Shown in pieces: positions 1-64,000 of a stretch of DNA of 64,000 nucleotides; the stretch's first letter is position 1; the number at the start of each line of letters is the position of its first letter. The stretch comes from an uncultured Bacteroidales bacterium (GTDB lineage Bacteria; Bacteroidota; Bacteroidia; Bacteroidales; UBA932): contig ONKO01000001.1 in the NCBI GenBank assembly GCA_900318445.1, forward strand, positions 339,116 to 403,115, given 5' to 3'. The translations under genes were made by a program, and so were the position numbers. The notes below the pieces were generated by a model. The model was not told the origin of the DNA and did no database searches. It saw only the letters and a program-made list of their open reading frames with translations.

Positions 1-2586
1 GTTCTTGTTGGTAGAGAAGGTGTAGTTGGTGTCCCATGAGAAGATGCCCCAGGTGTGGCTGTAACCGAAGGAAAGCTCGATACCGGTGTTGAGGATGTTA
101 CCCGTCTGGATGAAGGCCGACTCATAACCGGAACCCGAAGACAGGGGAATCTCAAAGGTCTGGTTCTTGGTGTTGGTGTAGTACCAGGTGAGGTCCAGGC
201 TGAAGCCGTCCAGGAACTTGGACTGCAGGCCCACCTCCCAGGAAGTGGTCATCTCCGGCTTCAGGTCCAGCGGATAGTTGGCGTTGGTTGCGTAGGAACC
301 GGTGGTGCTGTTGTAGGAGTGGATAGGGTTGGCGATGAGACGCTCGAAGGCAGAACCTACCTGGGCGAAGGAACCGCGAACCTTGAGGTATTCAATCTGG
401 CGGGGCAGCTGCATAGCCTGCGAGAGGACTACGGAAACACCGGCCGACGGATAGAAGAAGCTGTGCTTGGTGCTCAGCGGGCCGAACAGGGAGGAATCCC
501 AGTCGTTACGGCCGGTGAGGGTGAGATAGTAGGCACCCTTCCAGCCCACCTCGGCCTGTCCATAGACGGACTGGGTCTGGTGACGGCTTTGGCTCTGGCC
601 GGGAGACATGAGGTTCTGGTCCAGCATGTAGAGGTTGAACTTGTTGGCCAGCTTGCCGGCGGCGATGGGGCCGCCCAGGCTGGTGCTGTACCAGTACTGG
701 TCGTTGATGGAAGCGCCCAGCTGTGCGTTCACGGACCACTCTCCGAAGGAGCGGTTGGCGCTCAGGAGTGCATCGGCATAGGTCTGGCGGTCATTGGCCT
801 GACCCTCGCTGTAGGAACCGTTGATGGAACCGCCGGTGAGCTGGGTGTTGGTGGTGGCGAAGTTCTTGGACTCGTCGGTGATCCGGGAATTGTCCACGCG
901 TACGCGGGCGCTGGCGGTGAGCCAGTCCAGGATCTGGTAGGAGAGGGTGCCGCCCAGGACAAAGCGGTTGCGCTTCTGGGTGGTGAGGTTGCGGTAGTTG
1001 ATCCAGTAGGGGTTCTGCATGGTGATGCCGGCATCGCCGGCAGGCCAGTACTGGGTGTGGAGCTGGCGGGTGTTGTCCCAGCGCTCGAACATGCGGATAT
1101 CGGCCCATTCACCGCCGCGGGGGAACAGGTAGGCGCCCACGATGGGGTTGTTGTACAGACCCTGGTTGCGCATGTTGCGGTGGTCCTGCATGATGTACTC
1201 GGCCGATACGTCCAGCGTCATCTTGTCACCGAAGAACTTGGTGGTGTTGCGGAACTTGACGTTGTAGCGGTTGTATGCGCTACCCGGGATGATGGCCTTG
1301 TTGTTGACGGCCGATGCGGAAAGGTATGTCTGGTTCTTGTTGTTACCCGTAGAGAGCGTGAGGGTCTCGGTTCCGGTGAGGCCATACTGGAAGTAGTCGC
1401 TGCGGGGATTGTAGCCGTAGTTGTTGCTCTCCTGGAGCGGAAGGCCCCAGCTGCGGACGATGGAACCCTCGCTGGAGTTGAGGTCGCCGGTTCCGTAACG
1501 GTTCTGGAACTCGGGAAGACGGGCTACGCGGGAGAACTCCGTGTTGGAGGAGAAGGAGATGGTGGTCTTCTCGGCCGAGCCTTTCTTGGTGGTTACCACA
1601 ATGGCGCCGTTGGCAGCGCTGGAGCCGTAGAGGGCGGCAGCGGCTGCACCCGTCAGGACGGAGATGGACTCGATGTCCTCGGGGTTGAGGTCGGCGATGG
1701 GGTCGGTCTGGCCGGAGGAGCCGAATTCGGTTCCGGCGTCCTGTACGGTGGACGTCATGGGAACACCGTCAATCACATAGATGGCGTTGTTGCTCTGCGA
1801 GATGGACTTGGCACCACGCATGACAGCCTTGGTCGCACCACCTACGCCGGCAGAGGAACTGTTGAGTACCAGACCGGCTACCTTACCGTTGAGGGTATTG
1901 ACAAAGTTGGCGTCCTTGGCGGTAAGCAGGTCCTCGGCCTTCACTTCCTGCACGTTGTAGGAAAGGGCTTTCTGCGCACGGCGGATACCCAGGGCGGTGA
2001 CAACCGTACCTTCCAGCATCTCGGCCTCTTCCTTGAGGATGACGCGATAGCTGGCGCGGGCGTCGATGGGAAGGGTGACCGTGGTGTAGCCCAGGCTCGA
2101 AAACTCCAGGGATGCGTTGGCATACTCCACAGGGACGGTAAACTCAAAGCGGCCGTCGATGTCGGCGCTGGCACCGATGGAGGTGCCTTTGATGACGACG
2201 GCACCGCCGATGATGGGCTCACCGGATGCGTCCACGATGAGACCCTTTACGACCTTGGGACCATTCTCCTGCTCCTTGGCCTGGGGCTTCGGAGCAATCA
2301 CGATGGTAGAGCCCTCGATCTGATACGCAACATGGATGGGCGTAAACACGGCGTCCAGCGCCTCATTTACGCTTTTACGTTCCACCTTGGCGGTTACTCG
2401 CTGCCGGGTGTCTACGTTCATGTTGACAAACAGGTAGTTGGTTTGTTGCTTGATGCTCTGGATAGCCGTTTCCACCGTAGCCTCCTTGAGGTCCAGGGAA
2501 ACCAGCTGTCCCTGCGCGCGGAGCGGTCCGGCGCAGAGAGTCAGCAGCAACGCCAGGAAAACCTGGCAGATGACTGTTTTCTTCAT
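1..2586 (-). CDS. SusC/RagA-type TonB-dependent receptor with N-terminal STN domain (partial)
   Basis: The reading frame starts at the ATG at 2586 and stays open to the window edge, so the C-terminal end of the barrel is missing. After a signal peptide ending near ALCAGPLRAQ-like sequence there is an STN domain (about residues 28-75, with motifs such as LDLKEATVETAI and NEALDAVF), a carboxypeptidase-regulatory-like domain, the SusC linker (VVTALGIRRAQKALSY), the plug with VIDGVPM and the AAALYGSSAANGAI signature, and barrel sequence after it. STN domains mark receptors that signal to a FecR/ECF sigma pair. The fecR gene lies 40 bases upstream on the same strand, so the two are probably co-transcribed. 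The substrate is unknown; a SusD partner would lie outside the window. Confidence 0.9.
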   Translation of the reverse strand, partial: MKKTVICQVFLALLLTLCAGPLRAQGQLVSLDLKEATVETAIQSIKQQTNYLFVNMNVDTRQRVTAKVERKSVNEALDAVFTPIHVAYQIEGSTIVIAPKPQAKEQENGPKVVKGLIVDASGEPIIGGAVVIKGTSIGASADIDGRFEFTVPVEYANASLEFSSLGYTTVTLPIDARASYRVILKEEAEMLEGTVVTALGIRRAQKALSYNVQEVKAEDLLTAKDANFVNTLNGKVAGLVLNSSSAGVGGATKAVMRGAKSISQSNNAIYVIDGVPMTSTVQDAGTEFGSSGQTDPIADLNPEDIESISVLTGAAAAALYGSSAANGAIVVTTKKGSAEKTTISFSSNTEFSRVARLPEFQNRYGTGDLNSSEGSIVRSWGLPLQESNNYGYNPRSDYFQYGLTGTETLTLSTGNNKNQTYLSASAVNNKAIIPGSAYNRYNVKFRNTTKFFGDKMTLDVSAEYIMQDHRNMRNQGLYNNPIVGAYLFPRGGEWADIRMFERWDNTRQLHTQYWPAGDAGITMQNPYWINYRNLTTQKRNRFVLGGTLSYQILDWLTASARVRVDNSRITDESKNFATTNTQLTGGSINGSYSEGQANDRQTYADALLSANRSFGEWSVNAQLGASINDQYWYSTSLGGPIAAGKLANKFNLYMLDQNLMSPGQSQSRHQTQSVYGQAEVGWKGAYYLTLTGRNDWDSSLFGPLSTKHSFFYPSAGVSVVLSQAMQLPRQIEYLKVRGSFAQVGSAFERLIANPIHSYNSTTGSYATNANYPLDLKPEMTTSWEVGLQSKFLDGFSLDLTWYYTNTKNQTFEIPLSSGSGYESAFIQTGNILNTGIELSFGYSHTWGIFSWDTNYTFSTNKN

Positions 2587-2626
2587 GATTTTTTTGGGGG
2601 TTAGTGTATAATATTGGTTATGGGGA

Positions 2627-3559
2627 TTATCGGATGATTACCGTCCCTTCATAAATCTCATACTCGAAATCAATGACGTGCTGGAGCACTTTCAGGGCGT
2701 GGTCGATACCCTCGGAAATGCGGATTTCTCCGCTGAGCCCGTGGATGGACGGATTGGCGGTGGTGACAATCTGTACTCCGTAGACCCGCTCGAACGTATT
2801 CATCAGGTCCTTGAAGTCCTTCGCTTCCAGGCTCACGAGGCCGTCCAGCCAGCCAAGGGAACGGGAGAAGTCGGCGGCCGACCGCTGCAGGCGTCCGCCC
2901 GAGAGGGTTACCATGTCTCCGGGTTTCATGAGCTGGACGTCCGAAGGATCGCTGGCGCTGGTCACCTGGACGCTGCCTTCCATCAGGATGGTCTCGAAGC
3001 GCTCCTCTTCCTCACAGGCGACAACGTCAAAGGTGGTTCCCAGCACTTTGACGTCGGCGGCATAGGTGGACACCACAAACGGGTGGCGCTCGTCATGGTT
3101 TACTTTCAGAAGGGCCTCGCCTTCAATACGGACGCGGCGTTCGCGGCCCTTGAAGGTGGTGGGATACTCGATGCGGGAGCCTGAGTTGAGGGTGACGACG
3201 GTGCCGTCGGAGAGTTCGATGTCGGCCCGCTGTCCCGGCTGGGTCTGGAGGGCCATCATCTCATGGGAAAGTGATTCCGTGGTAAAGTACCGGACTCCGA
3301 GGCCCGTCAGGACCATGGCTGCGGCGAGGATGGCTGCGTAGGAGAGCTTCCGGCCCCAGTAGCGGAGACGGTAAACGAGCGCCTTTCTGGCGGCGGGTTT
3401 GCGGGATCCGCCGTAAAGCACCATTCCTTCGTAGATGAAATGGGCCTGCTCGAATTCCCGCTGGGCGTCCTCCCCGCTAAGGAGCCATGCTCCAATCTGG
3501 CGCTGCTCCTCGGCCGAAGCTTCACCCCTGAAGTATCTGAAAAGAATTTCCTGTGTCAT
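2627..3559 (-). CDS. FecR-family anti-sigma factor
   Basis: This 310-residue protein has the usual FecR layout: a cytoplasmic anti-sigma helical region (residues 1-50, with RYFRGEASAEEQ), one membrane segment (about 72-90), a periplasmic FecR domain (about 105-200, with LSDGTVVTLNSGS and VLGTTFDV) and a C-terminal DUF4974 domain that contacts the receptor STN domain (about 240-310). It would relay occupancy of the downstream STN-type SusC to an ECF sigma factor. No sigma factor gene lies next to it: the upstream neighbour is a divergent AraC-type regulator. The sigma partner must be elsewhere or has been lost. Confidence 0.92.
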   Translation of the reverse strand: MTQEILFRYFRGEASAEEQRQIGAWLLSGEDAQREFEQAHFIYEGMVLYGGSRKPAARKALVYRLRYWGRKLSYAAILAAAMVLTGLGVRYFTTESLSHEMMALQTQPGQRADIELSDGTVVTLNSGSRIEYPTTFKGRERRVRIEGEALLKVNHDERHPFVVSTYAADVKVLGTTFDVVACEEEERFETILMEGSVQVTSASDPSDVQLMKPGDMVTLSGGRLQRSAADFSRSLGWLDGLVSLEAKDFKDLMNTFERVYGVQIVTTANPSIHGLSGEIRISEGIDHALKVLQHVIDFEYEIYEGTVIIR

Positions 3560-3639
3560 ACATTATGCGTAACACATATATGTCGGAGCTGAGAAGAGGT
3601 GTTTACCGAAAAAAAAGTATAATTTTGGATAAAAATATG

Positions 3640-3647
3640 TAAATTTG
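3640..3647 (+). promoter_or_regulatory. -7 box (TAAATTTG) of the AraC-type regulator gene
   Basis: The sequence matches the Bacteroidetes -7 consensus TAnnTTTG. No clear -33 TTTG at 19-21 bases was found. Its position favours the ATG at 3672 over the upstream in-frame TTG at 3645, which overlaps the box. Confidence 0.5.
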
Positions 3648-3671
3648 TTTTGTCAAATCAAAAAGAAAGGA

Positions 3672-4823
3672 ATGAGGTATCTGACCAAATATACTGAAGA
3701 AGTACGTTTTTTCTTGATTCTTTCCGCGCTTGTGGTCTTGAGCGTCTGGCTGTCCGGATACATCCCTTCTGCCCTTTTTGACAACGTCCTGAGTCCTTCC
3801 ATGCTTGCCTGCTCCATCACGGTGTCACTGGCTGGCGCCTGGATGGTGCTCCGGCATTCGGAAGGCCTTCGTGCCAGAAAGCTGTGGGGCATTTCCATCC
3901 TTATCTGGGGCCTTGCCGACGCCGTCTATCTGCTGTCGTGGAAACTGATGCCCCACCCTGCAATGAATATGGGCGCACCCCAGCTCACCACCGGCGAAAT
4001 CCTTATCGGCAATGTACTGGGCTGGCTCATGATGCTCTATCCCACCGAGGCCCTTCGGCCGGGCTGGATTAACCTCAGGCACGCCGCCGAGCAGCTGGCC
4101 CCCATGTTTGCCCTGGCCGTGCTGGACTATCTGGTCCCTGTCAACCTTCAGCCCGTCATTTCCCTCTATCCGTTCTTCCTCGTGATCTTGCTCCTCACGC
4201 ACGTGCGCAAGTACAGGATGTGGTGTGAAGAGAACTTCTCTTCCCTGGACGACATCGATGTCCGCTGGATTATCCGTTATCTGGCCATGGTATTCCTCAC
4301 GGGGCTGGTATTTTTCATCATGTGCTTCCGCCAGGGTCATACCCGCGGGTTTACGCAGCTGTGGCTTACCATCTATATGATTACCTACGGAACCGAGCAA
4401 ATCATCTTCCGCCGGGATCCTTGGGAACTCCTGCGCCGGGAAGAGAGCAAGAAAGCTCCTGTGGAGGAGCCGGAGAAACTCCAGCCGGACTCCGCCTACC
4501 GCAAGGCCCTGGACGAATGGATGGTGAAGGATAAGCCCTACCTCAATCCGGACTTCAAGCTGCTGGACCTGCAAAACGTACTGCCCATGAACCGCACCTA
4601 CCTCTCGCAGTTCATCCACTCGGAATACGGCTGTAGTTTCTACCAGTTCGTGAACCGTTTACGTATTGATGAGGCCAAGCAGCTCAAGCTCAAGCACCCC
4701 GACATGAAGCTCTCGGACATAGCGCTCCGCTGCGGGTTCTCTTCCCCTTCCGTCTTCTCCCGCACATTCACGGCCATTACGGGCCTTACTCCGCGTGAGT
4801 GGGCTCGTGAGGAGCTGGAGTAG
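3672..4823 (+). CDS. Membrane-anchored AraC-family transcriptional regulator
   Basis: A protein of 383 residues from the ATG at 3672. The N-terminal two thirds hold several hydrophobic segments (for example FFLILSALVVLSVWLSGYI and a stretch near WIIRYLAMVFLTGLVFFIM), so it sits in the inner membrane. The last 110 or so residues are an AraC-type double helix-turn-helix (LDLQNVLPMNRTYLSQFIH and LSDIALRCGFSSPSVFSRTF). It probably senses a membrane or envelope signal directly, without phosphorelay. The gene converges on the hybrid sensor gene and their ends overlap by 38 bases (4786-4823). It is divergent from fecR. The target is unknown; the neighbouring receptor and PUL are candidates by position only. 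Confidence 0.85.
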   Translation: MRYLTKYTEEVRFFLILSALVVLSVWLSGYIPSALFDNVLSPSMLACSITVSLAGAWMVLRHSEGLRARKLWGISILIWGLADAVYLLSWKLMPHPAMNMGAPQLTTGEILIGNVLGWLMMLYPTEALRPGWINLRHAAEQLAPMFALAVLDYLVPVNLQPVISLYPFFLVILLLTHVRKYRMWCEENFSSLDDIDVRWIIRYLAMVFLTGLVFFIMCFRQGHTRGFTQLWLTIYMITYGTEQIIFRRDPWELLRREESKKAPVEEPEKLQPDSAYRKALDEWMVKDKPYLNPDFKLLDLQNVLPMNRTYLSQFIHSEYGCSFYQFVNRLRIDEAKQLKLKHPDMKLSDIALRCGFSSPSVFSRTFTAITGLTPREWAREELE

Positions 4824-7800
4824 GATTCTTGCGATAGGCTCCCGGGTTCGTTCCTGTCGCCTGCTTGAAGCGCGTGCTGAAGTAGCGGGGGCTGGTGAAG
4901 CCCAGGGCATCGGCAATCTCCGATATTCCCATTTCGGTCGAGGTAAGCAGCGCGCAGGCTTTCCGCATCTTGATACTCTCGATATACTGGGCCACACCCA
5001 TGCCGGTGATGGCCTTTACCTTATTATATAGGGAAGCGCGGCTCATGGCCATCTCGGCGGCAATGGCGTTCACATCCATCTCGGGTACGTCCAGGTGCGC
5101 CTCGATGAACTGGTTGAGGTGCTGCAGGAAGGCTTCGTCGGCTTTGGTGAAAGTGATTTCTTCCGGGCTCGGAGCCTGCTCCTGGGGCGAGAGGAAGCGG
5201 GTGCGCATCTTTTCGCGGGCCTGCATAAGATTGCCAATTACCTGCAGAAGGAGCGCCGTATCAAAGGGCTTGGCCAGGTAGGAGTCGGCGCCGGCCTTGT
5301 AACCGGTGAGGACGCTGGCGGCATCGGCCCGGGCCGTGAGCAGGATGAGCGGTATGTGGCTGATACTCAGGTCTTGTTTTACCTGCCGGCACAGCTCAAA
5401 GCCGTCCATCCGGGGCATCATCACGTCGCTCACCACTACGTCGGGCTGCCAGTCGCGGATGACTTCCAGGCCTGCCTCTCCGTCGCAGGCCGTGCGGACC
5501 TCCTTGCAATAGGGCGTCAGCTCCGTAATGAGCAGATCCCGCAGCTCGGGATTGTCTTCCACGCAGAGAATGCGGTACGGCTTGAGGTTGACTTCCGGCA
5601 TACCTTCATCGGGCAGGCTCACCAGATGGTTCTCTTCCAGGGCCTTGCTCCAGGCCGGGAAATTCTCCCGGTCCAGCACCATGTCGGTGATGCTCTTCAT
5701 CTTCTCGACATTCCGGAAAACACCCTCCAGCGAGGGGTCTTTCGAAACAAAACGCTTGAGGGGCGCGTAGATGAGCGTGAGCGGTGTACGGATCTCATGG
5801 CTGATCTGTGTGAGGAACCGGACCCGTTCCTGGGCATAGCGTTCCCGCTGGCGCACAATCAGGTACATCAGGAGAAAAGCCAGGAGTCCCATGACCATCA
5901 GGGTCATTCCCGTGAGGAACCACCAGGTGCGGTACCAGGGCTCGGGTACGCGGAAGCTGAGCATATCGGCCTCCGGTCCCCACTGTCCGTCCGTGCTCAG
6001 GTACGACGCCCGCAGCTTGTAGCGTCCCGGGGCCAGCATGCCCACGGGGAAGGTGTCCTCGTAGGACACGGTGACGCGCGAGCCGCGCCCTTCCAGCGAA
6101 TACCGGATGGGACGCCGGCTGAAGGGGTCGGTGCCCGGAACATTCACCGTAATGTCAAAGGTCTTGTAGTCCCGGGGCAGGGTGAGCGCCTTGCCCGAGG
6201 GAAGGACGCGGTGCCCGTCCAGCGCGGCCTCGTAGAACTCGGGAATGAGCATGGGCCCCGACGAGAGCGTGCGGGAACTGCCATACAGGGCCACCAGGCC
6301 GCCCAGCCCTCCGAAATAGAGCGGGTAGGAGCCCGTGGCCGATGTGGCCGAGCACAGGATTTCCTGCGGGGAGAATCCTTCGCTCTCGTCCATCGTCTCC
6401 ATGCGCTGGCGCGCCCAGTCGTAGCAGAACAGGCCGTGGTCTGCGGTAATCCACAGGAGATTGTCGGCCGATGCCTGCAGCTGCGTAACCCGGTTGAACA
6501 TGGGGGTTTCCACCGCGGTGGCGCTGTCGCTGCCGTCCCGTACGTATTTGATGCCGTAGTCGGTCCCGATCCAGATATAGTCGTGGGCGCGGGCCGCCGC
6601 ATTGATAAAGTGCGAATCGTGAACGGTGTAGAGCGCATCGGCCGTCATGCGGCCGGCGCTGAGCCGCAGCACCTGGCGGTAGGAAAAGGCCAGAAGGCCT
6701 CCTTCCCCGTCGGCCCAGAATTCCTGCAGGCCCTGCAGCTCCTCCTGGACGGGAAAACGGTAAAAGCGCCGGGTGGAGAGCTGGTAGCAGTAGGTGGAGG
6801 CGCCAAAAATGTAGATGTAGTCTCCCGACCGGGCCAGCGAAGGCGTGTATCCCGACTGAATCTCTTTCCCGTCATTCTCCCGGTCCATGATGTAAAAGCG
6901 CGTTTTTTTGCCGCTGGCGGGATCGTAAACGTAAAGTCCCCCGCTGAACGCGGAAAGAAGCAGCTTCCCGTCGGAGAAAGGACAGAGGGAAGAGACAATT
7001 TCCGTGGAAAATCCTTTGGCCGGGCCGATGGTGCCGTCATCGGGCCGGTACACGTTGAGGCCGCCGCCGTCCGTGGCCAGCCAGACGCGGCCGTCCGCAT
7101 CCAGGCACAGGTCGTTGATGACATTCTCCGACAGGCCGTCTGTCTCCCGGAAGCTGCCGATGGCCGTCTCCCGCAGGCAGAACAGGCCGTGGTGCACGCT
7201 TCCGGCCCAGATGCTGCCGTCGGTACCCACGTGCAGGAAGGTAAAGGAACTGGAAGGGAAACTGTGCTCCGGAAGCCCCAGAAGGGCCGGGAGCGTCTGG
7301 ATGCTGCCGTCGGAAGGGTTCAGCGCGCAGATGCCGCCGCCGTCGGTGCCCAGGAGAATATGGTCCCGGAAAGGAGCCATGGACAGCACAATGTCGAAGG
7401 TGAGTCCCGAATGGGCCGCATCCCAGTGGGCAAGGATTTCTCCCGTCCCGGGATTCACCTGGTAAACGCCCTGCCGGTAGGAGGACAGATACAGCAGACC
7501 GTCCTTGAGAATGCTCTGGAGAATCATCTGGCCGGGGGCCTCCATTGCAAGAGGCACCGGCTGCCAGCTGCTGCTTCCCGGATCGTAGAGATAGAGCCCG
7601 TGGGAGCGGCTCACCAGCAGCAGCTTTCCATCGGCCCCGGGATAGATGGCCAGGATGACGGGAACCGCTTCCTCGGGGAGCTTCCGCTCATAGGTGCCAT
7701 CGGCCTTGTTAAAGAGGAGCAGGCCTTCGTATCCTCCGAAGCAGATGGTCTCCGGCGTTTCGAAGGCGCAGAGGACGGCCTCGGTCCGGGTGCGGACGAA

Positions 7801-8142
7801 CGCGTCTTCGGACTCCGAGTAGAGGGAGAGTCCCAGGTCGGTGGAAACCCACAGTCTTTCCTGAGAGTCCATGTAGAGGAAACCCACCTGGTTGCCGGTA
7901 ATGGTGGGAGAGGGGCCGTTGTCGTCTATATAGCGTTTGATATGTCCGTTCCGGTAGCGGTTGAGCCCGAAACGGGTGCCAATCCAGATATTGCCGTGGT
8001 TGTCGGGAACCACCGTGCTCACCGTAGGTTGGGAAAGTCCTTCCCCGATACCAATCTGTTTCTGGTGATAATGGGCCTGGACGCTTGTAGAAAGCAGAAA
8101 CAGGAGCGCCAGGCAGCATCCCCTCAGTAGTCTCCCGTGCAT
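4786..8142 (-). CDS. Hybrid two-component system (HTCS) regulator lacking the HATPase domain
   Basis: A protein of 1118 residues starting at the ATG at 8142, where a signal peptide (MHGRLLRGCCLALLFLL...) begins. It has periplasmic two-component propeller repeats, a Y_Y_Y domain, a membrane segment (about 735-757), a HisKA helix with H-box SHEIRTPL (His782), a receiver with phosphoacceptor Asp906 (VVVSDVMMPRMDGFE), and a C-terminal AraC domain. Between the HisKA helix and the receiver only about 50 residues remain, and no N, G1, F or G2 boxes of a HATPase_c domain can be found. Family members normally have about 120-150 residues there. The frame is intact, so this is an in-frame loss and not a frameshift. 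It is divergent from the SusC/SusD/GH16 locus it presumably controls. Confidence 0.9.
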   Translation of the reverse strand: MHGRLLRGCCLALLFLLSTSVQAHYHQKQIGIGEGLSQPTVSTVVPDNHGNIWIGTRFGLNRYRNGHIKRYIDDNGPSPTITGNQVGFLYMDSQERLWVSTDLGLSLYSESEDAFVRTRTEAVLCAFETPETICFGGYEGLLLFNKADGTYERKLPEEAVPVILAIYPGADGKLLLVSRSHGLYLYDPGSSSWQPVPLAMEAPGQMILQSILKDGLLYLSSYRQGVYQVNPGTGEILAHWDAAHSGLTFDIVLSMAPFRDHILLGTDGGGICALNPSDGSIQTLPALLGLPEHSFPSSSFTFLHVGTDGSIWAGSVHHGLFCLRETAIGSFRETDGLSENVINDLCLDADGRVWLATDGGGLNVYRPDDGTIGPAKGFSTEIVSSLCPFSDGKLLLSAFSGGLYVYDPASGKKTRFYIMDRENDGKEIQSGYTPSLARSGDYIYIFGASTYCYQLSTRRFYRFPVQEELQGLQEFWADGEGGLLAFSYRQVLRLSAGRMTADALYTVHDSHFINAAARAHDYIWIGTDYGIKYVRDGSDSATAVETPMFNRVTQLQASADNLLWITADHGLFCYDWARQRMETMDESEGFSPQEILCSATSATGSYPLYFGGLGGLVALYGSSRTLSSGPMLIPEFYEAALDGHRVLPSGKALTLPRDYKTFDITVNVPGTDPFSRRPIRYSLEGRGSRVTVSYEDTFPVGMLAPGRYKLRASYLSTDGQWGPEADMLSFRVPEPWYRTWWFLTGMTLMVMGLLAFLLMYLIVRQRERYAQERVRFLTQISHEIRTPLTLIYAPLKRFVSKDPSLEGVFRNVEKMKSITDMVLDRENFPAWSKALEENHLVSLPDEGMPEVNLKPYRILCVEDNPELRDLLITELTPYCKEVRTACDGEAGLEVIRDWQPDVVVSDVMMPRMDGFELCRQVKQDLSISHIPLILLTARADAASVLTGYKAGADSYLAKPFDTALLLQVIGNLMQAREKMRTRFLSPQEQAPSPEEITFTKADEAFLQHLNQFIEAHLDVPEMDVNAIAAEMAMSRASLYNKVKAITGMGVAQYIESIKMRKACALLTSTEMGISEIADALGFTSPRYFSTRFKQATGTNPGAYRKNPTPAPHEPTHAE

Positions 8143-8162
8143 AAAAACCGATGTTTTTTTTG

Positions 8163-8170
8163 CAAATATA
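8163..8170 (-). promoter_or_regulatory. -7 box (TATATTTG) of the hybrid sensor gene
   Basis: Matches TAnnTTTG on the minus strand, 20 bases upstream of the ATG at 8142. The nearest TTTG (8194-8197) is 23 bases away, slightly long for a -33 box. Confidence 0.45.
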
Positions 8171-8226
8171 TACAAAAACTGAGTTATTTTAGACAAAATG
8201 GGCACGTGTTTCCGGGCTGCGAGGGA

Positions 8227-8234
8227 TAACTTTG
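8227..8234 (+). promoter_or_regulatory. -7 box (TAACTTTG) of the PUL operon
   Basis: Matches TAnnTTTG and leaves a leader of about 35 bases before the susC ATG at 8274. No good -33 box is visible, as expected for a promoter that depends on an activator such as the divergent hybrid regulator. Confidence 0.45.
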
Positions 8235-8273
8235 CTGCCAGACACAACCAATACTTAACAACACAAAAATACC

Positions 8274-11200
8274 ATGAAGTTACTGAGAATACTGGCGGCC
8301 GGCATGGTCATGCTGTCCGCAACGGTGAGCTTCGCACAGAACTCCCGCTCTGTTTCCGGTACAGTGACGGCAGCCTCGGACGGGCAGCCCGTGGTAGGTG
8401 CCAATGTGGTGCAGGCGGGAACGCGTAACGGCGTTTTCACCGATGCCGACGGCCGCTTTACCATTACGGTACCCGTTCCCTGCGAACTCACTGTTTCCTC
8501 CATCGGATTCCTTACGGTCACTGTCAAGGCCGACGGATCCTCCACCTTGAACATTACCCTCCAGGACGACGCCACCCTGCTGGAAAACGCAGTGGTCACG
8601 GCCCTGGGCATCAAGCGTGAGACCAAGGCGCTGGGTTATGCCGTGGAACAAGTCAATTCCGAAGAACTCAATGGGGCCCGTCCCATCAATGCTATGGACG
8701 CCCTGGCCGGCAAGGTGGCCGGCGTGGACATTTCCGGAACTACGGCCGGCCCGTCCGGCTCTACGCGTATCGTCATCCGCGGTAACGGTGAACTGTCCGG
8801 CAACAACCAGCCCTTATATGTAGTGGACGGTGTCCCCATGGACAACTCCAGCCTGGGTCAGGCCGGCATGTGGGGCGGTTACGACATGGGTGACGGCCTC
8901 TCCAGCATCAGCCCCGAGGACATCGAGTCCGTCTCCATCCTCAAGGGAGCATCGGCTGCGGCCCTCTACGGTTCCCGCGCTTCCAACGGTGTCATCCTCA
9001 TCACCACCAAGTCGGCCGGCAAGAAAGGATTCAACATTGACTTCTCTTCCAGCGTGGACTTTGTGAATCAGCTTTCTAGGTTCAACGACTACCAGCGCGT
9101 GTACGGCGCCGGCCGCAACGGCGAGCTTCCGCTTACCGTCGAGGTGGGCCGGGGCATTTCCCAGAGCGCCTGGGGCGCCAAGCTCAACAAGGAGCTCACG
9201 GGCTACATCTACGACGGCCGTCAGATGCCCTACACCAATGTGGCCGACAATATCTCCAGCTTCTTCCGCACCGGTTCCACCTTCACCAATGCCCTGTCCA
9301 TGAGCACCGGTAACGAGAAGAGCAACCTCCTCGTGTCCCTCTCCGACATGCGTAACCGGGACATCGTCCCCGCATCGGGCATGAGCCGCACGTCCATCAT
9401 GCTCAAGACCGGGGCCGAGCTGTTCAAGGGCTTCCGCCTCGAGAGCCGCGTCAACTACTCCGTGGAGAAGGTGACCAACCGTCCCGCCCTGTCCGACTCC
9501 CCCAACAACGTGGGCCTCAGCCTCATCGGCCTGGCGCCCAACATTGACCAGAAGTGGCTGGGTGAAAGCTATCAGGACGAGTACGGCAAGTACATGGACT
9601 GGAACGGCGGCAACATCTACCGCATCAACCCCTACTGGTCCATTAACAACATGCGCAACACCTCCGTCAAGGACCGCGTCATGGGCTACCTCCTCGCCAG
9701 CTACCAGATCATCGACGGGCTCAGCGCCCAGCTGCGTGCGGGTACCGATTTCTACAAGTTCCGCATGACGGATTTCAACGCCATCGACACGCCCATCGCC
9801 CTGCAGGGCGCCATGACGGAGACCACCGCCCTGGTCAACGAAACCAACGTGGAGGGCCTCATCCGCTATGATACCAAACTGGGCAAGGACTTCGACCTCT
9901 CTGCCTTCGTGGGCGGCAACCTCATGTTCTTTGACAGCGAATACACCGCCAATGCCGGTTCCAACCAGATTATCCCCGGCATGGAGAGCATTACCAACTA
10001 CATTGACAGCGAGCTCACCTACAACCACGGCCGCAAGCAGGTACGTTCCGTGTACGGCGCCGTGAACCTGGGCTGGAAGGGCCTCCTGTACCTGGATTTC
10101 ACCCTGCGCAACGACTGGTCCTCCACGCTCCGCAAGGGTCACAACTCCTACATGTATCCTTCCGTCTCCGGCAGCTTCGTGTTCTCCAACCTCCTCAAGG
10201 ACAATTCTGTCCTGAGCTTCGGCAAGCTGCGCGCTTCCTGGGCCGAGGTGGGTGGCGACACCGACCCCTATCAGCTCAACCTCAATTACGGCGTGCTGCC
10301 CTATACCCTGAACGGCATGCCCCTTGGCGACATTGCCTCCGAGCGCATCCCCAACCTGGACCTCAAGCCCACCCGCACCTATTCCTACGAGCTGGGTCTG
10401 GACCTGAAGTTTTTCAACCGCATCGGCGTAGACTTCACCTGGTATTCTTCCCGCACGAAGGACCAGATCATGAGTCTTCCCATCTCCTCCACCACCGGTT
10501 ACTCATCGGCCATGATCAACAGCGGCGTCATCTCCAACAAGGGCGTGGAACTGGCCCTGGACGCCGATATTATCAAGGCCCGCGACTTTACCTGGTCGGC
10601 TAACGTGAACTTTGCCCGTAACATCAACAAGGTGGAGTCCCTGCATCCGGAGCTGAAGGAGTATCCGCTGGCCGAGGCCCGCTGGGCCGGTGCCATGATC
10701 GAGGCCGTGGAAGGTGAAGCCTTCGGCGCCATCCTCGGAAAGAAACTCCTCCGCAACCCCGACGGAGAGGTCATCTACGGCTCCAACGGCTACCCGCTGG
10801 TGGGCAGCAAGCTGGAAGTGCTGGGGAACGGCGTCTATGACTGGACGGCCGGCATTGGCACCTCCCTTAGCTGGAAGGGCCTGTCCCTGAGTGCCCTCTT
10901 TGACGTAAAATGGGGCGCCGACGTCTATTCCATGTCCGACATGATGGCCTGCGGAAACGGTACTTCCCTGCGCACGCTGGAAGGCCGCGAAGCCTGGTAC
11001 GCGTCGGAGGAACAGCGCAAGGCCGCCAACGTGCAGCTCTCCGACTGGACCCCTACCGGCGGTTACGTGGGCAAGGGTGTCGTGAATGTGGGCACCGAGG
11101 ACAATCCTGTCTGGGAAACCAACCAAACGCCCGTAGACCCCCAGAAATACTGGGCCTACTTCCAGAGCGCCGGTACTCCCGAGCCGTTCATCTATGACGC

Positions 11201-11441
11201 TTCTTTCATCAAGCTCCGCGAGCTCACGCTCTCCTACAGCCTCAACAAGAAGTGGCTGGCCCGTACGCCGCTCACCGGTGTAAGCCTGTCGGTGTATGGC
11301 CGCAACCTCTGGACCCTTTATTCCAACCTTCCCAACATTGACCCCGAATCCAGCTATAACAACGGCAACGGCCAGGGCTTCGAGTATGGCTCCCTGCCTT
11401 CCCGCCGTGCCTGGGGCTTCAGTGTAAGACTTTCCTTCTAA
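8274..11441 (+). CDS. SusC/RagA-family TonB-dependent outer-membrane receptor
   Basis: A 1055-residue receptor with signal peptide (about 1-21), carboxypeptidase-regulatory-like domain (about 26-105), SusC linker (VVTALGIKRETKALGY), plug with VVDGVPMDN and GASAAALYGSRASNGV, and a C-terminal barrel ending in an aromatic-terminated strand (SVRLSF). It has no STN domain, so it should not signal through FecR. Its regulator is more likely the divergent hybrid sensor at 4786-8142. It forms the import channel of the PUL and is followed after 13 bases by the susD gene. The GH16 enzyme downstream suggests a beta-glucan substrate. Confidence 0.95.
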   Translation: MKLLRILAAGMVMLSATVSFAQNSRSVSGTVTAASDGQPVVGANVVQAGTRNGVFTDADGRFTITVPVPCELTVSSIGFLTVTVKADGSSTLNITLQDDATLLENAVVTALGIKRETKALGYAVEQVNSEELNGARPINAMDALAGKVAGVDISGTTAGPSGSTRIVIRGNGELSGNNQPLYVVDGVPMDNSSLGQAGMWGGYDMGDGLSSISPEDIESVSILKGASAAALYGSRASNGVILITTKSAGKKGFNIDFSSSVDFVNQLSRFNDYQRVYGAGRNGELPLTVEVGRGISQSAWGAKLNKELTGYIYDGRQMPYTNVADNISSFFRTGSTFTNALSMSTGNEKSNLLVSLSDMRNRDIVPASGMSRTSIMLKTGAELFKGFRLESRVNYSVEKVTNRPALSDSPNNVGLSLIGLAPNIDQKWLGESYQDEYGKYMDWNGGNIYRINPYWSINNMRNTSVKDRVMGYLLASYQIIDGLSAQLRAGTDFYKFRMTDFNAIDTPIALQGAMTETTALVNETNVEGLIRYDTKLGKDFDLSAFVGGNLMFFDSEYTANAGSNQIIPGMESITNYIDSELTYNHGRKQVRSVYGAVNLGWKGLLYLDFTLRNDWSSTLRKGHNSYMYPSVSGSFVFSNLLKDNSVLSFGKLRASWAEVGGDTDPYQLNLNYGVLPYTLNGMPLGDIASERIPNLDLKPTRTYSYELGLDLKFFNRIGVDFTWYSSRTKDQIMSLPISSTTGYSSAMINSGVISNKGVELALDADIIKARDFTWSANVNFARNINKVESLHPELKEYPLAEARWAGAMIEAVEGEAFGAILGKKLLRNPDGEVIYGSNGYPLVGSKLEVLGNGVYDWTAGIGTSLSWKGLSLSALFDVKWGADVYSMSDMMACGNGTSLRTLEGREAWYASEEQRKAANVQLSDWTPTGGYVGKGVVNVGTEDNPVWETNQTPVDPQKYWAYFQSAGTPEPFIYDASFIKLRELTLSYSLNKKWLARTPLTGVSLSVYGRNLWTLYSNLPNIDPESSYNNGNGQGFEYGSLPSRRAWGFSVRLSF

Positions 11442-11454
11442 TACCGCGAGACTT

Positions 11455-13065
11455 ATGAAAAAGAGCATTATATCCCTGGCCATTGCTTCGCTGGCGGTTT
11501 TAGCCGGATGCAGCGACTTTGGAAACCTGAACCAGGACCCCACCAAGTCTACCGACATGGATCCCAACATCCTCCTGCCCAACCTGCAGGCCATGCCCAC
11601 CAACGACTACCAGGAGTGGCACCGTCACTTCATGTATCCGGGCGGCTTCGTGCAGCAGTGGTGCGGTGACTGGGGCACTACCGAGTATGGCTGCCTGGCC
11701 ATCAAGAACGACTCCTACATGGGCGAGCTGTGGCTGCAGCGCTACACGCGCATGTCCAAGGGACTGGCCGACATCGTGGACCGTACGGCCGATGACCCCG
11801 CCCTCCAGAATATCAACGCCGCGGGACGTATCCTGCGCGTATATACCTATACCCAACTTACCGACCTGTACGGTGACATTCCTTATTTCGATGCCGGTGA
11901 AGGCTACTACAAAGGCATCCTGAAGCCCGCCTACGACAAGCAGGAAGACATCTACGACGACTTCTTCAAACAGCTTGACATGGCCGACGCCCAGCTTCGC
12001 ACCGGTACCGACATCCTTACCTACGACCAGTACTACGGCGGCGACACCGAGAAATGGCGCAAGTATGCCAACTCCCTGCACCTGCGTCTGGCGCTCCGCC
12101 TGGTCAAGGTGAACCCGGAAAAGGCTAAGGCCGAGGCTCAGAAGGCTATCTCGAACGGCGTGATGACTTCCGTCGAGGACCTCTGCCGCATCAAGTACGA
12201 GAATGTGGCCAACCCCTCGGCCGGTCCCGGACGCGGCAATGCCGTCTCCAACCGCCTGAGCGCAGACCCCCACAACTTCCGGTATTCCCGTCGTTTCATC
12301 CAGTACCTGGAAGAGACCGGTGACCCCCGCCTCAGAATCCTCGCCGCCAGCTATTACAACGACGACCTCAAGCAGGATATCACCGACCTGGTGTATGCGG
12401 AGAAGGGCTCCTATGCCGCCATGGCCCGCGCTACCGACCGCTTTGACTGGGAGAACTACGACAACGACGCTTCCAACCCCGACCCGTCCCTGCAGATTGA
12501 CGTGAACGGAGACGGCGTAACCGAGGAAGTGACCCCGCACATGCAGTACCTGCAGCCCAGCGCGTTCTTCTATGCCTACGACGCCCCTTATGTAAACATG
12601 GGATACGCCGAGGTGGAACTCCTCCTGGCTGAGGCCGCCCTCCGCTGGGGACTGGGCACCGGCACGGCCGCCGAGCACTTCGAAAAGGCCCTGGCCGCCG
12701 GTGTGGAGCAGATGAAGGTATACAGCAAGGACATCCAGCCCAGCGCCGCTTCCATCGCCGCCTTCGTGGCTGCCAACCCGCTCTCGGCCAACCAGACCGA
12801 GGCCCTGGAGCAGATTAACATGCAAATCTGGGTGGGCCATATCTTCAATCCTTTCGAAGCTTTTGCCAACTGGCGCCGCACCGGCATCCCGGAGATTGTG
12901 TTCCTCAACCGTGACCCGGCCCGCAACCAGTCTGGCGGAAAGACGCCCCGCCGCCTTCTCTATCCGGTAGAGGAGCAGATCAAGAACCCCGAGAACTACC
13001 AGGCCGCCATTGACCGTGTACCCGGTTATGACTGGACCGTAGGCGTATGGTGGGACAAGCAGTAA
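11455..13065 (+). CDS. SusD/RagB-family surface glycan-binding lipoprotein
   Basis: A 536-residue lipoprotein with a lipobox at Cys19 (LAGC), the early NLNQDPTKS motif, and helical repeats typical of the SusD-like_2 subfamily. It ends with the usual aromatic-rich tail (DWTVGVWW). SusD proteins cap the SusC channel on the cell surface and bind the glycan. It is the partner of the preceding SusC and lies in the same operon. The exact ligand cannot be read from sequence. Confidence 0.93.
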   Translation: MKKSIISLAIASLAVLAGCSDFGNLNQDPTKSTDMDPNILLPNLQAMPTNDYQEWHRHFMYPGGFVQQWCGDWGTTEYGCLAIKNDSYMGELWLQRYTRMSKGLADIVDRTADDPALQNINAAGRILRVYTYTQLTDLYGDIPYFDAGEGYYKGILKPAYDKQEDIYDDFFKQLDMADAQLRTGTDILTYDQYYGGDTEKWRKYANSLHLRLALRLVKVNPEKAKAEAQKAISNGVMTSVEDLCRIKYENVANPSAGPGRGNAVSNRLSADPHNFRYSRRFIQYLEETGDPRLRILAASYYNDDLKQDITDLVYAEKGSYAAMARATDRFDWENYDNDASNPDPSLQIDVNGDGVTEEVTPHMQYLQPSAFFYAYDAPYVNMGYAEVELLLAEAALRWGLGTGTAAEHFEKALAAGVEQMKVYSKDIQPSAASIAAFVAANPLSANQTEALEQINMQIWVGHIFNPFEAFANWRRTGIPEIVFLNRDPARNQSGGKTPRRLLYPVEEQIKNPENYQAAIDRVPGYDWTVGVWWDKQ

Positions 13066-13086
13066 CCCTTCAAAAGACACAGTAAA

Positions 13087-14448
13087 ATGAAAACAATGAA
13101 ATATCTGATGGGCCTTCTGGGCGCTCTTGTCCTTGCTTCCTGTGCAGGCGAGAAGGTAAGCGACCCCGTGTTCGGCCCCGACGAAACGCCCTACATCTAT
13201 ATGGAATGGTCCAGCAGCCAGGTCTACAGCGTAGGAGACGTCGTTAAATTCACCGCCCAGGTTTCCCCGCTTGAGGGAACCTCCGTGCGCTGGCTCATAG
13301 ACGGAAACGTGGTCTCCACCACGCCTTCCATCGAATACACCATTGAAGGAACCGAAGGCTTCACCCTCCGTTTCGAGGCCGAGCGCAACGGTATCGTCAA
13401 CTACCGCCAGGCCACCGTGGCCATCCAGGTGCCTTTCGTGCCCAAGAACCCCGCCCACAAGGTGATGGGTGTCATCACCACCGACGGAAACGCCGACATG
13501 GTGCAGTGGGACTACATCTCGCACCTTCTCATCACCTCCTTCCAGGTGACGGACGCCGGTAAGCTGGAACTTCCCGATGCCGGCAAGCTCGCCACCCTGA
13601 AGACCCTGGTCTCCCTGGCGCACAACAAGGGCGTCTATGTGCAGGCTGATGTCACCGGCATCATCAACATGCCTGCCGGCTCGGGTCTCTACAACAGCAT
13701 GGTCTTCCAGACGGTGGTGGCCGATGACGCGCTTCGTGCTTCCCTCGTGGCCGACATCAAGAAGCTGGTGGCCGATCTGGACCTGGACGGCGTGAACATC
13801 TATGTGAACGAGCTCAACTGCGACGCCGGCGCCATCCAGGAGAAAGATGCCATTGTCCAGTTTATCAAGGACCTGCGTGCTGCCTTCCCGGCCGTACGCG
13901 AAGGCGAACGCCTGAAGTACCTGGTAACGGCCTCCGTGCCGCGTGCCTGGAACAGCTATGAGTTCTACTTCCTGGGCCAGGCCGAGGCGGAGCTGGACTG
14001 GATCAACCTCCTTCTGTTCGGCGCCCTGGACCTCACGCCCTGCGACTTTGCTCCGGACTGGTATGTGAACGACTTCTATGCCAACTTCCAGAGTTCTGCC
14101 GGCTTCCCTTACAGCAAGCAGATGGTGGGTGTGGGCGCCTTCGGAATCCACTACCAGTACCCCGACGGGGTTACCATCACCTGGGGCAACCAGGACCAGT
14201 ACCTGGGATGGCCCACCTATTCCGAAATCCTCAAGATGGATGCATCGGCCTCTTCCAACTGTTACCTGAATCTGGGAAGCGGCCTGTATTATACCGGCGC
14301 CACCGGCACAAACAGTGCCACTTCCAAGGCCCTCATCGTGAAAGACACCCCTGAGAGCGCCGGCATGTTCATCTGGTGTGTCGACTACGACTCCACCAGC
14401 GCACAGACATCCCTTACCCAGGCTGTCTGGAATACCTTGAATCTATAG
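13087..14448 (+). CDS. GH18-like surface lipoprotein with degenerate catalytic motif
   Basis: A 453-residue lipoprotein (lipobox Cys19, LASC) with an Ig/PKD-like domain (about 30-115) and a GH18-type barrel (about 120-450). The GH18 signature DxxDxDxE is replaced by D234-G-V-N237-I-Y239-V-N241: both inner aspartates and the catalytic glutamate are changed, although Glu242 follows directly. It is therefore probably a glycan-binding protein built on an inactive chitinase/endoglycosidase fold, and not an enzyme. It lies between susD and the GH16 gene, where PULs usually encode a surface glycan-binding protein. Confidence 0.8.
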   Translation: MKTMKYLMGLLGALVLASCAGEKVSDPVFGPDETPYIYMEWSSSQVYSVGDVVKFTAQVSPLEGTSVRWLIDGNVVSTTPSIEYTIEGTEGFTLRFEAERNGIVNYRQATVAIQVPFVPKNPAHKVMGVITTDGNADMVQWDYISHLLITSFQVTDAGKLELPDAGKLATLKTLVSLAHNKGVYVQADVTGIINMPAGSGLYNSMVFQTVVADDALRASLVADIKKLVADLDLDGVNIYVNELNCDAGAIQEKDAIVQFIKDLRAAFPAVREGERLKYLVTASVPRAWNSYEFYFLGQAEAELDWINLLLFGALDLTPCDFAPDWYVNDFYANFQSSAGFPYSKQMVGVGAFGIHYQYPDGVTITWGNQDQYLGWPTYSEILKMDASASSNCYLNLGSGLYYTGATGTNSATSKALIVKDTPESAGMFIWCVDYDSTSAQTSLTQAVWNTLNL

Positions 14449-14453
14449 CAGAA

Positions 14454-15503
14454 ATGAATAGATTAATAGTAGTGTTTGCGATTCTCGTCCTCGGGGCAGC
14501 CTGTGCCCCGATGGACGGGCAATCGTTCCCTGTCCGCTATACCTACGAAAAGGATGCGGACTGTCCCAACTTCATCTCGTTCGAGGCCCAGGACGTAAAG
14601 GCCGGAGATGAGTGCAGCTGGACTTTTTCCGACGAACCCGGAAAGAGCTACAGCGGCACCTCGCGGGTGCATTATTTTCCCAAGGCCGGGAGCTATGAAG
14701 TGACGCTGCATGTGCGCCGGGACGGAAAGGAAGGAACCCATGCCCTCAAGGTGGGCGTGGCTTCCGATTCCCGTTACGAGAAAGCCGGAGAGCATCTTCT
14801 CTGGGCCGACGAATTTCTGGGAAAATCCCTGGACCTTAAGAAATGGAATTATGACCTGGGCACCGGCCAGTGGGGAAACAACGAGCTGGAGAACTATACC
14901 AACGCTCCTGCCAACTCCCACCTGGAGGACGGAAAGCTCATCATCACCGCTATCAAGGAAGACGACCGTGAGGCGGTGGGCAGCTATACATCGGCCCGCC
15001 TTACCACGCAGGGAAAGGTGGAATTCCACCGCGGAAGGGTTGAGGTACGCGCCAAGATGCCTTCCGGAAAGGGCACGTGGGCGGCCATCTGGATGTTTGG
15101 CCGGCATGCCGCTCCCAGCTACTCCGAGCTGGATATCCTGGAATACGTGGGCTGTGACAAGAATATTATCTACACCACGGTCCATACCACGGCCACCCTC
15201 TCGGAGTGGGTCCCGAAGTCTACGGCCAGCAAGGTTGTGGGCGATGTGGAGACCGCTTTCCATGTGTATGGCATGAACTGGGAGGATGAGAAAATTGAAT
15301 TCTATCTGGATTCGCCGGACAACGTGTATCTCACCTTCGGAAAGCCTGCGCAGAAGGGCGCCGACTACTGGCCCTTTGACAGCGACGAGTACCTGATCCT
15401 GAACCTTGCCGTAGGCGGTGACTGGGGCGGTATGCGCGGAATAGACAACAGTATCTGGCCGCAGTCCATGGAAGTGGACTATGTAAGGGTGTTCCAGAAG
15501 TAA
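14454..15503 (+). CDS. GH16 endo-beta-glucanase (laminarinase-like) lipoprotein with PKD domain
   Basis: A 349-residue lipoprotein from the ATG at 14454 (lipobox Cys17, GAAC). A PKD-like domain (about 20-105) is followed by a GH16 catalytic domain. The ExDxxE signature is complete: Glu225 (nucleophile), Asp227 and Glu230 (acid/base). Other GH16 landmarks are the WADEF start of the domain, GQWGNNELENYT and the WP...MEVDYVRV end. GH16 enzymes cut beta-1,3 or mixed beta-1,3/1,4 glucans (some cut agar or carrageenan); the laminarinase-like sequence makes beta-glucan the best guess. It starts 5 bases after the preceding gene and closes the PUL operon. Confidence 0.9.
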   Translation: MNRLIVVFAILVLGAACAPMDGQSFPVRYTYEKDADCPNFISFEAQDVKAGDECSWTFSDEPGKSYSGTSRVHYFPKAGSYEVTLHVRRDGKEGTHALKVGVASDSRYEKAGEHLLWADEFLGKSLDLKKWNYDLGTGQWGNNELENYTNAPANSHLEDGKLIITAIKEDDREAVGSYTSARLTTQGKVEFHRGRVEVRAKMPSGKGTWAAIWMFGRHAAPSYSELDILEYVGCDKNIIYTTVHTTATLSEWVPKSTASKVVGDVETAFHVYGMNWEDEKIEFYLDSPDNVYLTFGKPAQKGADYWPFDSDEYLILNLAVGGDWGGMRGIDNSIWPQSMEVDYVRVFQK

Positions 15504-15511
15504 TTATTTTG

Positions 15512-15519
15512 TATCTTTG
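15512..15519 (+). promoter_or_regulatory. -7 box (TATCTTTG) of radA
   Basis: Matches TAnnTTTG and ends 7 bases before the radA ATG at 15527, which predicts an almost leaderless mRNA. No -33 TTTG at the usual distance. Confidence 0.5.
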
Positions 15520-15526
15520 TGCTACT

Positions 15527-16888
15527 ATGGCAAGCGCAAAGACAAAGTCCGTGTGGTTTTGCAGCCACTGCGGCAATGAATACGCCAAATGGATGGGCCG
15601 ATGCCCGGCCTGCGGCGAATGGAATACCTTCGTTGAGAAGGAAGTGGTAAGCGGGAAGAAGACGGGAACCATGACGGTGCCCGGCGCTTCCCGCAAACCT
15701 ATGCCCCTGAAAGATGTCTCCACCACCCAGGAAGACCGCGTGTCGCTGGGTTCCCCGGAGGTGGACCGCCTGCTGGGCGGGGGCATCGTGAAAGGCTCCC
15801 TGGTGCTCATGGGCGGCGAGCCCGGCATCGGCAAGAGTACACTCTCCCTGCAGCTTCCGCTCCACCGGCCTCAGCTCAAGACCCTTTACGTCACCGGTGA
15901 GGAAAGCGTCAAGCAGGTGAAGATGCGGGCCGACCGCCTGGGGGGAGACGCCTCCAACTGCCTCATTTACAGCGAGACCGACATGGGGGCCATCCTGTCG
16001 GAGGCGGAAGAGACCGCACCGGACCTCATCATTGTGGACTCCGTGCAAACCATGTATTGCCGTGAGGTGGACTCTACCGCCGGCAGCGTGAGCCAGATCA
16101 AGGAAGTGGCCGCCCAGCTCCTGCGCTTTGCCAAATCCAGCGGCATTCCGGTCCTTCTCATTGGCCATATTACCAAGGAAGGCACCATTGCCGGCCCCAA
16201 GATCCTGGAGCACATTGTAGACGTTGTGCTGCAGTTCGAGGGAGAGAACCGCGGCGCATACCGCGTCCTCCGCAGCATCAAGAACCGTTTTGGCTCCACC
16301 TCCGAGCTTGCGGTCTTTGAAATGACGGGCGCAGGGCTCCGGGAAGTGGCCAATCCTTCCGAGATGCTCATCCCCATGCACGAGGAAGGCCTCAGCGGCA
16401 CGGCCATATCGGCCATGCTGGACGGCAACCGGTCTTTCCTGTTCGAGGTACAGGCCCTGGTGTCCAGCGCCGTGTATGGCACCGCGCAGCGCAGCGCTAC
16501 GGGTTTTGACGTGCGCCGCCTCAACATGCTGCTGGCCGTGCTGGAGCGCCGGGCCGGCTTCAAACTGGGCCAGAAGGATGTTTTCCTCAACATGGCGGGC
16601 GGTCTCAAGGTAAACGACCCCGCCTGCGACCTGGCCGTGGTGGCCGCCGTGCTTTCTTCCAATTTTGATTATTCCCTTCCCTCAGATATCTGCTTTGCAG
16701 GGGAAGTGGGCCTGAGCGGAGAAATCCGTCCTGTTTCGCAGGCCGAGCGCCGGGCCACAGAAGCGGCCCGCGTGGGCTTCAAGCGCATCTTTGTGAGCAG
16801 CTATACCCACTTTGATAAAAAACCCCAGGGCATAGATGTGGTCAAAGTGGCCGACATCCCTGCCCTGGTAAGGTCTCTGTTTAAATAA
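15527..16888 (+). CDS. radA: DNA repair protein RadA
   Basis: A protein of 453 residues with all RadA landmarks: an N-terminal four-cysteine zinc finger (CSHC...CPAC), a RecA-like ATPase with Walker A GEPGIGKST, the RadA-specific KNRFG motif (KNRFGSTSEL) and a C-terminal Lon-protease-like domain. RadA promotes branch migration during recombinational repair. The ATG at 15527 is preferred over an upstream in-frame start because the -7 box lies just before it. Its stop is 2 bases from the stop of the convergent small lipoprotein gene, with no terminator between. Confidence 0.97.
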   Translation: MASAKTKSVWFCSHCGNEYAKWMGRCPACGEWNTFVEKEVVSGKKTGTMTVPGASRKPMPLKDVSTTQEDRVSLGSPEVDRLLGGGIVKGSLVLMGGEPGIGKSTLSLQLPLHRPQLKTLYVTGEESVKQVKMRADRLGGDASNCLIYSETDMGAILSEAEETAPDLIIVDSVQTMYCREVDSTAGSVSQIKEVAAQLLRFAKSSGIPVLLIGHITKEGTIAGPKILEHIVDVVLQFEGENRGAYRVLRSIKNRFGSTSELAVFEMTGAGLREVANPSEMLIPMHEEGLSGTAISAMLDGNRSFLFEVQALVSSAVYGTAQRSATGFDVRRLNMLLAVLERRAGFKLGQKDVFLNMAGGLKVNDPACDLAVVAAVLSSNFDYSLPSDICFAGEVGLSGEIRPVSQAERRATEAARVGFKRIFVSSYTHFDKKPQGIDVVKVADIPALVRSLFK

Positions 16889-16890
16889 TA

Positions 16891-17136
16891 TTACTCGCCT
16901 TTCACGGCTTCTTTAGCAGCATCGGCAGCCTCTTCGATTTTCTCGATGGCAGCTTCCTGAGCGGCTTCCTTCACCTCCTGGGCGGCGTTCTCAACGGCCT
17001 GGCAAACGGTGGTGTCTACCTGCTCGGCAGCTTCTGCGGGAGCTTCTTCAGCTTTCTTGTTGTTGTTGCTGTTACCACAAGCAACAGTGGCGGCCATCAT
17101 GGCGATCACGGCCACAGACATAAATACTTTCTTCAT
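16891..17136 (-). CDS. Small Ala/Glu-rich lipoprotein of unknown function
   Basis: An 81-residue protein with a lipobox at Cys20 (TVAC), a short Asn/Lys linker, and a strongly charged Ala/Glu/Lys helix (about 28-81) likely to be amphipathic or coiled. A near-perfect promoter stands in front of it. Small lipoproteins like this are abundant in Bacteroidetes envelopes and have no assigned role. Confidence 0.8.
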   Translation of the reverse strand: MKKVFMSVAVIAMMAATVACGNSNNNKKAEEAPAEAAEQVDTTVCQAVENAAQEVKEAAQEAAIEKIEEAADAAKEAVKGE

Positions 17137-17178
17137 AGTTCTAATAAATTAAAAGAATACACATTCCTTTGTCGGCGG

Positions 17179-17209
17179 CAAATGTAAGGCTTATTTCTGA
17201 GATAGCAAA
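17179..17209 (-). promoter_or_regulatory. Bacteroidetes-type promoter of the small lipoprotein gene
   Basis: The -33 TTTG (17206-17209) and -7 TACATTTG (17179-17186) are separated by 19 bases, matching consensus. The predicted leader is about 36 bases. Confidence 0.7.
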
Positions 17210-17244
17210 GGATTTTTTAATATTTTTATTACGAACTGTAAGCG

Positions 17245-18036
17245 CTAAAAGCTGAAAATATAGCTCAAACCGGGGCTCAGCATGATTGAATTGTCATATT
17301 GGGCACTGAAAAGCTTTGTGCCTTCAGTGTTTGTATCCAGCTCATATTTGTCGTTATAATCTATAAGCAGGTAGGGCTTGAGCTCATGTCTTTTGCTAAA
17401 GTTGAAGGAAACGCCCACCTCTCCCCTGTAGCGGTTGTTGTACACGTGCGTGTAGCCGGAAGGGGTGTAGTTGTAGTAGGTCTTGGTGCCCGACTTGTTC
17501 CACTGGGCCTCTCCGCTGGTGGTTCCCCAGGGCTCGTTGAGGGCGGTACGGAGCTCGAAGGAGGCGTAGGGCTCGGCAACATAGAAGCCTTTGTACTTGA
17601 TGGTGAACTTGCTCTTGAGCGCCAGGGCGTCGGGATTGTTCTGGTATACGTTGAAGGTGCCGGTGCGGCGGGTGTACTGCAGGCGTTCCTTCAGGGAGAA
17701 CTGGAAGTATCCCAGCTGGAGGCTGCCGGTAATGTCGGCGAACACCCTGTGGCGGGGCTCCTTGAAGGTGGCCGTCGAGACGTCCCGGGTGTTGATGAGC
17801 GTATAGCCAACGCCCAGCTTAAGCGCCTTGAACGGTTTGTAAGTGAATCCCAGCGTAGTGCGCATACTTGCGAGCGACGTGGCCTCTGTGCGCAGCTCTT
17901 CTTCGGCATAGACGTGTACGCCCTTGGATATCTTGTAGTTGGCCTCCACCGAGGCGCGGGCGCCCCATTCCGTCGCCGTCTGGGCAAAGGCACCGGCGGG
18001 AGTGAGGAGCGCGAGAATAAGGAAAAGTCGTTTCAT
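17245..18036 (-). CDS. DUF2490 outer-membrane beta-barrel protein
   Basis: A 263-residue protein with signal peptide (about 1-18) and alternating beta strands ending in an aromatic-terminated strand (SPGLSYIFSF), as in the DUF2490 family of small outer-membrane barrels. It is the last gene of a tight three-gene operon with a VTC-domain protein and DUF4956 (5 bases after the DUF4956 stop). Function unknown. Confidence 0.85.
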   Translation of the reverse strand: MKRLFLILALLTPAGAFAQTATEWGARASVEANYKISKGVHVYAEEELRTEATSLASMRTTLGFTYKPFKALKLGVGYTLINTRDVSTATFKEPRHRVFADITGSLQLGYFQFSLKERLQYTRRTGTFNVYQNNPDALALKSKFTIKYKGFYVAEPYASFELRTALNEPWGTTSGEAQWNKSGTKTYYNYTPSGYTHVYNNRYRGEVGVSFNFSKRHELKPYLLIDYNDKYELDTNTEGTKLFSAQYDNSIMLSPGLSYIFSF

Positions 18037-18041
18037 GGTTA

Positions 18042-18833
18042 TTATTCTACGTAGTCTTTGGCCCGGGTAAGGGTGTTGATGGAATTGCTTTCTCCCTTGG
18101 GCAGGTGATAGTATATTTTGATGAAGGCGGAGTCCTTGAGGAAGTCCACATGGCCAATCTCCAGGTTCTCAATCTGGACGCCGATGCGCTTTTCGAGGTC
18201 TTCGATGAGCTCTTTCCGGCGCTCGGGCACGATGAGGTCAATCTTGTCGTAGAGCACCAGCTTGGTGGTGGTATGCCTTACCAGGCTCTCGCTTTCCAGG
18301 ATCCACACCAGGAGCACGATGAGGCCGTTGACCAGCGCCATCACGCCCACGTTGCCCCAGCCCAGGGCATAGTGCGGCGTGGTTGCAACATCCACTACAT
18401 TATAGATGGGAGCCAGGCCATTGGCGGCTGCCAGGGCAATGATCACGAAGAGGTAGGTCATTTCCCGGATGGGAACGGTCTCGGTGCGGTAGCGGATGAC
18501 TCCGAAGATGGCGAATAGGCCCAGGGTGAGGCCCACGCCCACTTCCACGTTACCCATGATGTAGAGCAGGGTGAGCATGGCCGACGAGAAAATCATGAAG
18601 GTGAAGTAGTAGTCGCGGCGGCGGCTCTTGCGGTAGTAGAAGCAGTGCACCAGAATCCAGCATACAAGGAGGTTCAGGGCAAAGCGGATGCCCAGTTCGG
18701 CCACCTTCTGCGCCGTAGTCATCATGGCGTCGGTGATGGTCTGGACGTCCAGGGGGAGGTCGTCGTTCATGTCCACGTCTCCGAAGGAGGAGAGGTCGTC
18801 CTGCACAAGGCGGAAGAGGAAGTCAGGTATCAT
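18042..18833 (-). CDS. DUF4956 inner-membrane protein
   Basis: A 263-residue protein with about four hydrophobic segments between residues 45 and 180 and a soluble C-terminal domain, as in DUF4956. It overlaps the VTC-domain gene by four bases (ATGA), so translation is coupled. DUF4956 and VTC-domain proteins are often encoded side by side, which suggests a membrane complex; the transported or sensed molecule is not known. Confidence 0.87.
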   Translation of the reverse strand: MIPDFLFRLVQDDLSSFGDVDMNDDLPLDVQTITDAMMTTAQKVAELGIRFALNLLVCWILVHCFYYRKSRRRDYYFTFMIFSSAMLTLLYIMGNVEVGVGLTLGLFAIFGVIRYRTETVPIREMTYLFVIIALAAANGLAPIYNVVDVATTPHYALGWGNVGVMALVNGLIVLLVWILESESLVRHTTTKLVLYDKIDLIVPERRKELIEDLEKRIGVQIENLEIGHVDFLKDSAFIKIYYHLPKGESNSINTLTRAKDYVE

Positions 18834-19600
18834 ATCGTTGTCAGTTTTTTGCCGATGATCTTTTCAATGGCCCGTACCTTTACCTTGAAGCGGCCGGTCT
18901 TGGCCGAAGGGTCGGTGAGGGTGATGGCCATACAGTATTTGCTCACGCGGAGCGGTTTGATGCGAAGGTCCAGGAGGATGCTCTTCATCTGGCTGGCAGC
19001 CCGGCCGTCCTGCTTGAGCTCGATGATGACGGCGTCTTCCAGGGTGGTCCTGAGGCCGGTGCGGAAGTTGGTGAAAGCCAGTTTCGTGTCAATGGTAAGG
19101 CGCTCGGTGAGCGCGGGGTTCACCAGGGTAATGCGGGAAAAACAGGTGCGGGCCGACGGCGAGAGCTCTCCGGCCTGGAACCAGGAATGCCGGGCCAGGT
19201 AGTCCGCGGCCTCCGGAACGGAGCCAAAGTCCATCATCTTGTCGGAGGGAATGGACATGCGCTTCTTGCTGGTGCGGCCGTGGTTGTTCTTGCGCTTGAT
19301 TTCCAGGAAGCTGTCTCCGGAGTTTACGTACTGGCGGGTGCGCACTTTCTGCCGCACGAGCCTGCGGTTGTGATGCAGGTAGAACATGGTGAGGCCTGCC
19401 GTGTCGTAGTAGACGGAGTCGTAGGGGCTGATGCGGGCGCCTTCGGTTTCCAGGGCGCGATAGCCGGCTGCTGCAGCTGCATCCAGCATGCGCAGCAGCG
19501 TGGCTTCGCTCGTTACGTATTTGGAATCGATGCGGTTCATCAGCTTGACGGCGTTCATCTCGTCCAGCGTAATGGCCCCCATTTTTTCTAATCCTTGCAT
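18830..19600 (-). CDS. VTC-domain (polyphosphate polymerase-like) protein
   Basis: A 256-residue protein of the VTC domain family. Basic and acidic residues that line the VTC catalytic tunnel are visible in NRIDSKYV, VRQKVRTRQY, LEIKRKN, TIDTKLAF and IIELKQ. In yeast Vtc4 this fold makes polyphosphate from ATP; for bacterial stand-alone versions next to DUF4956 the activity is inferred. The -7 box ends 6 bases before the ATG, so the mRNA is nearly leaderless. It heads the operon VTC-DUF4956-DUF2490. Confidence 0.87.
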   Translation of the reverse strand: MQGLEKMGAITLDEMNAVKLMNRIDSKYVTSEATLLRMLDAAAAAGYRALETEGARISPYDSVYYDTAGLTMFYLHHNRRLVRQKVRTRQYVNSGDSFLEIKRKNNHGRTSKKRMSIPSDKMMDFGSVPEAADYLARHSWFQAGELSPSARTCFSRITLVNPALTERLTIDTKLAFTNFRTGLRTTLEDAVIIELKQDGRAASQMKSILLDLRIKPLRVSKYCMAITLTDPSAKTGRFKVKVRAIEKIIGKKLTTI

Positions 19601-19606
19601 AGCTTA

Positions 19607-19614
19607 CAAAGATA
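19607..19614 (-). promoter_or_regulatory. -7 box (TATCTTTG) of the VTC operon
   Basis: Matches TAnnTTTG on the minus strand, with only 6 bases between the box and the ATG at 19600. No clear -33 box. Confidence 0.5.
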
Positions 19615-19626
19615 GCGATTTTTTTG

Positions 19627-21375
19627 CTACCAGGGACGTCCTCCGCCGCCGGGCCATCCGCCGCCGCCTCCGGGACCGCCCTGCCCGCCGGAATACGTGG
19701 TGAGGCTCACGGCGGTTCCGCCGGAGATACCATCGGCCGCCCATACTCCATTGCACACGGGTTCTCCTGCCGATACGCCGGTGTACCCCTGGGAGAGCGA
19801 AGGCGCGCTCACGGCTACGCTCGAGACGCCGGAAGGTGCCTTGAAGGCGGCGATGAACGAGCTGCCGTTCCACAGGCCGTTCCAGCCTCCTGCGCTGCAG
19901 CTCATGCTATACACGCTCTGGGAAGCCGAATAGCCGTTTTCCAGGCCGCCGTAAGCCACTAAGGTGGCGCCGCTGTTGATGTAGAGCTTGTAGCCGCCCT
20001 CGGTGTTGGCGTCCAGGGCCACTTCGGGTGCGCCCCGGGTGGTGATGGCAAACACATAGCCTCCGGAGAGTTTCATGTCTCCGTTGGAGTCAATGCCGTC
20101 GTTCCCCGTTGAGTGGCCGTACACGTAGCCGCCGGTTACATTCATTTCTCCCTGGCAGTTGATGGAGTCGTCGCTGCCGGAGTAAGCATAGAGGCTGCCG
20201 CCCGTGACGGTAATCTTCCCCTTGGCTTCCACGGATTCTCCCTGTGCGCTGCTGGCCGATATGCTGCCGCCGCTCACCAGAAGGTTGCCCCCGTACACGT
20301 AGCTTCGGCCGCTGCCTTCCTTGTAACCAATCTTGATGGCCTTGGTTGACACGTTACTACTCTCCTTGCCGGAGGTGGTGACGGTAAGGGTGCCGCCGCT
20401 TACGTAGCTGTCGTTGAGGCTGCCGTTTTCCGCAAAGTAAGTGTAGTTGCCGGCACGGATGCCTTTGCCGCCGGCGCCGGTGTTCACGATGGTCACGGTG
20501 CCGCCCGTCATGCCAAAGTAGTTGTCGGCCTTGATGCCGGCCGTTCCGGTGTATTCGCCGTCCTCGCTGTCGTAGGCTACCCCGCCGCTTACGTTGATGG
20601 AAGTGGTGCCGCCTTCCACCAGCACGAAGCCGTCGGAGGTGATGCCCTTTTTCATGGCGGCCTGGGTGCTTACGTTGAGACTGCCGCCGCTCAGGCGCAC
20701 GTAGTCATTGGCCTTGAGGCCGTGACCGGCCTTGTTGCCGGCGGTGACGGTAATGGCCGGTCCGTCCTGGATGTAAAGGTAGTCGTCGGTGGCGATGCCG
20801 CTCTTGCCGGCAGCGTTACTGGCTGTAACCGTGAGGCTGCCGCTTCCGCTCACGAGGAGCTGCCCTTCCGAGAACAGCACGGCTTTCATGTCTTCTTCGC
20901 CGGAATCGTAGGAGGCCGATGCGGCATCGGAGAGCGTGTTGGTGCCGTTAACCACAATGTAGCATTTCTTCTTTCCCTGGTTGTTGATGGCGGCGCCGGA
21001 CGGGTTTGTGATGGACACGCCGTCCAGCACCAGGGTCTGGCGGTTGCCCGAGTAACTCTTGAAGAAACCGTTGGTGGTGCTGCCCTTGAGGATGTATTCG
21101 ATGATCTCGTTGTAGGCGGAATTATCGGCCGTTACCCGGTTGCCATCCACCTTGACCATTCCGTTCTCGTCTCCGGTCACCGTCGCCCCGCCCTCGTCGG
21201 AGAATACGATGGTGATGGTGCGCTCCAATGCGGTTTCATCCGTATTGTCGTTGTCTTCTTCGGTGCCGGGAACGGGCGCGATATTCTCTCCCGCATCCGT
21301 GTCGATGATACTGTCCTTACTGCATCCACATGCCAGCACCGCCGGCATGAGGAGCCATACTGCCAATCTTTTCAT
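19627..21375 (-). CDS. Cthe_2159-like (DUF4353) carbohydrate-binding lipoprotein
   Basis: A 582-residue lipoprotein from the ATG at 21375 (lipobox Cys16, VLAC). The body is a parallel beta-helix made of short repeats of the type GGxxTVxxSG and contains GIKADNYFGMTGG, SDDSINCQGEMNVTGG and NDGIDSNGDMKLSGG, characteristic of the Cthe_2159 family. Clostridium thermocellum Cthe_2159 binds polygalacturonate. The tail is a Gly/Pro/Trp-rich segment (GGQGGPGGGGGWPGGGG). The next gene upstream on the same strand is a GH28 pectinase, but a hairpin lies between them. Family members often occur near VTC and DUF4956 genes, as here. Confidence 0.85.
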   Translation of the reverse strand: MKRLAVWLLMPAVLACGCSKDSIIDTDAGENIAPVPGTEEDNDNTDETALERTITIVFSDEGGATVTGDENGMVKVDGNRVTADNSAYNEIIEYILKGSTTNGFFKSYSGNRQTLVLDGVSITNPSGAAINNQGKKKCYIVVNGTNTLSDAASASYDSGEEDMKAVLFSEGQLLVSGSGSLTVTASNAAGKSGIATDDYLYIQDGPAITVTAGNKAGHGLKANDYVRLSGGSLNVSTQAAMKKGITSDGFVLVEGGTTSINVSGGVAYDSEDGEYTGTAGIKADNYFGMTGGTVTIVNTGAGGKGIRAGNYTYFAENGSLNDSYVSGGTLTVTTSGKESSNVSTKAIKIGYKEGSGRSYVYGGNLLVSGGSISASSAQGESVEAKGKITVTGGSLYAYSGSDDSINCQGEMNVTGGYVYGHSTGNDGIDSNGDMKLSGGYVFAITTRGAPEVALDANTEGGYKLYINSGATLVAYGGLENGYSASQSVYSMSCSAGGWNGLWNGSSFIAAFKAPSGVSSVAVSAPSLSQGYTGVSAGEPVCNGVWAADGISGGTAVSLTTYSGGQGGPGGGGGWPGGGGRPW

Positions 21376-21406
21376 AGTCGAATCTTTTTTTGCCGGGGAA
21401 AATGAC

Positions 21407-21443
21407 AAAAACCCGGCCGGGAATGGTGCCAGGACGGGTTTTT
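21407..21443. terminator. Bidirectional hairpin terminator between the GH28 and Cthe_2159-like genes
   Basis: AAAAACCCG (21407-21415) pairs perfectly with CGGGTTTTT (21435-21443), giving a 9-bp stem ending in a T run on both strands. Confidence 0.7.
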
Positions 21444-21463
21444 CAGCGAACGTGCGGTTTTTC

Positions 21464-22756
21464 TCAGTGAATGGAAACGTTCTCCAGCGTAATCATGGCC
21501 GGATCGTCTATCCGTGTTCCATTTTCCCATACGTGGAAGACGGCGTCTTTTACGGTAATGTCGTGGATCATCTGCAAGGTACCGCTGGCACGGATGCCGG
21601 TTTGGGCGCCCCAGCAGGTGATGCGTTCCATCACAATGTCCTGGAAGTGGGGCAGGAAATTCTCCGTAGTAGCGGCCTGGTTGTCCTCATGGCCGGCGGG
21701 GCGGTCGGCGTAGGTGGTCTCGAAGACGATGGCTTCTTCCCGGATGTCGTTCATGACAATGTCGCTGATGCGGATGTTCCGCGTGGTGCCGCCGCGCTCC
21801 GGCGCACTCTTGAAACGCAGTCCGGTGTCGGTGCCGGAGAAGGTGTTGTGACGCACGGTGATGTTCTCCATGCCGCCGCTGAACTCGGACCCGATCACAA
21901 AGCCGCCATGGGCATGGAAGACGGTGTTGTACTCGATGAGGATATCCTTGCAGGGGCCGTTTTTGAGGGCTGCCTTTCCGGCGCCACCCTTCATGCAGAT
22001 GCCGTCGTCCCCGACGTCCACCATGCAGTGGCGTATCACTACATTCTGGCACTGCATAAGGTCTATTCCGTCTCCGTTCTGGGCATTCCAGGGGCAGCGT
22101 ACGGTGACACCTTCAATGGTGACGTCCCTGCAATAGGCCGGAACCAGGTGGAATTTGGGCGAGTTCTGGATGGTGACGCCCGTCACGCTCACGCGCTGGC
22201 AGTCTGTGAGCCGCACCAGATGGGTTCTCATTCGCTCCATCTCCCGGGAGTCGGGATACCACAGGCTGCCGTCTTCGGTGACGCTGCCTCCCATGGAGAG
22301 GAACGCTTTCCACTCCACGTCGCTTACCTTGGTGCGTTTGACGGGCCGCCACCAGGCGCCGTTCCCGTCAATGATGCCCTCGCCGGAGATGCTCACGTCG
22401 TGTCTTTTGGAGGCTGATATGCCCGGCCGCACCTTACCGTTCTTGTCCAGGTGCTGGGACTTGTCGGGGGTGAGGAGGATCATGGCTCCGCGCTCCAGGT
22501 GCAGGTCCATGCAGTCCTTGAGGACAATGGGGCCGGTGAGATAGAGGCCCTCGGGGACAATGAGGTGTCCGCCGCCGGCCTTCTGCAGGGCGGCTACCGC
22601 CTTCTCGAAGGCCTGGGTATTGAGCGTGAGGCCGTCGGCCACGGCTCCAAAGTCTTGGATATGCACCGTATAGTCCGGGATAGAGACGGGCGCAGGCTGC
22701 TGGGCAAACAGCAGGGTGGCTGCGAGAAGAAGCGGAAACAGGAGGAGTTTTTTCAT
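21464..22756 (-). CDS. GH28-family polygalacturonase-like glycoside hydrolase
   Basis: A 430-residue secreted protein from the ATG at 22756, with a signal peptide (about 1-20). It has an N-terminal pectate-lyase/GH28 start (VHIQDFGAVADG) and the GH28 catalytic landmarks in order: NGDGID, GDDGICMKGG with paired aspartates, HAHGGFVIGSE and RFKS (the RIK-type motif). These enzymes hydrolyse galacturonan or related polyuronides. No lipobox is seen, so it is probably periplasmic. It is divergent from a LytTR regulator gene. Confidence 0.92.
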   Translation of the reverse strand: MKKLLLFPLLLAATLLFAQQPAPVSIPDYTVHIQDFGAVADGLTLNTQAFEKAVAALQKAGGGHLIVPEGLYLTGPIVLKDCMDLHLERGAMILLTPDKSQHLDKNGKVRPGISASKRHDVSISGEGIIDGNGAWWRPVKRTKVSDVEWKAFLSMGGSVTEDGSLWYPDSREMERMRTHLVRLTDCQRVSVTGVTIQNSPKFHLVPAYCRDVTIEGVTVRCPWNAQNGDGIDLMQCQNVVIRHCMVDVGDDGICMKGGAGKAALKNGPCKDILIEYNTVFHAHGGFVIGSEFSGGMENITVRHNTFSGTDTGLRFKSAPERGGTTRNIRISDIVMNDIREEAIVFETTYADRPAGHEDNQAATTENFLPHFQDIVMERITCWGAQTGIRASGTLQMIHDITVKDAVFHVWENGTRIDDPAMITLENVSIH

Positions 22757-22798
22757 AATTTCAAGATGCGAATGGCGGTAAAGGTACACATTTTTTTG

Positions 22799-22806
22799 TA
22801 TTTTTG
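22799..22806 (+). promoter_or_regulatory. -7 box (TATTTTTG) of the LytTR gene
   Basis: Matches TAnnTTTG and lies 7 bases before the ATG at 22814, which predicts a very short leader. No -33 TTTG at the usual distance. Confidence 0.45.
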
Positions 22807-22813
22807 CGTTATC

Positions 22814-23410
22814 ATGGACGCTGAGAAGAAACGCACAATCACCGCTGCAGCTCTCATTACGGTCTCGCTGGCCCTGCTGGCGGCGGCGGTATGGCTGTTC
22901 CTTGCGCATCGGCCTCCCATGCCCCAGGGCCCTCCTCCCGGCGGTCCTGGTCCCGGCGGCCGCCCGCCCATGATGATCGAGGAAAAGATGGCCATCATCA
23001 GCGCAATGGTGGTGTGCATGACCCTCTGTGTGGTGTCGGCCGTGCGTCTTCTGCGGCGCAGGCCCGCGCCGTCTCTTTCCGCTGCCGCACCGGATGCCAT
23101 CCGTTTCAAGGTAGACTACAAAACCGTCACGGTGCCGCTCGCTGACATCCGCTACATCGAGAGTATGAGCGAGTATGTGAAAATTTTCCTGGAGGGAAGG
23201 GAAGAACCCCTCGTTGTGCTCTACAGCCTCAAACGGCTGGAACAGGAGCTCCCGTCCAGCCGTTTTATCCGTATTCACCGTTCCTATATCGTGGCACTGG
23301 ACCGCGTCCGTGCTTCGAGCGCAACCACTGCCGTCCTGGACGGTGATGTTATCTTACCGGTAGGCGCCAGTTACCGCGCCGCTTTCCGCTCTTATTTCCC
23401 GGCCAGGTGA
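22814..23410 (+). CDS. Membrane-anchored LytTR-family DNA-binding regulator
   Basis: A 198-residue protein from the ATG at 22814. Two membrane segments (about 10-31 and 57-75) flank a Pro/Gly-rich external loop (PPMPQGPPPGGPGPGGRPP). The C-terminal half (about 95-198) is a LytTR domain with the typical PLADIRYIESMSEYVKI and FIRIHRSYIV motifs. There is no receiver domain, so the signal probably enters through the membrane part. It is divergent from the GH28 gene, a plausible target. Its 3' end overlaps the convergent galE gene by 19 bases. Confidence 0.88.
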   Translation: MDAEKKRTITAAALITVSLALLAAAVWLFLAHRPPMPQGPPPGGPGPGGRPPMMIEEKMAIISAMVVCMTLCVVSAVRLLRRRPAPSLSAAAPDAIRFKVDYKTVTVPLADIRYIESMSEYVKIFLEGREEPLVVLYSLKRLEQELPSSRFIRIHRSYIVALDRVRASSATTAVLDGDVILPVGASYRAAFRSYFPAR

Positions 23411-24417
23411 CACTCCCAGGCCCAGGCGGCCTTGAGGGTTTCCTCGATGGTGCGGGTCGCTTTCCAGCCCATCTGCGTGTTGGCCTTGGTGGGATCGGCC
23501 CAGATGGCGGTGATGTCGCCGGCGCGGCGGGGAGCCATTTTGTAGTTCACCTTTACGCCGTTCACCTTCTCGAAGGCGTTCACCAGTTCCATCACGCTCA
23601 GCGGACGGCCGGTACCCACGTTGAACACTTCCACGTCTTCCTTCATCTTGCCCTCGATCATGCGGGTGACGGCATAGACATGGGCCTTGGCCAGGTCTAC
23701 AATGTCAATGAAGTCGCGCTGGCAGGTGCCGTCGGGCGTGGGATAGTCGTTTCCGAAGATGCTCAGGCATTCGCGTTTTCCAATGGCCGTCTGGGTGATG
23801 AACGGTACCAGGTTGTTGGGAACGCCGCGGGGGAGTTCTCCGATGAGGGCGCTGGGATGTGCGCCGATGGGGTTGAAGTAGCGGAGGAGTATGCCTTTCA
23901 GGACGCCCTTGGAGGCCTTGACGGCATCCCGGAGGATATCTTCGCACATGGTCTTGGTGTTGCCGTAGGGAGAGGTGGCCGGCTTGCGGGGCGTGTCCTC
24001 GGTTACGGGCACGGCGTCGGGCTCTCCGTAGACAGTGGCCGATGAAGAGAACAGCACATTGCATCCGCCTTTCTCCTGGGCCGTTTCCAGCACGTTGATA
24101 AAACTCATCAGGTTGTTCCTGTAGTACATGAGGGGCTTTTCCACCGACTCACCCACGGCCTTGAAGGCGGCAAAGTGGATGACGGCGTCAATGGGATATT
24201 TGGCGAACAGGGCCTTCACGGCTGCTGCATCGCAGAAATCCACCACCTCAAGCGGCAGGGTGCGTCCGGTAATCTTCTCGACACCTTCAAAACAGGTGCG
24301 GTCGCAGTTGGAGAAGTTATCGGCCACCACTACGTCGTAGCCGGCTTCAATCAGTTCCACGGTTACGTGGCTGCCGATAAATCCGGCACCGCCGGAAACA
24401 AGTACGGTTTTTTTCAT
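23392..24417 (-). CDS. galE: UDP-glucose 4-epimerase
   Basis: A 341-residue protein from the ATG at 24417. It has the NAD-binding GGAGFIG motif at the N-terminus, the SSSATVYGEP segment, the catalytic YxxxK (YGNTK) and the GalE-type GTCQRDFI and NVGTGRP motifs. It interconverts UDP-glucose and UDP-galactose for envelope polysaccharides or galactose use. It begins 4 bases after the OstA-like gene and is the last gene of that operon. Confidence 0.96.
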   Translation of the reverse strand: MKKTVLVSGGAGFIGSHVTVELIEAGYDVVVADNFSNCDRTCFEGVEKITGRTLPLEVVDFCDAAAVKALFAKYPIDAVIHFAAFKAVGESVEKPLMYYRNNLMSFINVLETAQEKGGCNVLFSSSATVYGEPDAVPVTEDTPRKPATSPYGNTKTMCEDILRDAVKASKGVLKGILLRYFNPIGAHPSALIGELPRGVPNNLVPFITQTAIGKRECLSIFGNDYPTPDGTCQRDFIDIVDLAKAHVYAVTRMIEGKMKEDVEVFNVGTGRPLSVMELVNAFEKVNGVKVNYKMAPRRAGDITAIWADPTKANTQMGWKATRTIEETLKAAWAWECHLAGK

Positions 24418-24421
24418 AAGC

Positions 24422-26881
24422 TTATTGTTTGGTTTTATTCTTTTTCTGTGCTCTTTCCCTTTCCCGCTGGAGATACTTCTCAAACAGGGCGCGCTCTTTC
24501 TGCGCTTTCCTTTCCAGTTTCCGCAGCGCCTTCAGCTTGCGGGCCCGCTCCTTTTCCAGTTTCTTCTGCTTCTTGGCGGCCTGTTTTTCCTGGTAAATGC
24601 GGTCTTCCTCGGCCCACTTTGCTTCGCGCGCGGCCTGTTTCTCGGCTTGGATGCGTTCCCGCTCGGCTTTCTTCTTCTCTCTCTCCAGCGCCTTCTGCTG
24701 GGCGCGGGTGAGCGGCTTTTCCTGGACCAGCGAGTCGGCCGGGACTGTGGCAGGCGTGGCTGCAAGGGAATCGGGCAGGGCGGCGGGTGCTGTGGCAAGG
24801 CTGTCCGGCAGGGCCGGTGCTACGGCCGTGCTGTCGGATATGGCAAGGCTGTCCGGGGAGGCCTGTGCCACCGTGTCTTTCGGGGCCAGGACCGCTTCCA
24901 TCTCCTTCCGGCGCTGTTCTTCCCGCTGGCGTACTACCGCCAGGGAGTCCCGGATGGCAATGTCACGGTATACTTTCCTGATATAGCCGGGGAAGTAGTC
25001 GTTGGTCTGGCGGAACTCCGTATGCGGCCGGGCCAGGTAGGACGTGCGTTCGCTGGGGCGGGGTACCAGGGTGGTTACGTCCAGCGGGGAGGCCGGGCGG
25101 CGCTCCGGCTCCCAGCGGAAGCCCTTGAGCTGCTTGTCGTCCTGCGGCAGCTGTACAGTGGGATAGCCGTCGTTCTTGGGATTGTCGTAATAGTACATGC
25201 GCTCAATCTCTCCGTCCTTGAACGTGGCGTAGATCATCTTGGTTTCCACCTTGTTCACTGTGGCCAGGGCGTCTTTTTCCTCCAGGTAGAACAGGGAGGC
25301 GGCACCGCCCAGGGCGTCAAAGCGGGTGAGGGCGCTGGTGGAGTCAAAATAGGCGACCATCTCGGCACCGCGGATCTGGTCGTAGCTGTGCGGGTCTTCC
25401 TGGATGGTGATGAAGGCGTTGGACAGGAGATGGGCTTTCTGGAGCTGCTTGCCCTTGATGACCATGTAAATGCTGTCCGCGGCGTACTGCCGGTTGCCTT
25501 CGTTGTAGAAGATGGGGTCCTGATACAGACGCACCAGGGAATCCAGGTCTGTGTAGGTGAGGGAGTCGCCGGCCATCTGGAGGTCCCGGCGGAACAGCCG
25601 TACGCGCTTTGAACCCCAGAGGAAAGCAATCTTGGAGGTGTCGGGGGCTGCCGGAGTTGTATCGGCTGGGGCTTTCACGGTGGTATCGGCCGACGCGGGG
25701 ACATCGGCCCTGGGCCCTCCGGTTTTTTTGGCATCGGCCTTGGCGTCTGCCTTGGGCTCCGGCGGGCGGTTGGGGTCATTCTTGGCGGCTTCTTCGGCCG
25801 CCTTGCGGGCTTCTTCGGCGGCCTTCCTGCGGTATTCCATCACAGGGTCTCCGGAGATGTCGGCCAGCCGTTTTTCGGCGGTTTTGGTCCAGTCGGCGGG
25901 GATGTCGCATTTCTTGATGCTGCGGTACAGCAGTACGTCGGCGCCAATGTAGAGGGTGTCCCGCTTTTCATTTTTCTCGTCGATGGACATGATGGCGGGC
26001 TCCCGGGTCATGCGCAGCTGCTTAAGGGAGTCGGCATACTCGAAGCGGCCGGCCAGGGCGTAGACGTTGCGGGTGGTGTCCATCAGCTCCACGTGGCCCA
26101 GCATTTCAACGTCTCCTGCGGCGCGGTGGTAGTACAGGGAATCCGACCAGGTTTCCTGGTTTTCCGTGAGCAGGTGGACGTTTTCGCGGAACATGAACAG
26201 CTCCCGGCTGCGGTCGTACCAGCCGTCGTTGGCGCTGAGCATCTTGTCGTCCTGCCACATGTCGGTGGCGTAGCCGAAGTAGGCGGTGGAAAGGTCGCTG
26301 CGGTATTCCAGGCGGGAGGTTTTCACGAACGTGGTGTCCATGTACATGTTCACCTGGTCGTTGAACACGAACAGGTGTGCCTTGGAGTCGTAGGTGCCGT
26401 AGAGGCTCTCGATTACCTGTCCGTCCTTGTCACGCATGGCCGCGCCATTCTGGAAAATGGCTACGGAGTCCTTGGTGTTGTAGTCCAGGTAGCGGGTGCG
26501 CAGCGTGTTGTTCTCCTTGTCTTCCAGCTGCACCAGCGAGCCGCGGAACTTGGCCATGTCCTCGTCCACGACATACTGCAGGGTTTCGCTGGTGAGCCGG
26601 GTCTGGTCCTGGATAATGCTCACGTGGCCCACGGCATCGATGATGTTGGTGCTCACGTTCCAGAGGGCCGTGTCGCAGAGGAGGTAGGTCTTGTTGTGGA
26701 AAAACTTGGCGGGGCCCACCACCTTGCGGTAGTTCTGGCCGTCCTTCTCCAGCAGCTGGGCGCTCTGGGCACTGATGAGCCGCACTTTGCTGGAATCGGG
26801 TGCCTGGGCCTTCAAAGGCAACGCCGCAGCTGTCAGGGACAGCAGCAGCGCCGAAATCTTATGGGAGAAGTATTTTCGCAC
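24422..26881 (-). CDS. OstA-like (LptA/LptD N-domain) LPS-transport protein with charged C-terminal extension
   Basis: An 819-residue protein with a signal peptide (about 1-26) and OstA/LptA-type beta repeats over the first 280 residues (FHNKTYLLCDTALWN, IDAVGHVSIIQDQTRL) and again after an Ala/Pro/Asp linker (about 345-430). In Bacteroidetes this family is placed in LPS transport across the periplasm. The end is unusual: a stretch with repeated PDSLA units (about 670-720) and then a long Lys/Glu/Arg-rich, probably helical tail. The start is a GTG at 26881 whose G is shared with the TAG stop of the upstream gene. Confidence 0.85.
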   Translation of the reverse strand: MRKYFSHKISALLLSLTAAALPLKAQAPDSSKVRLISAQSAQLLEKDGQNYRKVVGPAKFFHNKTYLLCDTALWNVSTNIIDAVGHVSIIQDQTRLTSETLQYVVDEDMAKFRGSLVQLEDKENNTLRTRYLDYNTKDSVAIFQNGAAMRDKDGQVIESLYGTYDSKAHLFVFNDQVNMYMDTTFVKTSRLEYRSDLSTAYFGYATDMWQDDKMLSANDGWYDRSRELFMFRENVHLLTENQETWSDSLYYHRAAGDVEMLGHVELMDTTRNVYALAGRFEYADSLKQLRMTREPAIMSIDEKNEKRDTLYIGADVLLYRSIKKCDIPADWTKTAEKRLADISGDPVMEYRRKAAEEARKAAEEAAKNDPNRPPEPKADAKADAKKTGGPRADVPASADTTVKAPADTTPAAPDTSKIAFLWGSKRVRLFRRDLQMAGDSLTYTDLDSLVRLYQDPIFYNEGNRQYAADSIYMVIKGKQLQKAHLLSNAFITIQEDPHSYDQIRGAEMVAYFDSTSALTRFDALGGAASLFYLEEKDALATVNKVETKMIYATFKDGEIERMYYYDNPKNDGYPTVQLPQDDKQLKGFRWEPERRPASPLDVTTLVPRPSERTSYLARPHTEFRQTNDYFPGYIRKVYRDIAIRDSLAVVRQREEQRRKEMEAVLAPKDTVAQASPDSLAISDSTAVAPALPDSLATAPAALPDSLAATPATVPADSLVQEKPLTRAQQKALEREKKKAERERIQAEKQAAREAKWAEEDRIYQEKQAAKKQKKLEKERARKLKALRKLERKAQKERALFEKYLQRERERAQKKNKTKQ

Positions 26882-28254
26882 TATTTTCTCTTGTTCCAGG
26901 CTTCGCGGGAGAATTCACACTCCGAGAACAGCGGGTCAATGACAATGTAGGTAGATTTGATCTTCTCTTCCAGGAATTTGTTGACGGCCTCCATCTGTTT
27001 GTTCTGCTGCACTTTCTCCAGAATCTGGGTGTAGTCGTTCTCGAAGGTGGCGGTGTGGGCCGGGATAATCTTGTCCACGCGGATAATCTTGTAAACCAGG
27101 TTGCCGGAGCGGCCCTGCTGGTAGCCTTCGTTGTCCTGGGATTCCACGGGCTCGGAAATCTCACCCACCTTGAGGTCCTTGATGGCGGCGTAGTCGGCCG
27201 GTTTGAGCTGGTCAATGTCAAAGTAGGAGGAGCCGGTGGAAGGGTCGGCCATCTGTCCTCCGTTGGTGCGGGTGGCCGGGTCTTCGGAGAAGAAGCGGGC
27301 GGCCAGTTCAAAGGTCATTTCCTTGTCCTGGATGCGGGTTTTCAGGCTGTCCAGCCGGGCGAAGGCCTTTTCGCGGTCCTCGTTGGTGTACTGGGGTTTG
27401 ATGAGGATGTGGCGGGCGTTGAACATGTCTCCTTTCTTCTCGATGACCTCGATGATGTGGAATCCGTCGGGGGTTTCCACTATCTGGGAGATGGTTCCGG
27501 GCCTCAGGGCCATGGCGGCATCGGAGAAGGCCGGCCAGAAGATGGACTTGGAGGCCATGCCCAGTTCACCGCCGCGGCGGGCGCTGCCGGGGTCCTCGGA
27601 ATAGATGCGGGCCAGGGTGGCGAATTTCTCGCCGTTCATGATGCGTTCCCGCAGGCTCAGGAGTTTCTCCTTTACGGCCATGGCGGCCGCTTCGCGGTCC
27701 GGGTAGACGCAAATCTGGCTCAGCTGGTATTTTACGGGCACCATGGGAAGGTCTTCGGGTTCGGTGGAGTCAATGTACTGCTGGACGTCGTAGGGCGTGA
27801 CCTCGGCAATCTTGGAAGCAATCTCATAGCGCTCCTGCTCGGTGAGGCTCTGCTCCTCCAGCACTTTCTCCCACTCCTGGCGCAGCTTGTACAGGGGCTT
27901 TCCAAAGTATTTCTCCACTTCCTCGTCTCCTCCCAGCTGGGTGCGGAACCAGTCCAGGCGCTGGGTGAGGTTGCTCTGGACCATCTCGGTGTTGACGGTG
28001 AGGGAGTCCACGCGGGCCTGCATCAGGAACAGTTTGGCCTCCATCATGTTCTCCAGCAGTTCACAGCGGATGTCCCGGTCGCTGGAGGCGCCGTTCATGC
28101 GCATCTGCTGCACCTCGCTCTCCAGGTCGGAGATCAGGATGGTTTCTCCTCCCAGCACGGCTACCGTCTTGTCGGCGACGCCGTTTTTGTATTTCTGGGC
28201 GTTCAGGCCCAGGCAGGTGAGAAGGGCTGCGGTGGTAAGGATGATATGCTTCAT
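26881..28254 (-). CDS. SurA-like peptidylprolyl isomerase (two PpiC domains)
   Basis: A 457-residue periplasmic protein with signal peptide (about 1-19), a SurA N-domain (about 25-150) and two parvulin-type domains (about 175-275 and 280-390), with motifs such as FATLARIYSEDPGSARRGG and ARFFSEDPATRTNGGQ. SurA-type chaperones guide outer-membrane barrel proteins. Its place between another PpiC-like lipoprotein and the OstA-like gene supports a role in outer-membrane assembly. It starts 3 bases after the upstream gene. Confidence 0.92.
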   Translation of the reverse strand: MKHIILTTAALLTCLGLNAQKYKNGVADKTVAVLGGETILISDLESEVQQMRMNGASSDRDIRCELLENMMEAKLFLMQARVDSLTVNTEMVQSNLTQRLDWFRTQLGGDEEVEKYFGKPLYKLRQEWEKVLEEQSLTEQERYEIASKIAEVTPYDVQQYIDSTEPEDLPMVPVKYQLSQICVYPDREAAAMAVKEKLLSLRERIMNGEKFATLARIYSEDPGSARRGGELGMASKSIFWPAFSDAAMALRPGTISQIVETPDGFHIIEVIEKKGDMFNARHILIKPQYTNEDREKAFARLDSLKTRIQDKEMTFELAARFFSEDPATRTNGGQMADPSTGSSYFDIDQLKPADYAAIKDLKVGEISEPVESQDNEGYQQGRSGNLVYKIIRVDKIIPAHTATFENDYTQILEKVQQNKQMEAVNKFLEEKIKSTYIVIDPLFSECEFSREAWNKRK

Positions 28255-28257
28255 AGA

Positions 28258-29127
28258 CTAGTAAATTACAAATTTTTGGTTGCGGCTGGCATCTTCCAGC
28301 AAATTCTGCTCCAGTTCTGTTTCCAGCTTGTGCCGGCGGCTGCTGAGGATGATGTCGCGGATGCGCTCGTTCACGTATTCCAGCGGGGCGGGCTTTCCCT
28401 CGGGCACCATGTCTGCGATATAGGCGATGCGGAGGATGCTGCCGCCCATGTCTTCAATCTGGGCAAAATGGTTCTTGATGGAGGAGAGCAGGCTCCGGTA
28501 GTCGGTTCCCATCTCCTGGGCCAGGGTAATGGCGTCCATCCAGGTATCGGCGGCATTGGCATACTTGATGGCGGCGTAGGCGCCCAGGCTGTCGGCCTCC
28601 ATCACTTCCATCTCGTCCTCGGAGGACATCTTTTTCATGAGCGTCTTCAGGCTGCGGGCCTCGGCCGGAATAACCATGTAGCGGGCTTTCAGAAGGGGAC
28701 GCTCCAGGCGGAAGCGCTCGGGGTTTGAGAGGTAGTACTGCTCCACTTCCTCATCGGTGATGAGGGTGTCCAGGCGCTGGTTGATGTAGAGCTGTTCGTA
28801 ACGGTATTTGAGCAGGGTGCGGCGGTACTCTTCCAGCTCCTTGTTCACGTCCTTGTCGGCGTCGGAGAGCTGTTCTTCGGCCATGTCCAGGAGAAGAAGG
28901 TCCTCCGCCCAGGCATTGATCCACTGGCGGGCCAGGCTGGCGCTGTCCTCGGAGCTCACCCCGGCGGGAATATAATCCTGCAGCTGGCTGCGGTACAGTT
29001 TGTGGTTGCCCACCTTGGCCACCACCTCTCCGCGGAACAGTTCGGCGGCGGCATCCTGGAACTGGCGTGTCACCTTGCAGGAGAGCGCCATAAGGGCCAG
29101 CATCAGTATGCAGATAACTTTTCTCAT
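28258..29127 (-). CDS. SurA/PpiC-like periplasmic chaperone lipoprotein
   Basis: A 289-residue lipoprotein (lipobox Cys17, ALSC) with a SurA-like N-domain (VAKVGNHKLYRSQLQDYI) and a degenerate parvulin-like region after residue 140 (EQYYLSNPERFRLERPLLKARYMVI). The usual parvulin active-site pattern is not evident, so it may act as a chaperone and not as an isomerase. It heads the operon running through surA-like, ostA-like and galE. Confidence 0.8.
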   Translation of the reverse strand: MRKVICILMLALMALSCKVTRQFQDAAAELFRGEVVAKVGNHKLYRSQLQDYIPAGVSSEDSASLARQWINAWAEDLLLLDMAEEQLSDADKDVNKELEEYRRTLLKYRYEQLYINQRLDTLITDEEVEQYYLSNPERFRLERPLLKARYMVIPAEARSLKTLMKKMSSEDEMEVMEADSLGAYAAIKYANAADTWMDAITLAQEMGTDYRSLLSSIKNHFAQIEDMGGSILRIAYIADMVPEGKPAPLEYVNERIRDIILSSRRHKLETELEQNLLEDASRNQKFVIY

Positions 29128-29132
29128 AGAAC

Positions 29133-30602
29133 CTACAAAGATAGCAAAAATTCAACAATACCCATGAGGGCGGTTCGTACTTTGCCCACGGGCGCTATGG
29201 CGTTGTTGGTGAGGAGGGAAAAGCAGTAGCGCGGGGCTCCGTCCGGCCCGAGGATGTAGCCGGAGTAGCACAGTACGCCGTCCATGCTGCCGCTTTTCAT
29301 GCGCACGCGCTCTCCCTTCCGGGACAGCCTGGCCACGCTGAGGGTTCCTTCTCCGGGCGCGGGAAGGGAGGAGAGGAAGGCACCGAAGGCGGGGCTCTTC
29401 CGCATGGCCAGGAGATAGTCCGTCATCCAGCGGGCCGATATGTAGTTGTTGCGTGAAAGCCCGCTTCCGTCGGCCAGCTGGATGCTGCCGGTAGACAGGC
29501 CCAGGTCTTCCAGGACGTCGTAGATGGCCACCCGGCAGCTGTCATAGCAGGCACTGCGGGTGGCGGCTTCTCCCATGGCGCGCAGGAAGGATTCTGCGTA
29601 GAAGTTGTCGCTGCGCCAATTGGTGAGCCGGGCGATGTCACTGATTTTAGGAGACTCCGTGGAGCCCATCAGTACGGGTTTTGCGGCAGGCTCTTCACGG
29701 GATTCGTCTGCCCCGGAAATATGGCCGCTGCGGTTTACGCGGGCATAGCCGCCGGTTACTTCCCACCCGGTTTCCTTCAGGTTTTTCCAGAAATAGTAGG
29801 CGCAGGTAAGGTCTCCGTATTTGTTGGCAAAATGTTCGGTCTTGGGGCGGCGGCCCAGGGCGAAAGTGCCTCTGAGCTGGGCATAGGGCGCCAGGTCCGT
29901 GGTGTACAGGTACAGGCTGTTGCCCGTTCCCCGGGGGCCGGTGACGCCGTAGTTGAGCGTGCTCATCCAGGGCGTCTCGGGGTAGACTTGCGTGAACTGG
30001 ACGGGGCTTCCGGCCTCGGGACCGGCCGCTACGTCGTAGTCGATGGCGTTTTCATAGAAGCACAGGGCGTTGGAGCCGGCGGCATAGTAGGTGCCCACGT
30101 CGTCGTAGTTCCAGGAGGCATGCTCCAGGTGCCCTTCGTAGGCACTTCCGTCGCCAATGATGCGCCCGTGGATGCGCTCGATGCCGGCCTGCCGGAGGAG
30201 GGTCTTCCACTTCCAGAACAGGGCTTCGGGCCTGTAGGCAACGGAGTCGGCCGAGCCGATGGTGGGATCTCCCCCGCCCACAATGTAGAGGTCCCCTTCC
30301 AGCGTCCCGTTTTCAATGCAGCCGGAGTAGCCCAGGCCGGTCTTGAAACGGTAATCTGGTCCAAAGGCGTGCAGGGCGCAGCCCGTCGTGATCAGTTTGG
30401 TGTTGGAAGCGGGCGTAAGCCGCGTGTCGGGGCTATGGGATGCCATCACGTTTCCGGCCATGTCCCGCACCATGATGCTCACCGGCGTGCCCGCAAGGGC
30501 GCCTTCGCCGGCCGCCTGACTGATGTATTGCTGCAAAGTGGACTGTGCCTGCACCGAAAGGGCCGCAAAGCACCCCGCCAAAATGGGAATGAGACGTTTC
30601 AT
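29133..30602 (-). CDS. dacB: D-alanyl-D-alanine carboxypeptidase/endopeptidase (PBP4, peptidase S13)
   Basis: A 489-residue secreted protein from the ATG at 30602, with a signal peptide (about 1-20). The S13 active-site motifs are present: SxxK as S66-N-T-K69, SxN in WRSDNFYAES, and KTG as KSG near the C-terminus (RMKSGSMDG). It cleaves the D-Ala-D-Ala end or peptide cross-links of peptidoglycan. An upstream in-frame extension runs through a direct repeat at 30662-30753 and is not taken as coding. Confidence 0.93.
   Translation of the reverse strand: MKRLIPILAGCFAALSVQAQSTLQQYISQAAGEGALAGTPVSIMVRDMAGNVMASHSPDTRLTPASNTKLITTGCALHAFGPDYRFKTGLGYSGCIENGTLEGDLYIVGGGDPTIGSADSVAYRPEALFWKWKTLLRQAGIERIHGRIIGDGSAYEGHLEHASWNYDDVGTYYAAGSNALCFYENAIDYDVAAGPEAGSPVQFTQVYPETPWMSTLNYGVTGPRGTGNSLYLYTTDLAPYAQLRGTFALGRRPKTEHFANKYGDLTCAYYFWKNLKETGWEVTGGYARVNRSGHISGADESREEPAAKPVLMGSTESPKISDIARLTNWRSDNFYAESFLRAMGEAATRSACYDSCRVAIYDVLEDLGLSTGSIQLADGSGLSRNNYISARWMTDYLLAMRKSPAFGAFLSSLPAPGEGTLSVARLSRKGERVRMKSGSMDGVLCYSGYILGPDGAPRYCFSLLTNNAIAPVGKVRTALMGIVEFLLSL
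29136..29143 (-). promoter_or_regulatory. -7 box (TATCTTTG) of the chaperone-ostA-galE operon
   Basis: Matches TAnnTTTG on the minus strand inside the 3' end of dacB, 8 bases before the ATG at 29127. No -33 box seen. Confidence 0.5.
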
Positions 30603-30661
30603 AACTGCAAAATTACGCCTTTTTTCGCATAAATGATGCCAGCCCGGTTCCCGCCGTTCCC

Positions 30662-30753
30662 GAAATCGGACAAAATCGGCGAAAATGCGCGATTTGGCGT
30701 CGGCCGTTGTGTGAAATCGGACAAAATCGACGAAAATGCGCGATTTGGCGTCG
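30662..30753. repeat. Two 41-bp direct repeats between the lipid kinase gene and dacB
   Basis: Copies at 30662-30702 and 30713-30753 differ at one position (40/41 identical) with a period of 51 bases. Each begins GAAATCGGACAAAATCG and contains CGAAAATGCGCGATTTGG, which has partial dyad symmetry (CGAAAATGCGCGATTT). They lie in the 189-base gap upstream of dacB. Only two copies exist, so this is not a CRISPR array. Confidence 0.85.
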
Positions 30754-30791
30754 ATGGCCGATGGCAAGGCGGCCGATGCAAAGTCGGCCCC

Positions 30792-31652
30792 CTATATACT
30801 GTGGTGTTTGGGAACCAGAACTTTGAGCGCCCCGGGAACGATTTCCATTTCTATGTGCGTTCCGGCCTCAATGGGGTCTCCGTCATAGTGGATAGGGCCG
30901 GGCTTCTCGCGGTCGATGGAAATGTGGCGCCCCGTGAGGGTCTGGACGTGGTGGCTGGTATGGGCGCGCCCGTCCATGAGTTTGGCGGCCAGAACGGGAA
31001 TCTCGCGGGTACGGAACGGTTTTACGATCACCAAGTTCAGGAGCCCGTCCTGTACCGAGGCAAGGTCTGCGATGCGGGCCTGGTTCCCCCACTGGTTGGC
31101 GTTCCCGACCGTTACGAGCACGGCCGGTGTTGTAATGACGGTTCCGTCAATGTCTATGGTGTACTGCTGGGGGCGGAAGTGCTTCCAGAGCTGCCAGGCC
31201 AGCACAATATAGGTGATGAGCCCGCGGCGGGTAGAGGCGGCGAAGCGCCAGGCTACGTCGGCATCGAGTCCCATGCCGGCCGTGCAGAAGAACGGCTTCC
31301 CGTTCACGCTGCCGCAATCCATGTGCGTGATGACGCCGCTGTTGAGGGTGTTGATTACCTGAATGGGCAGGGGCGGGATGCCCAGATGCAGGGCCAGGCC
31401 GTTGCCGCTTCCGCAGGGGATGATGCCCAGTGCCTTGTCGGTACCCATGAGCCCGCGGGCCACTTCGTTCACGGTGCCGTCTCCTCCCATAGCCACCACG
31501 ACGTCGGCATCGGCCTCCCGGGCCAGCTCCGTCGCATGGCCGGGGCGCTCCGTGTATGCAACAGAATAAGAGGGCTGAAGGAACGTATGAAGAACCTTCA
31601 GCCACTCGCGTTTTCTTTTTCCTCCCGAATGCGGGTTAACGATAAGCAGCAT
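30792..31652 (-). CDS. Diacylglycerol kinase-family lipid kinase
   Basis: A 286-residue protein from the ATG at 31652, with the NAD/DAG kinase fold: IVNPHSGGKRKRE, the nucleotide-binding GGDGTVNEV, and the GIIPCGSGNGLA motif. Members such as YegS/DgkB phosphorylate diacylglycerol or other lipids. A GTG at 31661 in the same frame is a possible alternative start; both lie just after the -7 box. Confidence 0.9.
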   Translation of the reverse strand: MLLIVNPHSGGKRKREWLKVLHTFLQPSYSVAYTERPGHATELAREADADVVVAMGGDGTVNEVARGLMGTDKALGIIPCGSGNGLALHLGIPPLPIQVINTLNSGVITHMDCGSVNGKPFFCTAGMGLDADVAWRFAASTRRGLITYIVLAWQLWKHFRPQQYTIDIDGTVITTPAVLVTVGNANQWGNQARIADLASVQDGLLNLVIVKPFRTREIPVLAAKLMDGRAHTSHHVQTLTGRHISIDREKPGPIHYDGDPIEAGTHIEMEIVPGALKVLVPKHHSI

Positions 31653-31665
31653 CCTTTTCACGCTG

Positions 31666-31673
31666 CAAAGATA
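31666..31673 (-). promoter_or_regulatory. -7 box (TATCTTTG) of the lipid kinase gene
   Basis: Matches TAnnTTTG on the minus strand, 13 bases before the ATG at 31652 and 4 bases before the alternative GTG at 31661. No -33 box seen. Confidence 0.45.
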
Positions 31674-31677
31674 CGAA

Positions 31678-33855
31678 TTATTTGAGCATGATGCTGCGGA
31701 GGTCGTCGATATCCTTCTGCGGCACGCCAATCTGGAGAAGGTATTTCACAATGCGCTCCTGATAGGTACCGGTGTCGGTTTTCTCGAAGATGGTCTTTCG
31801 CACCGACTTGAAGCTGTAGGTGGTGCGCACATGCTTGTACTCGTAGCCGATGACTTTCCCGTTGTCGTCCTTGATGGAAGACATGCCCCAGTCCGTGGGC
31901 GAGAAATAGGTGAGCTCGTAATCCTTGGCCATGTCGCTCTCGCTTACACCCAGGGCCCCTTCCAGGAGGATGGCAAGGGTGGCGGTGCGGTCGCGTCCGG
32001 CGGCGCAGTGGAAGTAGACGGGCTTCCCTTCCCGGAGACGGGCTACCACCCAGGAGAAGGTGTCCCTCACTTTGTCGGGGTTATCCCGCACCATGTGGTT
32101 GTAGCCGCTGTCAAATCCCGGAGCATAGAAGGCGACGCTGCTGCCGAGCGGTGAGCTGGAGGGTACGTCGGAGGCTTCCCGGAGGTCTACCTCGGCCCGG
32201 ATGCCCTCGGCCAGCATTTCCTTCTTGCCGGCACTGCTGGTGCGGGAGCCGTGGATGGCGCCGCCGCGGTAGAGCTTGCGGTACACGACGGTCTTTCCGC
32301 CCAGGCCCTTGTAGCCGCCAAGGTCGCGGCCGTTGCGCACGTTGGGCGCAAAGTACACCTGATGCAGCAGGCCGCGGGTCTCAAACTGGCCGCTCTCTAC
32401 GATACTGCCGCCGGCGGTTACCTGCCACTTGTACGTGACGCCGGGAACCAGGTTGGTGATGTCCTGCCTGCCCACGCCGCCGGAGAGGGAGTACTCCCGG
32501 CTCCAGTCGCCTTCGTAGACGCGAAGGGTCTGGCTGCCGGAAGCGGGTGTCCAGGTTATGGTATAGGTGGGCGGAATCTCGACGTCGTTCTCGCTGGGAC
32601 CGCCGCCGGGATAGCCGATGACGCTGGAATAGCTGTATTCCTTGTCGGTGTCCGGGTTATTGGTGCAGGGGTAGTTCACTTCCTCCATGTATTTCTGGAC
32701 ATAGGAGTTGGTGGCGAGAAACGCTTCTTCTTGGGGGGCCGAAGGGTCTTTCCAGTCCAGGAGCACGCCGGCTATGGCCTTGGAAAGCGACCAGTTGGCG
32801 TCATCGGCCTCAATGTTCCAGTACATGGCGCCGCGAAGGTCCTTGTCCTTTATATACTGTGCCTTGAGTTCCACCGACAGGGCGTCGTCGTAGGTGAGCA
32901 CCATCTGGCCGTTTTTCGTGAGGTAAGGGACCTTGGCAACGTCGTCCCACTTCTTCTCATATCCGTCGAAGACAATCTCGTTGAAGTCCACTTCCTTGTC
33001 TCCGTTGTGCCCGAAGAAGGGAATGCCCATCACAATCTTGTCGTAGGGAACGCCCTTGCCGAAGTGCCGTTTCACGGAACCGTCGCAGTTGTGGGAGTCT
33101 CCGCTTTTTGTCATGGAAGAGGGGTAGAGCGCGCCGTTGTGATACGGGGGCTTTCCCATGTCGTAGGTCATGATGTTCACCCAGTCCAGGTAGGGAAGGG
33201 CGGTGGCCCAGTCAATGTAGTCGGCGTTGGAGGCCGATGCCATGGTAATGAGCTTGTCGGCCCCCAGTACCTCGCGGAGGTCCTTCAGAAGGAGGGTGAA
33301 GTTCCCCTTGTCGGCGGGGGAGGAGGAAATGCCGGCCGATGAACTGGTGGGGTATTCCCAGTCCAGGTCAATGCCGTCCAGGTTGTATTTGCGGACGGCC
33401 GACGAGCAGTTCTGGCAGAACTTTTTGCGGTGCCCCGCATCGGCCGCCATCTCGCTGAAATTGCCGGCGCCCCAGCCGCCTACGGACAGCATCACCTTGA
33501 GGGTGGGCTTCACCCTCTTGAGCCCGGCAATCTGCGAAAGACGGCTCTCGGTCTTGATGTCCAGGGTTTCGAAGTCGCTCTTGATATGGGCGAACGAGTA
33601 ATTGATATGCGTCAGGTACGTCGGGTCCGGGAGGGTCTTGTCCCAGTATGTGGCGTACCCCACCACGATGAAGCCTTCCTTGGGCTGCGTGGGCGGAGGC
33701 GTCTCGGTGCCGCCGCTTTCTCCGGTTCCCGTGCCGCTGCCGGATTGCCCGGAAGACGGTTTTTGGGGCGGAGGTATGATGTATCCCTGCGGCTCCTTGC
33801 CGCAGCAGCAGGCCAGCTGAACCAGCACCAGAATGACGATGTGCTTGAATCTCAT
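31678..33855 (-). CDS. Fusion lipoprotein: GH18 chitinase-like domain plus protein tyrosine phosphatase
   Basis: A 725-residue lipoprotein (lipobox near Cys16, LVQLAC) with a Ser/Gly/Thr/Pro linker (about 30-58). Residues about 60-375 are a GH18 domain with an intact DGIDLDWE signature (catalytic Glu167) and the SVGGWGAGNF strand. Residues about 427-495 form a fibronectin/Ig-like module (ITWTPASGSQTLRVYEG). Residues about 497-725 are a Y_phosphatase3-type phosphatase with RNGRDLGGYKG, LYRGGAIHG and the active-site loop HCAAGRDRTA (Cys617, Arg623). Both active sites look complete, so both activities are plausible. The lipoprotein signal places the phosphatase outside the cytoplasm. The lipid kinase gene starts 25 bases downstream. 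Confidence 0.9.
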   Translation of the reverse strand: MRFKHIVILVLVQLACCCGKEPQGYIIPPPQKPSSGQSGSGTGTGESGGTETPPPTQPKEGFIVVGYATYWDKTLPDPTYLTHINYSFAHIKSDFETLDIKTESRLSQIAGLKRVKPTLKVMLSVGGWGAGNFSEMAADAGHRKKFCQNCSSAVRKYNLDGIDLDWEYPTSSSAGISSSPADKGNFTLLLKDLREVLGADKLITMASASNADYIDWATALPYLDWVNIMTYDMGKPPYHNGALYPSSMTKSGDSHNCDGSVKRHFGKGVPYDKIVMGIPFFGHNGDKEVDFNEIVFDGYEKKWDDVAKVPYLTKNGQMVLTYDDALSVELKAQYIKDKDLRGAMYWNIEADDANWSLSKAIAGVLLDWKDPSAPQEEAFLATNSYVQKYMEEVNYPCTNNPDTDKEYSYSSVIGYPGGGPSENDVEIPPTYTITWTPASGSQTLRVYEGDWSREYSLSGGVGRQDITNLVPGVTYKWQVTAGGSIVESGQFETRGLLHQVYFAPNVRNGRDLGGYKGLGGKTVVYRKLYRGGAIHGSRTSSAGKKEMLAEGIRAEVDLREASDVPSSSPLGSSVAFYAPGFDSGYNHMVRDNPDKVRDTFSWVVARLREGKPVYFHCAAGRDRTATLAILLEGALGVSESDMAKDYELTYFSPTDWGMSSIKDDNGKVIGYEYKHVRTTYSFKSVRKTIFEKTDTGTYQERIVKYLLQIGVPQKDIDDLRSIMLK

Positions 33856-33881
33856 GTGCGTGTTACTGTTATGTGTCGCTA

Positions 33882-33889
33882 CAAAACTA
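33882..33889 (-). promoter_or_regulatory. -7 box (TAGTTTTG) of the GH18-phosphatase gene
   Basis: Matches TAnnTTTG on the minus strand, 26 bases upstream of the ATG at 33855. Directly upstream is an 8-bp inverted repeat, GCGGATTC at 33890-33897 and GAATCCGC at 33917-33924, a possible operator or the terminator of the preceding gene. Confidence 0.4.
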
Positions 33890-33951
33890 GCGGATTCCGC
33901 AACAGAGAAAGTCGCAGAATCCGCAGATTGTGTCTATTTTTGCGTAGAGAC

Positions 33952-35628
33952 CTATTTGTCGTGCGATTCTCCCACGCGGGCTTCCACTACGTTGATCACG
34001 TAGTCTCCGGTGCGCTCGCACTCGCTGATGAGGTCTGTGAATACGGTGCCGTTGTCGTAGCCGTAGATATGCTTGTCCAGGGCGTCGATATTCTCCTTCT
34101 TGAGGCGGTTGCGGCACTCGTTGATGCAGGCTTCGATGTAGGCCGACTTGCCAAGCCCCACCGTCCCGCGCGGGCTGGAGAGCACCAGGTTCATCTGGGT
34201 GAGGGCCTCTTCCAGGAGCTGTACCATCTCGGTGCCGCCCTTCAGCTGCTTCTCATCAAACTCTACCTTGTTGTCGCGCTTGCGCTTAAGGATGCGGGCC
34301 AGGTTGAAGAAGCTGTCGCCCACGCTCTCGAGTTCACCGATCTGGCGCAGCATGGAGCGGATTTCTTCCTTGGTTTCGTCGGAGAGGTGCGCCTGACCCA
34401 CTTCACCGAGATAGCGGCCAATCTCGGCCTCCATGCGGTCGGACAGGTCTTCGTACTTTTCGATACGGTCAAACAGTTTGGGGAATTCTTCGTCGCTGCT
34501 CTTGTACAACTCCCTTACGAGATCATACATATACTGCATCTTCTGGCCAAAGAGAACAATTTCCTTCTGGGCCTGCAGCACGGAGATTTCGGGGGTTTTC
34601 ATGAGACCGCCACGGATATACTGCAGGCGGAATTCGTCCTCTTCTTCCACTTTCCTTGGCTTGATGATAAAACACACGAACTTTTCAATCTGGGGGATGA
34701 ACCAGATGAGGATGGCGGTGTTGATTACGTTGAAGAAGGTGTGGAAGGTAGCCAGGGCAAAGGAGAGCTGGGTGGGGCTCTGCTCGGGGGCTTCGGAGTC
34801 CAGGCCCACGATGCCGCACACCATTCTCACGAAGGGGAAGAAGAAGATGAGCACCCAGCACACGCCGAAGACGTTGAACAGCATGTGGGCCATGGCCGTA
34901 CGGCGGGCCTGCGTGTTGGCGCTGAGGGCGGCCAGGTTGGCGGTGACGGTGGTGCCGATGTTCTCACCCATCACCAGGGCGATACCCTGGAAGATGGTGA
35001 TGGCTCCCGTAGAGCACAGCACCATGGTGATGGCCATGAGGGCGGCCGAGCTCTGGACAATGGCCGTGAGGATGGTTCCGATGAGGAGGAACAGCAGGAT
35101 GGTTCCGTAGTTTGTCTTGAAGCTGGCGAAGAAATCTACCACGGCCGGATTGCTGGCGAGGTCCAGGTCCGTTCCAGCCTGCTTGAGCATGCCCAGGGCG
35201 AAAAGGAGGAACGACAGGCCGAAGAGGAAGTCTCCGATGTAGCGGTGTTTTCCCAGCTGGATGAGGATGATACCCACAAGGAAAGCGGGCCATACCACGT
35301 TGGTAATGTTGAAGGAGAAACCGGCCGACATGATCCAGGCGCTCATGGTGGTGCCGATGTTGGCGCCCATGATGATGGAGATGGCCTGGCCCAGGGTGAG
35401 CAGCGCTGCATTCACGAAGGATACCGTCATGACGGTGGTTGCGGCGGAGGACTGGACGGCTACGGTTACGAGGGCACCGGTGAGGACGCCGGAGAACCGG
35501 TTGGTGGTCATGGCTCCCAGGAGGTGTCGCAGCTGGGGACCCGCCATTTTCTGGAGCGCCTCGCTCATCACCTTCATGCCGTAAATGAGCAGGGCGATGG
35601 AGCCGAGGAGTTTCAAAGCGATTAACAT
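33952..35628 (-). CDS. Na+/phosphate cotransporter with PhoU-like C-terminal domain
   Basis: A 558-residue protein from the ATG at 35628. The N-terminal 320 residues hold two inverted halves with the QSSAATT and QSSAALM motifs typical of NptA/SLC34-type transporters, and the GANIGTT and GENIGTT repeats. The C-terminal 200 residues are a helical PhoU-like domain. It takes up phosphate with sodium. A consensus promoter stands upstream. Confidence 0.93.
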   Translation of the reverse strand: MLIALKLLGSIALLIYGMKVMSEALQKMAGPQLRHLLGAMTTNRFSGVLTGALVTVAVQSSAATTVMTVSFVNAALLTLGQAISIIMGANIGTTMSAWIMSAGFSFNITNVVWPAFLVGIILIQLGKHRYIGDFLFGLSFLLFALGMLKQAGTDLDLASNPAVVDFFASFKTNYGTILLFLLIGTILTAIVQSSAALMAITMVLCSTGAITIFQGIALVMGENIGTTVTANLAALSANTQARRTAMAHMLFNVFGVCWVLIFFFPFVRMVCGIVGLDSEAPEQSPTQLSFALATFHTFFNVINTAILIWFIPQIEKFVCFIIKPRKVEEEDEFRLQYIRGGLMKTPEISVLQAQKEIVLFGQKMQYMYDLVRELYKSSDEEFPKLFDRIEKYEDLSDRMEAEIGRYLGEVGQAHLSDETKEEIRSMLRQIGELESVGDSFFNLARILKRKRDNKVEFDEKQLKGGTEMVQLLEEALTQMNLVLSSPRGTVGLGKSAYIEACINECRNRLKKENIDALDKHIYGYDNGTVFTDLISECERTGDYVINVVEARVGESHDK

Positions 35629-35651
35629 AGTTTTGTTTGAGTTTATCCTCA

Positions 35652-35683
35652 CAAAGATAAACGAAAAACCGCTTTTTGTCAAA
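35652..35683 (-). promoter_or_regulatory. Bacteroidetes-type promoter of the Na/phosphate cotransporter gene
   Basis: The -33 TTTG (35680-35683) and -7 TATCTTTG (35652-35659) are separated by 20 bases, matching consensus. The leader is about 20 bases. Confidence 0.7.
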
Positions 35684-35730
35684 AAATTGTGCCTCGCTTT
35701 TTGATAATCTCCTGTATTTCAATAACTTAG

Positions 35731-35768
35731 AATTTTCTCTTTAGGCCGATTGACCTAAAGAGAAAATT
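35731..35768. terminator. Strong hairpin, possible terminator
   Basis: A perfect 15-bp stem (35731-35745 with 35754-35768) closes an 8-base loop; the arms are AATTTTCTCTTTAGG and its complement. It lies in the 407-base non-coding region between the cotransporter start and tRNA-Met. No gene reads into it from the left on the plus strand, so it may end leftward transcripts from the tRNAs or be part of a repeat element. Confidence 0.5.
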
Positions 35769-35847
35769 TTAAAACGTTGAATATTAGCGATTTACGCCGG
35801 AGCGAGAATTACTTCTTCACTTCTGGCCGCACGTAGCGGTCACCGGT

Positions 35848-35964
35848 AGGTTCAGCCTTAAATGGTGCAGGTTCCGTTTTAGGGCCGAAACCTGCACCGC
35901 TAGAGTAACGTAGAAGGCCGATTCGCGTCGCAGGTTCCGCCCCTGTTTTGGAACCTGCACCGCC
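35848..35964 (-). repeat. Structured intergenic repeat element, copy A
   Basis: This copy matches, in reverse orientation and without gaps, the element at 49668-49783 at 99 of 116 positions. It contains two hairpins built from the octamer GCAGGTTC and its complement. Two further GAACCTGCGCC units extend it to about 36011. It fills most of the 35683-36089 gap, in which I see no gene. Function unknown. Confidence 0.8.
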
Positions 35965-36089
35965 TGCCTCTGAACCTGCGCCCGTTTATCCCGGAACCTG
36001 CGCCGCCTGCCCCCGCCCGCAAAAAGGGCACAAAAAAACCGCCGCTAAGTATAGCGCCGGGGCAGGTATAATGAAGTTTAAGTATGGTG

Positions 36090-36166
36090 TGGTAGCGGGA
36101 GTGGGTCACGATCCCACGACCTCCGGATTATGAATCCGACGCTCTAACCAGCTGAGCTACCCCGCC
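36090..36166 (-). tRNA. tRNA-Met (anticodon CAT, elongator type)
   Basis: A full cloverleaf of 77 bases including an encoded CCA. The acceptor pairs GGCGGGG with TCCCGCT (G-U at both ends), the D arm reads AGCTCAGCTGGTTAGAGC, the anticodon arm is CGGATTCATAATCCG, and the T stem is GTGGG/CCCAC. The CAT anticodon could also be a tRNA-Ile to be modified to lysidine; I prefer elongator Met. It is downstream of tRNA-Gln and probably co-transcribed with it. Confidence 0.88.
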
Positions 36167-36174
36167 AAAATGTG

Positions 36175-36245
36175 TTGAGATAGAAGGATTCGAACCCTCA
36201 CTGACAGAGCCAGAATCTGTAGTGCTACCATTACACCATATCTCA
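36175..36245 (-). tRNA. tRNA-Gln (anticodon CTG)
   Basis: A 71-base cloverleaf starting TGAGATATGGTGTAATGGTAG; the anticodon arm ACAGA-TTCTGGC-TCTGT shows CTG, and the T arm GGGTTCGAATCC is canonical. The weak U1-A72 pair is typical of tRNA-Gln. CCA is not encoded. Eight bases separate it from tRNA-Met. Confidence 0.93.
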
Positions 36246-36248
36246 ATG

Positions 36249-36275
36249 AGTCCCGCGAACGGGACTGCAAATGTA
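36249..36275 (-). promoter_or_regulatory. tRNA operon promoter (-7 box) and leader hairpin
   Basis: TACATTTG at 36268-36275 is the -7 box. The transcript start is followed by a perfect 7-bp hairpin, AGTCCCG/CGGGACT with a TTCG loop (36249-36266). The same GCAGTCCCGTTCG sequence follows the -7 box of the 23S rRNA promoter at 63655. Confidence 0.65.
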
Positions 36276-36331
36276 CGACTTTTTTCCGAATCCGCAAGGG
36301 GAAGAGTGTTTTTTTATCAAAAAAACTTTCG

Positions 36332-36339
36332 TACTTTTG
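36332..36339 (+). promoter_or_regulatory. -7 box (TACTTTTG) of the alarmone synthetase operon
   Basis: Matches TAnnTTTG, 24 bases before the ATG at 36364. The -33 region is only a T run (36308-36315). Confidence 0.45.
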
Positions 36340-36363
36340 CGAAATAGGAATTGATAACACGCT

Positions 36364-37431
36364 ATGTCTGCCAAAAAATATCAACTGGATCCCCACTGCG
36401 AAGCCATCCTGGAGGAGTATCGGGAACACCTGCCCCAGTTCGAGCAGGTTAAGAATCAGGTACTGTCCCTTCTCAAGGAAGTCTTCGAAGAGGTGGGTCT
36501 CATTGTGGCTTCCATCGAAGGCCGCGTCAAGACGGAAGGCTCCCTCGCCGGAAAACTGGAACTCAAGGGCTCCAAGTATGCTTCGCTCGGGGACATCACC
36601 GACATCGTCGGCGTTCGCGTCATTACATTTTATATAGATGACGTGGACAAGGTGGCATCGGCCGTAGACCGCCTTTTCGAGATAGACTGGGAGAATTCCG
36701 TGGACAAGCGAAAGGCTCATGAGATTGACAGCTTCGGCTACATGTCCCTGCACTATATCTGCCGCACGGAGGGCTTCCCGTACCGGTTCGAGATTCAGAT
36801 GAGAACGGTACTGCAGCACGCCTGGGCCAACATGAACCACGACACCGGCTACAAATCGGGCGTGGAGGTACCCAAGGAGTACCTTCGCAACCTTTCCCGC
36901 CTGGCCGGCATGCTGGAGCTGGTGGACGAGCAGTTCAGCCAGATCCGCAGCGACCTCACCGACTACCGCCGCCGCGTACAGGCCCTTGTGGCATCCGGCA
37001 ACCTGGACGAGGTCCAGCTGGACGGCGACACCTTCCGCAGCTACCTGCAGCTCAAGCCCTTTGACAAGCTCAACAAGCGCATCGCCGCCGTGAACCAGGC
37101 CGAGATCCAGGAAGTGAGCCTCATGCCTTACCTGGCCGTGTTCAAGGCCATGGGCTGCAAAACCCTCGGTGACATAGACAACCTCATCAAGAAATACCGC
37201 GAGGGCGGCTACCAGATAGCCTGCTACCAGATTGGCCTCACGGACCTCGACATCATCTCCTCTTCCCTGGGCCCGCAGGACCTCTGCATCGCGGCCATTG
37301 TGAAAAACGGAGGTGGCAAACGAGACATCACCAAACTTTTTGACGCCCTCAACGGAGAATCTCCCTCCAACGAAATGATGGCCGAGATGCTCCTGGAACA
37401 GGTGCAGGACCTTCCCTTCATGAACCAATAG
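36364..37431 (+). CDS. RelA/SpoT-domain (p)ppGpp synthetase, small alarmone synthetase type
   Basis: A 355-residue protein with one RelA_SpoT synthetase domain (about 25-190) and no HD hydrolase or TGS/ACT regulatory domains. Conserved motifs are GRVKTEGSLAGKL, DIVGVRVI, GYMSLHY, FEIQMRT and QHAWANMNHD. The C-terminal part (about 210-355) is longer than in typical small alarmone synthetases and I do not recognise it. It should transfer pyrophosphate from ATP to GDP or GTP. It heads an operon with a kinase-like gene and a partner-switching module. Confidence 0.9.
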   Translation: MSAKKYQLDPHCEAILEEYREHLPQFEQVKNQVLSLLKEVFEEVGLIVASIEGRVKTEGSLAGKLELKGSKYASLGDITDIVGVRVITFYIDDVDKVASAVDRLFEIDWENSVDKRKAHEIDSFGYMSLHYICRTEGFPYRFEIQMRTVLQHAWANMNHDTGYKSGVEVPKEYLRNLSRLAGMLELVDEQFSQIRSDLTDYRRRVQALVASGNLDEVQLDGDTFRSYLQLKPFDKLNKRIAAVNQAEIQEVSLMPYLAVFKAMGCKTLGDIDNLIKKYREGGYQIACYQIGLTDLDIISSSLGPQDLCIAAIVKNGGGKRDITKLFDALNGESPSNEMMAEMLLEQVQDLPFMNQ

Positions 37432-37434
37432 ACT

Positions 37435-38268
37435 ATGGAACAAGCCAAACAAATATCCCTCTCGGACTACGTCCTTTCCGGTGGCGGCGCCAACGGAGAA
37501 AGCTTCGACTGCATCAGTGACCCCAGCGTGATGCTCAAACTCTATTTCCCCGGAAAAATCCAGCAGCCCCTGGACGAGATGCATCTGGCCCAGAAAGTAT
37601 ACGACCTGGGCATCCCCACGCCCGAACCCGGAGAATATGTGGTGACGGAAGATGGCAGGTATGGCATCCGCTTCCACCGCATCGTGGGCAAAAAGTCCTA
37701 TTCCCGCGCCACGGCAGACGAGCCGGAGAGAGTGGGTGAGTTCGCCGCAGATTTTGCCAGGATGTGCCTGGACCTTCATAAAGTGAAAGTGGACACCACC
37801 CAGTTCGAGAACGTAAAAGACCGTTACTACCGCCTCCTGGAACAGAATCCCTTCTTCACCAAGGCAGAGAAAGATGCCCTGGGTAAGTTCATCGCAGATG
37901 TCCCCGACGAAGATACCGCCATCCACGGAGACCTCCAGTACTCCAACGCCATCTTTGTGGGAGACAAGCGCTATTTCATAGACCTCGGAGACTTCTGCTA
38001 CGGCAACCATCTCTTTGACGTAGCCATGGTCTACCTTTGCACCTGCCTCAGCGGCGAGGCCTTCATCCAGGAAACCTTCCACATGCCCAAGAGCCTTGCC
38101 ATTCGCTTCTGGGAGGAGTTTGTCCCCGTCTATTTCGGAACAGACCGCAGCCTGAAGGACGTGGAAGAGGAAATCAAACCTTTTGCCGGTCTCAAGACCC
38201 TCATCGTGGAACGCGACACCCGCTGTCCCATGCCCGAATTCCGCGCCGTGCTCAAGGGGATCATCTAG
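37435..38268 (+). CDS. APH-family kinase-like protein (TIGR02172-type)
   Basis: A 277-residue protein with aminoglycoside-phosphotransferase fold: the HGDLQYSNAI catalytic loop (Asp as base) and the FIDLGDF metal-binding motif. It resembles the TIGR02172 group of uncharacterised small kinases. Its substrate is unknown. It starts 3 bases after the alarmone synthetase gene, so joint expression is likely. Confidence 0.8.
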   Translation: MEQAKQISLSDYVLSGGGANGESFDCISDPSVMLKLYFPGKIQQPLDEMHLAQKVYDLGIPTPEPGEYVVTEDGRYGIRFHRIVGKKSYSRATADEPERVGEFAADFARMCLDLHKVKVDTTQFENVKDRYYRLLEQNPFFTKAEKDALGKFIADVPDEDTAIHGDLQYSNAIFVGDKRYFIDLGDFCYGNHLFDVAMVYLCTCLSGEAFIQETFHMPKSLAIRFWEEFVPVYFGTDRSLKDVEEEIKPFAGLKTLIVERDTRCPMPEFRAVLKGII

Positions 38269-38274
38269 CTTCTT

Positions 38275-40473
38275 ATGCGCTCCATCAAGAACAATCATAA
38301 CCTGGTCGCAGCCCTGCAAGGTGCCGCGGTTGTCCTGACGGCCGTAGGCCTGCTCTTCCTGACCTCGATGCTGCAGTACAGCCGCATGCGCGAAATGGTC
38401 ACGAGGAGTTCCTACCGTCGTGCGCAGGACAATATCGACCGGGTGGAGCAGGATTTTGTCCGCGTTGTGGAACTGGTGGAGAGTGCCGTCCGTAACAATA
38501 TCTGGAGCGCACGCGCTCTGGTACCCGTTCCCGACAGCCTGTGGTCCATCACCCGCGGCGTGGTGCTGGATAACCCGATCGTCTATGGATCGGCCATCGC
38601 CCTCGTGGAGAATTATAACCCCTCCAAGTCCGGGCGCCTCTTCGCCCCCTATGCCTACCGGGACGGAGATACCATCAGGAGCGCCCAGCTGGGAACGGAA
38701 GAATACAACTACCTGGAACATGAATGGTTCAAAGGTGCCCTGGAAGCCGGAGATGCCGGTTACTGGTCGGAGCCCTACTACGATGAAGGCGGCGGAAACC
38801 GGCTCATGATCACCTATTCCGTCCCCGTGCGGGACCACACGGGAAAACTGGCCGCCGTCATTACCGCCGACGTTGCAATGAACTGGGTGTCGGACCGCCT
38901 TGCCTCGGTGGACGACTATCCCGGAGCCCTCAAGATGCTCATCAGCCAGAGCGGCAACATCATGGCCACCAGCCCGCCCTACGAATCCATGTACCGGAAG
39001 AGCATCCTGGATCTTTCCCGCGACATGGATAAAGCCTCCGCCTTTGACGCCGTCAACCAGGACATCCTGGCCGGAAAGGAAGGCAGCCGCCGGGTGCATA
39101 TCCAGGGAGAAGATTACTATATCTTCTATGACAGGATGAATAAGACCGGCTGGTCCATGTCCATCAGCATCCCCGAGGACGAGATTTTCAGTGAAATCCG
39201 CCACCTGAACCGGCGGATGCTGGGCCTGGAGCTTCTGGGCCTCATGCTTCTCCTTGTCATTCTGCTCTACACCATCTTCAATCAGCGGAAGCTCCTGGCG
39301 GTCCAGGAAAAGAAGGGCCGTATCGAGAGCGAACTGCACGTCGCGAGCGGAATCCAGGAGTCCATGCTTCCCAAGACATTCCCGCCGTTTCCGAGCCGGC
39401 ACGACGTAGACATCTACGCCACCCTGGTATCGGCCAAAGAAGTGGGAGGAGACCTCTACGACTTCTTCATCCGGGACGAGCGCCTGTACTTCTGCATCGG
39501 CGACGTGTCGGGAAAGGGCGTCCCCGCCTCCCTCGTGATGAGCGTGACCCGAAGCCTGTTCCGTACGGTGGCCGGCCACGAGAAGAGCCCCGTGCGCATT
39601 GTCGCCAACATGAACCAGAACCTGGTGGAGATGAACATCAACGACATGTTCGTCACCTTCTTCTGCGGCGTGCTGGACCTCGCCAGCGGGCATCTCCGCT
39701 ACTGCAACGCCGGGCATAATGCGCCCGTCATCCTGTCGGCCGATGCTTCCGTCGTCCTCCCGGTCGTTCCCAACCTGCCGCTGGGCGTCATGCCCTCCAT
39801 GTCCTTCACGGAGCAGGAAACAGACCTCGCCTGCGGCAGCGGTATCTTCCTCTATACCGACGGTCTCAATGAGGCCGAGGACCAGAGCAACAACCAGTTC
39901 GGCACCGAGCGCATGATGCATGAACTGGATCATTCCCTTTCTGCTAACCAGCAAATAGAACGCCTGGAAGGTGCCGTCCGGTCCTTTGTGGGAACCGCCC
40001 CGCAGAGCGACGACCTTACCATGCTCTACATCCGATATTTGAATGACAGTCCAATGGAAAAGAAAGAACGTCATCTTATCCTCCACAACGACATCCAGCA
40101 AATTCCCCAGCTGGCCGACTTCGTGGAGACGGTTGGCCAGCTGGCCGGCCTCAGTTCCTCCCTTACCCTGAGCCTGAACCTGGCGCTGGAAGAGGCCGTC
40201 ACCAATGTCATCCTCTACGCCTATCCGGAAGGGTCTGACGGGCTGGTGGACATTGAGGCCATCATTCACAAAGACCATCTCAAGTTCATCATCTCCGACA
40301 GCGGCAAGGCCTTCGACCCCACCGCCGCCCCCGAGGTGGATATCACCCTGGATGTGGAAGACCGTCCCATCGGCGGCCTGGGCATTTTCCTGGTGCGCAA
40401 TATCATGGACAGCGTCCAGTATGAACGTGTGGACGGAAAGAATATTCTTACGATGTCAAAAAATCTACAATAA
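38275..40473 (+). CDS. Membrane SpoIIE-type phosphatase fused to an RsbW-like kinase domain
   Basis: A 732-residue membrane protein. A first membrane segment (about 13-33) is followed by a Cache-type extracellular sensor (about 45-300, with AGYWSEPYYDEGGG and YSVPVRD), a second membrane segment (about 316-337), a SpoIIE/PP2C phosphatase domain (about 365-585, with VGGDLYDFF, GDVSGKGVPASLVM, AGHNAPV) and a GHKL kinase domain of the RsbW type (about 595-730, with LEEAVTNVILYAY, DSGKAFDP and GGLGIFLVRNIMD). Such proteins set the phosphorylation state of a STAS protein; the STAS gene follows after 3 bases. Kinase and phosphatase are in one chain here. Confidence 0.92.
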   Translation: MRSIKNNHNLVAALQGAAVVLTAVGLLFLTSMLQYSRMREMVTRSSYRRAQDNIDRVEQDFVRVVELVESAVRNNIWSARALVPVPDSLWSITRGVVLDNPIVYGSAIALVENYNPSKSGRLFAPYAYRDGDTIRSAQLGTEEYNYLEHEWFKGALEAGDAGYWSEPYYDEGGGNRLMITYSVPVRDHTGKLAAVITADVAMNWVSDRLASVDDYPGALKMLISQSGNIMATSPPYESMYRKSILDLSRDMDKASAFDAVNQDILAGKEGSRRVHIQGEDYYIFYDRMNKTGWSMSISIPEDEIFSEIRHLNRRMLGLELLGLMLLLVILLYTIFNQRKLLAVQEKKGRIESELHVASGIQESMLPKTFPPFPSRHDVDIYATLVSAKEVGGDLYDFFIRDERLYFCIGDVSGKGVPASLVMSVTRSLFRTVAGHEKSPVRIVANMNQNLVEMNINDMFVTFFCGVLDLASGHLRYCNAGHNAPVILSADASVVLPVVPNLPLGVMPSMSFTEQETDLACGSGIFLYTDGLNEAEDQSNNQFGTERMMHELDHSLSANQQIERLEGAVRSFVGTAPQSDDLTMLYIRYLNDSPMEKKERHLILHNDIQQIPQLADFVETVGQLAGLSSSLTLSLNLALEEAVTNVILYAYPEGSDGLVDIEAIIHKDHLKFIISDSGKAFDPTAAPEVDITLDVEDRPIGGLGIFLVRNIMDSVQYERVDGKNILTMSKNLQ

Positions 40474-40476
40474 ATT

Positions 40477-40785
40477 ATGGAAGTAAAAATCATTGAAAAG
40501 GACAATGTCCTTACTGCTGTTCTTAACGGCCGTCTTGATACCGCCGTATCTCCGGAAGTCTCTGCCGCCCTGCAGCCTCTCGTAGACCAGGCCGACAAGA
40601 CGCTGGTGCTGGACTGCAAGGAACTCAGCTATATCTCCAGTTCGGGTCTTCGCATCTTCCTTACCGTCCGTAAGGCCGCTGCTGCCAAGGGCGGAAAGGT
40701 CATTGTGAAGGACATCAACAGCGAAATCCGCCAGGTATTCATGATGACGGGCTTCCTGAACTTGTTCGAAATCCAAGAAAGTTAA
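40477..40785 (+). CDS. STAS-domain anti-anti-sigma-like protein
   Basis: A 102-residue single STAS domain (NVLTAVLNGRLDT, TLVLDCKELSYISSSGLRIFL). The phosphorylated serine of SpoIIAA-type proteins corresponds to Ser55 or Ser56 before Gly57. It is the probable substrate of the SpoIIE/RsbW-like protein encoded just upstream. Sigma-B-type factors are not expected in Bacteroidetes, so the downstream target is open. Confidence 0.92.
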   Translation: MEVKIIEKDNVLTAVLNGRLDTAVSPEVSAALQPLVDQADKTLVLDCKELSYISSSGLRIFLTVRKAAAAKGGKVIVKDINSEIRQVFMMTGFLNLFEIQES

Positions 40786-40806
40786 GTTTTTTCGAATATT
40801 TTTGTA

Positions 40807-40814
40807 TATCTTTG
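40807..40814 (+). promoter_or_regulatory. -7 box (TATCTTTG) of the arginine operon
   Basis: Matches TAnnTTTG. It precedes the ArgR-like palindrome, which would cover the transcription start. Confidence 0.55.
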
Positions 40815-40822
40815 CATCCCAA

Positions 40823-40857
40823 TGTATAATTCGTAGGAATTATGCAAATTTTATACA
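40823..40857 (+). promoter_or_regulatory. Probable ArgR operator
   Basis: TGTATAATTC (40823-40832) and GAATTATGCA (40837-40846) form a palindrome with one mismatch and a 4-base centre, and TGCAAATTTTATACA (40843-40857) adds a further half-site. The AT-rich TGYATAAT pattern resembles ARG boxes, and the operon behind it makes arginine. The assignment is inferred from pattern and context. Confidence 0.6.
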
Positions 40858-40862
40858 AAAGG

Positions 40863-41468
40863 ATGCAAATGAAACCTTTCACCATCTGCCCGGCTACAAC
40901 GGAGCACCTTCCGTATGTAGACGCCGTAGTCCAGGCCATTGCCGATGCCTCGCGCGCCAAAGGCACCGGCCTGGCTTTGCGTAGCCATGACTATGTACGT
41001 TCCAAAATTGAAGAAGGAAAAGCCGTTATTGCCCTGTTCAAGGAGGAATTCGCCGGCTTCTGCTACATAGAATCCTGGGAACACTCCCGCTATGTGGCCA
41101 CCTCCGGCCTCATTGTGCAGCCGCAGTTCCGCGGTCACGGCCTGGCCATGGCCATCAAGAAGGCCGCCTTCCACCTGGCCCGGCAAAAATTCCCGGGGGC
41201 CAAGCTCTTTGGCCTTACCACCAGCCTCGCCGTCATGAAAATCAACAGCGAGCTGGGCTTTACGCCGGTCACCTTCACCGAACTCACTACAGACCAGGAG
41301 TTCTGGAAAGGCTGTGAAACCTGCCAGTATTTTGATGTTCTCCAGCGCAGCGGCAACAAGAACTGCCTTTGCACGGGAATGATATTCGACCCTAGCCCAA
41401 AAACAAAATGGAAAAGAAAAAAGTCGTCGTCGCTTTCTCTGGCGGCCTTGACACCTCCTATGCAGTAA
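40863..41468 (+). CDS. GNAT-family N-acetyltransferase of the arginine operon (ArgA-like)
   Basis: A protein of about 200 residues from the ATG at 40863; ATGs at 40842 and 40869 are in frame, and the first lies inside the operator palindrome. The GNAT core is visible in FAGFCYIESW, SGLIVQPQFRGHGLAMAIKKAAF and FGLTTSLAVMKINSELGF. It ends with a Cys-rich segment (CETCQYF, CLCTGM). Bacteroidetes arginine operons carry such a transferase for the first acylation step of the pathway. The last 61 bases overlap argG in another frame, so the C-terminal basic tail is encoded inside argG. Confidence 0.82.
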   Translation: MQMKPFTICPATTEHLPYVDAVVQAIADASRAKGTGLALRSHDYVRSKIEEGKAVIALFKEEFAGFCYIESWEHSRYVATSGLIVQPQFRGHGLAMAIKKAAFHLARQKFPGAKLFGLTTSLAVMKINSELGFTPVTFTELTTDQEFWKGCETCQYFDVLQRSGNKNCLCTGMIFDPSPKTKWKRKKSSSLSLAALTPPMQ

Positions 41469-42604
41469 TGTACCTGAGCCGGGAAGGCTGGGAAGTCCAT
41501 GCCGCCTGTGCCGATACCGGCGGGTTTACCCCTGCGCAGCTGGGGGCCAACGAGGAAAACGCCTACAAGCTGGGCGCCAAGGCCTTTGTCGCCCTGGACG
41601 TAAAGCAGGAATACTACTCCAAGAGCATCCGTTACATGGTATATGGCAACGTCCTGCGCAATGGGACCTACCCCATTTCCGTCTCCAGCGAGCGCATCTT
41701 CCAGGCCATCGCCATCGCCCGCTACGCCAACGAGATCGGGGCCGATGCCATTGCCCACGGCTCCACCGGCGCTGGCAACGACCAGGTCCGCTTTGACATG
41801 ACCTTTGCCATCCTGTGCCCTGAGAAAGAGATTATTACCCTCACCCGCGACAAGGCCCTTTCCCGCAAGGAAGAAGTGGACTACCTGAACAGTCACGGAT
41901 TCGAGGCCGATTTTGCCAAACTCAAATACTCCTACAATATTGGCCTCTGGGGCACCTCCATCTGCGGAGGAGAAATCCTGGACAGCCGGGAAGGTCTCCC
42001 GGAAGAAGCCTACCTCAAGCCCGTCACCAAAACCGGCAGCGAAACCATAAAGCTGGGCTTCGAAAAAGGTGAACTCTGCAGCGTGAACGGCAAGGCCTTC
42101 TCTCCGGTAGAAGGCATCCAGTACCTGGAAAATCTGGTAAACGGATACGGCCTCGGCCGCGACAACCACGTGGGTGACACCATCATCGGCATCAAGGGAC
42201 GCGTGGGCTTCGAAGCCGCCGCTCCCATGCTCATCCTGAGCGCCCACAAATACCTGGAAAAGTTTACCCTTAGCAAGTGGCAGCAGTACTGGAAAGACCA
42301 GGTGGCCACCTGGTACGGCATGTTCCTGCATGAGAGCCAGTACCTCGAGCCCGTGATGCGGGACATCGAGGCCATGCTGGAAAGCTCCCAGCGCCAGGTA
42401 ACCGGCACCGTCATTCTCACGGTGGGTCCCAAGTGGTATGAGTGCACGGGCGCAGACACCCCGAACGACCTCGTGAACAACCCGCTGGGCGCCTACGGCG
42501 AAGGCCAGAAGGGCTGGAGCCCCGAAGATGCCAAAGGCTTTATCAAACTCATGGAAACCCCGCTCCGGGTTTACTACGGCCGTCATCCGGAAGAAGCCCT
42601 ATGA
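41408..42604 (+). CDS. argG: Argininosuccinate synthase
   Basis: A 398-residue protein with the N-type ATP pyrophosphatase motif AFSGGLDTSY, the GSTGAGNDQVRF motif and the usual family length. It joins citrulline and aspartate using ATP. Its start lies inside the acetyltransferase gene and its stop overlaps the argE start (ATGA), as in a tightly coupled operon. Confidence 0.97.
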   Translation: MEKKKVVVAFSGGLDTSYAVMYLSREGWEVHAACADTGGFTPAQLGANEENAYKLGAKAFVALDVKQEYYSKSIRYMVYGNVLRNGTYPISVSSERIFQAIAIARYANEIGADAIAHGSTGAGNDQVRFDMTFAILCPEKEIITLTRDKALSRKEEVDYLNSHGFEADFAKLKYSYNIGLWGTSICGGEILDSREGLPEEAYLKPVTKTGSETIKLGFEKGELCSVNGKAFSPVEGIQYLENLVNGYGLGRDNHVGDTIIGIKGRVGFEAAAPMLILSAHKYLEKFTLSKWQQYWKDQVATWYGMFLHESQYLEPVMRDIEAMLESSQRQVTGTVILTVGPKWYECTGADTPNDLVNNPLGAYGEGQKGWSPEDAKGFIKLMETPLRVYYGRHPEEAL

Positions 42605-43593
42605 TAGAGCTTCTCAAAGCGCTGGTCGCCCGTCCTTCGCCCAGCGGCGGGGAAAAGGAGGTGGCCGATTTCCTGGAGGCGTGGCTTCGCGGCCATGGCC
42701 TCAGCCCCATCCGGGCAGGAAACAATCTCTTCTGCATCAAAGGAAGCGGCCCCGCCGTGCTTCTCGACGCGCACATCGATACCGTGAAACCGGCCGATGG
42801 CTGGACGCGCGACCCCTTCGCCCCGTTCCTGGAAAACGGACGGCTCTACGGGCTGGGCGTCAGCGACGACGGCGGCTCCCTGGTGGCGCTGACCCATGCA
42901 TTCCTCGCGGCTCGTCCCAGGCGACATACGCTGGTGCTTTCGCTGTCGGCCCAGGAGGAAAACAGCGGGGCCGATGGCTTTTCCGCCGTCCTTCCCCTGA
43001 TGGAAGAAAAGGCGGGCCCTTTTGTCTGCGGCATCGTGGGAGAACCCACCGACCTCCGGATGGCCGTGAGCGAGAAAGGACTCATGGTGCTGGACTGCAC
43101 CGTAAAAGGCGTCGCCGGCCATGCCGCAAGGGGCAACGGCGTCAATGCCATTTATGAGGCTCTTCCCGTTATCGAATGGTTCCGCGAGAGTGGCATGCAG
43201 GTTACGCAGATCAGCGCCGGAACCCAGCACAACGTTATTCCCGATGTCTGCCGCTTTGTGGTGGACGTCCGCACAACGGGCCCCAATGCAGAGGTCCTGG
43301 CGCACATCCAGCGCAGCGTGAACTGCGAGGTGAAAGCCCGCTCTACCCGCCTGAACGGTTCTTCCATCGGCCCGGACCATCCGCTGGTAAAAGCCGCAGA
43401 AACGCTGGGCCTGGAGACCTATGCATCTCCCACCCTGTCCAATCAGGCGCTGTGCCCGTTCCCTACCGTAAAGCTGGGCCCCGGGGATCCTTCGCTTTCG
43501 CACAAGGCCGACGAATACATCCTCATAGAAGAAGTGGAAAAAGGTGTGCAGACCTATCTGAAACTGCTGGAAGCTTATGAAAATTTGGGATAA
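42601..43593 (+). CDS. argE: N-acyl-ornithine deacylase, ArgE-type M20 peptidase
   Basis: A 330-residue M20 metallopeptidase from the ATG at 42601. Metal and catalytic motifs are DAHIDTVKP, GVSDDGGS, SAQEENSG and GEPTDLR, with a dimerisation domain inserted after residue 160. In the arginine operon it should remove the acyl group from N-acyl-ornithine (or N-acyl-citrulline); the acyl group in Bacteroidetes may be succinyl. It overlaps argG by 4 bases and argH by 17. Confidence 0.88.
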   Translation: MIELLKALVARPSPSGGEKEVADFLEAWLRGHGLSPIRAGNNLFCIKGSGPAVLLDAHIDTVKPADGWTRDPFAPFLENGRLYGLGVSDDGGSLVALTHAFLAARPRRHTLVLSLSAQEENSGADGFSAVLPLMEEKAGPFVCGIVGEPTDLRMAVSEKGLMVLDCTVKGVAGHAARGNGVNAIYEALPVIEWFRESGMQVTQISAGTQHNVIPDVCRFVVDVRTTGPNAEVLAHIQRSVNCEVKARSTRLNGSSIGPDHPLVKAAETLGLETYASPTLSNQALCPFPTVKLGPGDPSLSHKADEYILIEEVEKGVQTYLKLLEAYENLG

Positions 43594-44842
43594 AGGATTT
43601 GACAATGCCCCGCAGGTAGACGCCTTCACCGTGGGCAAAGACCGTGAACTGGACCTCCTGCTGGCACCCTACGACATTGAGGGTACCCTGGCGCATATCA
43701 CCATGTTAAAGGAGGTGGGCCTTCTTGCGGCCGATGACTTCGCGTTGCTCCGCCCCGCCCTGGAAGCCCTCCACCAGGAGGCGCTGGAAGGCAAGTTCGT
43801 GATTACTGGCGAGGATGTGCACTCCGAGGTGGAAGCCCGCTTGGGCCCCTTGGGAAAGAAAGTTCACACAGGCCGCTCCCGCAACGACCAGGTGGCCCTG
43901 GACATCAAGCTCTTCACCCGGGCGCGGCTGAAGGGCACCCTGGAGAAGGTGTCGCAGCTGTTCAATCTTCTCCTTGCCCGGGCCGATGAACTCAAGGATG
44001 TCCTCATGCCCGGTTACACGCATCTTCAGGTGGCCATGCCTTCTTCTTTCGGCCTCTGGTTCAGCGCTTACGCCGAAGCCCTTTGCGACGACGTGGTTTT
44101 TCTCAAGGCCGCCTGGGAAGTGAACGACCGCAACCCGCTGGGGTCCGCTGCCGGCTATGGGTCATCGGCCCCGCTGGACCGCAGGCGCACCACCGAGCTC
44201 CTGGGTTTTGGCTCCCTGGCCGTCAACTCCATCTATGCCCAGATGGGCCGGGGCCGATGCGAGCGTCAGGTGGCCTTTGCCTATGCCAGCCTGGCCGAGA
44301 CCCTCGGAAAACTGGCTACTGACTGCTGCCTGTTCACCAGCCAGAACTTTGGCTTCGTGAAACTGCCCGATGCCTACACCACTGGTTCCAGCATCATGCC
44401 CCAGAAGAAAAACCCCGATGTGTTTGAACTGGTTCGGGCCCACTGCAACCGCCTGCAGGGTATTCCCAATGATATACGCCTTGTAACCGGCAACCTGCCC
44501 TCGGGCTATGCGCGTGACATGCAGGTGCTCAAGGAACTGTACCTGCCTCTCTTCGATGAGCTGGACAGTTGCCTGGACATGCTCCTCTTTGCCCTGCCCG
44601 GCATGGAAGTGAACCGCAGCCTCATGGAGAATCCGCTCTACCAGCAGGCTTTCTGCGTAGAGGAAGTGAACCGGCTGGTGCAGGAAGGCGTTCCGTTCCG
44701 TGATGCGTATCGTGAAGTGGGAAAGAAGGTACAAAAAGGAGCCTTCCATTTTGAAGGAAAGCTCCATCATACGCATGTTGGCTCTATTAACAATCTCTGT
44801 CTGGACGAGATCCGGGCCCGGTTCGAGGCTTGTTTTTCTTAA
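43577..44842 (+). CDS. argH: Argininosuccinate lyase
   Basis: A 421-residue member of the fumarase/aspartase superfamily with HTGRSRNDQVA, the GYTHLQVAMP motif and the signature GSSIMPQKKNP. It releases arginine and fumarate. It is the last gene of the operon, and a strong hairpin follows. Confidence 0.97.
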   Translation: MKIWDKGFDNAPQVDAFTVGKDRELDLLLAPYDIEGTLAHITMLKEVGLLAADDFALLRPALEALHQEALEGKFVITGEDVHSEVEARLGPLGKKVHTGRSRNDQVALDIKLFTRARLKGTLEKVSQLFNLLLARADELKDVLMPGYTHLQVAMPSSFGLWFSAYAEALCDDVVFLKAAWEVNDRNPLGSAAGYGSSAPLDRRRTTELLGFGSLAVNSIYAQMGRGRCERQVAFAYASLAETLGKLATDCCLFTSQNFGFVKLPDAYTTGSSIMPQKKNPDVFELVRAHCNRLQGIPNDIRLVTGNLPSGYARDMQVLKELYLPLFDELDSCLDMLLFALPGMEVNRSLMENPLYQQAFCVEEVNRLVQEGVPFRDAYREVGKKVQKGAFHFEGKLHHTHVGSINNLCLDEIRARFEACFS

Positions 44843-44860
44843 TTGCTTCTTAGTGAGTGA

Positions 44861-44908
44861 TTTACGACTTTTCCTCCGGGAATAATTGGCTGGAGGAAAA
44901 GTCGTAAA
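44861..44908 (+). terminator. Hairpin terminator after argH
   Basis: A perfect 17-bp stem pairs 44861-44877 with 44892-44908 around a 14-base loop; the arms begin TTTACGACTTTTCCTCC. It lies 19 bases past the argH stop and separates the arginine operon from the peptide maturation operon. Confidence 0.75.
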
Positions 44909-44954
44909 ATGCGTTATATCAGCGTTTTGATAAAAACGGTTGATGGGGATTATT

Positions 44955-44986
44955 TTTGGAGAGTTTAATTATTTTTCATACATTTG
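44955..44986 (+). promoter_or_regulatory. Promoter of the CXXX-repeat peptide operon
   Basis: The -33 TTTG (44955-44958) and -7 TACATTTG (44979-44986) are 20 bases apart, which is consensus. The leader to the ATG at 45013 is about 20 bases. Confidence 0.75.
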
Positions 44987-45012
44987 AAAGTCGTTGATAA
45001 ATAGGCCGTAAA

Positions 45013-45684
45013 ATGAAAGATAATGACGCGCTATCGGGCAGAAGAGAGTTCCTGAAACGACTCGGCGCTGCCACTTTGCCAGCCATCGCCATCATTACTG
45101 GATTGGTGCCCTTGTCCTCCTGCGTCAAGGAAGAACTTGTTGTTTTGGACTGCAACGAATCGTGTACGCAAGGCTGCACGGGATCGTGCGTCGGAAGTTG
45201 TACGAGCGATTGTAGTTCCGACTGCGTGAGTGCGTGCTCTTCCGTTTGCACCGGCAGCTGCGGCAATTCCTGCGAAGGCGGATGTAAAGGTTCCTGCCGG
45301 ACCGGATGCACCAGCTGCACCGGCGGCTGTGAGAACTCCTGCACGGGTGGCTGTGGCGGATCTTGCACGGGCGGCTGCAGCGGATCGTGTACCAATGGCT
45401 GTAAAGAGGAGTGCACGAATGCGTCCAGCCGTGGATGCTATGAGTGCTCAAAGGCTTGCTATGCCAGTTGCTCCAGCAGTTGTTCCACTGCGTGCTACCA
45501 AGAATGTGCCGGCAGTTGCAGCGACTATTGCATCAACTCTTGCAGAGGTTATTGCACCAACAGTTTAAAGAGTCAGAGTAGCGGATGCTCCGACAAAGGC
45601 TCCTGCTCCTTTTTTTGCGTGAACAGCTGTTATCACCTATGTTATGGAGCTTGTAAAAACGCCTGTGTAGCATCTAGCAATTAA
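45013..45684 (+). CDS. CXXX-repeat peptide precursor with Tat-type lipoprotein signal
   Basis: A 223-residue protein. The N-terminus carries a twin-arginine motif (GRREFLKRLG) followed by a hydrophobic segment and a lipobox ending at Cys37 (LSSC). From Cys47 to the end there are 41 cysteines; 35 of the 40 intervals are exactly four residues (CTGS, CVGS, CTSD...), broken by two three-residue steps and three longer gaps. Spacer residues are mostly Gly, Ser and Thr in the first half and include many aromatic residues in the second half. The downstream radical SAM genes mark it as a ribosomally made, modified peptide of the CXXX-repeat class. The Tat signal would allow export after folding or cross-linking in the cytoplasm. 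Confidence 0.85.
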   Translation: MKDNDALSGRREFLKRLGAATLPAIAIITGLVPLSSCVKEELVVLDCNESCTQGCTGSCVGSCTSDCSSDCVSACSSVCTGSCGNSCEGGCKGSCRTGCTSCTGGCENSCTGGCGGSCTGGCSGSCTNGCKEECTNASSRGCYECSKACYASCSSSCSTACYQECAGSCSDYCINSCRGYCTNSLKSQSSGCSDKGSCSFFCVNSCYHLCYGACKNACVASSN

Positions 45685-45689
45685 TCGCC

Positions 45690-46898
45690 ATGCAGGTCAA
45701 GGAAGGAAATACATCTTGGCGCGGCGGAATGGCCAAGAACATCACCTTCATCGTCACCAAGGATTGCCAGTTGGCATGCAAGTACTGCTACCTGGTAGGT
45801 AAGAACATGAAGGAGAGGATGGGTTTTGAGACCGCCAAGGCTGCCGTAGACTATATTCTTGGAGACAGGGAGCAGTTTTCCGAGGACTCGGTCGTCTTTG
45901 ACTTTATAGGTGGCGAACCCTTTCTGGAAATTGACCTGATTGACCGCCTGTGCGACTACATCAAGCAGCAGTTGTTTCTTCTGGATCATCCCTGGTTCAA
46001 TTCATACCGGTTCAGCTTCTCTACCAACGGCATCAATTACCACGAGAAAAAAGTTCAGCAGTATATTGAGAAGAACAAGAGTCACCTCTCAATAGGAATC
46101 ACCATCGACGGCACCCGCGCTAAACATGATCTCAACAGAGTATACAAAAACAGCAACCGGGGCTCCTACGACGATGTCGTCCGCAACCTTCCTCTCTGGC
46201 TTTCACAGTTCCCCGACATGGGAACCAAGGTTACGATCAGCAGCCCGGATATCCCTTTTGTGAAGGAAAGTATTCTGCACCTGTATAGCCTTGGCATCAA
46301 GGAAGTCAATGTCAACTGCGTATTTGAGGACGTGTGGAAAGACGGGGACGATGCCCTTTTTGAAGAGCAACTGGTGGCGTTGGCCGATGAAATCATAGAC
46401 CGTGGGCTCTACCGGGACCACTTTTGCTCGTTCTTCACCGGAGATATTGGCCGCCCCTTGGATCCCGAGCGTGAGAATCAGAACTGGTGCGGGGCCGGAA
46501 TGATGCTTTCGGTGGACGCTGCGGGTAACTTCTATCCGTGTACCCGTTTTGCCGCCTTCTCGTTAAGAAACAAGAAGCCTATTATTATAGGTAATGTCCG
46601 TGAAGGAATTGACCGGGACAAACTGCGCCCGTTCCTCACCCTGGACAGACTTACCCAGAGCCCGGAGGAATGCAAGAACTGCGAGGTGGCAGCCGGTTGT
46701 TCCTGGTGCCAGGGAGAGAACTATGATGCGGCTTCAAAGCCTACCATTTTCCGCCGTTCTACGGCCATATGCCGCATGCACAAGGCACGTGTCCGGGCCA
46801 ATAATTACTACTGGTCCCGTCTCGAAAGGCTTGAGACCAAGGAAGAAATTGAGAAACTTAGAAACAGGGAGGGAGCATGCTGCGATATCTTATTATAA
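45690..46898 (+). CDS. Radical SAM/SPASM peptide maturase, CXXX-repeat target family (TIGR04115-like)
   Basis: A 402-residue enzyme with the radical SAM CxxxCxxC motif (Cys26, Cys30, Cys33 in CQLACKYC), the GGEPFLE motif, and a C-terminal SPASM domain with many cysteines (NWCGAGM, NFYPCTRF, CKNCEVAAGCSWCQGEN). The C-terminus ends GACCDILL. It probably installs cross-links on the cysteines of the precursor encoded 5 bases upstream; the chemistry of this class is not established to my knowledge. Its 3' end overlaps the next gene by 22 bases. Confidence 0.88.
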   Translation: MQVKEGNTSWRGGMAKNITFIVTKDCQLACKYCYLVGKNMKERMGFETAKAAVDYILGDREQFSEDSVVFDFIGGEPFLEIDLIDRLCDYIKQQLFLLDHPWFNSYRFSFSTNGINYHEKKVQQYIEKNKSHLSIGITIDGTRAKHDLNRVYKNSNRGSYDDVVRNLPLWLSQFPDMGTKVTISSPDIPFVKESILHLYSLGIKEVNVNCVFEDVWKDGDDALFEEQLVALADEIIDRGLYRDHFCSFFTGDIGRPLDPERENQNWCGAGMMLSVDAAGNFYPCTRFAAFSLRNKKPIIIGNVREGIDRDKLRPFLTLDRLTQSPEECKNCEVAAGCSWCQGENYDAASKPTIFRRSTAICRMHKARVRANNYYWSRLERLETKEEIEKLRNREGACCDILL

Positions 46899-47749
46899 TG
46901 CTGGATGCATCGGCCCCATCTTTCTGCTACTATCCGGACCCTCCGTCCGGAGGGGACAAGATGCCACTGGAGGTTCTCCGGAAAGCCGTTTTTTTTGCAC
47001 AGACGCACGCCATGGGCGTGAATGTCCTGTGCGCTGAACCGCCCGCGAAAGAGATGCTGGAGGAGCTCGATAAGATCAATCATATTATCATCGGCCCTCC
47101 GTCCATTACATGTGATTTCGTTTGGAATATTCCCATACTGAATGCTGGGGAAGACTTGTCGGCTTTTGCCGGGAATCCCGATAAGAACGTGATTCTTCGA
47201 ACCAGCATGGCTTCTCTTCCGAATCTGCCGGAGGCCGTCCGCACCTTGAAGGGAAAGTTCCGGCGGCTGAACGTCATCATTACCGATGAGTGGAAGATGA
47301 CGACCGCTCAAGTTGCTCATTTTCAGGAGATTCTGAATGATGTGGGCCGATACGCCGATGGCGTTCAAATCAGCCTTGTCACAGACCGTGGCATGCTCGA
47401 TAAGCCCTCTCACTGCGATGCTGGCGTAAGGCATCTGACCGTTGCTCCCGATGGCCGGTTCTACGTGTGCCCGGGTTTCTTCCTGGAGGATCCGGATGAT
47501 TCCTGCGGCAGCGTGGACGAAGGTGTATACATCCCGCTAGAAGAGCTCTATCGGCTGGACCATGCACCTATATGCAGGGTTTGCGATGCCTGGCAGTGCA
47601 AGCGCTGCGTTTGGATGAACAGGAAGAGAACACTGGAAGTGAACACGCCTTCCCGCGGTCAGTGCATTACTTCGCACGTGGTGCGAAACCATGCGCTGAA
47701 AGACAATCCTACCCCATATCTTGACCCTTTTGAACTGATAGGAAGATGA
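46877..47749 (+). CDS. CXXX-repeat peptide maturase partner (TIGR04119-like), SPASM-like without radical SAM motif
   Basis: A 290-residue protein. No CxxxCxxC motif is present at the N-terminus. The C-terminal third has a SPASM-like cluster pattern: HCDAGVRHLTVAPDGRFYVCPG, then Cys233, Cys236, Cys241 and Cys244 (CRVCDAWQCKRC) and a final Cys in RGQC. The central part contains a beta/alpha pattern (LNVIITDEW, GVQISLVTD), which suggests a barrel that has lost the [4Fe-4S]-SAM site. It overlaps both neighbours (22 bases and ATGA), so the three genes are translationally coupled. Likely role: partner or scaffold of the active maturase. Confidence 0.75.
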   Translation: MLRYLIIMLDASAPSFCYYPDPPSGGDKMPLEVLRKAVFFAQTHAMGVNVLCAEPPAKEMLEELDKINHIIIGPPSITCDFVWNIPILNAGEDLSAFAGNPDKNVILRTSMASLPNLPEAVRTLKGKFRRLNVIITDEWKMTTAQVAHFQEILNDVGRYADGVQISLVTDRGMLDKPSHCDAGVRHLTVAPDGRFYVCPGFFLEDPDDSCGSVDEGVYIPLEELYRLDHAPICRVCDAWQCKRCVWMNRKRTLEVNTPSRGQCITSHVVRNHALKDNPTPYLDPFELIGR

Positions 47750-49389
47750 GACGCATTTTGATGAACATAGCTCTGGTAATCCTTACCGCTGCCTGCAGTA
47801 CTGAGTACAGGTATGAGTACTCTTTCTCGAAGCCTTTTGTCAGCAACGTGACGGTAGATGCCGTAACGGAAAAATCGGCCATTCTTTCCGGAACCGTCTA
47901 CCGGGATGGGGGACAGGTGGTTTCTGAAAGGGGCTTTTATCTATCCACGTCTGCGTTCGAGGAGAATCCGCCTTCATCGGCCCAAAAACTCGTCGCGCCG
48001 GGGAATTCCGGGGTGGGGAAGTTCGGCATGGAAATCGTTGGGCTTTCGCACGGAACCACGTACTATGTGTGCGCCTATGCGGTGAATGAGGAGGGGACCG
48101 TATTTTCTTCCACCGAATCCTTCTCCACAAAGAAAGTGGCGAAGGTTACACTGGGAGACACAGAGGTGGATTTCCTTAGTATTAATAAAATGCATCCTTC
48201 TATAGACCATGAGTACGAGTACAATTGGGCCTTACGTTTTCCCTTGCATTTCGAAGGCGTAGAGTCACTGGTCTCTGCAGGTGTTTGTGTAGATGGGAAA
48301 GATTTTCTTTATGACAAGGCGCTTCCTGCTTCCGACGACGAGAGTATTGTCGTGGATTGCTCCACGGAGAGGTCTCCATCGGGAGATGTCACGGTCAGTG
48401 TGTATGCATTTGCGGAAGATAAGGAGGGCAAGCGACTGGTGTCCGACCCCCGTCAGCTCTCTCTCTCTACTATGGGCGTCTCCCTTCGCCCGTACGCAGA
48501 AGCTGTCGAAACCGACTGGTATTCCGAGCCGGGCAAGGGCTATTATCTTCATTTCTTTGAGATAGGTGTCAAGGTGACAACTGGCGCCTCGAACATCACT
48601 GAATTGGGTGTTTTCCCTTCGTCTACCTATATGACAACGTATTTTAAGCCCGATTATTTCGTGGAGAACGTTTATTATAATACTACTGAAGTTGTACGTA
48701 GCAGTGAGCCGGAAGTAACGCTGAATACCAGCGGTATGGGCGTGCTAAAAAATGGAATGAATTTCTATGGTTGGGATCACTATACCGCCGAAAACATGGC
48801 TACATCAACTTATGGAGTGAGCGCCGGTTACGAAGTTTATTTTTCCGAGGAGTTTGCTGGCGGCTTGGGCTCATCGTTCAGCGCTGTGGCTAATACCCAG
48901 GGCTCATACACTTGGGTGTGGGATTCCAGCATGCAGTGCGCGAAAGCAAACGCCTATTCAAGTGGGAGTAACCGTGCGGCAAATACCTCTCTTGTGTCCA
49001 AACTCATTGATTTGAAAAACCGTACTGCGGCATTCCTCTCTTTCAGTGCCTATGCAAAGTACTTTACGAATGTGAACGAGGAAGTATCCCTTTCTGTCTA
49101 TTCGAGTAAGGACAACAAATGGTACCCGTATTCTATGGATCTCACGAACGATGTTTCTTGGGAAGTCAAAGTCATTGACTTAAGCCGGTTTCTCGGTGAC
49201 GAGATCAAGCTCTCTTTCAACTATACCAGCACAGAGGCATCCTGCGGCTCCATTCTCCTTGACAATGTTGAGATTTTCTCATCCGCGAAGGCTCCGTCTG
49301 CTTCGGCGCTCTTTTCCCGGCAGCGGGCTCTTCAGCAGAATAAATTGGATTCAGTAAACAAAGAACGATATGAAAACACTCGTAGGTAA
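47746..49389 (+). CDS. Large lipoprotein of the CXXX cassette with Fn3-like and choice-of-anchor-like domains
   Basis: A 547-residue lipoprotein (lipobox Cys17, TAAC). Residues about 33-130 form a Bacteroidetes Fn3-like domain (VTVDAVTEKSAILSGTVYRDGG). The middle is beta-rich and unrecognised. Residues about 365-515 resemble jelly-roll domains of the choice-of-anchor/DUF5017 kind (FSAVANTQGSYTWVWD, SILLDNVEIFS). It is coupled to the previous gene by ATGA and overlaps the next by 20 bases. It could display, bind or receive the mature peptide at the cell surface; that is inference from context. The base composition is visibly more AT-rich than that of flanking operons. Confidence 0.75.
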   Translation: MRRILMNIALVILTAACSTEYRYEYSFSKPFVSNVTVDAVTEKSAILSGTVYRDGGQVVSERGFYLSTSAFEENPPSSAQKLVAPGNSGVGKFGMEIVGLSHGTTYYVCAYAVNEEGTVFSSTESFSTKKVAKVTLGDTEVDFLSINKMHPSIDHEYEYNWALRFPLHFEGVESLVSAGVCVDGKDFLYDKALPASDDESIVVDCSTERSPSGDVTVSVYAFAEDKEGKRLVSDPRQLSLSTMGVSLRPYAEAVETDWYSEPGKGYYLHFFEIGVKVTTGASNITELGVFPSSTYMTTYFKPDYFVENVYYNTTEVVRSSEPEVTLNTSGMGVLKNGMNFYGWDHYTAENMATSTYGVSAGYEVYFSEEFAGGLGSSFSAVANTQGSYTWVWDSSMQCAKANAYSSGSNRAANTSLVSKLIDLKNRTAAFLSFSAYAKYFTNVNEEVSLSVYSSKDNKWYPYSMDLTNDVSWEVKVIDLSRFLGDEIKLSFNYTSTEASCGSILLDNVEIFSSAKAPSASALFSRQRALQQNKLDSVNKERYENTRR

Positions 49390-49642
49390 AGTCTCCGCTG
49401 AAGAGCGGGAAGTGATTCAGGCTCTCTTTGAAAGAAAAAACGGTTTAGCAGAGCTTGCTAAGATTGTGAGCGTTGAAAACGCTCCCTTGTACGAGAAACT
49501 TGTAAAGGATATGGGCGAAACCGCAACTCGCTTTCAGAAATGGTGGGACGAGATGTCGGCCAAATATGAGTGGCGTTCTGCCGCTAATGGGCATTGGGAA
49601 ATAGACTTTGATACGTGCGAGATTTATTTGAACGAGCCGTAA
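49370..49642 (+). CDS. CXXX-repeat peptide modification system small protein (TIGR04116-like)
   Basis: A 90-residue protein with a helical N-terminal two thirds (AEEREVIQALFERKNGLAEL) and the conserved-looking end FQKWWDEMSAKYEW...HWEIDFDTCEIYL. It resembles the small protein family that accompanies CXXX-repeat peptides and their radical SAM maturases. It may act as a chaperone or recognition element for the precursor. It overlaps the preceding lipoprotein gene by 20 bases and ends the operon. Confidence 0.75.
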   Translation: MKTLVGKVSAEEREVIQALFERKNGLAELAKIVSVENAPLYEKLVKDMGETATRFQKWWDEMSAKYEWRSAANGHWEIDFDTCEIYLNEP

Positions 49643-49667
49643 TTTTCGGCGCAAGTTCCGGGTGTCA

Positions 49668-49783
49668 GCGGTGCAGGTTCCAAAATGTTGTTGGAACCTG
49701 CATCGCGAATCGGCCTTCTGCGTTGCTCCGGTGGCGCAGGTTTCGGCCCTAAAATGGAACCTGCGCCATTTATGGCTGAACCT
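49668..49783 (+). repeat. Structured intergenic repeat element, copy B
   Basis: This 116-base element matches copy A (35848-35964, opposite strand) at 99 positions without gaps. Hairpin 1 is GCAGGTTCC/GGAACCTGC around an 11-base loop; hairpin 2 begins GGCGCAGGTT and closes with AACCTGCGCC. A base pair in hairpin 2 is C-G here and T-A in copy A, a compensatory change. It starts about 25 bases after the last gene of the CXXX cassette. Confidence 0.85.
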
Positions 49784-49830
49784 GCACCTTCGGGGTGCCA
49801 GTGGGCTTTTTCGCAACTCCCCAGCCAAGC

Positions 49831-49960
49831 CGATGTACGTACATCGGTAGTCGTGGCGCTTAATCCGTCAATAATCAGCATGTTAGCACAACTGACGGGT
49901 ATGAAACGCATACCCGTCAGTTGTGCTAATCCTTTAGTATTCACCTGTTTAAGCGCCACG
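49831..49960. repeat. Nested inverted repeats in the 49643-50269 non-coding region
   Basis: Three elements follow each other: a perfect 16-bp palindrome CGATGTACGTACATCG (49831-49846); an outer stem of 11 bp (49852-49862 with 49950-49960, CGTGGCGCTTA); and inside it a perfect 21-bp hairpin with a 5-base loop (49883-49903 with 49909-49929). The inner hairpin is a strong candidate terminator for the peptide operon. No gene is supported in this region. Confidence 0.75.
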
Positions 49961-50003
49961 CTGCATTAGGAAAGAGGCCTTGCCGGGGTGGGGCGTTTTA
50001 ATA

Positions 50004-50163
50004 GGGCTCGGGCACGAGTGGTTTTGTAAATGGTTGTATATCAACATATTAGGAGGTGTATCATGCCCGAAGTCGGCATATTAATATGGTTCGGGTATGA
50101 GCGGTTCTACAACTGACTGTATATCAATACGTTAGAAAATAAGCCATGCCCGAGGTTGGCATT
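50004..50163 (+). repeat. Tandem pair of diverged 77-bp repeats
   Basis: Copies at 50004-50080 and 50087-50163 align without gaps at 53 of 77 positions, and most differences are transitions. Both share TGTATATCAA and end in ATGCCCGA(A/G)GT(C/T)GGCAT. The first copy has AGGAGG seven bases before an ATG that opens a 17-codon frame (MPEVGILIWFGYERFYN); the second also reads MPEVGI. Coding is not established. Confidence 0.6.
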
Positions 50164-50269
50164 ATCAGACAAGGCATCAGCCGTTACCAACCACAAATGT
50201 CACAATCACCAACCATTTTGTCAATTATACTGAATTTTTGTGATGAGTTGATATTTAGTCGGTTTTACA

Positions 50270-51490
50270 TCACGCCACAAAGAGTGAGATGATGTTCAAA
50301 ATGACCTCGTAGGCTTTCTCCATGCTCTCCAGGGGTACGAATTCCATTTTACCGTGGAAGTTGAGGCCGCCGGCGAAGATGTTGGGGCAGGGAAGGCCCT
50401 TGAAGGAGAGGTTGGCACCGTCGGTTCCGCCGCGGATGGGCTGAATCTTGGGCTTGACGCCGGCCATTTCCATAGCCTTTACGGCCTTCTCGATAATGTG
50501 GTAGTGGGGCTCCACCTGCTCTCTCATGTTGTAGTACTGGTCCTTCACCGTGAGGGTGACGGTGCCGGCGCCGTATTTCCCGTTGATGAAAGCGGCGGCT
50601 TTCTCGATGAATTCCTTCTTCTTTTCAAACTTGGCGCGGTCGTGGTCCCGGATGATGTAGGCGAAGTCCGCTTCCTCCACCGTTCCCTTGAAGGAGATGA
50701 TGTGGAAGAAACCCTCGTAGCCCTCGGTGTACTCCGGGCGCTGGTCTACGGGAAGCAGGGCGTCGAACTCCTCGCCAATGTGAATGGCGTTTCTCATCTT
50801 GCCCTTGGCGCTGCCGGGGTGCACGTTGCTGCCCTGGATGTGGACCTTGGCACTGGCGGCGTTGAAGTTCTCGAACTCCAGCTCTCCAATTTCTCCGCCG
50901 TCCATGGTGTAGGCATACTGGGCGCCGAACCTCTTGACGTCGAATTTGACTACGCCGCGGCCGATTTCTTCGTCGGGGGTGAAGCCAATCTTCACGGGGC
51001 CGTGCTTGAACTCGGGGTGTTCTGCCATGTACTCAACCGCCTGCATGATTTCGGCCACGCCGGCCTTGTCATCGGCCCCAAGAAGGGTGGTGCCGTCGGT
51101 GGTGATGAGGGTCTGGCCCACAAAGTGCAGCATCTCGGGGAATTCCTCCGGTTTGAGCTGCAGGCCGGGGACACCCTTGAGGTCTATGGCGCCGCCGTCG
51201 TAGTTCTTGATAATCTGCGGCTTGACGTCAGCGCCGCTGGCGTCGGGGGCGGTGTCTACATGGGCGATGAAGCCTACGGCCGGGACATCGGCCTCGATAT
51301 TGGACGGGATGGAGGCCATCACGTAGCCGTATTCGTCCAGCGTTACTTCCACGCCAAGGGTCTGGAGCTCGTCTCTCAGCATTTTGAGGAGGTCCCACTC
51401 CTTGGCGGCAGAAGGCTGCGTTTCACTTTCTTCGTTACTTTGGGTGTCTACGCTCACATAGCGCAGAAAACGGTCTAAAATCTTTTCCAT
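50270..51490 (-). CDS. pepT: Peptidase T (tripeptide aminopeptidase)
   Basis: A 406-residue M20 metallopeptidase with AHVDTAPD, the [12 protein letters not shown] motif, [10 protein letters not shown] and the [13 protein letters not shown] end typical of PepT. It removes N-terminal residues from tripeptides. It is divergent from the OPT peptide transporter with back-to-back promoters, so uptake and breakdown of peptides are probably coupled. Confidence 0.95.
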
Positions 51491-51511
51491 AGAAGGTATT
51501 TATTGCCAATA

Positions 51512-51539
51512 CAAATGTACGAAAAATAGGTTATATTTG
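51512..51539. promoter_or_regulatory. Divergent -7 boxes of pepT and the OPT transporter gene
   Basis: TACATTTG on the minus strand (51512-51519) serves pepT with a 21-base leader, and TATATTTG on the plus strand (51532-51539) serves the transporter with a 16-base leader. The boxes are 12 bases apart, so the two polymerase sites must overlap. Confidence 0.55.
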
Positions 51540-51555
51540 TACAAATAAAAGTATT

Positions 51556-53526
51556 ATGGAAGAAAAGAAACCCCTCTCCCTTCCGGAGAACGCGCACCGG
51601 GAGCTCAAGGCCGGTGAAGAGTACCGCCCCATCCTGGATCCCGCACAGAAATATGCCGAGGCTACGCCGTATTCGGTGGCTGTGGGCATCCTCATGGTCA
51701 TTTTGTTCAGCGCCGCAGCGGCATACCTGGGCCTCAAGGTGGGTCAGGTGTTCGAGGCCGCCATCCCCATCGCCATCATCGCGGTGGGCCTTACCGGCGC
51801 CCTGGGCCTCAAGCAGGGGCTTTCCCAGAACGTGATTATCCAGAGTATCGGCGGCTGCAGCGGCGCTGTGGTAGCCGGCGCCATCTTCACCCTGCCCGCC
51901 ATCTATATCCTGGGCGTTGAGGTGAGTTTCTGGCAAATGGCCCTGAGTTCGCTCCTCGGAGGTGTGCTGGGCATTCTGTTCCTCATTCCGTTCCGTAAAT
52001 ACTTTGTGAAAGAGATGCACGGGAAGTACCCCTTCCCGGAGGCAACTGCCACCACGCAGGTACTCATCAGCGGTGAAGGCGGCGGCTCCAGTGCCAAGAC
52101 ACTGATTACGGCCGGCCTCATCGGCGGGCTGTACGACTTTGCCGTGGCCACCTTCGGCACCTGGGCCGAGACCGTCTCCACCACGGTCATGGGCTGGGGC
52201 GCCGCCCTTGCGGACAAAGCCAAACTGGTCCTGAAGATGAACACCGGCGCGGCCGTGCTGGGCCTGGGCTATATCATCGGCCTTAAATATTCCTTCATCA
52301 TCTGCTGCGGCTCCTTCCTGGTATGGCTCGTGATTATCCCGCTCATGAACCTTATCTGGGGCGGTGACGTGCTGGACCTGATGGGAACGGGTATCGCTTC
52401 CACCGTGGGCCAGATGGCTCCGGAGGAGATTTTCAAGACGTATGCCCGTCACATCGGCATTGGCGGCATTGCGACGGCCGGCATCATCGGCATTGTCAAG
52501 AGCTTTGGCGTCATTAAGAGCGCTGCCGGCCTGGCCGTGAAGGAGTTCCGCCGCAAGCCCGGCACCCTGGACGAGAAAGCCGTGCGTACGGAGGAAGACC
52601 TTCCCATGAAGACGGTGGTCTTCGGCGTTGTCATCGCCCTTCTCTGCATCTTCGCCTTCTTCGCCTTTGGCGGAGTGGTCAACAATATCTGGCAGGCCCT
52701 GGTGGGTCTTGTGATTGTGGCTGTGGTGAGCTTCCTGTTCACGACGGTGGCGGCCAATGCCATTGCCATTGTGGGCTCCAACCCCGTGAGCGGCATGACG
52801 CTCATGACCCTTATCATCGCTTCCCTCATCCTCGTGGCCGTGGGCCTCAAGGGCAATACCGGCATGGCCGCGGCCCTGGTGATCGGCGGTGTGGTGTGCA
52901 CGGCCCTTTCCGTAGCCGGCTCCTTCATCACAGACCTCAAAATCGGTTACTGGCTGGGCTCCACGCCCAAGGTGCAGGAAGGCTGGAAGTTCCTGGGCGT
53001 AGCGGTATCGGCCGTCACCGTGTGCGGTGTCATGCTGGTGCTCAACAAGACGTATGGCTTCACCGGAGACGAGGCCCTGGTTGCGCCCCAGGCCAATGCC
53101 ATGGCGGCCGTCATCCAGCCCATGTTCAGCGGCGGCGGCGCTCCCTGGCTGCTGTACGGCATTGGTGCGGTCATCGCCCTGGTGCTCAATTTCTGCAAGG
53201 TTCCCGCCCTGCCGTTTGCCCTGGGCATGTTCATTCCCATCGACCTCAACCTGCCCCTCCTCGTGGGCGGCGCCATTTCCTGGTTTGTAAGCACCCGTTC
53301 CAAGGATGCTGCCGTCAACAGCGCGCGCATGGAGAAGGGTACCCTCATCGCTTCCGGCTTCATTGCCGGCGGCGCCCTCATGGGTGTGGTGAGCGCCATC
53401 CTGCGGTTTGCCAACGTAGACCTGTACATGACGCAGTGGGCGGCAAACTACGGCGAAGCTGTAGCCATTGTCCCGTTCCTCGCCATTATTGGCTATATGG
53501 TGTACGCTTCCATGAAAAAGGAGTAG
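51556..53526 (+). CDS. OPT-family oligopeptide transporter
   Basis: A 656-residue protein with about 15 membrane segments and OPT-family motifs (ATPYSVAVGILM, AAAYLGLKVGQVFEAAIP, KYPFPEATA, SKSIFWP-like segments absent). It imports small peptides with protons. It is divergent from pepT. Confidence 0.93.
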   Translation: MEEKKPLSLPENAHRELKAGEEYRPILDPAQKYAEATPYSVAVGILMVILFSAAAAYLGLKVGQVFEAAIPIAIIAVGLTGALGLKQGLSQNVIIQSIGGCSGAVVAGAIFTLPAIYILGVEVSFWQMALSSLLGGVLGILFLIPFRKYFVKEMHGKYPFPEATATTQVLISGEGGGSSAKTLITAGLIGGLYDFAVATFGTWAETVSTTVMGWGAALADKAKLVLKMNTGAAVLGLGYIIGLKYSFIICCGSFLVWLVIIPLMNLIWGGDVLDLMGTGIASTVGQMAPEEIFKTYARHIGIGGIATAGIIGIVKSFGVIKSAAGLAVKEFRRKPGTLDEKAVRTEEDLPMKTVVFGVVIALLCIFAFFAFGGVVNNIWQALVGLVIVAVVSFLFTTVAANAIAIVGSNPVSGMTLMTLIIASLILVAVGLKGNTGMAAALVIGGVVCTALSVAGSFITDLKIGYWLGSTPKVQEGWKFLGVAVSAVTVCGVMLVLNKTYGFTGDEALVAPQANAMAAVIQPMFSGGGAPWLLYGIGAVIALVLNFCKVPALPFALGMFIPIDLNLPLLVGGAISWFVSTRSKDAAVNSARMEKGTLIASGFIAGGALMGVVSAILRFANVDLYMTQWAANYGEAVAIVPFLAIIGYMVYASMKKE

Positions 53527-53546
53527 AACCTCTCGCGATTTTTTCG

Positions 53547-53554
53547 TAAATTTG
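53547..53554 (+). promoter_or_regulatory. -7 box (TAAATTTG) of the glpABCT operon
   Basis: Matches TAnnTTTG. It overlaps a possible upstream GTG at 53554, which supports the GTG at 53575 as the glpA start. Confidence 0.5.
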
Positions 53555-53574
53555 TGTCCACAAACCTAATCACT

Positions 53575-55170
53575 GTGAACGCAAACGAATTTGATGTCAT
53601 TATCATTGGCGGAGGTATCACCGGCGCCGGCACGCAGCGTGACTGCGCCATGCGCGGGCTAAGAACCCTTCTGATAGAACGTTCCGACATTGCTACCGGC
53701 GCCACGGGCCGTAACCATGGCCTGCTGCACTCCGGTGCACGCTATGCGGTCAACGACCCCGAAAGCGCAGAGGAATGCATTAAAGAGAACATGATTCTCC
53801 GCCGCATTGCAGCCCATTGCATCGACGAGACCGACGGCCTGTTCATAACCCTGCCGGAAGACGACCTCGCTTACCAGCAAACCTTCGTGGATGCCTGCCG
53901 CCGTGCGGGCATCGGCGCAGAAATCATCGACCCCGAACTGGCCCGGCGCATGGAGCCTTCCGTGAACCCGGACCTCATTGGCGCCGTCAAGGTGCCGGAC
54001 GGCAGCGTAGACCCTTTCCGCCTGTGCGCGGCCAACATGCTGGATGCCAAACTCCGCGGCGGCCAGGTGCGCCTGCACACAGAGGTCACCGGCTTCATCA
54101 AGGAGGGCAACACCATCAAGGGTGTGCACACCGTGAACCGTCAGACCGGTGAGAAGGCCGATTACTATGCGCCCGTCACCGTCAATGCCTGCGGTATCTG
54201 GGGGCAGCACATCGCGGAACTCGCCGGCGTGAAGGTGGGCATGTTCCCGGCCAAGGGAGCCCTCCTCATCTTTGCCCACCGCGTCAACAACGTCGTCATC
54301 AACCGTTGCCGCAAGCCGGCCAACGCCGATATCCTGGTGCCGGGAGACACGGTCTGTGTTATCGGCACAACTTCTACCCGCATCCCCTTCGAGGAATGCG
54401 ACCACGTTGCCGTCACCCCCGACGAAGTCACGCTCCTTATCACCGAAGGCGCCAAGCTGGCCCCGTCGCTCTCCTCTACCCGCATCCTCCGCGCCTATGC
54501 CGGCGTGCGTCCGCTGGTGAGCGCCGATGACGATCCGTCGGGCCGAAACATCTCCCGCGGCATCGTGTGCCTGGACCATGAAACCCGCGACGGCCTCAAG
54601 GGCTTTATCACCATTACGGGCGGCAAGCTCATGACCTACCGCCTTATGGCAGAAATCGCCACGGACGCCGTTTGCCGCAAGCTGGCCATTGAGAAGGCCT
54701 GCGAGACGGCCGATATCCCTCTCCCGGGCTCGGAAGAGAAATCCTACGAGGCCGTGGCCCAGAAGATCTGGGAAGCACCCACTACTGCCCAGAAGGCGGC
54801 TGCCTCCCGTATGGGCACCCGCGCCAGCCGTATCCGTACCGGCAACAAGCGGGACGACGCCCTCATCTGCGAATGCGAGGAAGTGTCGGTGGGGGAAATC
54901 AACGCCGCCATCGATCGTCTGGAAGTGAGCACCCTCACAGACCTTCGCCGGCGCACCCGCGTGGGCATGGGTACCTGCCAGGGTGAGTTCTGCGCCTGCC
55001 GTGCCGCCGGCCTTCTGGCCAAGGCGCATGGCTGCATCGAGCGCGAGAGGAAAGACCTGGAAGATTTCCTCCAGGAGCGCTGGAAGGGCAATTTCCCCAT
55101 CGGCTGGGGAGACACCCTCCGGGAAGCCGAATATACACAGTGGGTCTATAAACACGTACTGGGTCTATGA
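53575..55170 (+). CDS. glpA: Anaerobic glycerol-3-phosphate dehydrogenase subunit A
   Basis: A 531-residue flavoprotein starting at the GTG at 53575. It has the FAD-binding motif GGGITGAGTQRD, the GATGRNHGLLHSGARY segment and a C-terminal BFD-like [2Fe-2S] domain with cysteines in ICECEEV and GTCQGEFCAC. It oxidises glycerol 3-phosphate to dihydroxyacetone phosphate and passes electrons to GlpB/GlpC and the menaquinone pool. It overlaps glpB by 4 bases. Confidence 0.95.
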   Translation: MNANEFDVIIIGGGITGAGTQRDCAMRGLRTLLIERSDIATGATGRNHGLLHSGARYAVNDPESAEECIKENMILRRIAAHCIDETDGLFITLPEDDLAYQQTFVDACRRAGIGAEIIDPELARRMEPSVNPDLIGAVKVPDGSVDPFRLCAANMLDAKLRGGQVRLHTEVTGFIKEGNTIKGVHTVNRQTGEKADYYAPVTVNACGIWGQHIAELAGVKVGMFPAKGALLIFAHRVNNVVINRCRKPANADILVPGDTVCVIGTTSTRIPFEECDHVAVTPDEVTLLITEGAKLAPSLSSTRILRAYAGVRPLVSADDDPSGRNISRGIVCLDHETRDGLKGFITITGGKLMTYRLMAEIATDAVCRKLAIEKACETADIPLPGSEEKSYEAVAQKIWEAPTTAQKAAASRMGTRASRIRTGNKRDDALICECEEVSVGEINAAIDRLEVSTLTDLRRRTRVGMGTCQGEFCACRAAGLLAKAHGCIERERKDLEDFLQERWKGNFPIGWGDTLREAEYTQWVYKHVLGL

Positions 55171-56291
55171 AATTCGATACTGTCATCATAGGTGGCGGCC
55201 TGGCCGGCATGGTAGCCGGCATCACCCTGGAGAAAGCAGGGAAGAAAACCGCCATCATCAGCACCGGGCAAAACGCCCTGCATTTTTTCTCGGGCAGCTT
55301 TGAATCCCTTCAGGAGCCCGAGCAGCGCATCGTGGACCTCTTCTCCGAGGCCGGCGTGCGGCTTCACTACAGCCCCGGCGTGCGCCTGATGCCGCTGGGC
55401 ACTTTTCGGGAATCGGCCCTCGCGCTGGAAGACATCGACATCTTCCCGTCGGCCCAGTTTGCCCGGAAGGTTCTCATCGTGAACTTCCTGGGCTACCACG
55501 ACTTCTTCTCTTCTTTCCTGGCCGATGGCCTGGAGAAGCAGGGCATGAGCTGCCGCGTGCGCTTTTTGAACCTGCCGGAGATGGAGAAACTGGAGCAGAG
55601 CCCCAGCGAAATGCGTTCTGTCCAGATTGCCCGCACCATGGACCGCGTATGGGAGAAAGTGGTGCAGGAGGTGCGCGTGCTGCTCAAGGACGAGGACACC
55701 GTGGTGCTGCCGCAGGTGTTCGGCCTGCAGGACATGTCTGTTCCCGGCCGCATCCGCCAGGGCATTCCCGCCCGCGTCGTATTTGCGGGCACGCTGCCGC
55801 CGTCGGTTCCCGGCCTCCGTACCCAGATTCTCCTCAAGCAGCGTTACCAGCTGCTGGGAGGTACTTACTTCATGGGAGACGAGGTCGTGCGCGCCCACAT
55901 GCATGACGGTGTGGTGCATTCAGTGGCTACCAAAAACCTGGACAACCACTACATTGAAGGAGACCACTTTATCCTGGCTACGGGGGGCTATTTCTCCAAG
56001 GGACTGGTATCCAACCCCTTCCAGGTGTTCGAGCCGGTCTTCGGCCTCGATGTGGAGTACAATGAAGACCGCAACGCCTGGTACAATCCCGCGTTCAAGG
56101 AGGACCAGCCCTATATGCATTTTGGCGTCAAGGCCGACGAAAACCTCCATGCCCTGAAGGACGGGCAGCCTGTGGAGAACCTCTACGTGGCCGGCTCTGT
56201 CCTGGGGAACAACCGTCCCGAGTTTGGTACAGCCGCCGGTAAGGCTGTCCGTACGGCCCTGAAGGCCGCCGATGAGATTCTTAAGGTATGA
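55167..56291 (+). CDS. glpB: Anaerobic glycerol-3-phosphate dehydrogenase subunit B
   Basis: A 374-residue flavoprotein with FAD motif GGGLAGMVAGI and GlpB features (HFFSGSFESL, FVAGTLPPSVPG-like segment, VAGSVLGNNRP). It forms the catalytic dimer with GlpA. Both ends overlap neighbouring genes by 4 bases (ATGA). Confidence 0.94.
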   Translation: MKFDTVIIGGGLAGMVAGITLEKAGKKTAIISTGQNALHFFSGSFESLQEPEQRIVDLFSEAGVRLHYSPGVRLMPLGTFRESALALEDIDIFPSAQFARKVLIVNFLGYHDFFSSFLADGLEKQGMSCRVRFLNLPEMEKLEQSPSEMRSVQIARTMDRVWEKVVQEVRVLLKDEDTVVLPQVFGLQDMSVPGRIRQGIPARVVFAGTLPPSVPGLRTQILLKQRYQLLGGTYFMGDEVVRAHMHDGVVHSVATKNLDNHYIEGDHFILATGGYFSKGLVSNPFQVFEPVFGLDVEYNEDRNAWYNPAFKEDQPYMHFGVKADENLHALKDGQPVENLYVAGSVLGNNRPEFGTAAGKAVRTALKAADEILKV

Positions 56292-57505
56292 AACTACAGG
56301 AATATACAGAGAGCAAGCACAACTTTGAGGAGTGCATGAAGTGCACGGTGTGCACCGCTTACTGCCCCGTGCTGCAGGCCAATCCGCTCTATCCCGGCCC
56401 CAAGCAGGCCGGCCCCGACGGTGAACGCCTGCGTCTGAAGGACCCCTACTTCTTTAACCAGGCCCTCAAGTACTGCCTTAACTGCAAGCGCTGCGAAGTG
56501 GCCTGCCCGTCGGGGGTGAATGTGGCGGACCTTATTCAGAGCGCCCGCATCAAATACGACCATACCCCGCCCAAGCTGCGGGATGTCATGCTGGCCAACA
56601 CCGACTTCATGGGCAAGCTGGCCCGTCCGTTCGCGCCCATCGTGAACGGGGTTACGGGCCTGGGCATTACCAAGACGGTCCTGGACGCTACGCTCAAGAT
56701 AGACCATCACCGCACTTTCCCTAAGTACAGCGGCACCAGCTTCGAGGGCTGGCTCAAGCGTCATAGGAAGGAGCAGGCGGCGTTCCCGGAGCAGGTGGCC
56801 TACTTCCATGGCTGCTATGTGAACTACAACTATCCCCAGTTGGGCAAGGACCTCGTGAAGGTGCTCAATGCCCTGGGGGTGGGCGTACAGCTGCTGGAAA
56901 AGGAGAAGTGCTGCGGCATCGCCCTCATTGCCAACGGCATGTCGGCCCAGGCCCGGAAGCACGCCGAGCACAATGTGGAGCAGTTGCGGCAGGCCGTCAC
57001 CGGGAAGGGACTCAAAGTTGTCACCACCTCCTCTACCTGCACGCTCACCATGAGGGAGGAATATCCCAACCTGCTGGGGGTGGACAATGCCGATGTCCGT
57101 GAATCCCTCCTCCTGGCCACCCGTTTCATTTACGAAAAACTGGAGAAAGGGGCCCAGCTCAAGTTCAAGCCAGGCTATCACAAGAAAGTCGCCTACCATA
57201 CCCCCTGCCATCTGGAAAAGATGGGCTGGGGCATCTTCTCCCAGAAGCTGCTTCAGATGATCCCCGGCGTGGAGTTCACGCTTCTCGACAGCAACTGCTG
57301 CGGCATCTCGGGAACCTATGGCTTCAAGAAAGAGAATTACGAGGTTTCCCAGGCCATTGGCGAGCCCCTCTTCGCCCAAATCCGTTCCGTGAATCCGGAG
57401 GTGGTTGCCTGCGACTGCGAAACCTGCAAGTGGCAGATTGAGATGAGCACCGGCTACACTGTTATGAACCCCATCTCCATCTTAGCGGAAGCAATAGAAT
57501 CATAA
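56288..57505 (+). CDS. glpC: Anaerobic glycerol-3-phosphate dehydrogenase subunit C
   Basis: A 405-residue iron-sulfur protein with two ferredoxin motifs (CMKCTVCTAYCP and CLNCKRCEVACP) and two CCG domains (EKCCGIAL and SNCCGISG). It anchors GlpAB to the membrane and passes electrons to quinone. glpT follows after 5 bases. Confidence 0.95.
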   Translation: MKLQEYTESKHNFEECMKCTVCTAYCPVLQANPLYPGPKQAGPDGERLRLKDPYFFNQALKYCLNCKRCEVACPSGVNVADLIQSARIKYDHTPPKLRDVMLANTDFMGKLARPFAPIVNGVTGLGITKTVLDATLKIDHHRTFPKYSGTSFEGWLKRHRKEQAAFPEQVAYFHGCYVNYNYPQLGKDLVKVLNALGVGVQLLEKEKCCGIALIANGMSAQARKHAEHNVEQLRQAVTGKGLKVVTTSSTCTLTMREEYPNLLGVDNADVRESLLLATRFIYEKLEKGAQLKFKPGYHKKVAYHTPCHLEKMGWGIFSQKLLQMIPGVEFTLLDSNCCGISGTYGFKKENYEVSQAIGEPLFAQIRSVNPEVVACDCETCKWQIEMSTGYTVMNPISILAEAIES

Positions 57506-57510
57506 TAACC

Positions 57511-58881
57511 ATGTTAAAATTCCTTCAGCAGCCGGCCTACCTTCCGGCGCAGACCGGCCCGGAGGCCGATGCCAAGTACAAGCGCTTGCGCCTGCAGGTT
57601 TTTGTGGGCGCTTTCATCGGCTATGCCGGTTTCTATCTGGTTCGCAAGAACCTTTCCATGGCCATTCCGGCCATGGCGGCCCTGGGTTTTGCCAAGACCG
57701 AACTGGGCTTTGTGCTGGGCCTCAATGCCGCAGCCTATGCCCTGTCCAAGTTCCTCATGGGAAGTGTGAGCGACCGCTCCAATGCCCGCGCCTTCCTGCC
57801 GCTGGGCCTTATCCTTACGGCCATTTCCATGTGCTTCATGATTGTGCCCATCCAGTTTATCGGCGCAGAGCATAAGACCATGGCCATTCTGGTGATGGGT
57901 GTCCTCAACTGCCTGGTGGGCTGGTTTAACGGTATGGGCTGGCCTCCCTGCGGCCGCGTCATGACGCACTGGTTCTCCGTGAGCGAGCGCGGCACCATGA
58001 TGAGCATCTGGAACTGCGCGCACAATGTGGGCGGTGCCCTGGTGGGCCCCATGGCTACGTACGGCGCCGTGTGGTTCGGCAGCTGGTTCTATGGTTCGCA
58101 TACAGAGCTGTACTTCCTCATCGGCACATTTGCATTCCCGGCGGCCGTCGCCCTTCTGATTGCCCTTCTGGCCTATGTCCTGCTGCGCGATACGCCCCAG
58201 TCCTGCGGCCTTCCTTCGGTTGAGGCCTGGCGCAACGACTACCCCAAGAACTACTCCGAGAAACACGAGAAGACCCTCACCACCCGTGAAATCTTCTTCC
58301 AGTATGTGCTCAACAACAAGTTCCTGTGGTTCATCGCCCTGTCCAACGCCTTTGTGTACATGGTGCGTTACGGCTGCCTGGACTGGGCTCCTACCATCCT
58401 CACGGAAAAGGGCATTGACCTCAAGAGCGCCGGCTGGGCCTATTTTGCCTATGAGTTCGCCGCCATTCCCGGCACGCTCCTCTGCGGCTGGCTCTCCGAC
58501 AAACTGTTCAAAGGCAAGCGCGCCCTTCCTACCATCCTCTTCATGGGACTGGTGCTGGTGTTCATCGTGCTTTACTGGCAGTTTATCGACAACCTCACCA
58601 TGGTCATCATCTGCCTTATCGGCATCGGCTTCTTCATCTATGGCCCTGTGATGCTTATCGGCGTGCAGGCTCTGGATCTGGCTCCCAAGAACGCTGCCGG
58701 CACGGCCGCCGGCCTCACCGGCTTCTTTGGCTATTTCCTTGGTACCTTCATCCTGGCCAACACGGTCATCGGCTGGGTAGCCCAGAACTTTGGCTGGAGT
58801 TGGACCTTCCTGCTCCTTGTCGCCGCCTGCCTCCTCTCCATGTTCTTCATGGGCCTCACCCTCAAAGAAGAGAGCAAATAG
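57511..58881 (+). CDS. glpT: Glycerol-3-phosphate transporter (MFS, OPA family)
   Basis: A 456-residue protein with 12 membrane segments and organophosphate:phosphate antiporter motifs (GYAGFYLVRKNLSMAIPAM, NGMGWPPCGRVMTHWF, MVRYGCLDWAP). It exchanges glycerol 3-phosphate for phosphate and lies directly after glpC, which supports GlpT over other OPA members. Confidence 0.92.
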   Translation: MLKFLQQPAYLPAQTGPEADAKYKRLRLQVFVGAFIGYAGFYLVRKNLSMAIPAMAALGFAKTELGFVLGLNAAAYALSKFLMGSVSDRSNARAFLPLGLILTAISMCFMIVPIQFIGAEHKTMAILVMGVLNCLVGWFNGMGWPPCGRVMTHWFSVSERGTMMSIWNCAHNVGGALVGPMATYGAVWFGSWFYGSHTELYFLIGTFAFPAAVALLIALLAYVLLRDTPQSCGLPSVEAWRNDYPKNYSEKHEKTLTTREIFFQYVLNNKFLWFIALSNAFVYMVRYGCLDWAPTILTEKGIDLKSAGWAYFAYEFAAIPGTLLCGWLSDKLFKGKRALPTILFMGLVLVFIVLYWQFIDNLTMVIICLIGIGFFIYGPVMLIGVQALDLAPKNAAGTAAGLTGFFGYFLGTFILANTVIGWVAQNFGWSWTFLLLVAACLLSMFFMGLTLKEESK

Positions 58882-58921
58882 CGCTGATGCGTAATTGCCT
58901 GATCTTCAGGTGAATATAGAA

Positions 58922-58951
58922 TGTCGGGTGCACCGCGCGGTGCACCCGACA
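58922..58951. terminator. Perfect 30-bp palindrome between convergent glpT and glpF
   Basis: TGTCGGGTGCACCGC (58922-58936) is followed at once by its reverse complement (58937-58951). It lies between the stops of two convergent operons and is probably a bidirectional terminator, although no T run follows it. Confidence 0.6.
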
Positions 58952-58989
58952 ATTCGTAAATAGCTCAGCCGCAGCGAGTTATGCCTCAG

Positions 58990-59727
58990 CTAGAAAACCA
59001 GCAGGAAGAGGCCGGCGGCGAGGCAGGCACCCAGCATGGGGCCGGCGACGGGGACCCAGCTGTAGGACCAGCCGCTGTCGCGCTTGCCTTCGATGGGAAG
59101 GACGGCGTGGGCGCAGCGCGGCGAAAGGTCGCGGGCGGGGTTCATGGCATAGCCGGTGGTTCCGCCGAGGGACATGCCGAGGGCCATGATGACGCAGGTG
59201 ACGGGCCAGGCGCCGATGGCGCCGGTCTGGGCCGATACGGGCCCTACCTGGAAGGCGTTGCCCTGTGTGCCCAGCGCCAGGATGAGGAACACCAGGATGC
59301 AGGTGGCAATGAACTCACTCAGGAAATTGCGCCAGGGATTCCAGATGGCGGGCATTGTGCAGAAGGTGCCCAGCATAGTGTCGGGTTGGTCTGCCGTGGC
59401 CTTGTAGTGGTCTTTATAGAATACGTATACCAGCACGGCGCCCACAAAGCCGCCCAGCATCTGGGCCACGATGTAGCCGCACACCTGTGCCCAGGCGAAC
59501 TTGCCGGCAATGGCAAGGCCCAGCGTTACGGCCGGGTTGAGGTGGGCGCCCGATACGGGGCCGGCCACCAGTACACCCATCATTACGGCCAGGCCCCAGG
59601 CCAGGGAAATGACTACCCAGCCGGCGCCCTGCGCCTTGGATTTGTTCAGAGAGCAGGCGGCGCATACGCCGTCGCCGAAGAGCACCAGGATCAGGGTGCC
59701 CAGAAATTCGAATACGTAAGGGTTCAT
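58990..59727 (-). CDS. glpF: Glycerol facilitator (MIP family aquaglyceroporin)
   Basis: A 245-residue protein with six membrane segments and both NPA motifs (HLNPAVT and AMNPARDL); the aspartate after the second NPAR is typical of glycerol-conducting members. It overlaps glpK by 4 bases and is the last gene of the operon. Confidence 0.95.
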
Positions 59728-61202
59728 TTTACAGTTCTTTTAATAGCATCGGCCCAGCCCTCCTTGACGGAGGTGACATCGGCCCCGGAAGGGGAGAACG
59801 TGCGTTCCGCCTTCCACTGTTTCTTGATTTCGTCCAGGGAACTCCAGAAGCCCACGGCCAGGCCGGCCAGGTAGCAGGCGCCCATGGCGGTGGTTTCGGT
59901 GATTTGCGGCCGGATGACGGCGGTGTCCAGGATATCGGCCTGGAACTGCATCATGAGGTTGTTGCGGGAAGCGCCGCCGTCCACTTTGAGCTCCGACAGC
60001 TTTACGCCGGCGTCCTTCTCCATGGCCTGCACAATGTCCATGGTCTGGAAAGCGATGCCTTCCAGTGCCGCGCGGGCAATGTGGGCCGATGTGGTGCCGC
60101 GGGTAATGCCGCAGATGACGCCGTGGGCGTACTGATCCCAGTAGGGGGCACCCATGCCGGTGAGGGCCGGCACAAAGTAGACGCCGCCGTTGTCGGGCAC
60201 GCTGGCCGCCAGGGCTTCAATATCGGCCGATGACCGGATGATGCCCAGGCCGTCCCGCAGCCACTGCACAACCGAGCCGCCCACGAAGATGGAACCTTCG
60301 AGGGCATAGTTGACGGTATCGCCGATTTTCCACGCTACCGTGGTGAGGAGGTTGTTCTTCGAAAGGATGGGCTTGGTGCCGGTGTTCATGAGGAGGAAGC
60401 AGCCGGTGCCGTAGGTGTTCTTTACGCTGCCGGGCTGGGTGCACATCTGGCCGAAGAGGGCCGCCTGCTGGTCTCCGGCGATACCGGCGATGGGAACCTC
60501 GTGTGCAAAGATGGTGGTCTTGGTGTGACCGTACACTTCCGAAGAAGATTTCACGGTGGGCATCATGGAAACCGGAATGTCCAGAAGTTCCAGGAGTTCC
60601 TGGTCCCATTCCAACGTGTTGATGTTGAACAGCATGGTGCGGGAAGCATTGGAAACGTCCGTAATGTGGACTTCTCCCCGGGTGAGCTGCCATACCAGCC
60701 AGCTGTCTACCGTACCGAAGCGCAGCTTTCCGGCCCGGGCTTTTTCGCGGGCGCCCGGAACGTTGTCCAGGATCCATTTGATCTTGGTGCCGGAGAAGTA
60801 CGCGTCTATGATAAGGCCCGTCTTCTCGCGGATCTTTTCCACTAGCCCGCGCGCCTTGAGCTCGTCGCAGAAGGCCGATGTGCGGCGGTCCTGCCACACG
60901 ATGGCGTTATACACGGGAACGCCTGTTTCGGCATCCCACACGATGGTGGTTTCCCGCTGGTTGGTAATGCCGATGGCAGCAATGTCCTTGCCGTTAATGC
61001 CGATCTTTGAGATGGCCTCGGCAATGACGGCCGCCTCCGACGACCAGATTTCCATGGGATTGTGCTCCACCCATCCCGGCTGCGGGAAGTGCTGGGTAAA
61101 TTCCATCTGGGCCACGGAGCAGATGTTGCCCTCGTGGTCGAAGACAATGGCCCGGGAAGAGCTGGTCCCCTGGTCCAGGGCCAGAATGTAATTTGCGCTC
61201 AT
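59724..61202 (-). CDS. glpK: Glycerol kinase
   Basis: A 492-residue FGGY kinase with [28 protein letters not shown], the [13 protein letters not shown] motif and the [14 protein letters not shown] signature. It makes glycerol 3-phosphate for GlpABC. A single base separates it from the upstream hydrolase gene, so it belongs to the Omp85-hydrolase-glpK-glpF operon. Confidence 0.97.
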
Positions 61203-61203
61203 A

Positions 61204-62211
61204 TTATTTTACGATATAACCACATGCCTCCCCGTCCGGATAGGAACCGAGTTGGATCATGTTCTTGACAGTCTTAAGGAAATTGGACACCTTGAAGATG
61301 TAGGTTTCGGGATCTTTCTGGTAAGAGTTGGCATGCACGGCGCCGGGGCATACGTACATTTCCTTATAACCCTGTTTCTTAGCATCGTAATTCATCTGCA
61401 GGTGGCTGAAGGGAACGAAGTCGTCGGCGTCTCCGTGGATGAACAGCATGGGGACGGTGCTCTTTTCCAGCTGTTTCACCGAGGAAGCCTCCCAGAAACT
61501 CCATCCATATTCTTTCTTGGTAACCAGGCTGGCGCTTTGCAGGATGTCCGGCGGAATGAAGCCGAAACTCTGCTTGCGGGTGTTGTTGAACTGGAGCACG
61601 ACGGAGGCATAGCCGCAGTCTTCCACGACGCACTTCACATAGTCGGGCAGCGGGTCTCCGCTGGCCATCATAACCGTGGCGGCGCCCATCGATACTCCGT
61701 GCAGCACCATAAAGTTGTCCTGGAACAGTTCGTGGGCGATGGGAATCCATTTTTCGATGTCGTAGCGGTCGTACCAGCCCATCTGGATTTCGTCACCCTC
61801 GGAATAACCGTGGTACTGCAAGTCCGGGAACAGGACGTTGTAGTTGAGGATGTCGCGGTACATACGCACCAGGTATAGGAAGACGAAGTGGTTGTCCGTG
61901 TAGCCGTGCACCACGATGGCGGTGCCGTTGGCCTGGGCCGGGTTGGCGGCGGGCACGTAGCAGGCGTGGATCTTTTTGTCGTCCCAGCTGGTGGTCCAGG
62001 TGTCCTTGAGGATGCCCTGGGCCTTGAGGTTGTCGTACCAGGCCGTGCTGCCGGGCAGCAGGGAATCGGCCTTATGGCGCGTGCGTTCGATGTCGTCTAC
62101 CCCGTGCGGCGTGGGCTGCAGGGCATAGTGGGACATATATTTGCCGGCCAGGCAGCTGTTGAGGGAAACGGCCACCAGGCCGATGGCAATAAGTTTGAGA
62201 AGTCTTTTCAT
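61204..62211 (-). CDS. Alpha/beta-hydrolase lipoprotein
   Basis: A 335-residue lipoprotein (lipobox Cys20, LNSC). The alpha/beta-hydrolase triad is visible: Ser174 in the GxSxG elbow (HGVSMGAA), an aspartate in [11 protein letters not shown] and a histidine in GAVHANSY; the oxyanion segment is [11 protein letters not shown]. The substrate is unknown. Its place directly before glpK-glpF, one base from each neighbour, suggests it may release glycerol from lipids or other esters, but this is inference. Confidence 0.85.
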
Positions 62212-62212
62212 A

Positions 62213-63538
62213 TTAGAAGATGTAGTTTAGGCCGATGTTGATGCCCAGGCCTTCGCCGTCGTTTTTGTCGAAGCACTTGCCGAACTCGAAGTTGATGTTG
62301 AAGTTCTGGTTCATAATGATGTGCAGGCCGGCACCGGCGCTCATATGCAGTTTTTCGTTCTGGCCGGTGTACATCTTGGAGGCCAGGACGTCATTGCTCT
62401 CGGCCAGTTTCTTTAATTGTTCCAGACGGTAGGGCTGGACCACCATACCCAGGTCGAAGAACGGATTGGTGGCCAGGATGAAGTTCTGGTTAAAGAGTTT
62501 GAAGCGGGCGAAGCTCCAGCGCAGTTCGAAGTTGCCCCATACATAGCCGTTGCCCAGGAAGCGGTTGATGACAGTACCGCGGATGGTGTTGGTGGTGCCC
62601 AGGCCGTCGGTGATGATATTCTTGCGGTTGATGGGCATAATGGTTTGCAGGGTGTAGAACGGGGAATTACCGGCGATGAGGCCCTGGTAGGCTACGTGAC
62701 CGCCGAAGACCAGATGGTCCGGCACCAGGGTGAAGAACTGCTTGTAGTGGACGGCCAGTTTGAGGTAGTCGTTGCGGTAGCCGTTTCGGTTTCCGTTGAG
62801 GATGTCGGGCGAGCCGTATACGAAGAGTTCTAGGTTGGAGCCCTTGCTAGGATTGTTCTCGTGGTCGCGGGTGTCAAAGACAACGCCGGCCTTGAACTCC
62901 AGGTGGGAGCCGCCGCCTGCTTCCTGTGCCGGGATGACGTCGTTCTCTACGTAAATGTCGTAGAGGGACCTGTCAAGGGTGCGGTCCGGGTCCAGGCTCC
63001 TGTTCTCGGCGTGTCCTACCTTATACATATTATAGGCGATACCGCCCACCCAGCCCCAGTGGCTTTCTCCAATCTTGCCCTGGGCGGTGAGTTCCACGCG
63101 GAAGTTATCGCGGCGCATCAGGTACAGGCCCTGGCCGTCTACAATCTTGTCCATATCCTTGAGGTAGCGGGCGGCGGCGCCGTTGAAGCCATAGAAGTTG
63201 CTGGTTTTGTTGCCCAGGTAAGTAAGGTCTGCCGATACGCGGATGCCGGGGATGATGTACTTGCTGTCGAAGAAAGCGTGGTACACGGAATTGCCCTTGG
63301 AATACCAGGAGGCCTCCACGTTGGCCTTCCAGACATAGTCCGGATAGACGGTGCCGTCTCCGTACCAGTAAATATCGGTGAGGGCGCCGTAGTGCCAACC
63401 CAGGTCTGAGGAATAGCCGACAGCCGGGAGGGGGCCGAAGTTGATGCCTTTTTTAACGATTTCGCCTTTCTGTTTTTCCTGTGCGGCTGCCGGGAGGCAG
63501 ATGGCAGCCATAAGAAGGATGGAAAAAAGTTTTTTCAT
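62213..63538 (-). CDS. Omp85/BamA-superfamily outer-membrane protein without POTRA domains
   Basis: A 441-residue protein with signal peptide (about 1-19) and a beta-barrel over the rest. GVVFDTRDHENNPSKGSNLELF and the segment TIRGTVINRFLGNGYVWGN match the surface-antigen (D15) barrel with its lid-loop motif. It is too short for POTRA domains. It is probably an outer-membrane pore or secretion-type barrel. It heads the operon with the hydrolase, glpK and glpF. Confidence 0.82.
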   Translation of the reverse strand: MKKLFSILLMAAICLPAAAQEKQKGEIVKKGINFGPLPAVGYSSDLGWHYGALTDIYWYGDGTVYPDYVWKANVEASWYSKGNSVYHAFFDSKYIIPGIRVSADLTYLGNKTSNFYGFNGAAARYLKDMDKIVDGQGLYLMRRDNFRVELTAQGKIGESHWGWVGGIAYNMYKVGHAENRSLDPDRTLDRSLYDIYVENDVIPAQEAGGGSHLEFKAGVVFDTRDHENNPSKGSNLELFVYGSPDILNGNRNGYRNDYLKLAVHYKQFFTLVPDHLVFGGHVAYQGLIAGNSPFYTLQTIMPINRKNIITDGLGTTNTIRGTVINRFLGNGYVWGNFELRWSFARFKLFNQNFILATNPFFDLGMVVQPYRLEQLKKLAESNDVLASKMYTGQNEKLHMSAGAGLHIIMNQNFNINFEFGKCFDKNDGEGLGINIGLNYIF

Positions 63539-63588
63539 GTAAGGAAGTTATTTTTAGTATACGTTATCTCCTATTATATATGGCATCA

Positions 63589-63596
63589 CAAAGCTA
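63589..63596 (-). promoter_or_regulatory. -7 box (TAGCTTTG) of the Omp85-glpKF operon
   Basis: Matches TAnnTTTG on the minus strand, with a leader of about 45 bases before the ATG at 63538. It stands back to back with the 23S rRNA promoter. Confidence 0.5.
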
Positions 63597-63630
63597 CGAA
63601 AAAAATATTTTCAAAAAAAGTTAAAAAAAA

Positions 63631-63662
63631 TTTGTCGGGAGAAAAAAAAGTTACTACCTTTG
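63631..63662 (+). promoter_or_regulatory. Strong rRNA promoter
   Basis: The -33 TTTG (63631-63634) and -7 TACCTTTG (63655-63662) are 20 bases apart, and an A/T-rich tract (63596-63630) resembling an UP element precedes them. The transcript begins with a 6-bp hairpin CCCGTT/AACGGG (63667-63681). The following 170 bases to the 23S gene hold no 16S or tRNA gene. Confidence 0.85.
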
Positions 63663-63849
63663 CAGTCCCGTTCGAAACGGGGTAGTTCATTGACAATACT
63701 GAGAGAATAGATTAGAGGTAAAGCAAAAGATAGAATTTAGTCTGTAAACTTATACGGATTTTTTCGTAAAAGATTGTGGACAAGAGCAAACGAATAGAAA
63801 TATTCGTGATTCACACGCGGAAGGGCCTCACGGGCCCGGAAGCGTACAA

Positions 63850-64000
63850 GAGAAAGGAACGAAGAGCGAACGGAGGATGCCTAGGCTATCCAGAGGCGAT
63901 GAAAGACGTGGTAAGCTGCGAAAAGGCTCGGGGAACTGCAAACAGGTTTTGATCCGAGCATCTCTGAATGGGGCAACCCACATGGTTGAAGACCATGTAC
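63850..64000 (+). rRNA. 23S ribosomal RNA, 5' end (partial)
   Basis: The sequence GAGCGAACGGAGGATGCCTAGGC followed by CAGAGGCGATGAAAGACGTGG and CTGAATGGGGCAACCCA matches the conserved first 130 bases of bacterial 23S rRNA (domain I), which runs off the window. The exact 5' end is approximate. It is preceded by its own promoter and not by a 16S gene. Confidence 0.9.

Follow-up and report, generated by a model that had tools for sequence, protein, structure and literature searches.

CXXX-repeat modification systems are defined in NCBIfam by the models TIGR04115, TIGR04116 and TIGR04119 together with the precursor models TIGR04117 and TIGR04114. We found no paper on the product of such a system; the text matches hold only the string CXXXCXXXC, with neither a TIGR number nor the phrase 'CXXX repeat peptide', and the main text of PMC10352776 does not mention CXXX. 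The closest described enzymes are PapB, of the PapB/PapA ranthipeptide (freyrasin) system, and the SCIFF maturase CteB, both of which form thioethers. PapB needs intermolecular electron transfer in vitro, and the SPASM enzymes that act as sulfatase maturases attack the beta-carbon of cysteine. In the excerpt of PMC9413430 used here, the acceptor residue in PapA is the Asp or Glu of a CX3D motif. For surface lipoproteins of Bacteroidota (LES), the optimal export signal after the lipobox is given in an excerpt of PMC5080379 as C-X-K-(D/E)2-X.

We analysed a stretch of 64,000 nucleotides from an uncultured Bacteroidales bacterium with relatives among the Bacteroidales of the rumen (the whole stretch being the window), in which an earlier note had placed a five-gene CXXX-repeat operon; all five open reading frames were found at the coordinates it gives, on the forward strand. 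A precursor gene (45013..45684) is followed by a radical SAM/SPASM gene (45690..46898), a gene for a partner protein (46877..47749), a lipoprotein gene (47746..49389) and a small gene (49370..49642), an order that is the same in relatives. The genes had been described as all coupled by overlaps; the last three junctions do overlap, by 22, 4 and 20 nt, but the precursor and the radical SAM gene are separated by 5 nt. The lipoprotein has weak FN3-like and choice-of-anchor J/MAM-like parts according to profile searches. Close homologues of it lie between the TIGR04119 and TIGR04116 genes in loci L009, L010 and L062, while in L011, L035 and L085 weaker homologues precede the precursor or the maturase gene. 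The consensus promoter claimed for the operon did not hold up as a sigma-70 site: the region 44800-50300 has 5 such sites against 4.6 expected, and a sigma-70 promoter was dropped because their number is at chance. A pattern search did find a Bacteroidales-type promoter-like site, TTTG-N20-TAnnTTTG, at 44955..44986 (forward strand); the pattern TTTG-N(19-21)-TAnnTTTG, which we take to be the Bacteroidales promoter consensus, has five matches in the 64 kb on both strands, another of which starts at 44926.

The precursor has 223 residues and 42 cysteines and combines a twin-arginine signal, a lipobox and a CXXX array. Its twin arginines, R10-R11 (codons 45040..45045), stand in GRREFLK, which agrees with the family consensus, although the residue before RR is G and not the S or T of [S/T]RRxFLK-like signals, and the general Tat model TIGR01409 misses the protein (11.4 vs 16.7 bits). 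The lipobox LSSC (45112..45123) ends in C37, the predicted lipidated cysteine. The residues after it, V-K-E-E-L (45124..45138), form an acidic candidate surface-export signal that fits C-X-K-(D/E)2-X as stated in the PMC5080379 excerpt. In this the precursor is like the LES surface lipoproteins described there, from which it differs in its twin-arginine signal and in having a body on which a radical SAM enzyme has probably acted. The array (45151..45666) was as claimed: 41 cysteines follow C37 and 35 of the 40 intervals are exactly four residues, whereas 10,000 rounds of shuffling of the mature precursor gave a mean of 4.25 such intervals and a maximum of 13. Aligned with the precursors of L009, L010 and L062, the window precursor keeps 42/42 cysteines in each case, with identities at the other positions of 126/181, 90/181 and 63/178; with the more distant L011 the figures are 37/39 and 48/172. 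Formally the precursor belongs to neither precursor family, since it scores 39.2 bits with TIGR04117 (cut-off 50) and 13.3 bits with TIGR04114 (cut-off 20). Among nine relatives' precursors scanned, those of L003 and L080 pass TIGR04117 and those of L003 and L009 pass TIGR04114. At E up to 1, Pfam gives no match for the window precursor, and a domain search of seven long relatives' precursors gave weak matches below cut-off in five and none in two.

To place this precursor in its family we used 128 precursors from 87 loci, left from 132 candidates after manual removal of four ORFs that we judged to encode a ferredoxin or some other non-precursor protein. A twin-arginine motif is present in 122 of the 128, so the Tat architecture is typical and the idea that it is exceptional is not supported. 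Nor is the precursor unusually large, as had been proposed: measured from RR on, 25 of the other 121 twin-arginine precursors, and 18 of the other 44 with a lipobox, are as long or longer. A lipobox was counted in 45 of the 122, in most cases with the acidic surface signal of Bacteroidota after it, by an approximate rule that misses L062 (111), L028 (2531) and L039 (2961), admits some doubtful rows, L015 (8113) among them, and in a stricter first version gave 31. The reading of the window protein as a Tat-exported lipoprotein gains from this comparison. As judged from these signals, export of the precursor by Tat is very probable, a lipid anchor on it is only a little less so, and exposure of the mature protein at the surface is likely. 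An L-P motif lies at the same leader position in 110 of the 122 twin-arginine precursors; it also occurs in three 5-Cys leaders without RR and is absent altogether from the G037 precursor. That it could be the mark recognised by the maturases is a guess. Three loci (L053, L057 and L074) have Cys-repeat ORFs without a visible leader.

Three of the partner proteins pass the cut-offs of their families, which bears out the assignment to a CXXX-repeat system. The product of 45690..46898, with a CX3CX2C motif at C26-C33, scores 615.9 bits with TIGR04115 (cut-off 350). Outside its own family its best sequence matches are the PapB model NF047865 (189 bits, below the cut-off of 340) and CteB; the SCIFF maturase model TIGR03974 gives 115 bits (cut-off 425). 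Among solved structures the only sequence relative at E up to 0.001 is PDB 5wgg/5why, which we take to be CteB, the SCIFF maturase. The match runs from residue 11 of the query and residue 92 of CteB, so that the N-terminal part of CteB, presumably its RRE, has no counterpart, and the window protein has no room for an N-terminal RRE.

On this evidence we consider it fairly likely that the operon encodes a three-protein maturase for cytoplasmic cross-linking of the repeat and a product that Tat exports to the surface, so that RiPP-type chemistry would make a cross-linked, lipid-anchored surface protein. The N-terminus of the precursor would double as leader for the maturases and as Tat signal, and TIGR04115 would act on the array in the cytoplasm in a complex with TIGR04119 and TIGR04116; such a complex is suggested by gene fusions that link TIGR04119 to TIGR04115 and to TIGR04116. 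That TIGR04115 modifies the cysteines is probable, and because it is homologous to PapB and CteB, repeated thioether formation from the cysteine sulfurs is the most likely reaction, a choice that we hold with moderate confidence. Both PapA and the array have a four-residue spacing from the donor cysteine. They differ in that, beside the CX3D motif of the PMC9413430 excerpt, the +4 residue in the window is Cys in 35 of 40 intervals, and in that PapA carries six links as against a possible 40. It is rather unlikely that the radical SAM enzyme instead epimerises residues of the array, forms C-C or C-O links there or converts Cys in the manner of sulfatase maturases, leaving thiols or disulfides with a role outside the cell. 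Against this stand the thioether chemistry of the two nearest enzymes and the fact that Cys alone is fixed, with 2366 of 2750 intervals in the family equal to 4. Running counter to PapB-like chemistry, on the other hand, the repeat has no invariant X that would correspond to the Asp of CX3D: no fixed acceptor was found at X in the 2366 repeats, where the entropies at +1, +2 and +3 are 3.60, 3.05 and 2.99 bits. Of the 290 +4 residues in the whole family that are not Cys, 45% are Ser and 22% Ala.

The abundance of cysteine in the window precursor, the mostly small and polar X residues across the family and the fact that Tat often exports cofactor-carrying proteins would also suit a metallothionein-like store of metal or clusters, loaded in the cytoplasm ahead of Tat export, with the enzyme pair loading or protecting it instead of introducing cross-links. 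We regard such a store as very improbable, since it leaves no job for a radical SAM enzyme whose relatives form thioethers, and small members of the family that lie next to an ABC exporter carry only 5 or 13 cysteines.

The product of 46877..47749 scores 165.6 bits with TIGR04119 (cut-off 150). The earlier note had called it a SPASM-like partner; profile, alignment and fold prediction indicate instead a complete radical-SAM/SPASM fold that lacks the SAM-cluster motif, and the best fold match of the model is CteB. No CX3CX2C motif occurs in the first 120 residues of any of 65 aligned members, whereas the patterns CX12GX4C and CX2CX4CX2C, slightly shorter than what we take to be the SPASM consensus, are present in 65/65. 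The general SPASM model TIGR04085 gives 17 bits, below its cut-off of 27. This predicted pseudo-radical-SAM protein would have kept the cysteines of auxiliary clusters and lost the SAM-cluster motif. Enzymes of this kind have to give an electron back to the SAM cluster for every link made; the partner would hold the array and might relay that electron to TIGR04115. We put forward the relay tentatively, as well short of an even chance. If it were true, the intermolecular electron transfer that PapB requires in vitro could have its natural partner in such a pseudoenzyme of the radical-SAM fold with auxiliary clusters. A role of TIGR04119 as a substrate-binding scaffold alone, standing in for the missing RRE and transferring no electrons, comes near to an even chance without reaching it; it would fit the lack of a TIGR04115 counterpart to the N-terminal part of CteB, but a pure scaffold has no need of SPASM-type cysteines kept in every member.

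The 90-residue product of 49370..49642 scores 96.9 bits with TIGR04116 (cut-off 50). It is predicted to consist of a strand, two long helices and two strands, in that order (pLDDT 96), and a Foldseek search with the model, in which an RRE fold was sought, gave no match at E up to 0.001. TIGR04116 was also considered as a chaperone for Tat export only, an idea that we dropped in view of its presence in the ABC-exporter lineage L125; three other ABC-exporter loci (L128-L130) gave no match to it.

The window genome has tatC (174.3 bits) and tatA (64 bits), which supports the Tat reading of the earlier note; both lie outside the cluster, which itself holds no tat gene. Many relatives have their own TatA-TatC in the cluster. 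An own tatC is present in 38 of the 87 clusters. In the tatC tree one side holds these sequences (support 92/82), and the tatC of the window genome is on a long, unsure branch. Since tatC occurs in 243 of 295 genomes of the order, it is common regardless of the cluster; it was not found in six cluster-bearing genomes, one of which (G370) has a tatC piece at a contig end (L085). In four non-Tat genomes the cluster includes an ABC exporter, and L125 has a 70-residue precursor beside its exporter and a gene that reads as subtilisin-like. The contrast drawn earlier, with an anchored protein on one side and a small peptide that is exported on the other, exists within the family, in the ABC-exporter lineages. 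L125, together with an AxA site ahead of the first Cys in 69 of the 77 precursors without a lipobox, is what a classical RiPP would predict, in which a protease later frees the array as a small bioactive peptide and the lipid anchor is a mere stage. For the window we think this improbable: profile searches found no protease or ABC exporter family match among the five genes, 21 precursors have arrays of 41 or more cysteines, and a homology scan found no ABC exporter homologue in the examined stretches of 81 Tat loci. That scan used two queries, themselves two of the four positives, and covered flanks of at least 4.5 kb on both sides of the enzyme in 43 loci and at least 2.5 kb in 61, so that a remoter exporter would be missed. 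The Tat/ABC split, the clusters' own TatAC, the lipobox classes and the pseudo-radical-SAM nature of TIGR04119 go beyond the NCBIfam model names, and we found no paper on them among the matches listed.

Under the preferred reading, that of a cross-linked and anchored surface protein, the finished rod would leave by Tat, being too rigid for Sec threading, and would then acquire a lipid at C37, with the K-E-E signal flipping it to the surface. If this is true, radical-SAM peptide maturation can yield large anchored surface proteins and not just secreted small molecules, and Tat can be recruited, even duplicated, for cross-linked peptides. The i to i+4 spacing of PapB and the status of Cys as the sole fixed +4 residue suggest, by analogy, a more specific structure, in which the live enzyme, its dead twin and TIGR04116 would bond the sulfur of each Cys to the beta-carbon of the Cys four residues further on. 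The result would be an almost unbroken i to i+4 sulfur-carbon ladder of at most about 35 steps, a rigid rod that is then exported by Tat, often the cluster's own, and lipid-anchored. We consider this ladder improbable; were it true, RiPP chemistry would build cell-surface rods. Among named Bacteroides genomes, such an operon is found in B. salyersiae (L079), B. congonensis (L027) and B. timonensis (L049).

All five open reading frames described in the earlier note were recovered in place, and the system is real and a member of a family already named; as far as our literature searches reach, we found no published description of the CXXX-repeat family. The precursor (45013-45684; 223 residues, 42 cysteines) reads MKDNDALSGRREFLKRLG...LSSC-VKEEL followed by the cysteine array, in which, as had been claimed, 35 of the 40 intervals between the 41 cysteines after the lipobox span exactly four residues; chance would give a mean of 4.25 and a maximum of 13 (10,000 shuffles). 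When the precursor was aligned with those of the related loci L009, L010 and L062, 42/42 cysteines were identical in each, at non-cysteine identities of 126/181, 90/181 and 63/178, respectively; with a further locus, L011, 37/39 cysteines and 48/172 other residues were kept. Because the cysteines are kept while the other residues diverge, with silent differences from L009 in 16 of the 42 cysteine codons, the cysteines look to be under constraint. The precursor scores below the NCBIfam cut-offs of both precursor models, TIGR04117 and TIGR04114; the genes 3' of it include members of TIGR04115 (the radical SAM/SPASM maturase), TIGR04119 and TIGR04116, all above cut-off. The lipoprotein of the operon (47746-49389) gave weak matches to choice-of-anchor J, MAM and FN3 models, all below cut-off. 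Since it has close homologues in the same position in L009 (635 bits), L010 (255) and L062 (138), and weaker ones (54-65 bits) upstream in L011, L035 and L085, we treated it as a putative clade-specific extra. Downstream of the operon are two inverted repeats (49668-49706, 16-nt arms, 94%; 49883-49929, 21-nt arms, 100%), perhaps small repeat elements or terminators.

TIGR04115 is rare, occurring in 7/295 genomes of the order and 6/395 of the phylum, the window's own genome counted in. A contig scan with an alignment of seven TIGR04115 enzymes confirmed 380 relatives; because the best 80 of the 380 were used, the survey is biased toward close relatives. With L002-L008 added, 87 loci were surveyed, among which L005 is the window's own and L003 and L018 are apparently on the same contig. 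Same-strand ORFs with at least three cysteine pairs four apart and more than 7% cysteine were taken as candidate precursors without use of the signal motif, and removal of four of the 132 by hand left 128 in 84 loci. The motif RRx[F/L][F/L/I] (consensus about ELQSRREFFKKAAKGALPILGAI) was present in 122/128, and 81/87 loci held at least one twin-arginine precursor, the exceptions being L004, L008, L033, L036, L057 and L064; less than 1.5 kb of sequence precedes the enzyme in L004, L033, L036 and L064. The earlier proposal of a Tat-exported lipoprotein fits, with the Tat signal close to a family-wide rule and the lipobox marking one of two classes. Among the six precursors lacking the motif, those of L004 and L033 are open to the locus or contig end and that of L024 has a degenerate motif; no leader is visible on the Cys-repeat ORFs upstream of the maturase in L053 (5801-5974), L057 (5658-5972) and L074 (79-504), which may be frameshifted or truncated genes, or else form a class without leaders.

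By our own rule, 45 of the 122 twin-arginine precursors carry a lipobox. At least two acidic residues at +2 to +6, the place of the surface-export signal (LES), were found in 37 of these 45 versus 4/77 at the first cysteine of the others, and three of those four are lipoboxes missed by the rule. In 69/77 non-lipobox precursors, AxA precedes the first cysteine, a pattern expected of signal peptidase I sites. C-X-K-(D/E)2, given as the optimal surface signal in an excerpt of PMC5080379, is matched by ten of the lipobox precursors, including that of the window, whose product would probably be surface-exposed. Measured from the twin-arginine motif, median length is 184 residues for lipobox precursors versus 99 for non-lipobox ones; the window precursor, previously called unusually large, is of ordinary size among its relatives. 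Some lipobox precursors have extra parts, which would suit a protein kept on the cell surface more than a metabolite set free. One Cys-repeat lipoprotein precursor (L055:4029-5252) has a FISUMP-like stretch (TIGR02145, 37.3 bits, cut-off 41.65), and another (L040:1030-2157) an extra domain-like part with a weak OB-fold match. Clusters may hold different precursors, five in L015 and six in L080; in L015, lipobox and non-lipobox precursors lie side by side.

Likeliest to interest specialists are the cluster-borne Tat genes, the division between Tat and ABC export, and the predicted pseudoenzyme that partners the maturase. Clusters carry tatA in 42/87 surveyed loci and tatC in 38/87, the latter after TIGR04116 in 38/38. 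In an unrooted tree of 37 cluster tatC copies (the partial L085 copy omitted) and 23 from elsewhere (22 from the set of 40 cluster genomes described next and one from the window's genome), one branch split the cluster copies from the rest (support 92/82). tatC is common regardless: it was found in 243/295 genomes of the order, and in 45/47 and 36/40 of two sets of cluster genomes (G311 is in both; G055 and G304 are apparently one genome). A second tatC copy is a stronger sign of a link between Tat and the cluster than tatC presence, being found in 3/7 cluster genomes of the order sample versus 11/288 others (p 0.0027); counted by eye, 20/47 and 12/40 genomes of the two sets have at least two copies. 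In the window's genome (88% complete), one tatC and one tatA were seen, adjoining, on a contig other than the cluster's; the window cluster must therefore rely on those for any Tat export. L085 has a tatC piece at the contig end, yet genome searches show no tatC for its genome.

Four genomes (G037, G413, G502 and G717) have TIGR04115 clusters whose Cys-repeat precursors bear no twin-arginine motif: 70 residues with 13 cysteines in G037, and 66-94 residues with 5 cysteines in the other three. An ABC exporter adjoins the maturases in 4/4, and no homologue of it was found by homology in the stretches examined of the 81 Tat loci. At L125:6076-9088, a 70-residue Cys-repeat precursor lies with an ABC exporter and a gene reading as subtilisin-like, a gene arrangement classical for RiPP export, here with maturases of the same family. 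K-T-L-P-G is retained in all three 5-Cys leaders, and L-P is found in 110/122 twin-arginine leaders. Because the former, without RR, resembles the latter, there is a hint that L-P may mark the substrate, with the export route set by RR; the absence of L-P from the G037 precursor counts against L-P as a general substrate mark. The precursors of G412 and G630, which are not of the order, combine RR with a lipobox-like VDSC or IDSC.

TIGR04119 is predicted to adopt a radical-SAM/SPASM fold without the SAM-cluster motif, and gene fusions join it with TIGR04115 or with TIGR04116; this dead twin may form a complex with the maturase. The maturase would probably make thioether links, and the product would be exported by Tat to the cell surface, where it may serve, for example, in adhesion, as armour or in competition. 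As modelled for the thioether-forming enzyme PapB (PMC10470005), each link leaves an electron behind in auxiliary cluster 1, and an outside carrier has to bring it back to the SAM cluster, probably via cluster 2. The maturase may repeat the linkage some 35-40 times along one chain, and a dead twin with cysteines for two auxiliary clusters, beside such a repeating enzyme, would fit the need for electron return. PapB joins a cysteine to the residue four on, its spacing being itself flexible (PMC9413430, in part), whereas in the CXXX-repeat family the residue at +4 is itself mostly cysteine (2366/2750 intervals family-wide); by analogy, Cys-to-Cys linkage is therefore possible.
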